From assembly GCF_009730915.1 (NCBI RefSeq), contig NC_052479.1, positions 30,381,610-30,445,609 of the forward strand: DNA of 64,000 bases, given 5' to 3'. Source of the stretch: Dioscorea cayenensis subsp. rotundata. Lineage: Eukaryota; Streptophyta; Magnoliopsida; Dioscoreales; Dioscoreaceae. The number at the start of each line of letters is the position of its first letter. Position 1 is the stretch's first letter. Below the pieces are notes generated by a model that ran no database searches, had not been told where the DNA came from, and worked only from the letters and a program-made list of their open reading frames with translations. A program made the position numbers and the translations under genes. Of the stretch, positions 1-64,000 are shown one piece after another.

Positions 1-1815
1 ATTTGGAAAACATGTCACACATTATTAATAATAGCTCATGCTTTCTCCTCAACAACCTCAATCTTTTGAAATTAGTAGTTAAAAAGTATTCATTTTAACC
101 TCTTTTAATTCAGATGTTTAAAATGAATATTTTTTTATTTTAAAATTTAAAATATAATTTATTTGTTGAAATAGTTTATTTGTAACCAACAACTATTATG
201 AGGTTTTGGTTGTTTATGTAAGTGATTTCGAGTTTGAATATTTATGTATTAAAAAGAACACACTAGTAAGTTTTAATATCTTACTTTTGTTGTAATTGTT
301 TACCCATCGTCATCAATTTTATGTGACCCAATAGTTCTAAACCAAGGTACTAAGAGTATTATTAAAAAAAAAATGAAATCTTTTAGCGAGTGTTTTTTTT
401 TTAATATTATTTTTTATTATTTTTTATATAAACAACTATTGAAATTCGAAACCACTTTAGACAACATAAACCCTTCATTAATAACTAATAACAAATATTC
501 GTTAGCTTATTTGTATCCTTCACCAACTTCAAAAACAACATTATTTTTTAAATTATTTTACATATAATAAAAATAACTTTATATTAATATATTTATTATT
601 ATTGCTATTTTTAAAGAGACGTGGGGGCAAACCACATAATAAATTCAAACTTTTTTTATCTTTTAGTTGGGAGGAAAATAAGTTAATCAACTATTCTATC
701 AAATGGTAGTTGTATATTAATTTATTTTATCTCACTTTTGACTTATAATATATATATTGTTAATGTAGACAAGTGATAGACGTAAACTTTAAATCCCCAA
801 TCATGTTTTTAAAAAAATATAAACTCTTTAAACTTTTTTTTACAGGAATTAATGATACTATCACTCGATTATTGTTGTGATGCTCATTGATTTATAATGC
901 CATATATATATTTTAAAATATAATATACGGTTAATGTAAATACAGGGAACAACATACTTGATGTTTGCGAGCACGGTAGCTGCGACACAAGCATCAATGA
1001 TAGCAGTCACCGGAGTCAAACCCATTTCAATGGACTAAGTTATGCAACATTTACACTATATTTTGCTTTCAAATAGGTGGAGGTATCTTTTGCGGCTTAA
1101 TGGCTTCTGTCGCTATGGCTTTTGTCGCTTCTATTTCTGCCAACCGCTTCTTTAAACTTTATTCTTCTAATTATCGTCTATGTCTTTCTTCTACTTCTAA
1201 GCCTACTTGCAATTCAACCTAACAATTTATTAATAAGGGTAAGTTTGAAATTTCTCAATATTAGTGTCTTTTTATTTTTATTTTTATTATTTTCCTAAAT
1301 GTAAACAGATGTTTGATCAGTCAGAGTGTGCAAGTGGAATTTTCTTTCTTATTTTTGGTTGTATTTTGTCATTTTATTTAATTCTTATATTATATATACA
1401 TATGTGTGTATGTATACAGATGTGGCTTTAAATGATATTTAAATGTTCATTTTTTTTTTATCTTTGAACCCAACGAAAGCTAATTTCATTATTAAATTAT
1501 GTTTCTAATAAAAATTATTTCTCTAATAATAATATTAATAAATTCACTGGGATGCCAAAGGCATTCGGTTATGGTGGGTTGTAGCATTAATACGGTCATT
1601 TGGTGAAAGATAAAATATAGTGATTAAGTTGAATTTCACATAGAGGAATTAATTTTACACCCTCATATGAATTCCAGGACTTGTCCTCTTTATCAAATAT
1701 ATATAAATATTTATTAGCGTAAGTGATAAAAATTTTGATTGGTTAAGTAAATAGTTTTTCGGTACAAATTTTTGTACCTTGCTTTCTTAGAAACCAATGG
1801 GTTTAGTGAGTAAAT
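1..1815. other. AT-rich upstream intergenic DNA
   Basis: No gene is supported here. The stretch is strongly AT-rich with many homopolymer runs, and the one open frame of any length (373-567) has low-complexity composition and no recognisable domain. It holds the distal upstream region of SMC4. Confidence 0.6.
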
Positions 1816-1817
1816 TA

Positions 1818-2075
1818 CTCTCTCTGTTTTTTTTTATCTGTCGTGAATAACCGAATCTCACATACCAATAAATTTAGTTATTTCACAAATTTTTATAAAA
1901 AATTTATTTTCTTTCCAAAATTTCACATTTCTCTCTCACATTTAATTGCAAGAAGAAAATTAAATCAAAGCGTTAAGTTAATTTTGGAGAAAAAATAATA
2001 AATGCTTTTTAATATTAAAAAATGATAAATAAAAAAAATAATGGGTTTACAACAGGTAAAAAAGAACGGAGGGAG
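1818..2075. mobile_element. Stowaway-like MITE
   Basis: The left end reads CTCTCTCTGTTTTTTTTT and the right end, reverse-complemented, reads CTCCCTCCGTTCTTTTTT. These are imperfect terminal inverted repeats of the CTCCCTCCGT type typical of plant Stowaway (Tc1/mariner) MITEs. Each end abuts a TA dinucleotide (1816-1817 and 2076-2077), the expected target duplication. The element is about 258 bp and non-coding. It lies about 600 bp upstream of the SMC4 start codon. Confidence 0.75.
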
Positions 2076-2618
2076 TAAAATAAAATAAAAATACAAATTT
2101 TTTAGTTATCTACACTATAAACAAAAAAACATCCCAAACTTATCATACAATTTTTTTTATAAAATTTAATTAATTAAATATAATTATATGTTAATTATTT
2201 TTTAAAACAAATTAATATTAGTAAATATCTATTGCTAATTAAAAAGTAAAAGGAATATTAATTTTAATTAGTTTAAATCAATTTAAAAAGTGTTATTAGC
2301 TTATACAAAAAAATTTTTTTAACCCATATAAATTTGTAAAATAATTATTTTAAATGCACACTAATAATACTAAAAAAATTAAACACCACTTAAGAATATT
2401 AATTTTACATGCGACTTAAAAAGGATAAAAATGAAATTTCTATGTAGTCAAGGGTCTAAAAATGAATATCACGGTTATACTTCAGGGACCAAATGTGAAT
2501 TTCAACCTTAAATTTATTTATTTTTAAAATAAATTAAATAATTTTCATAAACACCCTTGCAAATATTGAAAATTACATCTAAACCATTTCCCCAATTCGA
2601 ATTTCGAAAATTTCCAAA

Positions 2619-2631
2619 TTTCGCGGCGAAA
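2619..2631. promoter_or_regulatory. Palindromic E2F-type site upstream of SMC4
   Basis: The sequence TTTCGCGGCGAAA matches the relaxed plant E2F consensus WTTSSCSS on both strands. It lies about 75 bp upstream of the SMC4 ATG, at the edge of a sudden GC-rich stretch in AT-rich DNA. A second GC-rich stretch with CTCCCGCC follows near 2654-2661. Condensin subunits are expressed in dividing cells, so E2F control is plausible. The site is seen directly; binding is inferred. Confidence 0.45.
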
Positions 2632-2704
2632 CTACATTTTAAACCTAATTTCGCTCCCGCCTCCGCCTTCATTCTCTACTTTCACTGCTGCGAGCTTCAC
2701 GGAG

Positions 2705-5700
2705 ATGCCAATGGCGGCGACGGAGGCCGGGTCCGGGAAGCCGCGGCTTGTCATCACCGAGATGGTGCTGCGGAACTTCAAGTCCTACGCCGGGGAGCAG
2801 CGGATCGGCCCTTTCCACAAGGTGCGTCGCCTTTTATTGCCGGATTCTCTCAATTCTAACTCCTTTCTGAGATTTTCCAGTGCCATTCCTGTGGTTTTGG
2901 TCTTTTGTATGATGTTCAGTGTCTCTTGTTGTGCATTTTTCTTTTTTCAGTTTTTAGGGTAATTTGGGGGTTTGCCATTTGTTCTTCTCCAATTTTGTGG
3001 ATTTTGATGGGTTTTCATGAGTGATTTTGTAATTTTTGTGCTAATTGAATGGTTAGTGATGTCAAGGACGCCTTGATTTTTTTAACTTTTTCTTCTTCCC
3101 TCTTTTATGCTATTTAGATAGTCTTCATTTTTTTCTTCTCCAAATTAGTAGAAATATTTTGGGTGCCTTGTTGTTTATTGGCTGAAATCATGCGGCAAAG
3201 AGTTGTCTAATTGTTATACAAATGGTTCAGAGCTTTTCGGCAGTTGTTGGTCCGAATGGCAGCGGAAAAAGCAATGTTATTGATGCAATGCTCTTTGTGT
3301 TTGGGAAGCGTGCGAAACAGGTAAAAATCGGTAGCATGAGTTTCACAAACCTTACTGCCATTGACTTATGAATTTTGTGCTTGTCACTGAATGCATTCAC
3401 TTTTGGTCTTTACCTTATTTAGCCAGCAATATTTTTATCAATTGAAGATCATTTGTCTAAACAAGTTGGCACATAATTTAAGTACTGATTCTTGCTTGGC
3501 TTTGAGCTCCATTTGGATTCTTGTTGTTTATATTGAAGATGCGACTGAACAAAGTGTCTGAGTTAATACACAATTCTAGCAATCACCAGAACTTGGAAAG
3601 TGCAGGAGTTTCAGTTTACTTCCAAGAGATCATTGATAAGGTATTCTTTCAATGGCTTAAGAGTCAATACTCTGTCCTTGCATTTCAAGTGTGATCTGTA
3701 TTGCTGATTGTCTTCTTTTGCTAGGAGGATGGAACTATTGAACCTGTTGAGGGTAGTGATTTTGTTATCACTAGAGTTGCCTTCAGGGACAATTCTTCAA
3801 AGTACTATATCAATGACCGTGGAAGTAATTTCACTGAGGTCACAAAGAAATTGAAGGGGAAAGGTGTAGATCTGGACAACAATCGGTTTCTTATTCTTCA
3901 GGTTTGATTAATGGTAGATTTTTATTTCTTTCTTTCTTTTATAGGTATTTATTTATCATTAGAAGAGATCAGTAATAAGGGTTTAATCAGCTAAAGTTTC
4001 ATTAGCTTGATGTTACTTTATGGTTGTGTTATGTTCGTGGTTATGCGAACGCCTCTAATTTACAAAATCCTCTTTTACCTTTTTTATTTCCCTGGGAGAA
4101 ACATTTGGTGGCTTGCTAACATGCATGTCATGCGCATTGTGTTCAGGGTGAAGTTGAGCAGATTTCACTAATGAAACCCAAAGCCCAAGGACCACATGAT
4201 GAAGGGTTTTTAGAATACCTTGAAGATATTATTGGAACAGATCAATATGTAGAAAAAATTGAGGAAGCATACAAACAGTGAGTTTGTTATTTGAATATCT
4301 TTCTTTAGATTCTGGGCTTATAGGCATCTGTGTTTTTGTCAATCCACTATATGTTTTTGTCTATTGATGTTTTCTGCTGTTTCTGTCCTATTTTTACCAC
4401 TATTAATGCTGATGTCTGAGAAATAATTTATAGGATGAGAGAGGAATGTCAAAGCTCTGTAGTTAATTATGATTTTGCAATTTTTGTGCTTTAGTTCTAT
4501 CGGTAATACAAGCTTGTGCACTCAATCATCAGTCATCGTAACTGTGTTCTTATGTGCCTACGGGTGAATTAGATGCTTTAGTGAATATCTGAAGCCAGTG
4601 TTGTGGTTCTTGCTGTCTTGCGTCTTCCTTGTATGCCTATTGAAACTACATGGATGAACATGCCAAGATAGGTACTAAGTTTATAGTAGCAATTCATTTG
4701 TATTCATATGTAACCGGTATGCCATGTGAACCTCTGATCGCAGCCCATCTATTTGTTCTTTACCAGGTAAACAAACTGTCTTTGCAGCAACAGTTAACCT
4801 AATAACCCTCATATAAAGCATATCTGTATTTGTGGTTCAAGTAGCCACTCTTGTTACACAAATCAAATATCTGACCTTGCGCTTACTCTACTTCATGCTT
4901 TTTTTGGTGATGACTGTATCAGGGTCACGACATTAGTTGATCTTCCTTTTGTATGCTTTCCTTGTGAAGCAGGGTCCAAATCTTGCTAATTTTAATTTAC
5001 ACTATCCTTCCAAATTTGTCAGCTGGAAGAGTGAGCTGATGTTTGCTTAGCTGATTTGCTGATTATGCCAGCATGTGATCATTAGAATAGTTGCTTTAAT
5101 TTGATATAAGGTACCTAAATTGTACTCATTCAATAAATGTGAGAAATGCAGGCTTGAGATCCTGAATGAAAAGCGCTCTGGTGTAGTGCAAATGGTTAAA
5201 CTGTCTGAAAAGGAAAGGGACAGCTTGGAGGTGTGTGACCCCCTTTCCCATAACCTGCACACAGCCATTACTTATCAGAGACTAATCCCATGTGCTACTA
5301 TTTTATAGAGTATTAAAAATGAAGCGGAAGCTTATATGTTGAAAGAATTGATTCTATTGAAATGGCAAGAGAAAGCAGCAAACTTGGCATCTGATGATGC
5401 TACTTCTCATGTTATTGAGTTGCAAGACAGCATTTCAAATCTTGAAGGAGATCTTTCAAACAAAAGGTTCTCTTTTTTAGGTTTTATTTTTAAGGATATT
5501 TATGAACTCAGCAAGAATGAGGATTTATTCCATTTGCAGAGAGAAAATTCAGCAAAATTCTGAAACTCTGAAGGAACTTGAGGCTGTGCACCAGACATAC
5601 TTGAAACAACATGAGGTGCTGAGCATCTTTTTAATAACATTAGTTACATGGGTGTTGGGACTTAACTCTACTAATTGAGTTGCTTGTTTGTTAAACCTCT

Positions 5701-8700
5701 GCAAGTATTAAGCTATGTCTTCTCATACAAATGTTGGGGGCTATTATCTCTTTTGATGTTAAGATTTTATGTTTCCCACAGTATTATTTTAAAAAGATAC
5801 TTATATATTTATGAAGCTTCCGTTTGCTATGCCTGATACTAGCATTGTCACTTTACTTAGTTCTAGTTTTGTCTCTAATCAATTATCATCTATAAATGTT
5901 ACGTTTTAGGTAGAACTGATGACATCTTTTTCTAGGTGCATGATATTACAAGTTGCTTCTTGAGCTGTATTATGTATGTCATGATCTTTGCTTTTTACTT
6001 GTCTGAGGCTAAAATCATCAGGAACTTGACACTGATCTGAGAACATGCAAGGAGCAATTTAAAGAGTTTGAGAGGCAGGATGTGAAATACCGTGAAGATT
6101 TCAAGCACCTGAAGCAAAAAATCAAGAAGTTGGAAGACAAGCTTGAGAAGGTATGTTTGGAGTATCTTGTTAACCCATTAAACACCAATATGTAAATAAT
6201 TTATATGTTTACTGCAGGACTCAACCAAAATTGATGAAGTTAGTAAAGAGAATGAGGCGTCATCAAATCTGATTCCAAAGCTTGAGGAAGAATTACCAAA
6301 ACTTCAACAACTCCTCCTCGATGAGGAGAAAATCTTGGAGCAAATTCAAGAGAGTTCTCGAGGTACTCCTATTGGGATATTCCAGAATATGGACATCGGC
6401 CTTTAATTTTATGAATGCCTTTTAGTCTAATACCGTAGTAGTTTTTTTATCATCTTAGTTGAGTTGGACACTTATATGATGCAGTTTGAAGTTTTTATGT
6501 ATTCATATAAGTAGATATTTGTATCTTGTAGCAGGCTCTCTTTCTCTTTATGAACTTATAACTTATTAAGGGACAGAGAACCTGTTGTTGGGTATCTCTG
6601 ATCTAATGAGGCCAACAAGAAACATGTTGCTGCTGCACCTAGAGGTAAATGCAGGTTATTCAGTCTTTAGGTCGATCTCCTGATCATTTATAGCATTTGG
6701 CTCATTTGTGACATTGTGGGAAAAAGTGTATTCTTTCACATGTAGAAGGGTAACACTGGCTTATGTTTGTTTTCCTTATAGTAGGGGACAACCAAAAATT
6801 TTTCTATAATTGCAGTCCTTATGAAATATATCACAGTTAATTGTGAACTTTGCCTATAATTAACCCAATTTTGTTGGTCCATCCATGACGATTCAGTTGC
6901 CATAAACTTGATGCCAAGGTTGGTAAACCATATGTATGATATAGCTACTAAGATGAAACTGGCCTCATAGGTGTATTTGTGCTAATTTTTAAATTTTGAG
7001 AATTATGTGCAAATAAATAATGCAAAATGGGTTGGTTGGTTTTGAATCTTGGCTTGATTTGAGATAGGTCTATTCTTGGATTGTCATTTTTATTAGATAC
7101 TATGCTGGTTATTCTAGATTTGCACTAAACCACAAAAGTGTATGTTATGTACCAGTGCTGTACTGCTTGAAAACAAGCTGGATTTTAGAAAAGCAGCTGT
7201 CAGTTAAGCTGTAGCATGAGTTGTTCCGATTTTGAACTTATATTTTCCATTGTAATATTCTGATGTTTGATCATTTGTTTAACATCAGATGAAACAGAGA
7301 GGTATCATGCTGAGCTTGTTAAAGTTCGAGAAGAGTTAGAACCTTGGGAAACTCAACTGATTGAACACAAAGGAAAACTTGATGTTGCAGTTGCTGAAAG
7401 TAATATGTTGAAGGAGAAGGTATGCATGCAGTTTGTTGTTTGTAGATTTATTTTGAAAGTGGAAATTTACTTAAGTGGATATCTGTCAGTCTTCTCTGCA
7501 ATATGACTCTCTCACCTCTAATAAGATTTAAGCTGCTGAAGCCTGGTTATTGCTTCCATTGCTTAATTCTGTGGCTTTTTTTGATGTGTCGTCAGCATAA
7601 TGCTAGTCGAGCAGCTTATGATGATGCACAACAACAGATGAAGGATATAATGGACAAACTAAAAAATAAGCATGAAGATGTGTCTGGAATTCAAACTAAA
7701 TTGGAGAAAAATAAATTTGAATCATTGGAAGCCCATAAGTTGGAACAGGTATATTTGGCAATGACCTTGTTATTCATGTTTTTTTCTTTCTTTTGCGTTA
7801 GGCCAAACAGACTGCTGAGATAGGCTTACTTGACAGGAATGTGTGAAGAAGCAAGAGTCTCTCCTCCCTCTTGAACAGGCAGCTAGACAAAAAGTGGTAG
7901 AATTTAAGTCTATGATGGAATCAGAAAAGAGTCAAGGAGCTGTCTTAAAGGCCATACTGCAAGCTAAAGAATCAAAGGAAATAGATGGAATTTATGGTCG
8001 GCTGGGGGATCTTGGTGCAATTGATGGTTAGGCTTTTGTCCTCTGTTTTTTTTATCCTTTTCTTTTTTTGCAAATTGTTGACACACACACACTCTAGCCT
8101 AAAGGATTTATATATTAATTGGTGAGCAAGTATCAGATTGGATTCTGTTTATATTTGCTTAGCTACTAGTTAAGAATTGCAGGCGACTGATTCGTTCTGT
8201 AAAATATACATAAGTTACAAGGCAGCATTAGATGAAGACCCTGCTGTAGCTCCACTTTATAAAACAAAAAATAGACAGGTAACCTAGAGAATTTAGTATG
8301 GGGCTCAGAAAATTAGTAAGATGTGTCTACCACCCGTTTTTTATACTTACCAAAATTTGCAAATCCTCTTGACATCTCCAACCAGCATTGTACTTGAAGC
8401 TCACCTACCAAAGGCTGACTTAATTGGGTGTAATTTGATTTTTTAAATTTTACTTGCGCGCATGTTGGTGGAGTAATCTATTTTTGATAAGTGATCACAG
8501 ATCATCCTTCCTGTTAAGCAAAAAAAATCATGCTATACTAAGTACTGCTGTGCTAAAATCTTCTCCAAAATAAGATTATGTACACAACTGACTAAACCAT
8601 TCTTTTCCATTTTCTGGTCATTTTTTCAGAAAGGTTGGTGTGAATTTAAGTGACAGGTTTATGATTATGAGTTGTATCTGCTTAGCAGTTTTGGCAAAAA

Positions 8701-11700
8701 ATAAGATAGACCCGCTATTGTTTTCAAACTTATAGACTTTATATGCCAGATCTATACCTTCTACTTACAAGGTGTGAATTTATTTTTTGTTTTTATTTTT
8801 TATATTGGTGCAGCCAAATATGATGTTGCCATATCTACTGCATGTGCTGGACTTGATTACATTGTGGTTGAGACTACAGCTTCTGCCCAAGCATGTGTTG
8901 AGTTACTTAGAAGGAAGAATCTTGGTGTTGCAACTTTCATGATACTGGTATCTTCCATATGAATTCTGTTATACTCAAATGTCCATTTCTTTTTCCTTAA
9001 CTGACTCCTTTTTTTCTCTATTGTTTTGATAAAGGAAAAACAATTAGATCATAAACATAAGATGAAGGAGAAAGTTATAACTCCTGAAGGTGTTCCCCGC
9101 CTATTTGATCTGGTCACCATGAAGGATGAACAGTTGAAGTTAGCATTTTTTGCTGCATTAGGGAACACAGTTGTGGCAAAAGACCTTGATCAGGTATTTT
9201 ACCCCTTTGTATTCATCAAAATTCAGTTTGGTTCCCATAGTATGCTTTTGAAGAAGTCACAAGCAAGTGGTGAATATTGAGAACACATCTTGTTCTTAGA
9301 CAATTAGTGGTCCATCTACACATCACGCAGAACCTATTGTTTTCTATTGTCTATTTGAGTGTCCAGAGTGCTACTTAAAGTATTGTCAATGTTAGTATTT
9401 TTCATTACCTGCTAATGAGGATGGATTTCTTCTTTCTGTCTCCTTTTAAAATGAACAATAAAATGTTCATCCAGGGCTTTTTGTCTGATAAATAATTTAT
9501 GTAAACATCTTAATAAATTTTTTCACTTTGAGTTCTCTTTTCCGTTTCATTCAGGACCAATTGATGTTAGTCGTATTTCTTAAGATGGTAAGATGGTTTT
9601 AAGTTTTGAGGCTAAACGTTTACTTGAATGAGGGCAATATTTATATTTAAGATAATCACTTTTTTGTCTTTAACAATCTGCATGATCCTTTATTTCCTCA
9701 GTGGATATCCATACATTCTGCTCTTCTCCAATTTTGACAGGCTACTAGGATTGCGTATGGCAGGGACAAAGAATTCCGCCGAGTGGTAACTTTGGATGGT
9801 TCACTCTTTGAGAAATCAGGTACAATGAGTGGCGGTGGGAGCAAACCGCGTGGTGGTAAGATGGGCACATCAATCAGGGCAAGTGTTTCAGCAGAAGCTA
9901 TTGCCAATGCTGAGAAAGAGCTTACTGACTTGGTTGATGAGCTGGCTACATTGCGCCAAAAGATTGCTGATGCTTCAAGACGTAGTCAAGCGTACAAAAA
10001 AGAGGAAGCCTGTTTTGAAATGGAATTAGCCAAAAGCCAGAAGGAGGTAAATGCTCCTGGCATAATGATATTTTTAGACTCACTAGGTCTAGTCAATGCA
10101 CCTTTTATCTTATGCAGATAGACAGCCTGAGTGCACAGTACAGTTACATAGAAAAGCAACTGGGTTCTTTGAAGACTGCCTCACAACCGAAAACTGATGA
10201 GGTGAACAGGTTGAAGGAGCTTGATCAAATTATGATCACGGAAGAACAAGAACTTGAAAAACTCACTAGATGTTCTGGCAAACTAAAAGAGAGAGTAAGT
10301 GCCAATGGACTTTAGGCGGTGTTGTTGCTTGATTATCAATCCATGAAGGATCAGCTTTTGCTTAAGATATTTAATATCTAGTCAGTGCTATTCTATTTAT
10401 TTATAATCATTCCCATATTTTTGCATTTGATGTCACTCTTGTTTGATTTGTTCTATACTTGATTATTTTCTTTCAGGCTTCTGAACTTCAAAATATGATA
10501 GAAAATGCTGGTGGTGAAAGATTAAAAAGTCAAAAACTGAGAGTCACCAAAATTCAATCTGTATGTATAAGTGGTGCAGTCCACCATGATGCACTCCATT
10601 TATTATTGACTAATATGTTTTTTTCCTTAGGACATAGATAAAACTAGCACAGACATCAACCGGCACAAAGTTAAGATTGTCACTGGTCAGAAGGTGTTGA
10701 AGAAGCTGACTAAAGGAATTGAAGAGTCAAAGAAGGAGAGGGAAAAGCTCATGGATGAGAAGGAGAATATGGCGGCCACTTTTAAAGAGATAGAACAAAA
10801 GGCATTCTTAGTTCAAGAAAATTACAAGAAAACCCAAGAGGTGCTCAAATCACCCAATGTTTTGTACAAGAATACGCTTCTTGCATAGCTGTTTGCGTCC
10901 AGATATATGATACTTTGATGTTCTGCAGCTTATTGATAAGCATAAGGATGTACTTGATGAAACAAAAGGAGAATATTACAAACTAAAGAAAATGATGGAT
11001 GAACTGCGAGCTGCTGAGGTTGCTGAATGGACATACTTACTTTCAAATCGCTAGTTTTTATTAATAAATGGTTAGAATTGGATGACTCAGGTGGATGCTG
11101 ATTACAAATTGAAAGACATGAAGAAGCTTACTAAGGACTGGGAAATGAAAGGGAAGGCATTCAGGAAAAGGGTTGATGACATACATATAAATCTCAGTAA
11201 CCATATGAACCAGTAAGCAGTGATTATTTTGTGTTCTCTTGTGCTTTGATAAATCCTGACCTAAGTTGCTGTAAATGAATGTTTATGGAATTAGAATTCG
11301 GAAAGATGCAGTTGATCCTGAAAAAGTTAAAGCTGCATTGGAGGATGACTCACTGAACAATGTATGTGACTTGAAAAGAGCAACAGAAATGGTAGCATTA
11401 CTTGAGGCTCAGCTTAAAGACATGAATCCAAATTTGGACGCAATTGCAGAGTAGGCTCTCTATCATGTTCCTTGTATTGGATTGCTAATTTTGCTTTATT
11501 GCTAAACAACATATTAACAGCATATTTGGATTATCTAGATATCAGAAAAAATCACATTCTTACACGGAGCGTGTGGAAGAACTCAATGTGATAACACAGG
11601 AGCGTGATGATCTAAAAAGGCAATATGATGGGTGGAGGAAGAAAAGGTGTGTGGCTTTAGTTAATTGGTGCCAACTAATCTTAATCCATAAAATACAATC

Positions 11701-14033
11701 AATAGTGAGCATGTATGATGTGTTTGTGTCTTCTTATTTGTGTTTTACTGACTGGCATACTAGATTGGATGAGTTCATGGCTGGATTCAATGTTATATCT
11801 CTAAAGCTGAAGGAAATGTATCAGGTGTGTGAATTAGATATTTGCTGTATTAGGTTATGTACGATTGGGAGTTTGTATCTTATTTTATTAAACATAACGG
11901 CAGTAAGTTTTCTGTAGCACCATCCCTTGTGAAAGAGTTTCCTGCTTGGTATTTATCTTTCCCTGTCTTGTTGATAGGCTAAATATTTTTAGGAAAAACT
12001 GAAATTTGTATTGCAGATGATTACTCTTGGAGGTGATGCAGAACTAGAACTTGTTGATTCTTTGGATCCTTTTTCTGAGGGGGTGGTTTTCAGTGTCAGG
12101 CCTCCGAAGAAGAGCTGGAAGAATATTGCCAACCTATCTGGTGGAGAGAAGGTAATTTTTTTTTTTCTACTAGAATTTAGTGTATTTCCTCATTCTGTCA
12201 TCACCAAACCCAGTTGCTATGTGCTGCAACCCCTGTGGAGATGATATGAGCCTATGAGGGGTGACATTGTATATTCCCATGATTAGTTGTATTCTATTGC
12301 TTACGATTTCCATGATGCATGTTTGCTCTAAGGGCGTAGGATGCTCCTGAAAATTTTTACTTATTATTATTATTATTTTGATGTCTTGAGTTGATGAGAT
12401 ATTAATATTAGTGGATTCTTGAAACATAAATGAAATTTAAAGTGCAAACTGAAACCTTTGCTAGCATTGCCCCGCCCATGCTATTTAGTTGTGAAAGAGT
12501 CCCTTCAATGTTTGCGAGTTTACCTGATTATTATTATGTCATTGTGAAGGCCAACCTTTATGAAAGAAGATTCCAGAATTCAGAGGTTAGATTGAACGAT
12601 TAGAAAGTTTTCAGTCACAGGCAATTGATGTAGAGCATTCCTCAGTCAGCCCAGATTGAATAGGATCCACTGTTGGGTCTACAGATGATCCTTAAATTGG
12701 AGAAGATGTAGAAAAGCAAGAGACCAGAATGATAACTAAAGTTAGACCAACCTAACGTCTATTCCATGAAGAATAATAACTAATTTCAACTAGTTTTTAA
12801 TCACGGCTCTTTTCTGTTATGTTACTGCTTAGGATAGGGTTCCTCTGAATATTTACATATCAGCTATTCAAGAATCAAGATGAGATTTCTATTTATATTT
12901 AAATTCAGTTTTCTATTGAAACAATAGTTTTCTACCTCCATGGTGTACTCTTTTTTCTTGATCTTCTTTGGCTCTTTTGCGTTGATCATTGAACATAAGT
13001 TCTAGATTGATTATTCTGGGTTGATCGCATCTGAGATTTGTAGGAATAGTGTTGTAAGTACTGATTGGTTCCTTACACTAGCCTTGCATCCATTTCTGAG
13101 GCTTGGACTGCGCACTCATCTACTTGATTACTGCAGTCCTGATCTCTAAATATTTTTATCTTGATCAACTCAAAGTTGAAATTTTTTAACATTTTACAAT
13201 GCTGTTGTTTTGAATTTGAGGTTCTTTGCAGAAATAGTATTCATATATTGGAGTAACTGATAATCCCAAATTCATATTCAAATCATGGATATTCTTTTTG
13301 GGTCTCTCAATCAGCTCAAGGCTTTGGGTTGAATCATCCAGCGTTAATTACCTTGAATCTGTTCCAGATGGAAAGAAATGGATTTCTTAAGTTTAACGAA
13401 GATTTTCAACCTTTAATGTTCATAGCTTCTAAATGTTAGCCATGGTGACTAATGTCTATGTGGTTTATATGACATTCATTAGTATATATGTCAGCATAGA
13501 CCTGCATATATATAGTTCATTCTTATTCATTAATGATTCAAGCGGGTTGAAAATTCAATCTCTTGCAGACACTGAGTTCTTTAGCCCTGGTATTCGCACT
13601 CCATCACTACAAGCCCACTCCACTCTATGTGATGGATGAAATAGATGCTGCATTGGGTACATGCAAATTTCACAATTTAATGTTTTATTTTCAAGCTAAA
13701 ATAAAATTTACCATCCATCAAACATTGACTGATTCTGGCAATTTGTCTTGCAGACTTCAAGAATGTTTCCATTGTTGGTCACTATGTGAAAGATCGAACA
13801 AAAGACGCTCAGTTTATAATTATTAGGTCTGATCATCATTCATCTGTTCATTTTACTGTCATTAATTTTCATCAGTTTCCTTTTTTTTTTTTTAACTCTT
13901 ATTTATCATCAAGTTTGGCATTGTTTGCAGCTTGAGGAATAATATGTTTGAACTGGCCGATCGACTCGTTGGCATCTACAAGACAGACAATTGCACAAAG
14001 AGCATCACTATAAATCCTGGGAGTTTTGTATAG
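2705..14033 (+). CDS. SMC4: SMC4, condensin core ATPase subunit (spliced gene, about 28 exons)
   Basis: This encodes the SMC4 (CAP-C) subunit of condensin, which pairs with SMC2 to compact chromosomes in the nucleus during mitosis and meiosis. The first ATG of the open frame (2705) gives a short N-tail followed by the SMC head. The Walker A motif GPNGSGKSN is in exon 2 (about 3253-3279), and a Q-loop region follows (NNRFLILQ, then GEVEQISLMKPKA). Two long coiled-coil blocks flank the hinge (about 8815-9780). The ABC signature NLSGGEK is at about 12130-12150, and Walker B with the D-loop, LYVMDEIDAAL, is at about 13622-13655. The protein ends INPGSFV at 14033. I followed every exon join and found canonical GT-AG sites with matching phases and no frameshift, so the gene appears intact. 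The GEVEQISLMKPKAQG stretch and the HYKPTPLYVMDEIDAAL stretch are characteristic of SMC4. Degraded copies of its 3' end occur at 39.8-41.5 and 48.9-50.3 kb. Confidence 0.95.
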
Positions 14034-14417
14034 ATTGATTCAGATAAAGATTGATCATGGAACAACGACATGACGCTAATTGTGAGTTGTCTAATACTAA
14101 TCCATCTTTTGATGTCCGGTAGTAAACTTAATTACCTGACATTGTTGTGTAAATGACTTATTATCATATTATGAAAGGATTGTAGATACTTGTAATGTGT
14201 AATGGCTTTCTCACATTGCCAGGAGTGATTTAGAATTTTCAACAAGAATTAATTTTGAAGGACTTTTATGTGTCCATGCATTTTGCTGGATATAATGCTG
14301 TGTTTGTTGCTGTAATGCATTAGATAAAATAAAAATGTCTAGGGGGTACAAAGCATAGAAAAAGATAAGTAAATCATGACTGTATGAGCTGTCTAGATGC
14401 TGAACATATAGTATTTG
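14034..14417. other. SMC4 3' UTR and downstream flank
   Basis: This is the non-coding DNA after the SMC4 stop codon. Its sequence recurs, inverted, in both SMC4-derived copies on the right of the window (49.2-48.9 kb and 40.2-39.8 kb). The open frame seen on the minus strand here is not a gene; its match at 48927-49118 only reflects that duplication. Confidence 0.7.
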
Positions 14418-15356
14418 CAAGGTTGTCAGACCGGCCCGAGCATTGACTTGGCTAAACCCAAGGGTTATTGGTCGATGGGTTTGATAGGGTTGACTTGGGG
14501 TTTAACCGGGGTTAATAATAAATTATAAAAAAACATTATAATAATTAATAATATACAAATATAATATTAAAATTATAATTATAATATAAAAAACTACTCA
14601 AATTTGATATTTAAATTGATAAATGACTAGTGTTTTCTAATTATGTCATTTATTTTTATATTTTTTTAATATTTATAAATTTAATATATTAATATATAAT
14701 TATCAAACTTCTCTTGGTGTTTTTTATTTATTTATTTGTTTATTGGTTGATTTTGTTAGAATAGATAAGAAATTTAATTCACTAATTTTTATATATATTT
14801 TTTTATTTGAATGATATATTTTATCAATAAATTATATAATTTATATGATCTCAATTGAGTTTTTATTTTGTTTTAAATTTTTATATTTTTTATTTAGTTA
14901 GAATATTTTATTATTATATTTTATAATAAAATTACATTTATTTATTATTAAATTTTTTTAAAAAATAAATTTTTAGAAAGTATTTATCATAACATATTAA
15001 TGAATTTTATTTTTAAATGTTATGTTGTTAAGTTTATGATATATATATATATATATATATATATTGTAATTCTGTTTATTGATTAAAAATTAAAAATTAA
15101 TATTAATAGATATATATGATTATCTGATTTTTAATGAAAAAATAATAATAATAATAATAAAGTATTAGATATTGTCAAAAAATAAAAATCCTAACATTGT
15201 GACCCGGTTGACCCGACTGGGTCAATCGGTTTCCGATTGAACCACTCGGGTCACCAAGTTAACACTGGGTTTTTCCATACCCGATTCAATGGGGTATACT
15301 TGGTTTCTGATTTTTTCAGTTGAACCGGTCGGACTAGTCTGAGTCTGACTATTTTG
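14418..15356. mobile_element. Non-autonomous hAT-like element with empty-site evidence
   Basis: A 939-bp insertion starts CAAGGTTGTCAGAC and ends, reverse-complemented, CAAAATAGTCAGAC: 14-bp imperfect terminal inverted repeats. It is flanked by 8-bp direct repeats AGTATTTG (14410-14417) and ATTATTTG (15357-15364), the length hAT transposases produce. The duplicated copy of this flank at about 39.85 kb runs straight through ATTATTTGAGTTTAATTT without the insert, giving a natural empty site. Both ends are rich in ACCCGG/GACCGG words and the middle is AT-rich. There is no coding capacity. Confidence 0.8.
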
Positions 15357-15364
15357 ATTATTTG

Positions 15365-16401
15365 AGTTTAATTTAGCCCAAAAACTCTAAGTTGACAGAT
15401 AAGATTTATATATTCAAATTAATCGATGTGAGATTATTAGTTAATTTAATATATTTTTTTGTATTATATACTTGTTAATTTTGATATATAATGTATAAAA
15501 TGCAAACTATTCAAAGAACTAACATATAACTCATTTCCGACTGCTTCCAAATCTCTCTTTGGTTAATTAATATTAGTCGATAAATTACGTTTGTGATTCA
15601 TTTTATTAAAAAGAAACACAAATACACACAAAAACATAAATATAAAGTATCAAAATCAAATCCAACATCTAAAGAGTCCTTGATTTCAAATGGTTGGTTT
15701 AGAATGTGAAAGACTAACTAGTGCTCCTCCTCCTCCTCATGCTTAGTCATATCATGTTTGTTCATTTTCATGAGCTGAAAATTCAAACATGATAAGTCCT
15801 ACACCACCACAAAATCTTGCTTTGATTATGAATAACATTAACTTGTTAAGTCTTGTCCAAAAGATTTGGATTATATTTTGTGCTATTCTTGACTAGTCCT
15901 CTTGTCATGCCCTTCTAAGTGCACTCAAGTTTTCATTAACTATTTAAAGATATGGCTCCACCTCCACATTCATCCAAAATGATCCATTTCTTTCCAACAT
16001 GTCATGAATTATTACTCCTTTTTGAGTTCTTAGAACACAAGTGTCATTCTTTGATTTGATAGTTTAAGTGCAAAATTAGTTACTGATTTTTTTTTGTTTA
16101 ATTACTGATTGATTTGATTAAAGATATTTAATTGAAGAACCAATGCAATGCTTACACTTTGATTTAATTACGTCAATATGCTAAGCCAAAGATCTTTTTT
16201 TGATTTCTTATAAAAGTAATGTTGAGTTTCCACTTGTTGCGTGTTAAGTTTGTCATTTGGATTTTTATTAATGTTGGACTAATTCTGAGCAATTTCACTT
16301 GTTTATACCCTTTACCTGAATAAAGATAAACATGATAAAGGTAAGTTTGGAAGTGGAGTTTCAAAATCAGAAATGATGTCAGTGAAGGCTATCAAAATTT
16401 A
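15365..16401. other. AT-rich intergenic DNA
   Basis: The first 60 bases continue the SMC4 downstream flank that is also present near 39.8 kb. Beyond that I see no coding frame, RNA gene or clear transposon end. Confidence 0.5.
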
Positions 16402-16800
16402 GATGAAAATGATGGAAATGAAATCAAACTAGACTCGGTTCTTAGCTGTCAATCACTGGGTAAATCTGTTAGGTGCGTACTGTACTATAATCAAATTTTC
16501 ATTTTGAACATCAAACTTCAATTTATATTATTATTTAGATGAAAATGATGGAAATGAAATCAAACCAGACTGGGTTTTAGTTGTCAACCACTGGGTAAAT
16601 TTGTTAGGTGAGTACCGTACTATAATTATTTTTCATTTTGAGTATTGAACTTCAATTTATATCATTATTTCGATGAAAATGATAAAAATGAAATCAAACA
16701 AGACTGGGTTCTTAGCTGTCAACCACTGGGTAAATTTGTTATGTGGGTACCATATTATAATCATTTTTCATTTCGAGTATTGAACTTCAATTCATATTAT
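16402..16800 (+). repeat. Three-copy tandem repeat, unit about 134 bp
   Basis: Three head-to-tail copies begin GATGAAAATGAT at 16402, 16538 and 16672. Each contains CTGGGTAAATYTGTTA and ends in ACTTCAATTYATAT. The copies are clearly diverged. The last runs into non-repeated DNA with a GC-richer patch at about 16980-17070. No coding frame is conserved between units. The block could be a tandem minisatellite or part of a decayed transposon. Confidence 0.8.
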
Positions 16801-18060
16801 TTGGTCACAAAACTTTAATTTGTGTTCACTGGATGGGTACCGAGAGGATTACTGGGAGAATTTGATGACATTTATAACGGATTTGTCATTTCACTACCAA
16901 TTCGCGCTTCAGCTGCATATGTGTATATATATGCCATATCATTAAAGAAAGCCACATGGTTATTTTTATTGACCAATTCGTTGGGCCTACGTGGCATGTG
17001 CCGTATTAATAAGAGTGACCATGCGGACCCGTGACCCTCTTTAATGATGTGTCATGCGCGCGTATGCAGATGGAGGAGTAAACTAGTGTTAACTTAACAA
17101 ATGTGACATACATGTTATCAAATTTTTCTTGGAATTTTCTAGGTATTCTATCACTAAACGCAAATTAAAATTGAATAATCAGATTGATACTAATTGTCGA
17201 AGTTCCTAGAAAAGAAAAAATTGCAATAGCACAGTATTCAATCTATATATTTATCTTTCAATCTCTTACTCAAAATAAAGTGTAAGTTGCATGGTTTCCT
17301 TAATTTTTGATAGTTTGAGTTGAAACTGAAATAAATGAAATGAAAGATGGAGAGTTTCACTCAATTATTTAATTTATGCCCATGCCTATGGTACTAATGT
17401 TTTAAAATAAAAATTATACAAGAAGATCTTAAAAAAATAAATTCAAAGAAAAAGGTCATCAATTTATGTTAAGGTACAATTATCATATAAATAATGTGTG
17501 TGCATGCATATAAAATAAAATTGTATATATGTGTATGTATTCACTTAAGTTTTAAATAATTTGGATGAAAAATGTTAAAAGGAAGCAATTAAGTTCAAGT
17601 TTTAAGGTTATTAATAAGTTGTAATGAATTACGTTGCTCATATGAATTGTAAGCATATGTACCTTGGTAAAGGGTGTAATGGAACCTTATATACAATTAA
17701 AGTGGTTAAATTAAATATTCATGGAATTAAAAAAAGTATAGTACCGTAAAAGATCAATACAATGAGAATAATTTTCTTTAAAAAAATAAAATAATTAAAA
17801 TTGATAAGGCTCAAGTTCTTTAACCTTTGCAATTATATTATATATTGAGTATTCACAAATAATGAAACTATAAATTGCATTTCTTTACAACTAGAAACAT
17901 CAAAATCTCGGTTGCACAACAAATAAATAATTTATTAATTATTAAAAAAAATCAAACTTGGCTCCTTGGGAATGGAAAACTACTTTACCTTATTACTATG
18001 AAAATCAATTAAATATATATAATAAATAAGAATACAAGATTTTCTTTCATATATTTTGCG
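16801..18060. other. Intergenic DNA, no gene seen
   Basis: The short open frame at 16822-17034 has no recognisable domain. The GC-richer patch around 16980-17070 resembles degenerate transposon sequence but I found no matching terminal repeats. The rest is AT-rich. Confidence 0.45.
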
Positions 18061-18660
18061 GACTTTTATAGAACGTAGATGAGAGAGAGTGACATGGATT
18101 GGTGAGTAGAGAGACTACAATAGGTGCAGTAATAGTACCAAAGAATTGTATTGATTGAAAAAACGAGTTGGAGAGTTTGTTGGTTTGTTTTATAGTTTCT
18201 CCTATAGGTCTGGCTACAATTTATTGAGGTAGTGTGCATCTGATGGTCTAAGAGTTTAGCTTAAATTACTGTGCATCTCACTCGGCACTATATGAGATAG
18301 TGTCTTGGTTTTGTTTTATAGCTCCTCCCCTAAGTTTAGGTAGAAATAGACTTGAATGATTATGATTTTGTTGAAATACTGTGCATTTGATGTTCATATG
18401 GTTCAATTCAACTTAAATTACTGTGCATTTCATTTGATACTATGCATCCTACTTTGGCACTATGTGAGAGAGTGTGTTGGTTTTGTTTTATAACTTTTAC
18501 TAGTAGTTTAAATTATTGTGCATCCTATTTGGCACCATGTGAGAGAGAGTGTACTGTAGGTTTTGGAGAAATAAGTATTGTGCATATGATGATTAGATGA
18601 TTCGGCTTAAATGACTATGCATCCCACTTGGTACTATTTATAAGCACAGTAATATTGTTG
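18061..18660. repeat. Degenerate tandem repeat region
   Basis: Phrases such as TTGGTTTTGTTTTATA (about 18180, 18306 and 18477), ACTGTGCAT and GGCACYATRTGAGA recur at intervals of roughly 120-170 bp. This indicates an old, irregular tandem array. No protein-coding frame runs through it. Confidence 0.55.
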
Positions 18661-18860
18661 TTCTGTTTATGAAATAAATCTAGTGAGATGCTGATAGGTG
18701 TTGATCCAACGATTCATCACAAATGTTTGTAGATATTAAATCTACAGAAGTTTGTAGATGATGGGTGCTTATATATAAATATTTGCCAACTCATATATAT
18801 AAATAAGAAAAAAGAAGATAGAGTGATATATATTTATATGGGAAAACATTATCTAAGTAA

Positions 18861-18885
18861 GTCCCTAGATTTCAAATCTAGGGAC
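18861..18885. repeat. Near-perfect 25-bp palindrome
   Basis: The arms GTCCCTAGATTT and AAATCTAGGGAC are perfectly complementary around one central base. CCGTTGGATC, a word frequent in plant MITE-like repeats, follows at about 18900. Diverged relatives of the arm (CATCCCTAGA, ACGTCCCTGAGA) occur at 19050-19095, so the palindrome may be one end of a decayed element. Confidence 0.65.
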
Positions 18886-19087
18886 ATTTTAAATCTAAGC
18901 CGTTGGATCATCATCCGATGGTTGATTGATTATATAAACACTGTACATCCTTTTTACTCGCTCATGATCATCGTGACAACACCGTAGAACGCTGGGTTTC
19001 ATCATGTTTATAATGAGTAAGAGCTGCCGATTTTTATCCGACGAGCTACTATGACATCCCTAGAATCGAAATCTGAGACGTCCCTGA

Positions 19088-19101
19088 GATGTATATATAT
19101 A

Positions 19102-19147
<46 letters not shown>
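19088..19147. repeat. (TA)n microsatellite
   Basis: A run of about 30 AT dinucleotides with one interruption. It is non-coding. Confidence 0.9.
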
Positions 19148-19150
<3 letters not shown>

Positions 19151-20885
19151 TGGCCAACAACATTCATAATCTATTGGCACCAGGTTCACTTCGAACCGTC
19201 TAGAGAAAATGGGGTGTAGGTAAAATCATGATAAATATATTTTTAATATTTTTTATCAAAAAAAATAAATCATATGATAGAAATAAAAAAATATTATTAT
19301 AAATCAATTAAATTAAAATAAATTTTATAGTTTAAAAAATAATTAAAAATCTTCAAAATTATAATTATGTGGATATGATTTTAGGATGATAGTACATAAA
19401 ATGTTTAAATATAATATTTTAAAAAAGAAAACATGAACTATGAGATACTGAAAAACTCTGTGAGGCCTATTATAAGTCCAAATTTATTATATATTAATAT
19501 TATAATAAATTAAGTTTTATATTTAAAAAAATTAAAATATATAAATTGTGGGAGCTAGGTATAAGTCTTAAATATAGTTTTTTTTTTAAATATATGAATT
19601 GTGGGGCCTTAGATAATACTCCTACTAAATAAAAATTGTAAATATAGTTTTTTTAAAAATATATAAATTATGGGGCCCTAGGTATAAGTCTTGGTCATAT
19701 ATGCTTAGGGTCGACTTTTGTCCCCTGATCACAGACAGAGATTGAATCTCTCCTCATACCAGGGGAGCACATATGGTATATTTAGAAAATCCGTGTACAT
19801 TCTTGACATATGGCTTACACATAATTGTCAAATATACATAGATGCATGTACCATGAGAGCCTTTATTTTATATATCCACCACATATGAAACTCACATAAT
19901 ATTAATTACTTCTTCACATAACAATTCATAGCATTTATTAATCTTTATACACATGCATGTATATGTCCTTCAATTTAAGTCATGCACATGTCTTAAATCT
20001 GTCCCTCAAGAATGACCCAGATTTCATTCTCATTGTTTCAATTGGATGCCATTGATTTCTATCACATCACTTCTTCCAAGTATTTTCCACATGCTCTGTT
20101 ATTGGATCTAAAATAATAATAATAATAATAATAATATGTGTGCATGTCTTGGCCTTACAAGTCACAACCATCAGAAGATATGAAAACAAACTTCAATTTG
20201 GAACATTGCAAAGCCTAAAAATATCCTCACACACTCTTTTTCAATCATATGTTGTATATATATATATTATCAAGTATTAACAATAATATAAATAAATAAA
20301 TAAATAAAATAAACTTAATCTATCCTTTCATTCATATATTCATTCATGACATCAAAGCTTTCATGCAAAACCTTAATTTCAATAAACTAACTATGTCTTC
20401 GTATAAAGAAGACAAAACTAAGAACATATATAACAAATAGATCAAGAAGAAGCTTAATTTATTAATTCATTCATAAGACCATAGCTTTCATGCAAAACAT
20501 TAATTAATAATACTTCAATAAACTAACTAACTCTATGTTTTTATATAAATTAAGAAGCAGCTAGATTAATATATTAAAGACATATATAACAAACAGATCA
20601 AATTAATTAAAAGAAGCTTCATTCATTTCATTCATTCATAAAATCATACCTTTCATGTAAAAACAATACCAACAAACTAATTAACATGATCCTTAGTGAG
20701 CTAGAAAACTAAACTAGAGATGTATATATATATCATCACCTCCAAAGCTATGTCTTGATATAAAGATTAAAGAGAGGTGATATATATCTATACCAACACA
20801 AGCTCAACAACAACAACAACAATAACAACAACAACAACAAGCTTCATTCATTAATTCATTCACTAATTGATTCATTTTCATAGAA
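19148..20885. other. AT-rich DNA downstream of the zinc-finger gene
   Basis: No gene is seen. The segment holds short (AAT)n, (TA)n and (AAAT)n tracts and an ATTCATTCATT-rich zone. A (CAA)n-like run at about 20803-20841 probably lies in the 3' UTR of the minus-strand zinc-finger gene. A frame antisense to that gene here is a shadow. Confidence 0.5.
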
Positions 20886-21362
20886 TCATAGCCGGAGTGA
20901 TAAGTCAAGTTCATCATCTTCAGGCCTTCGATACCTCCCGGGCCACGCCGGAGAAGAAGCTTCCCTCCTCTCAATCCTCCCAAGAGTAGCACCATAATAA
21001 TTTTCTTCGGTCCCGGCTCGAGAAGAAGAGCCGGCCGAATGAGGCCGGAAAGTACTGATACTCAAATCCCGGCTTCTCTTAGCAAGACTTCTCTCAAGCT
21101 TATGAGCATTTTGATGTCCTCCCAAGGCTTGTGAGCTATAAAACTTTCTTTGGCAGTAGTTGCATGAGAAAATTCTAGCTGGTTCTGGTGGAAGATATGC
21201 AGCTGGTTGATCAAGCCCAAGGTCAAGGTTCAACTCTTCAATCATACTACTCTTGCTCTTCTTGTTGTTATACTCCATGACTTTCATGCCAAGGATATGC
21301 TTTCTTTGTTCCTCAGTGTGTGGTGAGTAATATATACTAGTGTGGTAGTAGTGTGTCTTCAT
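20886..21362 (-). CDS. Single C2H2 zinc-finger protein with C-terminal EAR repressor motif
   Basis: This is a 158-residue intronless gene. Its one finger reads C-N-Y-C ... [10 protein letters not shown], the plant-specific Q-type C2H2 finger (about residues 67-87), followed by a basic stretch [11 protein letters not shown]. The C-terminus DELDLSLRL is an LxLxL EAR motif, which recruits TOPLESS-type co-repressors. A second LDLGLD-like EAR motif is near residue 45. The [21 protein letters not shown] form is closest to the ZFP1/3/4/7 group linked to trichome, hormone and light responses; that group assignment is from memory. I chose the first ATG (21362). A slightly later ATG (MKVMEYN) would keep all motifs. 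A (TA)n/(CA)n tract and a GA-rich tract lie just upstream, where the 5' UTR and promoter would be. Confidence 0.9.
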
Positions 21363-24342
21363 GCCTCTTTCTTCTTTTCATATATATATATATACACACA
21401 CACACACATACATTTATATCTATCAAGGAGACAATTAATTAATGTTGTGGTGTTCCTCAAGACCATCTATATACACACACATATATATATATACATATAT
21501 ACTAATTGTATAGTATATATGAGAGAAAGAGAGAGAGAGAGAGAGAAAAAGAGAGGGACAAAGGACTGAAAGAGAATCAAAGGAAGGAGTTAAGTGTTGA
21601 TGTGTTTGTCTACCATAATAAAGGCAAAGATTGTGTCGGTAAGTATGTGATAAATATTAGATTGGCTTTCATCTATGACTTAGTTTGCAAGTGCATCATA
21701 AACTTGCATGTGAACTTTTTCTCTTTTGGTTTTTTTGTTTTTAAATTTGTTTAAGAGTTTTTTTTTTAATTGGGAATTACTTGCAATTAAGTTAACAAAC
21801 ACATTAAAAGTTGGTTAGCTACTTGTGTATTTCTTTTAGTTAGTTTTCATGCCAAGGTTTGATTATTTATTTATTTATTTTGTATGTATTTGTGTCTCTT
21901 GGTGATTGGTTGAATAAGTGTTTCAATGTTTAGAAATATTATTTGAAGGGAGTACGTAGGTAGAGGGAGATGGTTAATTAAAGAGAATGTAGGGGACAAG
22001 ATAGCTAGGAGGTGAGAAACATAAACGGTGAATGGATTTTTTATCTTTTTGTAAAAAAATAAATATGCTTTATTAAATATCTATTTCAAAATTCCAACTA
22101 TTATATATTAATAAAACTCTTATACAAAGCATGGTTTATATAAATAATAATATCAATTTGATACTGATTTTTCAGTTAATTAATTTTATGAAATTTTGAT
22201 GTAATTTCTCAATGATATGTGATAGAAAAAATATATAAGGCAAATAATAAATAATAAAAAGCAGTGTCATTTAAATTTGAAATTAAGTATAAAGAACATA
22301 GAAAACCAATAATATATATGTATATATTACAAATAAAAAAAATTGGTGGAAAATTAATGAAAGGGCAATCCAAAGTAGTACAAGGATTAATGTGGAAATG
22401 GAGGACAGAAAGGAGGAAGTTGAATGGGCATCTTCTACTTAAATATTTAGTGCATGGACATGATATAGTGTGTTTTTTTTTCTTGGTCCGGCACACAAGC
22501 ACTTATTAAATAGCTTCATGCATGTCTCTTCCATCACAGACACTCAAGCTGCCACCCTTGTATTACCTATGTCTTCCCTAGATCCTATTTCAATTTATTC
22601 CATTTTTTCATTATATATATATACACATACACACATATCAGCTTAGCATTATCATAATCAATCTTCTTAAATAGATAGTTTTGAAGTTCAATTTATACCT
22701 AATAAAACTATGACTATTATCATGCAGGTAAAAGTTTTTTTTCTTAATTTTTTTCAAAGTTATATATGGAGTCAAATTTCTAGTTGAATATGTTATAGTT
22801 GTGCTATGAGTAACAAAGGTAGAGAGGTTTGGTTTTACTATTGTAAAATTTATAATGTGTTAAATTTTACTATATGTTATTGGGATTTAATTATCATCCA
22901 ATTATTAAAGTTTCGTATTAAATCCAATGTAATTTATTGGACTAGGTGTGAGGATTTTTGGGGATTGTTTGGGGTTCTTGTATTTCTCTCTTCCTTGATC
23001 CATATAGTGAAATGAGGTCAAGATTGTCACTTTATTGAGCAAGCGAAATAATTAAATTATATAAATTTTTATGTTTTTTTTAGTGTGGATGTTTATGTAA
23101 TTCTTTTTGATTTTATTCTTGTAACATTTACATATTTTTTTCTCACACTATTATACATTAATATTTATATGACAATATTATACACTAATTAAATCGACAT
23201 TTCACACTGGTTTGATAAAAAGTAAAATTATTATATATGTAACTATTTATTATTAATCAAAAACCATTTTTCCAACATACATATTTTAATAAATAAAAAA
23301 TTTGAATATTTAATGGGATACTGAACTAGAGATGCATATTCTTCCAAGTTTGGAAAAAAAAAACTTAATTCATAAAATCAAAAAATTACAAACTAGAAGA
23401 ATATTATATATGTGTGTATTCAAACTTTTAGATTAAATCTAGTCCAAATAATTAAAAATGTATGTGATTTACATGATATTATTGAAGAAATGAAGTGAAG
23501 ATAAAGTGGAAAACAAAGTGCATTGAATGACAAATTCTAAGAAGCATTCTTTTAATAAGTATCAAGTTAAATATATATGCATGTTCCAATGGCATACAAT
23601 TAAGATCATCCTTAGCAACACCCACTTGACAAAACAATGGACCACTTATTCCCACCACATGATAAATGCATCCAAGTTAATAATTAATGGACACTAGTCA
23701 TTGTACCCATTAGATATGGTTATCTACATGGTGTGAGTGATATATGTGGTATATGTCCTCCCATGTTTATTAAGATAGTGATATTTTGTCTCCTATGATT
23801 TCTCACACATCTCATTGAGTTTTTGGTTTCAATATATTTGAATTTATTATTGTAAGTAGATACATAAATTATATTTATTGTAACGAAAACATAAATATTT
23901 TGTTAATACTAATTTAAGGGAGAAAAATTTGAGTTGAATTAATTCAAAATAAGCTTGAGTGATTTGATTAAATTAATGGCTTCTATATCTTCAATTGCAA
24001 TTAAAAAAAAAAATTTAAAAATAATATAATTACATAGAATATGTTTTTGTGGTTAAATTAAATTTGAATAACAACAGTAATAATAGTGTGGATATTTTTA
24101 TTTTTTTAAAACAAATTAGCATATATATTTAAGGTTCAGGTCTATTTGTTTGGTTGCCATGTGAATTGTTCTTTTAATTAATTAATATTACTAATATTAG
24201 AAGATTGACTAATTATCAAAGTGTTCACTCACTCTTCTTCTTCCTTTTAAAATGTTGGTCCTTTACAATTCTTTTTAAATTATGTAGTTTATTTTTTACA
24301 TTTATATGTATTAAAAATTTTATGCCTGTTTTAATATATACA

Positions 24343-24406
<64 letters not shown>

Positions 24407-25638
24407 CTAAAGAGTAATGTCCAAGTACATAGAAATAAATGCAAAAGATTGACTTGTTTATTCTTGACCCCCTCATTGAACTCTTTAGATTATATTTGCT
24501 CAAGGTAGAGAAGTGGTACATTTTGTATTTTTATTTGATATATATTACATCAAAGTTTTAGTAAATTTAATTATTCATACTAAAACTAATTAATCATATA
24601 TATATACACACACAACCACAATGGTGCATAAATTTCCATATACACACAATTAAAAACAAAACATATATTCATTCATATATATATATATATATATATATAT
24701 TAAATTTTTGTTCTTGTCCATAAAATAAAAATAATAATAATAAAGAAGATGATATTGATGACGATGATAATAAATTGATAATTTTTCATTTACTTATTAA
24801 GTTCACTTGGAATATCACATGTAATATAAGATAATTAATGTTAAAATTACAACTAATCTAAAAGTATATGTTTTATCAGACAAAGTTGACAATTTTAAAA
24901 TTAATATCAAATGAATGATAAATTACATAGTTTAAAATTATTATTACTATTATTATTATTATATTAAAATTTCATGATCAATGAGGTAAGTTGATGAGAT
25001 GTTGTGGTCTTAACCACCACAAATGAAAAACTTGCAAGTGATGTGTGCTTTATGAAAAGAGTTTGCACTTTTTTGATGGCTTGATAATTATTTGTGGGCC
25101 TCATTAAAGCTATTAATTTACATGAGAAATTAATGTTTCTCATTTTTAATTTAAAGACTACTTAGCATCCGTGCGACATTAATTACGTTTCTTCTAATCC
25201 TTTCTCTTCTTTGTTTATTTATTAACAATTTCTCTTATTTTATTATTTTTTTTAACTCCCATCTATGTAAGATAAATTCCCTATCAATGTCCTTCCTCTA
25301 ATATTTGAATATATATTTGATTTTTTTTAATATTAAATTAGAGTAAAAAGAGGCATGCCATACATAAACTTTAACAAGGTTTGGCCATCTTTGTTTTTTC
25401 TTTTGAATAAATGATGACACACATATATATATATAATAAATACTATGCTTGTGAATAATCCACAACTAACCAAGCATAGTATTAGACTTTACATGATTCA
25501 GTCAAATATTTGATTCACATATTATTTTTTTTTAAGAACCATATAACTTTAAAAACGCGGTTATATACATAGCTCAAAATTGAACCGGTTTGAATTAATA
25601 AAGATGAATTATAATATCAAAAATTCATCGATCACAGA

Positions 25639-25682
<44 letters not shown>

Positions 25683-25953
25683 CTTATATAAATGGAACCC
25701 CAAGAATGGGTCCAACAACAAAATAATTCAAGGGACATCACATGTTCAATTATTGAGAAACTATATATGATTATACAACTTGCAAAACAAAAGGATTAAT
25801 TAGGTTAAAAGGTGCAAACTTAATACATAAAATATCATTGATCACATCATCATAGCAATTCCCACCACCACCCAAAGACCTTCCTTTTGTCTCTAGCATA
25901 AAACATCTCAAGTAGCTAAAACTTAACCTTCATAATTCATAACTTTGTGATCA
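21363..25953. other. Long AT-rich intergenic region
   Basis: No convincing gene is seen. Short frames at 21506-21754, 22264-22509 and 22806-23015 are low-complexity and domain-free. The segment holds microsatellites, including (GA)n at about 21518-21547, (CATA)n/(TA)n at about 24345-24402, (TA)n at 24675-24702 and 25645-25679. TATATAAAT near 25685 could be a TATA box for the DUF761 gene, but it lies about 270 bp before that ATG. Confidence 0.5.
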
Positions 25954-26361
25954 ATGGCTAACAAGAAGATCAAGTTTCAAGTGCTAAGAAGGCTAAAACA
26001 AGCAGTGAAGAAGGTGAGGTTAATTATATCATTCAATGCAAGCAAGTTGTTCATTTCTTCAATGGCAAGGTCACCGGATTCTCGCCGGTTAGTTTATAGA
26101 CGGCAACCGAGCTTGTTAGATTGCGGTTCGAGCTTCGAAAGAGATAATGAAAGTTTTTATCAATTTGTTAGCTTGTCGAATGAGATGCCGAAGAATAGAA
26201 CAGTGTCAAGGACCACAAGTGCATGTTCATCAAAAGATGAAGGTGATGAAGATGTTGATAAGAGAGCTGAGGAATTTATTAGAAATTTTCATAAGCATAT
26301 TTGTATGGAAAGACAAGTTTCACTTAAACTAAGTTATTGTACAAAGGAAAGGAATGAATGA
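25954..26361 (+). CDS. DUF761 (cotton-fibre-expressed) family protein
   Basis: This is a 135-residue, single-exon gene. The N-terminus is short and basic (MANKKIKFQVLRRLKQAVKK), and a serine-rich low-complexity middle follows. The C-terminal motif DVDKRAEEFIRNFHKHICM followed by RQVSL is the DUF761 signature. Family members are small plant proteins of unclear biochemical function, some linked to growth and defence. The first ATG gives the family-typical start. A second overlapping frame (26147-26332) is a shadow. A (GTT)n tract at about 26379-26402 follows in the 3' region. Confidence 0.85.
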   Translation: MANKKIKFQVLRRLKQAVKKVRLIISFNASKLFISSMARSPDSRRLVYRRQPSLLDCGSSFERDNESFYQFVSLSNEMPKNRTVSRTTSACSSKDEGDEDVDKRAEEFIRNFHKHICMERQVSLKLSYCTKERNE

Positions 26362-26930
26362 TTAATTTTTTGGGTTTGGTTTGTTGTTGTTGTTGTTGTT
26401 GTTAATCAATATGGATTTATATATATATAATTTTTGTGGAATGATTGTTTGGTTAAGATGAACTAATATGTTCAAGGCAAAAATTAATATGTTTTTAATT
26501 TTAGGAAGAAATATTGGTAATAATAAATGAGAATGAATGGTGATTTGTTTGTTTATTTTTCTTTCATCTTCCTTAAAAAAATGGGTCAAGAAGGGATATA
26601 TGATATATATGAGGGTTAAATAGTAATTTTATTAAAAATAAATCTAATTAAAAAATAATGGATCTTTCTTTTTTTAATAAGAGGATTTTAAAATATTAGA
26701 GAAAACTGTGGGATTTTTTAAAAAGTAAAATATGAAGGCATGACATGTGTTTTAAATAAAATAAAAATAAATAAATGTGTTTTAAATAAAATAAAGCTCT
26801 CCACCTTAAATTGTGTACGGATTAAAAATTTTAAATAAAATATATTAGTATGAAGAATTAAATATCATATAATACAAGGTCTAGATCACATAGAAAAAAT
26901 AACAAGATATTTCTAATAAAAAAATTATGA
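26362..26930. other. AT-rich spacer before the MULE
   Basis: This is the 3' flank of the DUF761 gene. It is AT-rich with a short direct repeat, TGTGTTTTAAATAAAATAAA, around 26740-26795. I see nothing coding. Confidence 0.5.
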
Positions 26931-27624
26931 TTTAAATAAGTGGAAATTGCCAAAAAAACCCTACAACTTTGCCAAATTGCCAAACAAACCCCCATAGTTT
27001 CGGAATACCCAAAAACCCCTTCCTTTTCAACTCCATGATTTTGAAACCCCCAAAGTACGTGAACGGCATTAAACGGAGTGTATTTAAAATTTTATGGACT
27101 GAAAAATGCCCTTGCACTGAAGTCGTGGTCTGCACTCCATTTCGGCGTGTGAGAGAAAGTGGGTGGGTTTTTCTTAGGCATTACAAATGCTTGTCTTCTC
27201 TCAACTCGCGACTCGACTCAACTCGCATCTCCGACTCTTCTCTTCCCACAGCACTCTTCCCTTTCCATCTGGGCGTCTCGAAGAAGAAGTCCCCGTGCAA
27301 GTATTCTGAGATTTCGTCACTTTCCAGTCTAAGGTATTCATTATGGTTTTTTGTTAACTATTCTGTTACGAAGAGACATTTTTCGGTTTTGGTTTGTGAT
27401 TTTGTTTTTGTTGGAAGACATCAAGCTTTCGAGGGGATTAATCGTACGGGGTTTTTGTTAGTCTGCAGGGAGATGTCTCGGCTAGGGTTTTTGTTTTGTT
27501 TTACATTTTTCGCCTATGTATACGATCGAAATGGTTTTTCCGATTGTTGTGCTTTTGTGTAATGTTTATAATCTCACGCTTTACCCTTTCGGTTGATATG
27601 GTTGCGATTGTAAAAATGAGGTCT

Positions 27625-27785
27625 CCGCTTAAACAATGAGCTTTCTACGGCTTTAAGTTAGTTCGTCTCCGCTTAATTATTTGTATCTCTCGTTTAATAG
27701 TATACGCCACTACTTAAAAAAATGATATCGGTGTTTAAGAACCGAGTGTTTACCGCTTTAACAAATTACATTTCCGCTTAACAAT
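27625..27785 (+). repeat. Periodic YGYTTTAA array 1 in the MULE
   Basis: TTAA cores preceded by CCGCT, CGT or GTGT occur at 27629, 27653, 27673, 27694, 27714, 27735, 27758 and 27778, a spacing of 20-24 bp. Only the core is conserved; the spacer bases differ. Confidence 0.8.
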
Positions 27786-29360
27786 GTCGTCGTTATTGTC
27801 GCAGCTTGTGATTATGGCGGTTAATCTAGTTAATGGGCGATGCTACTTGACACCTGCTGAGTGGAGACCATGGGTCGAATTGAAAGTTCACATGATCCCT
27901 CGACATCGGGAGATCATCCAGAAGGACACCGCTCACAGATTTCATCGAGTTGGAAGTCGTATACCAAGAGCGGGCCCTTCTCGACTCTGCTGCGGAGATA
28001 CGATAACCGCACCAATAAATTCGGGATCGGGAAAGCATCTGACTTTCGAGCTCGAAGATGTGGCAATCGTTCTTCGCGTCTAGCGATGGGGAGGCGATCG
28101 TGTTTCGAAGAAGAAAACACGTCGACTTTCAAGAGAGGTATTTATCGAAGACGCACGAGAGACACGAGAGACTCCATCGGGAGCACTCTTCAAAGAACTC
28201 GTTGGACGAGAGGGAGAAGAGGAGAATTTTTGCCAAACCATCGATGGTGTACCTCCCGGGTACAATCCTCTTCCCAAATACCTCCCCGCTCGGTTCCTAA
28301 CCGGATCGTTGATTATGTCGATGATCTACCTAGAATGGGCGCCACGCATGGGCGCAAGCGACGCACAAGTGGCTTATGGAGGACATACCACAAGCCGCTA
28401 CCCGAGTCGCAATCTAGATGCTGCGGGAAGAAGACCAACACGGGTATGTTAAGGGTTGCAGTGGCGCTTAACATCCCGGGTTTCTACGAGTCGACCGGAA
28501 CCCGGAAAGAAAGTCCGTTCTGCAAGATCCCAAGGATGCTCGTGCTACGGTGAAAATACTTTACTGAAGCAAGCTGACGATAGAGACGAGTTTGTCATCT
28601 CTCGAAGGAAAAGAGGTAATAATTCAAAAAAATATTTTGTTTAATCGTAGACGTTAACGCTTTAACCATATCATTTCTACCGCTTTAACTTTATTCATCT
28701 ATCGCTTTAACATTATAACTTACCGTTTAACTTTGTTCAACTACCGCTTTAAACTTTTTAGTTTAATGTTTAATTTGTTTGTTTCATCGTTTAACACAAT
28801 AGGTTATAACGTTTAAATATCATGAGTTACATGTGTAAATATAGTTTTAATTGTTTAAACTAAATAATTTCGCTAAGATTGTTTGCTTTTACACATGCTA
28901 GTTTCCTGAGTGGTTCCCGCGAATCGTCGATGAAGAAGTATTTGTTCGACCAACCGTCGGTCGGATGCTATTGCTCCCGAACCGCTTGCTTTCAAAAGAC
29001 AAGATGAGAGGGCAACCTCTTCCTTGCGCTACTGGACGCCCGTTCTCCCCGCTTCGTGCCAAAAGCGCATTCGTCGAGGTCGAGAAGCCCTCCCCACCCC
29101 GCCCGACCGTGGCTTCCCCGACCGTGTCGGCCCCGAACGTGGCGGCCCTCGCCAGGCACTAGGCGAGGATGTCACTCGCAACTCTCATGCAGGGCTTGCA
29201 GATTTTTGATGATCGAGTTCCCTCGCTGCATCGCTCGGGTGGAGGCATTGGAAGGTCGGTCACGATTACTAATCGATCGCGCCTTCCCTTCAAACAAATG
29301 AAGCACCCGATCTCGACGTCCCTTATCTCGATGACAGGTATGTTTCCGCATACTTAGGGA
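27784..29360 (+). pseudogene. Degraded plant-mobile-domain/DUF1985-like gene of the MULE
   Basis: No single frame is long, but adjacent frames join into a plausible protein. One frame gives HLTFELEDVAIVL at about 28035-28076, and after a frame change SDGEAIVFRRRKHVDFQERY follows at about 28082-28140. Together these resemble the MTFTLEDVAxxLGLRxxG block of plant mobile domain and DUF1985-like proteins carried by plant MULEs. A second coding-like block begins at about 28903 (FPEWFPRIVDEEV) with a proline-rich tail (EKPSPPRPTVASP), separated from the first by array 2, which may be an intron. In-frame stops and frame changes indicate a relic. The family assignment is by eye and tentative. Confidence 0.4.
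28637..28860 (+). repeat. Periodic YGYTTTAA array 2 in the MULE
   Basis: Cores occur at 28641, 28662, 28685, 28707, 28727, 28749, 28770, 28791, 28813, a variant at about 28834, and 28854. Spacing is 20-23 bp. The consensus is close to (A/T)CCGYTTTAAC. Confidence 0.85.
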
Positions 29361-29444
29361 GGGAGGCGGTAGGCATCACGACCCGGAGGGAGTCTTCGCA
29401 AGCGGGTTCTTAGTCATTCTTTCTATATTTGTATACACGATTCT

Positions 29445-29555
29445 TTCTTTAATAATCCGATTCATTGTTTAACATACACTTTCAGTGTTTAAGTATATAG
29501 TTCATTGTGTAAATATCAATGTAATTGTTTAAACTCCGCTTTTCATCTGTAAAAC
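29445..29555 (+). repeat. Periodic array 3 in the MULE
   Basis: Cores occur at 29449, 29469, 29489, 29509 (variant TGTAAA), 29529 and 29549 (variant TGTAAAA). Spacing is exactly 20 bp. Most units read TTCATTGTTTAA. Confidence 0.8.
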
Positions 29556-29859
29556 GAACCGAGAGGGAGTGTACGCAAGCGGGTCATAGTCATTGTATAG
29601 GTGTAATAGTTTCAAATGTAAACCGCTTTAAATTCAATTCATTTTTTCCGAAGAACATGACAAATTTTGTCAATGTAAATGTACATGTATCTAAATTCAA
29701 TTAAATTCATTCTGCTTTCGTTTTGAGGTTCTCGTTTCTTGTTGGATGATATTGTAGTCCGCAGGGTACATTATCGGATGGGGTTCTGCTTTCATTTTCA
29801 TTTTTCATTATCGGCTAATATCAACATTCATTTTTAATCAGTATAATGATAACTTTTGC

Positions 29860-30020
29860 CCTTTAACTTTCGCTTTTCTCTGCTTTAAGTTTAGGTTTCT
29901 CTGCTTAAATATAATATTTTTCCGTTTAAAATATCCTTATTATTTAATAATATCAATGTAATTACAACAAAAAAATATACTTAATATTTTTCCTGCTTTA
30001 AAATATCCTTATTACTTAAT
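29860..30020 (+). repeat. Periodic array 4 in the MULE
   Basis: Cores occur at 29863, 29885, 29905, 29926 and 29944, with further TTAA words at 29981, 29998 and 30016. This is the last array in which the core points rightwards (CTGCTTTAA, CCGTTTAA). Confidence 0.65.
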
Positions 30021-30045
30021 GTAATGTTCCGATTTTTTTATGTGC

Positions 30046-30116
30046 GACGGGAGTGGAAACGCTGGGGAACCGAGCATGTATTAATTACGCTGGGGAACCG
30101 CTAGCACCATCCCGTC
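30046..30116. repeat. Paired direct repeats inside a small inverted repeat at the MULE centre
   Basis: ACGCTGGGGAACCG occurs twice (30059-30072 and 30087-30100), 28 bp apart. The pair is enclosed by GACGGGA (30046-30052) and its complement TCCCGTC (30110-30116). It lies exactly where the periodic motif switches orientation. Confidence 0.75.
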
Positions 30117-30121
30117 AGACA

Positions 30122-30235
30122 TTTTAAGCGGATACAAATTTATTTTTAAACGATAAAAATAATGGCTTAAACAGAGAATAAAATATTTAAAACGTAAGAG
30201 ATATATTTAAATATAAAAGTTCAATATTTAAACAA
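30122..30235 (-). repeat. Periodic array 5 in the MULE, inverted
   Basis: TTAA cores at 30124, 30146, 30167, 30187, 30207 and 30228, spaced 20-22 bp. They now read TTAAACG/TTAAGCGG, the reverse complement of the left-hand arrays. Confidence 0.8.
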
Positions 30236-30249
30236 TAATAAGAAGTATA

Positions 30250-31240
30250 TACACAATGCCTAGTCGGCAATGTATTCATTCCACGATCTGCGATTGTGAC
30301 ACAAAGCGTGCTAGATGGCTACTAACGCAACTCTGCGGGACCTGGACGCTTCACGACTCGATCCTCTTTCGCTCTAGGACACCCGGGTTGCCTTCTCGTC
30401 ACAAAGTGTAGCAAACGCAGTCACGATTTTTCATCCATCGGCCTGTCGTATCGTCCCGGTATGGGAATATAGCTTCCTTATACGCCATTTTTGAAGTCGA
30501 AGCTTCCTTCCACAAATCACCCGTGTTTCTCGTTCTTCGATAATTTGAAGTCAAAAATTCCTTTTGATCGCAGAAAAATTCCTAAAGTGCGTCTCTCGAA
30601 ATGTTCACGCCTTTCAAAACATTGTCCAATATCCAACGACAACACTTCGACTTGATCGGATGAGGAAGGAAGGCATGCCACACCCTCGGGCTCGCCATGA
30701 TGTGGAGCGAAGCGTCTGCCAGTCTCGATTCCTCGCCAACACTTTAGTTTAAACGAACACGATCAATATTTAAACGAGACACAAAAATATTTAAACGATA
30801 AACATAAATCTTAAACGTTAAAACAAAAAGTTAAATAATAAGTTAATAAGTTAATCGGAGACAATAGTGTTTAAATGGAAACTTGATAAATGTAAACAGT
30901 GACATGGATAATAAACAATAATTAACTTCTACAACTATATAAACATAAACGAGAAGAAACTTACAACGAGAAGAACTCGCTTTTCGATGGGATACGATGC
31001 CACATCATCTGCTCCCAACAACAAGATCAACAATGTAACATTTGAAGATGGAGTGCACGTGACACATGCTACTGGAAGTCAACCTCGCTTTTATATGGGA
31101 CATACTGGTTTTATGTCCATCGGGATGTGATAAACTTCACCCGACACGGAAATATCGAGACCCCATCGCTCACATATTTCACCTAACACTGATTCCCCAA
31201 GAAGTCGCAGCGAACATTAGCACTCGCCCTCCCCGCTGTC
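30250..31240 (-). pseudogene. Truncated MULE transposase N-terminal region (minus strand)
   Basis: Read on the minus strand from about 31205, one frame gives LLGEICERWGLDISV followed by YHIPMDIKPVC. This resembles the PB1-like N-terminal domain of plant MULE transposases. After an array-filled gap (array 6), 30500-30330 gives KMAYKEAIFPYRD, GRWMKNRDC and, in another frame, GCP...VVKRPGPAELR. That layout resembles the MuDR DNA-binding domain (FxS...YKxAI...KN...C...GCPWR). Frameshifts and stops interrupt it. The DDE catalytic and SWIM domains expected next are missing, because an array and the opposite-strand gene occupy that place. I infer a dead transposase; the match is by eye only. Confidence 0.4.
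30745..30895 (-). repeat. Periodic array 6 in the MULE, inverted
   Basis: Cores at 30749, 30770, 30791, 30811, 30831, 30851, 30871 and a variant at about 30891, spaced 20-21 bp. Most read TTTAAACGA. The array sits between the two minus-strand coding relics, where an intron could be. Confidence 0.85.
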
Positions 31241-31304
31241 AGTCTAGCAATAGCACAAAAACTCTCCATAATTTAATCGAAGAGCTAAAAATTGAATACA
31301 CCAA

Positions 31305-31372
31305 ATGAGAAGAAGAAAAAGAAGAAGAAGAAGAAGAAGAACAAGAACAAGAACAAGAACAAGAAGAACAAG
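31305..31372 (+). repeat. (GAA/CAA)n tract
   Basis: A purine-rich tract of GAA and CAA triplets inside the right part of the MULE. The arginine-rich frame on one strand and the serine-rich frame on the other are artefacts of this tract. Confidence 0.85.
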
Positions 31373-31646
31373 ATATGAGCCTTCTAAACTTTGTTTGAGA
31401 AAAAGCGAAAGAGGCAAATTGAAAAACTATCGACAAAAGAAAAGTTATGATCGTAGCCATTTTTCCCACTTTTGCAAAGGCAAAAAAGAATTTCATATCG
31501 TGGACCCACTTCAACTTACCGCTGAGGGGTTAAAAAGGAATGTAAAAATATAATCTGGAGTACTGGGTCGTGTGCAAAAAGTTGGAGGGGTTTTTGGGAA
31601 GTTTTGAAAAATTACTGAGTGAGCAATGAATTTTCCCTTTAAATAA

Positions 31647-31980
31647 ATGATTCAGCGCATTTAAAAGAAATAATTTTTTATATTATTATTTTTTTAACAC
31701 AAAAAAAATGTAAAAAAAAGAAAAATGAAATTAGCCAAATTAGCATTTTTATTCATACAGCCCCTTGATTTAATTTAAATACACTAGCGAATATAAAAAA
31801 AAAAATTAAGGTGTTATATTGAAAAATCAAGGCCCAAATTAGGGCAAGCAAAAACCCTGGTTTCTTTGGGAGGGAAGGAGAGAAGCTGAGAAAGTGAAAC
31901 CCTAAACCCCCATTTTTACTGTAAAACCCTAAACCCTAGTGTTCTAATACCAGTATCTTGCTTGTAATTGCCAAAAGGTC
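31647..31980 (+). promoter_or_regulatory. SET-gene upstream region with telo-box motifs
   Basis: The 335 bp between the MULE and the SET start codon holds AAACCCTAA at 31897-31905 and AAACCCTAAACCCTA at 31924-31938. Such telo-boxes are common near start sites of plant housekeeping and translation-related genes. They probably lie in the proximal promoter or 5' UTR. The rest is AT-rich. Confidence 0.5.
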
Positions 31981-34900
31981 ATGGCTTTAGCTTCTGAGAA
32001 TGAGTTGGAGAGGCATGGCATGCTCACTCTGTGTCTTCCTTCCCTCTCTGAACAGGACCCTTTATTCCACAAGAAGAAGGTAAAATGTACATTTTCTTTT
32101 TTCTCTGGTTTTCAATTCAATTGGTTCTTAATCATGTATAAATGTTTGTTGTTATGGATATAAGCTTATAATATTATGATTTGTATGTGTTTTTTCTCTT
32201 GGGTATTGATTGGTCTGGTTATTTTGTTTTTGAAGTAATTAGTATGGTATAGCTTTGCTTTGGTGATATCAATCAAACAAGCTAATAATTTATGCTATAT
32301 GGAATAAGAATCAAATGGGTGTATAGACAACAAGTTGTTTGATATGATGGTAAATGAAAGAGAAGGTAAATAGCACATTTTTTTCCTCTTGTTTTCATTT
32401 CAATTGGTATGGATATAGGCTTTTGATATGATGGTTTGTTTGTGCTCATTCTCTTTGGCATCGATGATTCTGATTCTTTTGTTATTGAAGTAAGTAGGAT
32501 GGTATCGCTCTTTTGATATCAATAGAACAAGCTAATTGTTTATACTATATGGAATAGGAATCAAACGGTATGTACAAACCCGGTTATTTAATACATTGGT
32601 AAATGAAATATAGGGGTAAAGGAAAACCTTGTGGAAGTTTGCTACTCGGTGAATGGTCAGAATACCATGGAAATTATCAATAGGTTATTACCATTTGATA
32701 ACCTCCTTGAGTTCCATGAAAGTGAAAATTGTTACTTCTAGTACCATGGTTGAACTCGCTTACAGATTAGATGAACAATTTTGGGTCTCCATGGTTAAAA
32801 ATAGCTTGAACAGAATCCCTCTACTAAGTGGTGTCCTTCCTTTTGAGTCCTGAATTCTTGGGTTTGTGAGGGCAGATCATCACTTAACCTTTGTTCTAAT
32901 TTGCATTGAGTGGCATCACATGAGGCTTTAACCTAATAAATTTACCGGAGATCTTAGTACAATTTTTTTACTGGAAGTTGTAAACATACTCAAGTTTTAT
33001 TATCAATAACAGAGGTTGGCAGATGTGAAGGGTCTCAGTTTTGAGTTTCAAATAAAAGTTCCATCACCCCCTGAAGAGTTACAGCAAATTTTGAATCAAA
33101 TGATTTGGGCAGCAAGAGTACTGCATCTGAATGAGGTAGACTTTGCTGCACTGTGATAAGTGAGGACTATCTTTTGGTTTTGCACTAATGAGATTCCGTC
33201 AATCTTCAATAGCAATGAAATATCTTATATTTCTTGTTCAGATAGAGCTCTATTTTGCTGAAGATGATAATTCTGGTCCATTCAGCCCCAGAAACGAGCT
33301 TGAATCTCTTGGTACAGTGCTTCAAATTGTGAAATCCTCGATCTTGAATGCTAAAGCTGAGAGATTATGGGTTCTAAAATTTTTGTTAAATCAAACTGAG
33401 GATATCTTCAATGCTGTTGGGGCTGGAAACATTGTTGAGATGATCTCTAACAAGTTTGATAGTTCTGCGGAAGACTCGCTGCTGAAGTGGGGGTGGACTC
33501 ATGGAGTGGAGACAAAATTGAGAATTGCTTGTAAGTCTACATATGCTTAAATTGAGACATCCATCTTGCTTATCAGATGTGTTGTATTTCCTTGTAAACT
33601 TTTAAATCCCATAAGATAAGATTTACCTCAAACCATTAAATCATTCATTTACATGAAGCAGCCATGCATCCAATCTGCATCCAATCACATGACTTCTTTA
33701 AAGTGTCAAATCCTTTACATTCATATATGTTATCCTTGCATCCAATCTGCATCACTGATGTTGCATGGATCATAAATGATAGTTTAGATTTTGAAGGAGC
33801 TGGAAGAGGAGCTGTGACCATTGAAGACCTGAGCATCGGTGACACTGCTTTGGAAATCCCTGAGTCTCTAATCATATCTGAGGATGTTCTTCATGAATCT
33901 GATATGGTATTTTGTTGCCCTTCTTTCTGCTTGTTTGGTTTCATATATCTCCAGTCATTTGACTAGGGAAATTTGAAGGGATATTTGATGATCACCATTA
34001 GCTATTTTTTGGAGTGACTATTTATTTCTGCTATTGTTTAACAACAACATTTCATGCATCACTTATTAGTCATTAAGGTATTAAGTACTTAATGTTATGC
34101 CCATCATTGCAGAATGAAGTGTTCAAGGAATTGGATGGTATATCTGCTGATACTATGATGTTATTATGGAGCATGAGAGAGAGGCACAACTCTGAATCAA
34201 GATTTAGGTTTTACTTTGAGACATTGCCTGAAGAATTTCCATACAGGTATCACATTTAAACTTCAAGTATCTTCCAAGGACCTGTGGTTCCTGGTTTACG
34301 TGTTTAGGCTCGATTTTATCAAATTCAAGATAGATTTTAATATAGCTATGAGAATTTCTTGTGCTGAATAGGGTTAAGCTTTGGCATTGATGCACTTGCC
34401 ACATTAGAAGGGACACTGCTCTTTGAAGAGTTACTGCAAGCGAAGGAGGTACCTTTTCGTGTATCTGCTCACTGTTAGCTAGAAACATTGGCAAACTAAA
34501 TCTTTGTTTTTGTTCTATTTCAGCATTTGCGCCAACAATACGATGAGTTATGTCATACATTGTTTAGTAATCACCCCAAAATATTTCGACCAGAGTTGTA
34601 TTCATGGGAGCAGTTCCTATGGGCTTGTGAACTCTGGTATTCTAATGGAATGAAGGTCATCTTGTCTGATGGAAAGCTGAAGACTTGTCTGGTTCCCATT
34701 GCTGGGTTTCTCAATCACTCGGTATTCTTCCTGAATGCTGAACTAAACTATTCATCTCATAAAATAGCTTACTTCACTTCTGAAGACCTTCTTTGCCTTC
34801 TTGTTTAATTATGATATAATTGAACTTTTGGTCCCTAAACCATACCATACCAGTTTTTAGGTTCAAGGATTATAAACTTCTTGCAAAGCTTTAGCTTTTT

Positions 34901-35897
34901 TTAATTTAATTAAAGGACCCAAAGTCTACTTTCACCTTTAATTATCTCTTCAATTTCAGATATGCCCTCACATAATTCACTATGGACGAGTAGATTCAGC
35001 AACAAAATCCTTGAAGTTTCCATTGTCAAGGCCATGTAAAAAAGGCGAACAATGTTATCTCAGCTATGGAAATTTTCCTGGATCTCATTTCGTGACTTTC
35101 TATGGTTTCCTTCCAAAAGGAGATAACCCATATGATGTCATACCATTGGGTAATTCTCGACACTGAACCAATTCAATACCTTTTTCTGTGTAGAACTACA
35201 ACTGTAATCACTAGTTTTGCTTCTCCTCGACAATTACTTAATGTATTGTTTTTTAACTTTAAGAAATGTTGTGGCTCTGTTTTCATCAATCAAACGGTTA
35301 TGTTTCCTTGACGCAGATATCGATGCACCCCATGCAGAAGAAACACATTCTGCAAGTGATTGGACCACTCACATGGTTCGAGGGACATGGTTGTCTAAGA
35401 GTAAGGAACCTCCTTCATGCGGCTTGCCTTCTCCATTGTTGTATCATCTTCGTTCAATCATAGAAGACGACGGAAACCAGCTGCCTCCTAGTCCTTCTAC
35501 AAGAGTTGTAAGTCTCTCTTCGACATCACATGACTTACCGCAAGCTTCTGACAGATAATAAATTATATGAAACACAAACCTTAGTTGACAAACTTTCATT
35601 CCATTCAAATATTTTGCCTGTTCAGGAGATTGAAAGGGCAGTGATTGAAACAATTATTTCTATTTTTAATCCGATGATGGAAAGTCTAAGTCATACTGAT
35701 GATTTTGACAGGTAAAACATCTTGATTACGAATTATCGGTATTCATTTTATCTTTCAGTATAAAGTTTCGAGTTGTTTTTCACAGGGAGATATCCAATTG
35801 GGATGTAAAGCTAGCACTAGACTACAAAGACCTGCAAAGAAGGATAATTTCTTCGGTATTGGCATCGTCTACCATTGCTCTTCAAATGCTCTCTTAG
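31981..35897 (+). CDS. SET-domain protein lysine methyltransferase, Rubisco-LSMT/SETD3-like (11 exons)
   Basis: The gene encodes about 538 residues. The exons as I read them are 31981-32079, 33013-33135, 33242-33530, 33788-33906, 34113-34246, 34372-34448, 34524-34721, 34960-35149, 35317-35507, 35626-35711 and 35786-35897. The SET core opens with EGAGRGAVTIEDLSIGD and continues through SFGIDAL, YSWEQFLWAC, PIAGFLNHS (the SET NHS cofactor-site motif) and CYLSYGNFPGSHFVTFYGF. The tail resembles the Rubisco-LSMT substrate-binding domain. Family members methylate lysine or histidine in non-histone proteins; no obvious transit peptide is seen, so the substrate is unknown. One oddity: exon 5 ends in phase 2 but exon 6 needs phase 1. 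Dropping one T from the TTT at about 34236-34238 gives EEFHTGLSFGID, which fits the family, so I suspect a sequencing error. The closest Arabidopsis relative is probably At2g18850. Confidence 0.88.
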
Positions 35898-37159
35898 TCA
35901 TTGCGCTTTGTTTATCTCTTTGGTATCGATATCTCTTAAACGTTTCTTTTTATCTCTCCGGTATCGATATCTCTAAATGTTGCACAAATGTAGTGAAGTC
36001 AATAGCATATCGACCGCTTCTTTTTTCGTCGTCAAAAAGATGCTTTTTTCGGAGCACTTGCTCGAATATAAACAAAGGGATTTTTTTTTTTTTGGTTCAT
36101 TGTGTCATTTGAGCTGATGTATTGTTTGGTACATGAACGAAAATTGGTGAACTTGGTTGAGCACTTTCATGTTGCATTCTGAGTCATAAGATAAGGTGGG
36201 ACATTTGTGTTTTTTTTTTCCAAAAAAAAACTTTTTCTTTATTGAATTATTGTGTATAATTACATTTTAGTTCCTGTGAATAATTCTATTTTTAAAAAAT
36301 GCTTTTAAAGGTGCACAGGGGAGTTTTTTTTTTTTGTTTGAAAATGCAAAACAAAAAAATTTCAAATAAAATCATTTTTTTTTATTTGGTTTGACCAAAC
36401 GTAACATATTCATTATTTAGAGTAACAAACTATTTTTAATTAATTAAATAAATTGGTTAATTTGATCAATTGCTTTTCTTATATTAATACAAATTATTAT
36501 AAAATCAAACCACTTGAAGTAGATTTAAAAATAAAATTTTTGTCAAATTATGCACACCACTAAATGTGACCTCAATATAATAAACTTTCTTGGCTTTTCA
36601 AAAGTTTACAAATTAATCCCTTCAAATATTAAAATTTAAATAAATAGTTTTCCAAATTGGCTGGCCACATAGAATATTTAAAGTCAAATAATTCTCAATA
36701 ATTAAAAAATTATTCCCATTAAAGTGTGTTATTATTTATTAATTATAAAATCCATGTAGGGCCCACAACCACAACGCACTAAGAAATTGATATTTCTAGT
36801 GCATCACAGCAAGTTCGTAGAAACATTTATGAAATTCAAGAAAACAAAAAGGCATAATTTCTATTTATTTAATAATAATAATATTATTATTATTAATTAT
36901 CTTGGTTATCTCACCCAACATATTAAATTATTAATAAGATAGGGGGTTTATCAAAATTTTAGAATACTTTGAAATAGAGAAAAGTTTGGGGGTTTCTTTG
37001 AATATTTACAGAGTATTAGAACAGTAAGTATTCGCTTAGGTCTCGTGTTTTTCGTTTTGGGGGGAAGTATAAAGCGAAGTTCTGTGATCTTTCTGGGTTG
37101 CATTCATTGATTTTTGGAGAAGTTTTGATTTGGTTCTGAAGGTGTTCTGCGGATTGTTG
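35898..37159. other. Intergenic region between SET and syntaxin genes
   Basis: This is the 3' flank of the SET gene and the promoter of the next gene; it is AT-rich. Bases about 36952-37028, probably the syntaxin 5' UTR or promoter, have a diverged copy at 48019-48094. No gene is seen. Confidence 0.5.
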
Positions 37160-39058
37160 ATGGCTGCCGGGCATAGCTTCGATCTATGGCAAAAAGATGT
37201 GTTTTTCTCGGCGGCTGAGGAGGTCCAGGAATCGGCAGATACGTATGTTTTGTAGAATTTTGATCTTGGATTGTTCGAAAGGTTGGATTTTGTTGTTTTT
37301 TTTGGTTAAATGTAGGATTTTTTCTGTTGCTCTTAGGTGTTTGATTATTTGCCTGTGAGATTTTGTTGGTCTCTTTAAAAAGGGGGTAAAAATTCCATCT
37401 TGATTGTTTGAAATTTTGGATTTTGGTGTAGTGTATGGATTGAATTGATTTTTTTATTAAATTTATTCCATTGCTCGTTAGGTGTTTGATAATTTACCTG
37501 TGAGAGTTTGTTGTATTGAAAGTTGTCTGCTTTTTGTGTTTTCTTTCTTCTTTAGAATGGAATCAATGTATAGGATGTGGTTGCGAAGCCATAGTGATGG
37601 ATTTAGTTTTGATGATTTCAATGATTTGCGAAGGGATCTCCACGCTGCTCTTGGTACTGCTAAATGGCAGGTGTGTTTGTTTCCACTCTCTCTACCCCTT
37701 TTGAAATCAAGATATTCTCTGGAAAGCAGCACCTTAGTGTGTTTGGATGAAAAACATTACTGGTTTGTCTATGCAGTTGGAGGCGTTTGAGAGAGCAGTT
37801 AGTTTGAGTCATCAGAGTTTATCTTCAGAGGATGCAGCTATTAGTAGGCGGCAACAGTTCATAAATACTATCAAGAACCAAATTTCTTGTGTGGAGAAGG
37901 CGTTGAGTGATTCGCATATCGAAGGAGAGAAGCATCCGTTTTGGTTGGTGCAATTAGATGAGGGGGAAAGAGATGATCTTGCGGCCTTTCTTTCAGCAGA
38001 TACCAGGACATTGCATGAGTCTAAGGTTGGAAAACATGTGAAGTATGCAGAAGAGGTGTTACCAGCTCGAGTAGAGATGCCAAATGGTCAAAAGACGACA
38101 TCTTGTTCTCCTGACGGGGATTCTTGGAAGATTTTAATTGCTGATGATGAAGATGCAAAACCTATGCCATGTAGTCGGCCGTCTAGTCTACGTGGTTTCA
38201 TAAGGAATGTTGGATCAGCAACGAGATCAAACTGGCTCAGGAACAGCTTCCCGAAAGTAAAGAGCGAACAGGATCACCAGTCAAAGCCAGGAGCCATTGA
38301 TTTGAGAGGAATTAGTCGGTTTGCACAGGTAACGTATTCTAAATCATTGCACCCTTATGTTATTTTCTACTCTTGTGATTGTGAGTTTTGCTATTGTTAC
38401 TGGTTTTTCATCTTTGGATCTCATGTTTTGCAGCACGGAATGAATAGTTTAACTGACAGAGGCCGGAGTTGTTTAAGTAATTGCAGAACTGATTCTAAAG
38501 CTTCTGATGCCGAACAATTTGTTGGAAAGTTCAGTGGGCTTCGGAGGCATATAGAGGGCTCGTATGGTCGTTCATTTCAAATATTCTTATTGCTCTTGCT
38601 GAGCATATTTTTAATCGGTGAGTCCAACATCTGCATTTCTAGGAGAAGTTTATGTTTTTTGAAGAATTAGTCCTTTTGTGCTTGAGGTTTCGAAAATGCA
38701 GTCTCTTGTTAGACAATTGTAGGCTTGTAGCATTCCATGGGACTTGGGATATAATCTTGTCATAAAATTCTTGATTTTCCTTGATGTTTTATGGACTGCT
38801 ATTCAATGTTTTTTTACTACTAAATTTCATTGAATTGTCAAACTATTCTTCATCTTCTGGTCAGTTCTCAACTGATTTTCACCTTTTTTTTTTAAACAGT
38901 AAAAAAAATACTGAATTGCTTCCCTGCTTTGATTTTATGCCAAACTTAACATATTGTATTCTTCTTAGTATTATACAGTACAACAAACTTAGTTCTAGAT
39001 CGAACATTAACAAAATCATTTTCCCGATTTATTTGCAGTGCCGATTGTTTTTTACTGA
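37160..39058 (+). CDS. Syntaxin-6 N-terminal-domain protein with C-terminal membrane anchor (SNARE-like)
   Basis: Five exons (37160-37242, 37556-37670, 37777-38328, 38434-38617, 39039-39058) join in frame to a 317-residue protein. The N-terminal about 100 residues (SFDLWQKDVFFSAAEEVQESAD ... AISRRQQFINTIKNQI) form the three-helix syntaxin-6/SYP61-type domain, which acts in trans-Golgi/endosome vesicle fusion. The last 20 residues (FQIFLLLLLSIFLIVPIVFY) form a single C-terminal transmembrane segment. I do not see a classical Qc-SNARE motif between them; the middle is low-complexity with LRGFIRNVGSATRSNW. It therefore looks like a SNARE-related regulator rather than a fusogenic SNARE. The final exon encodes only six residues and completes the anchor. 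The nearest Arabidopsis relative is probably At2g18860, which also sits beside the SET gene. Confidence 0.85.
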
Positions 39059-39794
39059 TTTCCATGCTGCTGGTTGAAGCAACAATAGGTACTCATCAAA
39101 AGCTACCTCTATTTAGACAGCATTTTTATTGTTAGTTCGATTCGAATATTAACAATCTAATCTTTTGTATTTACATTATATTTTCACATGTCTTAGGAAA
39201 ATTTGTCGGCTTTTTCAGCATATGAAAATGCGAATCAGATAATCAGGTCACATAAACTTGTGAAATCTTGATGAAAAGAAGAAAGAAGAAAAGAAGACAT
39301 CAAACATCATTAGAAATCATTCAGAGCTTTAATTTTAGAGCAGCTCACTTCATAATTGTTTGTCAAACGTTAGATATCAGATTCTCTTTTTTCATGTATA
39401 CCTAGGAAAAAAAATGAAACCCAGTGTATCTCCAAGGAATTTCATAATTGCATATATGTTAAAAAAAAAAAAGATACATTTTCTGGGTTTATTTGAAATA
39501 CTTGCTTCACCTATTGACATTGTGATTTATTATTACATAATATATATTTGGCGTAAACTCTATGCAAATTCTACTTGGGTCTATAAGCCATTTTAAGTTT
39601 TTAACTGATGCACGACGGTACTTAGGGATGGCAAAACTCAAATTGATATGTGATTTCCGATCTAATCCGCTTTGAATGAGGCGGTTTTTTTTGCCAGAGA
39701 GCAGGGCACGGACGGGATTTTTTGTGAGAGGTGCGGGGCGGAGCGGCGTTTAACATCCTTTGTAGAGTGACACGTGTCAACTGTCTATATATAT
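39059..39794. other. 3' flank of the syntaxin gene with a hAT-like repeat fragment
   Basis: A frame at 39360-39596 has no domain. Around 39622-39760 a GC-rich piece starts TTAGGGATGGCAAAAC and contains GGGGCGGAGCGG, wording typical of plant hAT-like MITEs; only a fragment is recognisable. A (TA)n tract follows at 39787-39800. Confidence 0.45.
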
Positions 39795-41503
39795 ATATAT
39801 AAATTTTACTTAGCCTGTCAACTCAAAGCTTTTGGACTAAATTAAACTCAAATAATATATGTTTACCATCTAGGCAGCTCATGCAGTCTTGATTTCAGTA
39901 TCATATTCAATGCTTTGTACCCCCTTGACATTTTTATTTTATCTAATGCATTACAACAACAAACACAGCATTATATCCAGCAAAATGCATGCACACATAA
40001 AATTCCTTCAAAATTAATTCCTGTTGAAGATTCTAAATCAGTTTACATACAAGTATCTACAATCCTTTCATAATATGATAATAAACCATTTACATAGCAA
40101 TGTCGAGTAGTTGAGCTTAGTCAAAAGAAGATTAGTATTCCACAACTCACAATTAGCGTCATGTCTTTGTTCCATGATTAATCTTTATCACAATCAATCT
40201 ATACAAAACTTCCAGGATTTATAGTGATGCTCTTTGTGCAATTGTCCGTCTTATAGATGCCGACGAGTCGATCAGCCAGTTCAAACATATTATTCCTCAA
40301 GCTGCAAGCAATGATGCTAAAGAAGAGTTAAAAAAAGGAAACTGATGAAAATTAATGACAGTAAAATTCACAAATGACTGATGATAAGAACTGCATATAT
40401 ATGCTGGTCTATGGCGACATATATACTAATGAATGTCATATGAACCACATAGACATTAGTCACCATGGCTAACATTTAGTAGCTATGAAGGTTGAAAAAA
40501 TCTTCATTAAACTTGGGAAATCCATTTCTTTCCATCTAGAACAGATTCAAGGTAATTAACACTGGATGATTCAACCCAAAGCCTTGAGCTGATTGAGAGA
40601 CTCAAAAAGAATATTCATGATTTGAATATGAATGTGGGATTATTAGTTACTCCAATATATGAATACTATTTCTGCAAAGAACCTCAAATTCAAATCAACA
40701 GCATTGTAAAATGTTAAAAATTTTCAACTTTGAGTTGATCAAGATAAAAATATTCAGAAATAAGGACTGCAGTAATCAAGTAGATGTGTTCGCAGTCCAA
40801 GCCTAAGAAATGGATGCAAGCCTAATGTAAGGAACCAATCAGTACTTACAACACTAATCCTTCAAATCTCAGATGCAATCAACCCTGAATAATCAATCTA
40901 GAACTCATGTTCAATGATCAACACAAAAGAGCCAAAAGAAGATCAAGAAAAAAGAGTACACCTTGGAGGCAGAAAACTATTGTTTCAATAGAAAACTGAA
41001 TTTAAATATAAATAGAAATCTCATCTTGAATAATAGCTCTGATATGTAAATATTCAGAGAAACCCTATCCCAAGCAGTAACATAACAGAAAAGAGTCCTG
41101 ATTGAAAAACTAGTTGAAATTAGTTATTATTCTTCATGGAATAGACTTTAGGTTGGTCTGACTTCAGTTATTATTCTGATCTCCTTTGGAGGTCTGACAC
41201 TGAAAACCACACCCTCAGATAAAGGATCCAAATAATCAACAAGTTCTAGTTCTGCATCACCTCCAAGAGTAATCATCTGCAATACAGATTTCAGTTATTC
41301 CTAGAGATATTTAGCTTATCAACAAGACAGTGAAAGATAAATACAAAGCAGGCAACTCTTTCACAAGGGGCAGTGCTACAAAAAAAACTTACTGTTGTTA
41401 GGTGTAAGAAAACAAGATACAAACTCTCAATTGTACATAACCTAATACAACAAACATCTAATTCACATACTTGATACATTTCCTTCCGCTTTAGAGATAT
41501 AAC
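39795..41503 (-). pseudogene. SMC4 3'-end pseudogene, copy 2
   Basis: This is an inverted partial genomic copy of SMC4 from mid-exon (…ISLKLKEMYQ, about 11793) to downstream flank (about 15420). Introns are retained, so it arose by DNA duplication, not retrotransposition. Recognisable pieces are the MITLGGDAELELVD exon (41279 down to about 41190) and the last exon with ELADRLVGIYKTDN (about 40310-40220). Two deletions relative to SMC4 remove about 12107-12725 (ABC signature exon end and intron) and about 13515-13830 (the Walker B and next exons). It cannot encode a working ATPase head. It lacks the 939-bp hAT insertion seen after SMC4. Confidence 0.85.
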
Positions 41504-42349
41504 AAAAAAACATTTTCTTTTTGGTACAAATGCATTTAACTAATAAACATTACAAGCCAACTACCTCTTGATTTATTGGCATCACATCAAGGTGACAACA
41601 CAAATGAGTTAAAGTATTAACTCCTCTTCTCTACAAGGCCTGATATGATTTGTCCATTTTATCAAAATAAATAAATAAATATCACAAGACATTTCATTTA
41701 TTTAATTGATTTTATATATTTATTTATTTATTGGACACTTCTAACCAAAGTAATTACATTAAACAAGCACATTAAAAAAAAAAGTACAAGGACACAAGTT
41801 GGAACTGCAAACACTAGCTGCATATTAACAAACACAAGCGGAACATTTTACATAAACACAAAGCAGAACTGCCTAAATCAAGTAAAGCCATTTTAACAGT
41901 TTTTAAAATTAAAACAAACACAACAGATTACATACAAGCAAGCCCAAAAGTGTTCTCTATTCATAAGACAAAGAGGGAAAAAACAAGCAAGCATCATCAA
42001 GTCTTCATCTGGTTGACTAACTAACAAAGCAGTTCATGGACTAGTGGCAGCATTAAAACTACGATGATCAATGGCCAAGCAATTGTGTTTTACCAGAGAG
42101 TTCGAGTTTGTTCCAGCTCATGTGCATAGTTTGCGGTGACAGAATGATCAGTAATCATCAAACTTACTACACATTAGCAGTGAACACGGAAGGACGGCTT
42201 GCTGTATAGATAAATGGTACAAGTGGATCCCTTGTTGTGACACTAAATGTTAGAATTTTGTGATCACTAACCATCCTCGAGTTGTCACAAAGGTCATATG
42301 AGATTGGCAACTGCTATCACGAATTCTAAAACTTGTAAGGTTGAGATTC
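41504..42349. other. CBP60 3' UTR and spacer
   Basis: AT-rich spacer with (AAAT)n/(TTTA)n tracts near 41665-41730, followed by the probable 3' UTR of the minus-strand CBP60 gene. No coding frame is supported. Confidence 0.5.
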
Positions 42350-45300
42350 TCATTCCTCGAGCTCAACAAGCTGAGCTCTCCTCTCAGCAGCTTTCTTTCG
42401 AATAAAAATTCCCCATCTCATAGCAGCCTTAATTTTAAGCCATCCCACGAAAGCTTTGCCTGATATGTGGTTGAGATCCTCGTCAAAGCTATAGTTAGGG
42501 CATGATGCAGCACCACACATGCTGAAGACACGGAGCAAGTGCTGCATATCTTCATTCTCTAGCAGTTCGTGGCTTCTCATCTCCTCCTCAGAGAAGATAT
42601 CATCAACACGGCTACCTCTTTGACGGGTGGTGCAGTCATCTTCATTCCCTTGCAGTTCGAGGATCATCATGTGAATTTCTTCCTCAGATTGGTGTAAGGC
42701 CTGAGTCATGGATTGCAAACCCAAGCTAGGTTGTTGCGATGGGGAAAATACCAAGCCGGTACTATCATTTCTTGTGATTTGGGCCCGCTGAGAAGAATCA
42801 ATGAACTGGTTTTGTGAATTATATGAACTGCTTTCATACTGTAACTGAGCATTGGGCGCCACATGCTCAGTTTGAGTGGAATATTGGCCTGATTGATTTC
42901 CACCATAGCTACTTGAGATGACACCCCCTGTTCACAGAGATCAGGTTTAGTCCGCAGTCTATACCATTTCATAATTGGTATATACATACACAAACTTCAT
43001 GAAGACAAGCAGAGCAACAATTGTAAAGCAAAGGTCAACAACATAGTGCTGGATAACTCTAATTTCTACACATATTATATAACCATATAAAGTCCTTACC
43101 ACCCGAGGTTACTCCTGTATCAATTAAAGATTGATCAGGAGGAACAGAAACTGACAGGCTGGCTTGAGAGACTTGTTGTTGATCATAGGAAGCAGAATAA
43201 TTTGCCTGGGCAGATGGAACTTCATTCCAGAAAGTGGTTGTTTGCTTACTCTGCATAAAATTTAGAAGAGCCTCCCCATCATATTCTATAACATTCATCA
43301 AATCGTCATATGCCTTCTTCACCAAGGTATCGACAAACACCTACCAACATAAAAATATTTTGAGTAAAACTCAAAGTCGATAAAAACTACTAACAATAAC
43401 AATGACTTCATCAGCAGCTCTTTGCCATATCAAATAGAAAGCAAAACAAAAGAGGAATAAGCAAAAAAACCTGACCTTCTGGCTCTCACTGAGGCTTTCA
43501 GCTGGATAATATTGCCCACCAGCAATTAAGCCAGCGAATTCATAGATACTATTGAATATAGCACCAAAATTCCTTGTATCATCAGAATAGTATACATAAT
43601 ACTTCCCGCTTAGGACACAAGTCTTCGCATGCTCCACTAAGCTCTCCCACATCTTATTTGACATGCAATTTCCCAGGATCTACAATCATGTAAAATAACA
43701 ATTGATTTTCCAGCTTAGTATCTGCTTGCACGAAATAAATTCCAAGTTATTTCCTTACATTCCGCAATTTTTGTGAATCTGTCACAACGAGACGTAGAAA
43801 ATCTTCTACTGTATAAATTCCTGCCTCATTTAACCTTTTGTGGAATGGGCCACCCTTGCCAATCTTTTCCAGTCTCCAGACATCATCCTTCAAAGCAGGA
43901 GGATTGTGTTTCTTGTTCACTGTACAACATGAAAATTAAGGATGAGACAAACAAGGAGTTTAAAAAAATGAAGACCAATATAACTTAAATTCCCAGCAGA
44001 CCTACATTCGCTTCTGTGATCCTTAACTGCGAAGGGTTCTGTCTTTGCTCATGGATACGAATTCCCTCACAGAAGCCTGAAGCGATTTTTCAAACCAAGT
44101 CTGAAACTTCCTACTTTGTATCCAGCTTGAATTGTCAGTAAATGTTAGTTCCCCAAGCGTCCCCACACCTTCTCTCAAGGATACCTGCAAATCCCCAGTT
44201 AAAAGAGGCCCTTTTCCTTCACGTTCTTTGACTACATGACTTTCAAAGTCTTCATCTGTCCAGTCATCTTCATTGTTAAAAATCACCTTCAAGAACTACA
44301 ACATTTAGTTTTTGCAGATGATTCAGGTCCTGATGTTACGATATGACCAGTGTTCGCATCTAGTAACACAACATGAATAGCACCTCCTTGCTCCCCCTCT
44401 ACTTTCCCTCTTGTGAAAAGTGGCAGCAACAACCTTGAATGGAAATGGAGTTGCAGATTTCTTCCATCTGGTCCTTCAATTCGTTTAGGAGAAGACCTGC
44501 ATTTTTTAAGGTCAGAGTAATCACAGATATATAATCACAAATGAAATATTTAAGGTCAGAATGAAATGATAGAGAATAGTAAAACCAAGATAGTCTTCTT
44601 GATCACTGGCAAAAACTTAAAGCTATAACACCTCAGAAAATATCTCAAGATGCTTTAGGGATTCATTGATTCCCAATGCACATACATAAGAAGTAGAAAG
44701 TTCTAGAAGTAAGATAGCAAACATGCTGATTTTTAACTACATATAACTAACTCGTCATTCATGCTACTATGTGACCACAGTTGTCATAAATCTTTCAATT
44801 TGAGAAATTAAGGAATTCGACAACAGATCAATAAGATGGGATTATAATAGAGTGGCCTAATTTTTCAAAAGAAATTCAAATTTCAGTAAATAAATTCACG
44901 CTTTATAAATTATACTGGTTCATGAATATACCAAAAATCCTAACATGCATCAGTTTTTTCTGACAAAATGCAAGAATCGGGCTGCAAAATAATTTCCAGA
45001 TCAGAACTTCAGAGTCTTTTTCAATTAAGTCGATAGTTCCCACAAGTCACACCTGGTATCAAGCCTGGCAGGCCCCAACTTCGCTAAAGCACGCTCCACT
45101 TCTACACTAACCTATTGAAACACAATTTAATAATAAAGAAATATCAGCCAGAAACTAGATGTTCCAAGAAAAAAATAAAAATACATGAACAGATGACATG
45201 AGAACGCACTAGCCATCATAGTATACATTTTAAGCTTCAGGTCACAATATTATATTATATCATACAATACAATAGAAGACAACCATTTTAGCAGGAAATA

Positions 45301-46622
45301 AAAGACAAGGTCAAGAAGAAAAGCATTAGATCATAAAATAAGTTTTTCTCAAGTTATAGATGGCCAAAATGAAAATGTCCTCAACCCTCATTCATCATCT
45401 TGAACCTGGGGCTCAAGATTGCAAATTGAGCAAGCCAATTGACACAGAAGCATGATAACTATAGAATGAAAAACTTTCAGCAGATCAAAACATTTTCAAT
45501 AGCAAAAAGCTGAAGGGATCTACAGGCAGCAGATACACCAAATGCATGATTTAACTTGGTGTTTCTTATAGTACATTAAATTATTCTATGAGCCTTTGAT
45601 GCCCAAAATTAGCTCGCACAAGTTGGAACATATTGACCAATATTACAGATATGTAAATTAAATATAACCAATTTTTCTTCCTTCAAAGGGGGATGGAAGT
45701 TCCAAAAGGACAAGTTTCCCCTCTCCAAATCACCAAACTAAATTGAAAATTCAGTTACGTAACCTAAAAATGAGGTAAACTACACCATTGACCTAAAGCT
45801 TATAACAATAAATAAAGAAATTCAAAATAATTAATCTTGAATGGGATCAAAATCATGGCTTGAAAAGAGGAAAAAAAAAATGCCAGTGTCTTACAACTCT
45901 ATGAAGAACAGGCTCCAATGATGAACAAAGCTTTTGCAAACTATCCACCTTGAGCGCTTCCACAATCACACTACAAAAATATATGCTCTTAGTATTACAG
46001 AAGCTAAAGAAAAGGTCTGAAATTATTGTTTGATAAGAAACGCATGAGCTGGCAATTTTAATACAGATAACGAAAAAAAGAGAGTAAAAGTTCAAGTAGA
46101 ATTCATACAATCAAGAGGATACAAGGAAAAAAAAAGAAGCAAAAGAAATCAAACCATCATAGTTATCGATGACAAATACATAACATCATAGATATGAGAC
46201 AGCAACATAGCACACATCAACTATTTCTCCAACCTAAAACAAGGAGCCTTGACTTACAGATGAACCCCAGCAGAGACATCACTAACCCTTCATCATCTAC
46301 TCAAATCTTAAAAAAAAGCTCTCCTTTCAAATCTTTCTCCAAAATTAAAGCGACAGCACATAATAGAACAATCAATAGCACGAAACCACCTAAGTAAATT
46401 CATCAACATAATAAACCTCACAATTTCAAACTTTTATCTTTAAATCAATTCAAAAGGAAAAAAAAAGTAACTCAAAAATCAGAAAGCAGAAATCTACCCA
46501 AAACCCCTAAGGATCTAGTTAAGCATATACCTCTCAAGAGTAGGGGCCTTCTGGCGCTTAGCATCGGAACCACGTTCCACCCCATCAGCAGAAGGCTCAA
46601 GACCCCGCTTCTCCCCTACCAT
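42350..46622 (-). CDS. CBP60-family calmodulin-binding protein
   Basis: CBP60 proteins are plant-specific Ca2+/calmodulin-binding nuclear DNA-binding regulators in immunity and stress. Eight exons run from ATG 46622 to the stop at 42350 (about 632 residues). Landmarks are [99 protein letters not shown] and a C-terminal basic helix [14 protein letters not shown]. The C-terminal helix fits the calmodulin-binding segment of CBP60a-f, unlike CBP60g. The exon at 44496-44006 contains five apparent one-base shifts (see pattern findings), all in short homopolymers with the conserved residues otherwise kept, so the true gene is likely intact. Upstream exons at 47822-46673 join in frame and could lengthen the protein by 169 codons. 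The closest Arabidopsis relative is probably the gene at At2g18750. Confidence 0.88.
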
Positions 46623-47822
46623 CACCCCAAATTGATTCAAAAATCTACGCAGCTGCATCTGTGTCTCCAAAACCTACAATTCATTATGTAAACCAAAGAT
46701 TTCAATTCAACATCCAGAATAAAAAAATTGACAAGTAACTTCCTCAACTAGCTCGGGTCCATGCCCTCAATTTTATGTCAAAAGAACACCTTTACCAGAT
46801 TAGCATATCATGTCTATTGAGGAAAAGCAGTATGTATGAAATTTACAACACACAAGAAGAAGCAAAATGACTCACAATTTAAAAGGTACTCACAAAGCAC
46901 TATGATAGTACACTAATTCTAATAGCTACCTGGATCTGGAGTTTTCCAACAGTCAATTGAAGCTGACCAATTTCTGTGGTAGCTTCCTCCATGCCCTTGC
47001 TCTGAGGGTATGAATCAGAAGACGAAGGTATTCTTGACATTGCAGAACCATGGAAAGTATCATCTGATTACTCAACACCAACCAAAAAGGATGACCATCA
47101 GCTCAAACTAGACCAACAGTGTCTAATTATTCTTAACTCACACTATAAATAGTAAATACTTGTCACCATACCATCAGGATTGTGGATTTGTGATGGCGTT
47201 GTCTGAGCTTTCTCAAAATCATAGTCATGTTTCTCCACACCACTGGGATCAGAGGACACACCACCACATAAAAAAGGCATTTTTGAGATAGAATTGAATG
47301 GTCCACCAGTACCACTAGGAGGTACAAGAAAACCTTGTTCATTCTGAAAATGGGAAAACCATACTTTTGTAGAATTGCAAATGAAAAAGGGTAATTAATA
47401 ATTGCTCAGTACTGCAAGAAAGTAAAAATAATTTGGCGGGAAGAAGAAATCTAACTCTGAAATAAAAATACAGGTTTGCATTTGCAATATGGATTCCTTC
47501 TCAAATTTAGGAACATCAACGGTCAAATGATTGTGGAATCTAGAATATTTATTACCGCTTTTAATTAGATCAATGATTATTATATAAGATCAAGAGTTAC
47601 CAACCTGGAAGTCAGTGGTGAGGAGAGGAGGAGTGTCCCCAGTTAGCAGAGGTACCATAGTCACCTGGTCGTTGATTGGTTGATGAGGAGAACTTGTTGT
47701 CTCGTTCGCTCCCGGCTTTGTGCCAGATGTTGAAGCCTTAGCTTCCGCAACCTGTAAAACAAACAAAGCAAGGATCAAGACAAGGGCAAAGAACATGGAG
47801 ATGGAGAGAGAGAGAGCACCAT
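46623..47822 (-). CDS. Possible upstream coding exons joined in frame to CBP60
   Basis: Four segments splice in phase: ATG at 47822-47820, 47751-47605, 47343-47172, 47063-46930 and 46673-46623, the last running straight into the CBP60 start. All have GT-AG borders, and together they give 169 stop-free codons. The middle part is polar and Pro/Ser/Thr-rich with no known domain. Residues near the end (EEATTEIGQLQLTVGKLQIQ, then VLETQMQLRRFL) look like a coiled coil. I do not recognise this protein. It may be an N-terminal extension of CBP60, a separate upstream gene, or a coding-like 5' UTR. The 68-bp first intron, if retained, gives an alternative ATG at 47796 with a signal-peptide-like start. 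Confidence 0.45.
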
Positions 47823-48297
47823 TGTTGTAAGCTGAGGAGCTAAAAACAGGGGAAGAAAAGCAAGAAAACTCAGGTCACAGCCCGGCTCTCTGGAAGTAGA
47901 CCATTACTATAAGCAACTCATGTGGTGGAATGAAATAAAAATCCTATTTTTATATGTCTCTAGTATCTCTTCTCTACGAACTTGCTGCGAAGCTTCGTGA
48001 CGCGTTGCGCTGACGCTCAAAATTTTCCAAGACTTTTAAATAGAGAAAAGTTTTGGGGTTTCTATGAATATTTGCACAGAATTAGAACAGCAGTGTTTCT
48101 TGTTATTGGCTGGATCAGTAATAAATGGGCTCCAAAAGCCTATGATTATAAATTAAAAAAAATATATATATATATATATATTTCAATTTATGGAAGGGCA
48201 AAAGAATAATCAAAGGTGAGAGGCTTTTATGAGAGAGAGAAGACACAAGAGGAAAAAGAGCCAAGAAGACAGAGAAAAAAGAGAGGGTGTTAAGCTA
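47823..48297. other. CBP60 upstream region
   Basis: This is the probable promoter of the minus-strand gene. Bases 48019-48094 are about 80% alike by eye to 36952-37028 just before the syntaxin gene. A (TA)n tract is at 48162-48181. The open frame at 47982-48209 is not supported. Confidence 0.45.
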
Positions 48298-48298
48298 T

Positions 48299-48645
48299 GA
48301 AGCACGGACACTCCCGAGAGTTTGATGTACCCGTGTCGTATATGTGTTGGACAGACAAATACTTGGATACACCGTGGATACCTCCAGACAGTCATATGCT
48401 TTATAAATAATTTTTTCAAATTACTCATGTATATTTCCTAATTACTTACCAATACACAAGATCACCAAATTAATCTATAAGTAAATATATAACATATATT
48501 ACATGAAAATTATATAGATTTATATTTATAATAAATAAAAAAATTTTCTAGTTGTGTCCTACCGCATTTGTGTCCTTAATTTTTAGAAACTACCGTGTCA
48601 ATATGTCCATGTCGTATCGTGTCACCGTATCTGTGTCCGTGCTTC
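48299..48645. mobile_element. MITE-like element with 13-bp terminal inverted repeats
   Basis: The left end GAAGCACGGACAC and the right end GTGTCCGTGCTTC are perfect inverted repeats. The ends are rich in GTGTC words (CCCGTGTCGTAT, CGTGTCACCGTATCTGTGTCC), and the middle is AT-rich. I could not define a clear target-site duplication. The element is non-coding. Confidence 0.65.
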
Positions 48646-48939
48646 TTAGATGTTTAAGTTAAGGCAAGAGATTGATTGATAACTATGTGTCAGAGTTCAT
48701 CCAAATCCATTGGAGTGATCCTTGTAAGTAACTATCTTTGATCTTAGGGTTTCCTTCCTCATTCTATGATGTGAAGGAGAAGAAAAAGAACAGAAAAAGT
48801 AGAACAGAGAGATCAGAAAGAGGATCAATTCAGAAAGAAAAATAAAACTACTTCATTACTGACTACCACTTTACATCCCATAGCCATTGATATAACCATA
48901 CAATCAATGGTCTAGATTAAATCTGGATGTGGTCAATAT
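48646..48939. other. Spacer between MITE and SMC4 copy 3
   Basis: Short AT-rich spacer with a purine-rich patch at 48775-48840. No feature is recognised. Confidence 0.4.
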
Positions 48940-50335
48940 ATATATATCATTTTCAATACTTTGTACCCCTTGACATTTTTATTTTATCTAATGCATTACA
49001 ACAACAAACACAGCATTATATCCAGCAAAATGCATGCACACATAAAATTCCTTCAAAATTAATTACTGTTGAAGATTCTAAATCAGTTTACATACAAGTA
49101 TCTACAATCCTTTCATAATATGATTATAAGCCATTTACATAGCAATGTCGAATAGTTGAGTTTACTACCGAACATATCGAAAGATGGATTAGTATTCCAC
49201 ATCTCACAATTAGCATCATGTCTTTGTTCCATGATTAATCTTTATCGCAATCAATCTATACAAAACTCCCAGGATTTATAGTGATGCTCTTTGTCCAATT
49301 ATCTGTCTTACAGATGCTGACGAGCCAGTTCAAACATATTATTCCTCAAGCTGCAAACAATGATGCAGAAAAAGATGAGTTAAAAATGAAACTGATGAAA
49401 ATTAACGACAGTAAAATGCACAAATGACTGATGATAAGACCTGCATATATATAAATGCAGGTCTATGCCGACATATATACTAATGAATGTCATATGAACA
49501 ACATAGACATTAGTCACCATGGCTAACATTTAGTAGCTATGAACATAAAAGATTGAAAAAAATTTCATTAAACTTAAGAAATCCATTTCTTTCCATCTAG
49601 AACAGATTCAAGGTAATTAACACTGGATGATTCAACCCAAAGCCTTAGACTGATTGAGAGACTCAAAAAGAATATTCATGATTTGAATATGAATGTGGGA
49701 TTATTAGTTACTCCAATATATGAATACTATTTCTGCAAAGAACCTCAAATTCAAATTAACAACATTGTAAAATGTTAAAAAAATTTCAACTTTGAGTTGA
49801 TCAAGATAAAAATATTCAGATAAAAGGACTGCAGTAATCAAGTAGATGTGTTCGCAGTCCAAACCTCAGAAATGGATGCAAGCCTAGTGTGAGGAACCAA
49901 TCAGTACTTACAACATTATTCCTTCAAATCTCAGATGCAATCAACCCTGAATAATCAATCTAGAACTAATGTTCAATGATCAAAACAAAAGAGCCAAAAG
50001 AAGATCAAGTAAAGAGAGTACACCTTGAAGGTAGAAAACTATGGTTTCAATAGAAAACTGAATTTAAATATAAATAGAAATCTCATCTTGAATAATAGCT
50101 CTGATATGTAAATATTCAGAGAAAACCTATCCTAAGCAGAAAAATAACAGAAAAGAGTCCTGATTTTGAAATAGAAAACTTGACTCACAAACATTAAAAG
50201 GACCCTTTCACTACTAAATAGCATGGGCGGGGCAATCCTAGCAAAGGTTTCAGTTTGTACTTTAAATTTCTTTTATGTTTCAAGAATCCACTAATACTAA
50301 TATCTCATCAACTCATGACATCAAAATAATAATAA
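48940..50335 (-). pseudogene. SMC4 3'-end pseudogene, copy 3 (cut by assembly gap)
   Basis: This is an inverted partial copy matching SMC4 from about 12360 to 14355, same orientation as copy 2. It shares with copy 2 the deletion of the Walker B region (about 13515-13830), so the two come from one already-damaged ancestor. It has its own deletion (about 12520-12800) and a 9-base loss in the last exon (GATCGACTC of ADRLV). It keeps the intron segment 12360-12520 that copy 2 lost. The copy runs into the N gap, so its 5' end is unknown. Confidence 0.85.
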
Positions 50336-51335
50336 NNNNNNNNNNNNNNNNNNNNNNNNNNNNNNNNNNNNNNNNNNNNNNNNNNNNNNNNNNNNNNNNN
50401 NNNNNNNNNNNNNNNNNNNNNNNNNNNNNNNNNNNNNNNNNNNNNNNNNNNNNNNNNNNNNNNNNNNNNNNNNNNNNNNNNNNNNNNNNNNNNNNNNNNN
50501 NNNNNNNNNNNNNNNNNNNNNNNNNNNNNNNNNNNNNNNNNNNNNNNNNNNNNNNNNNNNNNNNNNNNNNNNNNNNNNNNNNNNNNNNNNNNNNNNNNNN
50601 NNNNNNNNNNNNNNNNNNNNNNNNNNNNNNNNNNNNNNNNNNNNNNNNNNNNNNNNNNNNNNNNNNNNNNNNNNNNNNNNNNNNNNNNNNNNNNNNNNNN
50701 NNNNNNNNNNNNNNNNNNNNNNNNNNNNNNNNNNNNNNNNNNNNNNNNNNNNNNNNNNNNNNNNNNNNNNNNNNNNNNNNNNNNNNNNNNNNNNNNNNNN
50801 NNNNNNNNNNNNNNNNNNNNNNNNNNNNNNNNNNNNNNNNNNNNNNNNNNNNNNNNNNNNNNNNNNNNNNNNNNNNNNNNNNNNNNNNNNNNNNNNNNNN
50901 NNNNNNNNNNNNNNNNNNNNNNNNNNNNNNNNNNNNNNNNNNNNNNNNNNNNNNNNNNNNNNNNNNNNNNNNNNNNNNNNNNNNNNNNNNNNNNNNNNNN
51001 NNNNNNNNNNNNNNNNNNNNNNNNNNNNNNNNNNNNNNNNNNNNNNNNNNNNNNNNNNNNNNNNNNNNNNNNNNNNNNNNNNNNNNNNNNNNNNNNNNNN
51101 NNNNNNNNNNNNNNNNNNNNNNNNNNNNNNNNNNNNNNNNNNNNNNNNNNNNNNNNNNNNNNNNNNNNNNNNNNNNNNNNNNNNNNNNNNNNNNNNNNNN
51201 NNNNNNNNNNNNNNNNNNNNNNNNNNNNNNNNNNNNNNNNNNNNNNNNNNNNNNNNNNNNNNNNNNNNNNNNNNNNNNNNNNNNNNNNNNNNNNNNNNNN
51301 NNNNNNNNNNNNNNNNNNNNNNNNNNNNNNNNNNN
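50336..51335. other. Assembly gap (1000 N)
   Basis: Exactly 1000 N bases, the usual placeholder for a gap of unknown size. The long frames spanning it are artefacts. The gap starts inside an SMC4-derived repeat, a likely cause of the break. Confidence 0.99.
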
Positions 51336-53993
51336 GAGGGTTTTAGAAATACTGATTCCATTAATTTTATAGTGAATTATGGAAACAGTGTTGATTTTGA
51401 TTATTCTAATTAATTCAATTATTCTCCATAATAATTGATATTAATTGTGAAAACATTGGTCTTTGATTGAAGGTTGTAGTTTTTCTTATTTAAGTTGTTC
51501 TTTACATATGAAAATAATTGGGATTTCATGGCTTCGTCTCATTCAATCAATGCACACTTAATTTCAATCATCTTTATTTAAAAAAAAAAACCTTAACTAT
51601 TTAGATATATATATTCATTTCATGCTTTCATTATTACCACAAACTAATGTAATGAAAGATATGGATGAGTTATTTATGATAATGTGAAGCATGAGTTTAT
51701 TGTCGAGATCTCTAATTCCAACTCATCATAATTTCATTTTGAAAGTGCCTCATAATTATGTCTATATTTCTAAATGTACTAAGACAAAAATGATGAGTAT
51801 ATGACAAGACAGGACTAAAGTCTATTAAAATATAAATTAGAGACTTTTGTGACAGTAAATAAGATAAACTTTGTTTGCATTTGTTGTCGTATTTTTGAAA
51901 CTCGATCTAATACGTCTTATGACTTTTATCTTTTCATGTAAACAAATAATGTTTTATTATTTAAAATTGGATATGTATCCTTATCGTGATGTGACGTGAC
52001 ATTATTTTTGGTGCAATAAAGCACAGAATTATTTAGTTAGTTGCAGGATCTTCTGCACATGAAGATAGGCAGCTCGAGAACTAAAGGTTGGAGGCAATAG
52101 ATCTGGTTCGTATCTAATTTTCAGAAATCAGAGCTTTTTGGATCTTTCGTATCATTTGAGCGACAGAATAAATAACTCAATAAAAGTAATTTAAAAAGAA
52201 AATTGAACCGAAATGTTTGGAGAGCAATAAATCGTTTTCAGTTTGTTTTGAGTGCTCTTTTTCAATTAGCAAATGTTTCTAAACTTTGCATAGATTCATT
52301 ATTGTCATCAAATGCCTCAAAAATCAAGTTTTCCCTCCATATATATACATATGTTTTTATTTATATACCTTTGAAAAATATGCAATTATTACTTTTATTG
52401 CTTATTTACTCTTGTAAAATATTCTAATTTGCATATATATGCTTCCAAATGCCGATTAAAAATTTAATATTAAACTTCACTTTTACTCTCTCTCATTGTT
52501 TTAATATGATAATAAGAGATTAATGATGAATGATATATATATATATATATATATGAGCGGCGTGTTGACAACACTCTAGCTAAACTGTGGATTTTGAATG
52601 CAACGATCATTATCAAAATAGTACTTTACGTCGTAACAACTCTGGCTAATCAAATGCCCGGTAGCTAATAATAATTTTGTATATCACCTCTATAAATAAC
52701 TTACTGAGATTGGTTTATAGATTTCTAATCACTGCCATCAATTTTTAGAATTTTATAAAAGCCCAAAGAAAATTATGGAGACGTATTATATTGCACATAT
52801 AATGATATGAAAGCACTATTGAGTAGCATAGTACATGCATTCCACTAGCAAAAACAAAAGAAAGTGTGGTGGAGGAAACTGTAGTTCCACCACGTCACTC
52901 AAATAAATAAATAAATAAAATAAAATAAAAACCTCACAACCATAGAATTGGCATCAATCTCTTCTCATATGCCATTTGACCATAGCATAGAAACAACTAG
53001 AGGAAGAGATGCAAAGAAGCTCTCACCCAATTATTTTTCTTTTTCATTTTCTCAAAAGATTCTTGATTTTAATTTCACAATAATTCATCTCACAGTCATC
53101 TTCACCTTATAAAGTTTTAATGTCACTTCTTTGATTTTTTTTTCTCTCCATTTATAGCTTAATTAATTTTCAATTAAAATGGTGCCAAATGAGCAAAGGA
53201 AAAAAAAGTTGTCTCATTAGCATCATCATTTTCCACTTGCACCACTTAATTTGATCATGTTTTTCATAAAAGTTTTATTGCAAAAGATAAACATGATGCG
53301 CCAACTCAGTGATAATTACTCTTAAAATACTCAAACAAGAGATAAGTGCTATATGTCAATTTATTGGGTATTTAACTCAGAACACTCAAATAATAATAAA
53401 TAAAAGAAAATAAAATAAAAACATAGAAATTTACCAATAGAAAGAAAAAAAGATGATTTAATTATATTGAAAATTAAGTGTAATGGTGGCCTTTAAGTTT
53501 GCTAAAGTTATAATATCATGATAAAATTTAAAAAAAAATTAAAATATGTTCTAGTTTAATTACAAATTGAGTTAACCTAGATTTAGTCTAAGCTTTAATT
53601 TGATTGTGCTACTACTTAGATACAATTTGATCATCTAAATTTTCTAAATAGGTACATATTGTAGGAGCCCCTGCACCTTTAATAATATTAGTAGTGAGTT
53701 ACTGATATATATGATCCCTCTTTTATCACAAAAAATAAATTATCATAATTAAAAAAAACGCATAAATTACACTGTGAACTTTTAAAATTGTGTCAAACAA
53801 AATTTAAGTCATAAACTCTAAAATACTCCACATATTCAACATCATCAAGTATATATTAGAGTGTATATAGTAATGGTTAAGAAGTAATATAAATAAGTTA
53901 TTAACTATTTAATTATTGTTTAAAAAAAAAGCATCTCATTCACAATTATTTGGACCTAAAAAAGTAGGGGAACACGGAAGCCTAACATGGCAA

Positions 53994-54075
53994 TAGAATA
54001 TTGAAGAGTTCATAGAATAATATTGGGTGAATAATTAGAATATTGAAGAGTTCATAGAATAATATTGGGTGAATT
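53994..54075 (+). repeat. Two-copy tandem duplication, unit about 41 bp
   Basis: The stretch beginning TAGAATATTGAAGAGTTCAT and ending ATATTGGGTGAAT occurs twice in immediate succession, almost identical, which suggests a recent slip or a local duplication. Confidence 0.85.
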
Positions 54076-55324
54076 AGAATAACAAGAGAAAGAGAGAGCA
54101 AGATGGTTGGGGCAGGCCTATGTGGGTTGGGTGAAGAAGCTTTTTAGTGGGAAGAAAGGAAAAAAAAAAAACACAATGGAAGAGAAAAAGGATAAAGTAG
54201 TGGTAGGCATTTCTTTGAGTCATGCGCCACTAATTATTTAATTTAATATTATATTATTAAGATATTCTCTTGTCCTTGCAAGGACAACTACAAACTAAGT
54301 AGATGTGTCCCTTGTTCTCCTGCCATTGCCATGCTCCCATTCATTCTTGTGGACCATCTTTCTCTCCCTCTCTCCCTTCCATTCATTTCATTCATCACAG
54401 ACACACTCTTTATATATATATATATATATACACACACACATATGAAAGTAGTAATTTTTTAATATAAAATAAATAAATCATAATTTTATTAAATGATTAA
54501 AAAAATACATTAAAAAAAAACCAAACAAAGATAGAGTAAAATAGCAGCAAACTAGGATGCAATCACATGGGACGATGAAGTATCCCAACTATGAAGAGTG
54601 ATTTTATTTTTATATATTTTTATGAATATTAAAAATAGAGAATAAAAAAATATATTGATTTTATGAGAAGTAAAATAGGAATTATGTAACATGCATCAAT
54701 AGAAAGACTAGTTTGATATAATATAAATACATAGAATAATATTAGTATCAAGTTTAGTGATGAAAGTAATGTTATTTAATTAATTAATTTTTTTATGTCA
54801 TAAGTTTGATTTGAGTATATTAAGCACTGTTTAATCTAAAATAAAAATAAGTTAATTTGAAAATAATATACTAACTATCTATAATGGTATTCTTTCCTTG
54901 ATGCCTTTGATGAAATAGTTAGACTGATTCCCTTCTTCTTTATCATGATAGAAAGATGAATAGATTGAGTTCCTTAAAGTTTGAAGGTATGGTGGTGAAT
55001 GACTTGAAATAAAAAGAGCTCACAAGTCACAAGACAAATTCAACTTGAACAAAGGATTAGATGTGTTTCACTTTCATCATTTCTCATAGCCATATATGTA
55101 TATATATATACCTAATAATTAATAATTTAGGTTGAATATTCCAAGTCCTTAAACTACACTTGAAAGTTCATTTTGATCATTGGACAACATATTTAATTTA
55201 TACATAAGTTCACCCTTTCATGTAACTTCATTAATTGTTGACATGGCTATAATTCTATTAACCAATAATAAAATTATATGCAATTTTTCAGGTTTAAAAA
55301 TCACACTTGTGCATACTTTTTTTC

Positions 55325-55365
<41 letters not shown>

Positions 55366-55459
55366 TAAATAGTGGCACAAGTAAATCTCTCAACATTTAA
55401 GTCTGTTTTTATAACTCAATTATCGCTATTATAATAACTCCATCAACCAAGTTACTAAC

Positions 55460-55506
<47 letters not shown>

Positions 55507-55688
55507 AAATTCAAAAATCAACAAAATATTTTTAGTTAATAACAAGAGTATCACAAGTAAAAACCTTGAATTATCAGTAATACTTAAATTGGTCATTTTG
55601 TATAACTCATTGTTAATTTGACGGCACCTTCATCAGCCAATCCAATAACAAAATTATATTTTTGAATTCATGACTTAGATATATTCAC

Positions 55689-55739
<51 letters not shown>

Positions 55740-57483
55740 TAGCAATACTAGTAAACCCTAGAAAGCTCAACAGTTTTCTTTTGCAACCTAAAAATTAATT
55801 AAGCCAAGGCACTTCACATGCATGATCACTTAGCCAATATATACATATCACAAGCTACCAAGGCAAAGCTCATACATGCATGCAAGACCCATGATCAAGA
55901 GTCCAAAAGGAAGCCAAACTCTAGAGGTGGAAATCATCCTTCATGTGATGAAGAACAACAAGCACACTTCTTTACTTTAGATTTTCAACACCCATTTCCT
56001 TATCTCTTTTTCACACTCTCTATAGTCTTCAAAGATGTTCATCATTTGTGGTCTAGAACTTAGATGCCCACTATATACATACATATATATATATAAATAA
56101 ATAAATGAAAATGAAAAAGGTTCAAGATGCTTCTCCACTAGTGATGAATGCATATGCATGCTTATCTATTTGTTTTCTTTTGGTGTATGTTTGCACTAAA
56201 AGTGAATGCATCATGCATGAATTGAGTTCTAACATCTTTGAATGGTCCCATGCAAATCCTTTTGTTAGGGACAACACACAAAGATGTGCAAAAACTTCAC
56301 ATATACTCCAAGTTGAAACTTTATATATATATAAATATATATAATTTAATGGAAAGGATTATTAATGGTTTATGATTGTGAAGAGATAAGAGAGAGTTGA
56401 AATTGTTTGAATGAATGATTGCTCACAGTTCAATGTGGCACAAGGAATAAAAGCACATAACATGTATGCTTAATATGGCATCACCTTATTCATGATCCGC
56501 TCTTCACTAGTTTCTCTCAATTATCAATGATATATGTATATATATAAACTAGATTCTTCAATTCCTTCTTTCATGTTAAGTAATCAAGGAAAGAAATTAA
56601 AGAAATATTTATAGTAATTTTATAAAAAAAAATACTCATTTTTGTGTATAGATATCAATAGGAAACTTGTAATTGCATATAAACTTAAAAAATTATATAT
56701 ATATATATATATTGGCAAAAGCCATAAGTGCTCTATACAATAGAGGCATGCATCAGTCGTCATGACCCGATTCTTATTCTCAGTAATTTAGGGCGATACG
56801 CATTTGACTCATAGCCGGTGACCAGATTCTTATTCTTATGTACTGGTGAGACTCGGTAGAATCTCTTAAATATCTCACACTCACTTTTCCCAATCAAATC
56901 AATACGGCCAGATTATGTGTTGTTTGATTATATCAATTTATTTATATGACAAGAGTGTATAAATAATTCTTAAAAACCTGCTTAGTATATCTATGTAAAA
57001 TATCAACTTTTCATAGGGTATTAAATTACTTTAAAAGTAAAAATAGGTTGTTTACAACATTCAACAAATATATTTATACAAAACAAAAACACCTCAGTTT
57101 TATACAAGTAAGCACATTGTCTTGATGAAAAAAAACTATAAAATTGTTACTTATATTCTCTAGCAAAATAAAGATTTTTTTTAATAAACTTGTGAAATAT
57201 AAATAGTCTTGAAGGTGTACATTCAAAATATTATGTAAATATAAATAGATATCTTTAAATTATGGGTGTGTGTATATATATATATATATAAAGTTTGCAA
57301 GTTGCATTGAGAATGTGATGTTTGATATCAATATCAATGGCAAGACAAACAAAAAATAGCAACTGTAATATAATTAGGACCACTTCCCTTTTTGTACATC
57401 TCTTACTTTGAACTTATATGAAACTTTATACTTAATGTATTTTCTTTATTCATATTATCATGGTTTGTTTGATTTGCTCTAAA

Positions 57484-57486
<3 letters not shown>

Positions 57487-57550
<64 letters not shown>
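57487..57550. repeat. Long uninterrupted (AT)n microsatellite
   Basis: About 32 uninterrupted AT dinucleotides, likely length-polymorphic. It can form a hairpin. Confidence 0.95.
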
Positions 57551-57553
<3 letters not shown>

Positions 57554-58610
57554 TAGATGGTGAAAGAAAGAACAGTTTAGCCAAAGATAAATCCAAAATT
57601 AAATATTTGTTTATGTTTATGGCCTTGAATATATGTTCAATTAAATATGGTAATATTTGGTTTATATATGTGTGTGTGTGTGTGTGTTACTATTTATTTT
57701 TATACAACTGTAATTGATACCAAATAATTATTTAATTTCCTCCAAGTTAAAGTTTTGATTAATTTGATATACATATAAAGAATAGTTTTTTAAAAAATTT
57801 AAATTCAAATATCTTCCTATTTGGTATAAATTTTGTATTAATTAACTATTTATACAGATTATATATATAGATATCATTTCATAATTTTATTTATTGCTAG
57901 ATTGATATTGCTTTTTTTACTATTTGAATAATAAAAAATAATATGTATTTATTTATTTTACAATTATTTACAAACAAAAAAAATAAGAATTTTTTTTTCA
58001 AGCTTATCAAACGTCAATAGCCCAGTACGGCCCATAAAAACCTGGGCCATACCCAATGTTGTGCTTCATTTTTTCTTAAATAGGCCCAGATTCAAGCCCC
58101 ACATTATATATATTTTAAAAAAAAATTAGGAAGAAAACATGAGTATGATTAATTATATTACATAAATCTATAATTATGAACCTGTAATTGAATACGAATA
58201 AATTGAAAATAACAAAAATGGAAAATTTTGTGCAATTTTATTGATTAAAATAATTATTAAAGTAGAGTTTACAGTCCATTGACCAATTGTGGACTTTTTT
58301 AACTTTTGAAAAATAACCCAAAAACTCAAACACTAGAATTAAACTAAATAACTAATTTAACTATAGCCATGCTACACATATTTAGATCTAACAAAATAAT
58401 TAAAGAGGAACTTCACTTCTCTTATTTATAAATAATAGTTCATACAATTCATACACTAAATCATAAACATTTTCTCCAACCTGAAAAAAAAAAAAAGTTT
58501 CAAATCCTTATCATGAATTTGATCCTCTTAAATAATAATTCATCCTTCTCTGCAACATAAACAAGATGATCAAGACCACCATAATATCATGTGACTCGAA
58601 AACATCGTCA

Positions 58611-61600
58611 TCATCTCACAAGTGGAATGAGCAAGTATTCGGCGTAAAAGAGCTGTAAATCAAGCAAATATCATTTGATATTACTTGTAATCGGAAAATT
58701 TATTTTCATGTAATACACAAATCGAAAGAGAAAGAGAGTATGTTTATTACCTTCCAAATGAACATATAAAATGATGTTATCGCGGTCTTACTCTTCAAGT
58801 CAAGAGATCTAGCATGGTTCCAGAGAGCCGATGCAAGGATAGCATGGCCTATAACCTATAATTAGAAACATAGATGAAGAATATTAACGATAAACGATTT
58901 TTTTTTTTTTTACTATTACATGGTTTCAATTAGAAACATGGCTTCATGGTTTCGCTAATTTAATAAATGGCATTGATGACAAACATATATGTATGTCGGT
59001 ATTCATAAGCAATTGGAAATAAATGTTTTCAAGTATATGTTTTCGGAGTGAAGTATTTCATCGTTCACTTACTATTTTATATTGAATTCATTTAAATAGT
59101 TTAAGATTTGATTAAAAGAATACGACGGTGAGAAGACTAGGTGCATACAGTTACACATTTGCTCCAAAAACAGGAAGAAGTCCCGCCGATCACCATGGCA
59201 ACAGCGTATGCCATCTCAAGGAGATAGACACAAATCCAAAAGACCTGTTCATAGATGAGCAGATCATTAACATGAAGAGCATTGCAACCAAATACGAAGA
59301 CTAGTGATCCTTGTTATTAGTTTAAACTAGAAAAGTTCATGGAAGAAATTAACCTTTTGTTGGCCTAGGCGTACGGTAAATGACCGGATGCCGAATATCC
59401 TGTCTCCATCAATATCAGGTATATCCTGTATGAGGAAGATGAATGCACTATGCTTCACAATTTTTTCAATGTTGAATGCCAACCAAGATGTAAAGCATCA
59501 CAAATATATATATATATAATCTTTTGAGAGAGTGAACAATGTAGGATAAGGAGGAAGCTGCAAAATCAAGCCAATGAACTTCTGTAGCAAAGTTAAAAAA
59601 TCCACTTGAAGCTGTATGAATTCCTAATTTTATCTGACTTCTAATATCACTCAAAAGCTTATATTCACTGTCAAAGTTGACCAGTTTCTTTGCTATGAAA
59701 AGAAAAGCCGAGTATAAGATTAATGTACTGTATTGAATTTTGTGGCAGTTTACCTTGAATAGTGCAATGACAACCGAGAAGAAGCTCATGAACGCAGTTG
59801 CGAATATCAACGGCCTTGAGAAGATGGCCGGTCTTCTAAAAACAAAGGTCTGGGAGTATACAAACAAATAGACAATAACATAGAAGATAAATATCAAGGT
59901 GCACCATGCTACTAACCACTAATTGATAATGTGTGAACAGTATAGAAACTAACCTGAATGTGAAGGAAAAAAGCCAATTGAACTATCACTGCACGAACAG
60001 CCAGAATGCATATTGCTGCAACTACTGCGAACCTTTTCCATCTTAAAAGTGGCAGCTGCATTGTTTTGTAAACTTACTAATTCAGGTACACCGCCCACAT
60101 GAACTTCAAAAGAAGTTATAATACAATATTTAACAGTCTAAAGGCAACTCTAAACCTCAGTGTCACAGCAGAACAATTCCGAGTTGTAGAGTTCAATCAC
60201 ATCCAGCACAACAACATGCACCAATTAAATATGGGTAAGCTCAATTTGATGAGCAGAATAAGTCCCACCCAATTTCCTTGATGGATGATGCAGCATGCCG
60301 ATGACAGTAAAATACTGAAGCTCTATACTCTAGGATCACAGCTCCATGAGTTGCTGCTAGAAGTTTTTGTCTTTCCATAGATTAAATTTAAACCAAACCC
60401 ATTAGGCTTCCTAGTAACGTGAAAAAGAGATATTTAACTAGCTATGCTTTTAAAACCATGTCCAATATGATAAAGAATGGGTTTCTCTGCATTTTGCGAC
60501 CAATTGAAAGAGGAAATTTAATGCATCTCTGGTACAGGAATAAGGGAATAAATGACTGAAGAGAGATAGTATTATCACTAGGGCAACTTATTTTAAGGAA
60601 AACAAGAAGACTGGCAATGAATTTGGCTAAAAAGAAAGAAGGGAAGCTTACATTTATTGAATATGCAGTTCCAAGAATGAAACTGATGAAAAGAGCCCAA
60701 AATAGTGGCCAAGAGCCAACCACCCATCCAATACCAAAGCTCTGCAACATAAATCACAAAATGGAACAAAGGGAAACATGTAAATTTTTCATACTGTATG
60801 TTTCTTCTGATATTGCAAAAGTCAAACTCATCGCTGTCACCAAATAAATCATGCCAAAGGATGCTCTAGCAAGTGATGTGCATATATCTTTTTTATGTGC
60901 AAAATTTGCCAAATGTTCAGACAAAATTTGAATATGACAGTTTGAAAATTAGAACATCTAGAACTGTCTGAAAGTATGGTTATAATGAAGAAGAAAGAAA
61001 AGTGTAATATAGTTTTTATAAAATCGTTACTCCTGAGAAGGTGCAATGGAACCTGGATGTTGTGTGATACATAAAATTTCCAACCCTGCCCCTGAACTTT
61101 ATCCCTATAAATCTAAAGTAATCATCTCTATACAAATCTCATCAATTGAAAGAGTATATATACAAATGTGAATAATGTTAGCATTGATCACAAATAAGGC
61201 AAAAATATAAAGAAAATTTCTTTAGTTTCATGCTACCAACAGTACATTCTTCTCCAAAAGGATCATCACTGAAGTTGCACATACCTAAGCAACTGTCAAA
61301 TTTTTGCAGCCAAAGACACTTTGGAAGACGTTAATGATTACAACCTATGTTGTAGAAATTATAAATATTATTTGCAAACATTATACTGAATAGCAAGTCA
61401 AGATGAAAACAGAAGATTCTAACATACCATAATCACAGAGACCAAAACAACGGCGACCCCAGTTCTGACAGAGTATTCTCCTGATGCAAGTGGAAGGTAT
61501 GGTTTGTTAACCTGAAAGGTAGGTGCATACAGGATCAATAAATAAGGCATTGCAAGTAATAAGGAATCGAATGAAAAGACCTTGCAAATTCTACCTAACT

Positions 61601-63310
61601 ATAAAACTGAGCTTGAAATTGTGCATTTAGACAAGATAAACACTTTAATTCTTCTCTTTAAATAATATGTGAGGGCTCAACAAAATTTTTTGATGAAGAT
61701 ACCTTGTCTATTTCTATGTCAAACAGCTGATTGAGGCCAACAATGTAAATGTTCATGAAAAGAGCAGCTACCACTGCCTGCAATACACAGACTAGAAAAA
61801 AATAAAATACATAATACCTCACAGGTTAAATTAAGAGATAATTTATGTAATTATAATACCTCCATCAATCCAGTGAAAAACAAAGGTGAAAGATCAGACA
61901 TGTTTTCAACAGCCAACAGAGATACAGAGATAATGCCCATAGCCTGCATATACATAGACAATGTCAATATAGGACAGACACTAAAGTAGAGACATTGATT
62001 AACCAGAATGCAACACCTGAAGATGCAATAACTTAACTGTTCCTATGACCGTGTGGGGACGAGAAAATTTGTATAAAGCATTTAATGAAGCCAGTATCAA
62101 ACTCCATGGGCTCTTGGATTCATATATTTGAGGCTCAGATTCTAAAGGATGCCCTGATGAGGCATTCAACGGGATACACTGATAAGATCTCCTATGCTGG
62201 GCAGTATTTTGATTGCTATGCTTGGTGTGAGGGTCCATGAAGCACCCTTTAAATCTTTGAATGTTGTCTCCATTTATTTTCTTATGTGTTTGAAAATTTG
62301 AACAATGTCGTTGTGTGATACAACCTGTCACTTTCAACATTAAGACGGAATAAAGCCACAGTTATAAGAATCACAATTATCTACACTAGCAATTATCGGC
62401 AGAAACAAAAGCAAATATATTACTCTCTTAAACCAACTACTCGCAGAAAACAACACATGCACACACAAATACTTGCTTGAAGATATTATGACCCATATGA
62501 AACTGGAGATTGAAAGAAAAGCGAAGTATTACTTCATCCACAAAAGCATACTTCAACATCCACAAAACAAAGCCTATTTAAGTACAAAATTCAGTAAACA
62601 ACCACAAATAGATGGTAAGAAACTTGCTCACCAAGTGGGCTGGAGGAGTATTACTGAGACAAATATAGCTATAATATGCCTATATCAAAAAGAAACTTAT
62701 ACCAATGACCAGTTAATAAAACACTTACTCTCCCAGGGCCAGTATAACAAACACTAGAGTCACAATATAACCAAACTAGAGTCACTTGTTCATTTTTATG
62801 AAGTACAAAATTGAAGCATCACAATCCTCAAGTTTTTTTTTTAAAAAAAAAAGAAAAGAAAAAGAAAAACATTACCAAAATCACAAGAGGGAAAACAAAA
62901 AACAAATTTCAGGAAAGTAGCAATCATAACCATACCCCGATGACCCACATCACATCTATCAATAGAATCAAATAGTAGGATGGGAATCAAAAAACATGCC
63001 AGCCCTAACTCAATCCCCATGGAATTTTTTGATATATATATATATATATATATAACAAAACAGCATCTTCACTATCAATCAAAGATCTATGCAGCGACAT
63101 TTGAACTAATTTCCACAAAGAAAGATGACACCTTTTTCCACAATTTCTAACAAAAATCCCTCCTTTAAACTAGTTAACAAAAAATCACGAACATCCATAC
63201 ACACCTACATCAAAGATGAGTGAGGAAAAAAAGAAACACATACCTCGGGAAGCAGGGGAAAAGAAATAGTGATGAGAAGAGGAGAGAGGACGGAGCAAGT
63301 GGCAATCCAT
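58611..63310 (-). CDS. VTE2: Homogentisate phytyltransferase, plastid (tocopherol synthesis)
   Basis: This enzyme joins homogentisate to phytyl diphosphate, the committed step of vitamin E synthesis at the plastid inner envelope. Twelve exons (first 63310-63244, last 58652-58611) join in frame to 399 residues. The first 100 or so residues are Ser/His/Arg-rich without acidic start, as expected of a chloroplast transit peptide. The mature UbiA-type prenyltransferase starts at [11 protein letters not shown]. The first Asp-rich, Mg2+/prenyl-diphosphate motif [20 protein letters not shown] is split across exons 4 and 5, and the second, [17 protein letters not shown], spans exons 8 and 9. Several hydrophobic helices follow, and the C-terminus [15 protein letters not shown] is nearly diagnostic for HPT. 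The [10 protein letters not shown] and [19 protein letters not shown] wording favours HPT1/VTE2-1 over the homogentisate solanesyltransferase paralogue. No frameshift or missing catalytic residue is seen. Confidence 0.95.
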
Positions 63311-63456
63311 GGCGATCTCGATGGAGAGAAAAAAAGCAAGTATAAAGGCAACAAACTAAGCTAGAAGAGCCTTTTCGCCATTGGCGTCCAGTGCCAAGAG
63401 ACTAAAGAACAGCGAGAGAATCACTCAAATAGAGTACCAAAGAAAATGATAGCTTT

Positions 63457-63487
<31 letters not shown>

Positions 63488-64000
63488 TTATTAATTTTGC
63501 ATGTAAGCCCTTACAAATGTTCTATATTAAACACCAAGTAATCTTTGATATTGACTTATAGACCCATGTTGTGGAAACCCTACGTGCGAATACATTGACT
63601 AATAAAAGCAAGTGTTTTTTTTTTCCTTTGGGTACCCTGAAAAAGTGTATATGAATATTAATCTTATAATAATAAAAATAATTTAATAAAATTAAAATAA
63701 AAATTATTTAGATTTAATAAAAAACAAATGGCTCATAAAAAATAGTAAAGTGAGACAATTAAAATGTTTCAAGTTTAAAATTCATTGAAAACAATAATAA
63801 TAACCGGTGTAAAAATTATTTAGATTTAATGAAAAACAAATGGTTCATACCCAGTAATATTTGATTTTATTGCAGAAAACAAAAATGAGACAATTAAATC
63901 GTTTCAAGTTCAATATTCATTGGGAACAATATAATAACCGGTGTTGGTTGTGAGTGAAGGTTTACCGTCCAAATCCCTCATCTCTGGATTAAAATGGATG
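63311..64000. other. VTE2 upstream region
   Basis: Probable promoter and 5' UTR of VTE2. It holds a (TTTA)n microsatellite at about 63455-63492 and a diverged tandem duplication further out. No gene is seen. Confidence 0.5.
63697..63945 (+). repeat. Diverged tandem duplication upstream of VTE2
   Basis: Two successive blocks share AAAATTATTTAGATTTAAT, AAAAACAAATGG, GAGACAATTAAA, GTTTCAAGTT and AATAACCGGTGT in the same order (about 63697-63811 and 63812-63943). The second carries a short extra segment. Confidence 0.75.

What the first reader, a model, noticed from the sequence alone, without database searches (positions are those of the whole stretch)
27625..30895. 20-22-bp-periodic YGYTTTAA arrays with orientation switching at the MULE centre
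At least six non-coding arrays in one MULE-like element carry a short TTAA-centred core at 20-22-bp steps, with spacers unrelated in sequence (for example cores at 28641, 28662, 28685, 28707, 28727, 28749, 28770, 28791, 28813; and 30749, 30770, 30791, 30811, 30831, 30851, 30871). Left of about 30.02 kb the core reads CGYTTTAA on the plus strand; right of 30.12 kb it reads TTAAACG. The switch coincides with the meeting point of two convergent coding relics, so every array is in the sense of its neighbouring gene. Two helical turns of spacing would place bound proteins on one face of the DNA. Arabidopsis VANDAL (non-TIR MULE) elements carry comparable short-motif arrays recognised by their own VANC anti-silencing proteins. 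A similar element-specific recognition system here is an inference by analogy, and possibly undescribed for this family.
Basis: partly seen in the sequence, partly recalled or inferred. Interest (0 to 1): 0.75.

Follow-up and report, generated by a model that had tools for sequence, protein, structure and literature searches.

The report
Phased motif arrays in yam transposons
A family of jumping genes in the yam genome carries rows of a short DNA word repeated every two turns of the helix, pointing in opposite directions in its two halves, beside a gene related to an Arabidopsis jumping-gene protein that undoes host silencing; the rows look like docking sites for such a protein, which would extend a system shown so far in Arabidopsis to a monocot.

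Summary
A 4,698-bp Mutator-like element (26940-31637; 9-bp target duplication) in Dioscorea rotundata carries six non-coding arrays of T..YCGYTTTAA at 20.9 +/- 0.9 bp: 25 same-strand core pairs at 20-22 bp against 0.4 in shuffles (maximum 3). Spacers are nearly unrelated; orientation flips near 30.05 kb. The right halves of seven copies about 90% identical repeat arrays and flip. A 9.3-kb copy, 19-29% diverged where alignable, repeats the arrays (32 pairs against 0.5) and the flip in its body, but one block faces the other way. The left gene, broken as assembled, is related to DUF1985/plant-mobile-domain proteins (E 3.5e-61; DUF1985 below Pfam cutoff); DUF1985 is a domain of Arabidopsis VANC. 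An array fills its first intron in both copies. The right gene is a transposase fragment without catalytic core. Of 144 scored relatives of the left gene here, 31 have no stop. Most likely the arrays are binding sites for the family's own VANC-like anti-silencing protein, with another motif and stricter spacing than in VANDALs. Binding and demethylation are untested. Rivals: transposase or host-factor sites, decayed minisatellites. Differences between copies cluster at CHG sites, so some frame breaks and core variants may be assembly errors.

The parts
26931..26939 (.). left 9-bp target-site duplication TTTAAATAA
   Evidence: only exact 9-mer shared by the two 80-bp end zones
26940..31637 (+). 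Mutator-like element, non-autonomous copy, 4698 bp, weak degenerate terminal repeats
   Evidence: TSD and end similarity; 2 of 500 mononucleotide shuffles reach the terminal alignment score. Both ends also match the ends of the C5 copy, which has its own 9-bp duplication
27600..27800 (+). array A, 8 TTAA sites, upstream of or in the 5' part of the left gene
   Evidence: steps 24,20,21,20,21,23,20
27816..28615 (+). exon 1 of a gene related to DUF1985/PMD proteins, frame broken as assembled
   Evidence: read with X at most breaks: P0001 E 3.5e-61, 57% identity; P0001/P0002 match PF10536 and PF09331; the exon itself gives no Pfam match
28616..28901 (+). intron 1 with array B, 13 TTAA sites, most in phase
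   Evidence: GT at 28616, AG at 28900-28901; proteins P0008, P0011, P0013 continue GQK/GKK/GKE-F across this point; sites
28902..29420 (+). further coding relic of the left gene, no domain found
   Evidence: three-frame translation; no Pfam match
29430..29640 (+). array C, 5 TTAA sites
   Evidence: steps 20,20,40,99; present in 8 of 8 aligned copies
29840..30020 (+). array D
   Evidence: steps 29,22,20,21,18,37,17,18; present in 8 of 8 copies
30110..30245 (-). array E, first array of opposite sense, 6 sites
   Evidence: steps 21,20,20,21,22; the DNA 30036-30346 found at 39 other places at 91-93% identity
30255..30739 (-). transposase relic (3' piece joined to the DNA-binding exon; catalytic part deleted)
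   Evidence: DNA match to the C5 copy either side of a gap corresponding to its 4887-6448; that interval is not found by blastn in this element or in 7 other loci
30740..30910 (-). array F, in the putative transposase intron
   Evidence: steps mostly 20-21; homologous interval in the C5 copy also phased
30920..31290 (-). 5' exon relic of the transposase
   Evidence: 72% DNA identity to the C5 copy, whose ORFs match PF03108 (E 2.9e-6) and, below cutoff, PB1
31638..31646 (.). right 9-bp target-site duplication TTTAAATAA

Best explanation
The arrays are cis-acting binding platforms of a yam Mutator-like transposon family. A protein of the VANC kind, encoded by the DUF1985/plant-mobile-domain gene of fuller copies, would bind T..YCGYTTTAA words spaced about two helical turns apart, so that several molecules sit on one face of the DNA, and would keep or render the element unmethylated and transcribable. 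Internally deleted copies such as this one keep arrays, ends and fragments and would be served in trans. The opposite sense of arrays in the two halves follows the two convergent genes. Shown here: arrays, step, orientation switch, recurrence, intron placement, relation of the gene, loss of the transposase core. Inferred: that this protein binds this word, that binding removes methylation, that the phasing serves cooperative binding.
For: Periodicity far above shuffles in two copies that are 19-29% diverged where alignable. Motif kept while spacers are nearly unrelated. Arrays lie in non-coding parts, including putative introns of both genes, in both copies. Right halves of seven further copies show the same polarity: 51+/0-/2 undecided left, 2+/73-/13 undecided right, but they are close relatives of one another. 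Left gene related to DUF1985/PMD proteins. In Arabidopsis, VANC21 binds same-orientation, high-density short-motif arrays in introns and intergenic parts of its own family, VANC6 has a different motif, and VANC carries DUF1985 (PMC5735166). An internally deleted subfamily carrying the arrays is at many places (39 other places among 40 scored of 368 candidates for the E block). Relatives of the gene without stops exist (31 of 144 scored).
Against: No binding, methylation or expression data. DUF1985 matches are below Pfam's cutoff (29.2 and 32.4 bits against 35.1) and PMD is above cutoff in P0001 only; DUF287, the second VANC domain, was not seen. Core positions are only somewhat better conserved than spacers between the two copies (A 40/45 vs 135/181, B 51/61 vs 79/111 with 148 gap columns, E 36/42 vs 76/97, F 45/59 vs 96/126), and core-like words in the coding exon do as well (18/19 vs 594/729). 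One block of the second copy has the wrong orientation. The 31 stop-free genes were not shown to sit in elements with this array.
Confidence: 0.5

Rival explanations
1. The arrays are binding sites for the family's transposase or for a host transcription factor, serving transposition or promoter activity rather than anti-silencing.
For: Short repeated binding sites for transposase-related proteins are known in CACTA and hAT elements (recalled, no call). The block homologous to array E lies near the right end in the C5 copy. The transposase has a MuDR DNA-binding domain.
Against: Most arrays are internal and several lie in putative introns, not subterminal. A transposase-site model does not by itself predict arrays in both genes' introns or the sense switch.
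Confidence: 0.2
2. The arrays are old minisatellites of a roughly 21-bp unit that spread by slippage and decayed; T-richness on the sense strand is tolerated in introns; no function.
For: TRF reports units of 21, 22 and 42 bp at 67-84% match in arrays B, D and F; adjacent spacers are slightly more alike than shuffled ones (0.384 against 0.332 +/- 0.019). Core conservation over spacers between copies is weak.
Against: Simple decay should erase core and spacer equally, yet flanking core columns keep 0.45-0.88 bits against 0.02-0.17 in most spacer columns (TTAA itself was the selection criterion). The same word and step occur in six separate arrays and again in the second copy, whose intron 1 has five exact 20-bp steps while the window's has 20-23.
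Confidence: 0.22
3. The phased TTAA steps position nucleosomes or bend DNA.
For: TTAA/TTTAA at multiples of the helical repeat is a feature of rotational positioning (general knowledge).
Against: No signal at one helical turn: AA/TT/TA is 0.95 and 0.99 of expectation at lags 10 and 11, TTAA 0; the second copy likewise has TTAA 0 at 10-11. The strand-asymmetric YCGY flank is not explained.
Confidence: 0.06

Closest known systems
VANDAL21 (Hiun) with VANC21, Arabidopsis
   Same: Mutator-like element; accessory gene with DUF1985; short same-orientation motif at high density in introns and intergenic parts (PMC5735166)
   Different: Motif YAGTATTAY there, T..YCGYTTTAA here; the text as far as read reports no fixed step or polarity switch (words 'spacing' and 'interval' absent); function shown there, not here
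VANDAL6/8 with VANC6, Arabidopsis
   Different: Motif AGTTGTCC/AGTTGTAC
PMD-bearing MULEs (groups MULE-Monocots, MUDR and others, PMC6446971)
   Same: MULEs with a PMD gene, often antisense to the transposase, 9-bp TSD listed for several groups; one paper speculates that captured PMDs serve anti-silencing (PMC5418596)
   Different: No motif arrays were seen in the passages of those papers that I read

Membership tests
Mutator-like element (MULE) | 8-11-bp target-site duplication | tested here: met
   TTTAAATAA both sides; second copy TTTTTTTTA both sides
Mutator-like element (MULE) | MuDR-type transposase | tested here: met
   PF03108 E 2.9e-6, above cutoff, in the second copy; PF10551 only 0.18. 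Window relic homologous by DNA; its own reading gave no Pfam or protein match
VANDAL/VANC system | accessory gene with DUF1985 (and DUF287) | tested here: inconclusive
   window exon itself no Pfam hit; its relatives match DUF1985 at 1e-6 and 1.1e-7, below cutoff; DUF287 not seen; domains were found in exon-1 relatives only
VANDAL/VANC system | short-motif arrays in non-coding parts, same orientation within an array | tested here: met
VANDAL/VANC system | known VANC21 or VANC6 motif | tested here: not met
   consensus T..YCGYTTTAA is neither motif
VANDAL/VANC system | transposase in the VANDAL clade | not tested
   no VANDAL sequences at hand; no tree was made
VANDAL/VANC system | protein binds the motif and causes methylation loss | not testable with these tools
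   needs experiment or methylation data

The most novel reading that the evidence does not exclude
A monocot transposon family runs its own sequence-specific anti-silencing system: a DUF1985/plant-mobile-domain protein that polymerises along one face of the DNA on sites set two helical turns apart, with a recognition word unlike those of Arabidopsis VANCs and with array polarity tied to the direction of transcription, maintaining non-autonomous members in trans.
Probability: 0.35. Interest if true: 0.78.

Novelty: new variant of a known kind. Interest (0 to 1): 0.6.

Why it matters
In the literature I could search (listings and passages), VANC-type anti-silencing is shown only in Arabidopsis. 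A monocot family with a DUF1985/PMD gene, its own motif and a fixed two-turn step would suggest that such systems are old or arose repeatedly, would give the plant mobile domain a candidate role, and predicts how the protein multimerises on DNA. If the assembly was made from nanopore reads (recalled), methylation over the arrays could be read from existing data.

Tried and rejected
Nucleosome phasing: rejected as the main cause, no signal at 10-11 bp. CpG decay as the source of YG variants: before YT(1-3)AA the dinucleotides are CG 22, TG 13, TA 7, CA 1, seven others 1-2 each making up 50; decay should give TG and CA alike, but CHG-linked errors may blur this. Structure of the DUF1985/PMD exon: AlphaFold2 mean pLDDT 42.8, not used; no PDB sequence relative. 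Right relic as protein: no Pfam, no homologue. Viral and prokaryote collections: P0001 no relative; a strict array pattern gave 6 viral contigs, not followed up. Generic scan for phased 5-mers (6 or more in a row) over 336,000 bases, window included, found besides this family one low-complexity run in L016 and one 41-bp-step 5-mer in L026 2529-2736. Core-versus-spacer conservation between copies: weak, not used as support. Genome-wide count of the array pattern: not completed (an earlier form). Arrays next to stop-free genes: could not be read.
Full report
What is there. The window lies at G000:C9:30381610-30445609 of a 584-Mb assembly. The host is therefore almost surely white Guinea yam. The feature is a 4,698-bp element with a perfect 9-bp duplication, the only 9-mer shared by the two 80-bp end zones. 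Its ends match those of a 9,265-bp copy at C5:3008824-3018088, which has its own 9-bp duplication TTTTTTTTA.

The arrays. Six non-coding arrays hold 50 TTAA sites, most about 21 bp apart. Step 20.87 +/- 0.92 (n=30) in the window and 20.71 +/- 0.98 (n=42) in the C5 copy, counting gaps of 19-23 only. Pairs at 20-22 bp are 25 against a shuffle mean of 0.41 (maximum 3 of 300 shuffles) and, in the C5 copy, 32 against 0.5 (maximum 3 of 200 shuffles). Aligned on TTAA, informative positions are T at -9 and YCGYT at -6 to -3; most spacer columns carry little information. There is no 10-bp component.

Polarity. In the window, matrix hits read + left of 30036 (34+/5-) and - right of it (3+/12-). Seven loci holding right halves of copies (89-91% identity over 2.2-2.4 kb) show 51+/0-/2 undecided left of the switch and 2+/73-/13 undecided right, counting only sites from locus position 760 on; sites before that were left out of the tally (two per locus in six loci, none in one: 7+, 4-, 1 undecided). 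These copies share one internal deletion, so they are not independent. The C5 copy, aligned at 71-81% identity in its main pieces, has 28+/5-/3 undecided in its first 4.6 kb, 0+/13- over 5.2-6.9 kb, then 8+/2-/2 undecided at 7.4-8.1 kb and 0+/4-/2 undecided near the right end (hand count of in-phase sites; first two compared, p 8.4e-8). The third block faces against the transposase gene. In this copy the block homologous to array E sits by the right terminus rather than at the centre, so one of the two copies is rearranged relative to the other.

The genes. The left gene, read through its breaks with X, matches P0001 at E 3.5e-61 (57% identity) and P0002 at 6.3e-39. P0001 matches PMD above and DUF1985 below cutoff; P0002 matches both below cutoff. 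The window exon alone gives no Pfam match. An alignment search found 15 proteins. Array B fills an intron whose position is supported by relatives that continue across it and by most genome matches of P0001 ending at about residue 250-256 (by eye). The right gene is a transposase fragment: the C5 copy has PF03108 at 2.9e-6 in an exon that the window relic shares in part. The interval 4887-6448 of the C5 copy, which holds its putative transposase core (PF10551 only at E 0.18), is not found by blastn in the window element or in the seven other loci. The window element thus belongs to an internally deleted, amplified subfamily: the E block gave 40 scored matches, itself included, out of 368 candidates.

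Caveat on letters. In an alignment of 8 copies, 43% of differences fall within 2 bases of CHG trinucleotides, which make up 21% of positions; CAG sites carry 0.85 events per copy against 0.09 at TTA, and indels are common. Other CG sites are raised too (0.064 substitutions per position against 0.024 elsewhere), as are indels in homopolymers, and substitutions are not mainly C to T (C>T 164, G>A 134, T>C 131, A>G 97). Between the window and C5 exons 32 of 56 gap openings are near CHG against 39% expected (p 0.005), but mismatches are not (17.5% near, 14.1% elsewhere, p 0.25). This suits base-calling errors at methylated cytosines in a long-read assembly; that the assembly used nanopore reads is recalled, not read here. 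Some frame breaks, TG/CG variants and T-run lengths in cores may be such errors. If so, the copies are methylated in the sequenced plant. True C-to-T decay would also enrich CHG sites, but would not give the indels.

Random sampling. Of 26 pieces of 10 kb taken by place from the genome, one held a copy, and clusters of this array occurred only there (21 pieces scanned for clusters; the other 5 searched by blastn; all by the generic scan). The family is common but the arrays are not a general feature of this genome.

How it probably works. In Arabidopsis VANC21 binds YAGTATTAY words arrayed in one orientation at high density in introns and intergenic parts of its own family and causes local CG and wider non-CG methylation loss; VANC6 has another word (PMC5735166, parts 1-3 of 6 read; passages). 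PMC10398659 (passages) reports that host RNA-directed methylation targets the same kind of non-coding parts. The yam family has the same anatomy with a different word. The constant step near two turns suggests molecules on one face, perhaps cooperative. This is inference. Meeting reports mention unpublished VANC structures (PMC8756742, PMC12859917, passages).

Literature limits. Searches for VANC/VANDAL, DUF1985 with Mutator, VANC21, Dioscorea with Mutator-like, and monocot anti-silencing listed no title or abstract start reporting such arrays outside Arabidopsis; the lists were capped (for example 25 of 187), only listings and passages were seen, and the library lacks most subscription papers. 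PMC5418596 (passages) speculates that PMDs captured by MULEs serve anti-silencing; PMC6446971 (passages) lists PMD in many plant MULE groups. PMC6419827 and PMC5142408 (passages) summarise the Arabidopsis work. PMC9010478 and PMC13128126 (passages) were read for the yam assemblies only.

Noticed in passing
alignment of window 29314-31637 with L036-L042: Differences between copies cluster at CHG trinucleotides and include many indels, as if assembly errors at methylated cytosines; could serve as an accidental methylation trace.
   Followed up: partly
G000, 144 places listed: Large PMD/DUF1985 gene family (5795 first-look candidates); 31 of 144 scored copies without a stop by hand count.
   Followed up: partly
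C5:3007726-3008211 (L026 7726-8211, minus strand): A distant PMD-like segment (22-24% identity to P0001, P0003 and P0008) just outside the 9.3-kb copy, perhaps another element.
   Followed up: no
L026 9721-9995: A 275-bp imperfect palindrome (74%) inside the 9.3-kb copy, in the block between transposase start and right end.
   Followed up: no
window 40987-41032 and 50049-50094: The same 24-bp tandem unit occurs twice 9,062 bp apart, suggesting a duplicated or long-terminal-repeat-bounded segment.
   Followed up: no
window 16390-16801: Tandem repeat of a 135-bp unit, 3.1 copies.
   Followed up: no
window about 50336-51346: Run of N, an assembly gap or withheld stretch (seen as X).
   Followed up: no
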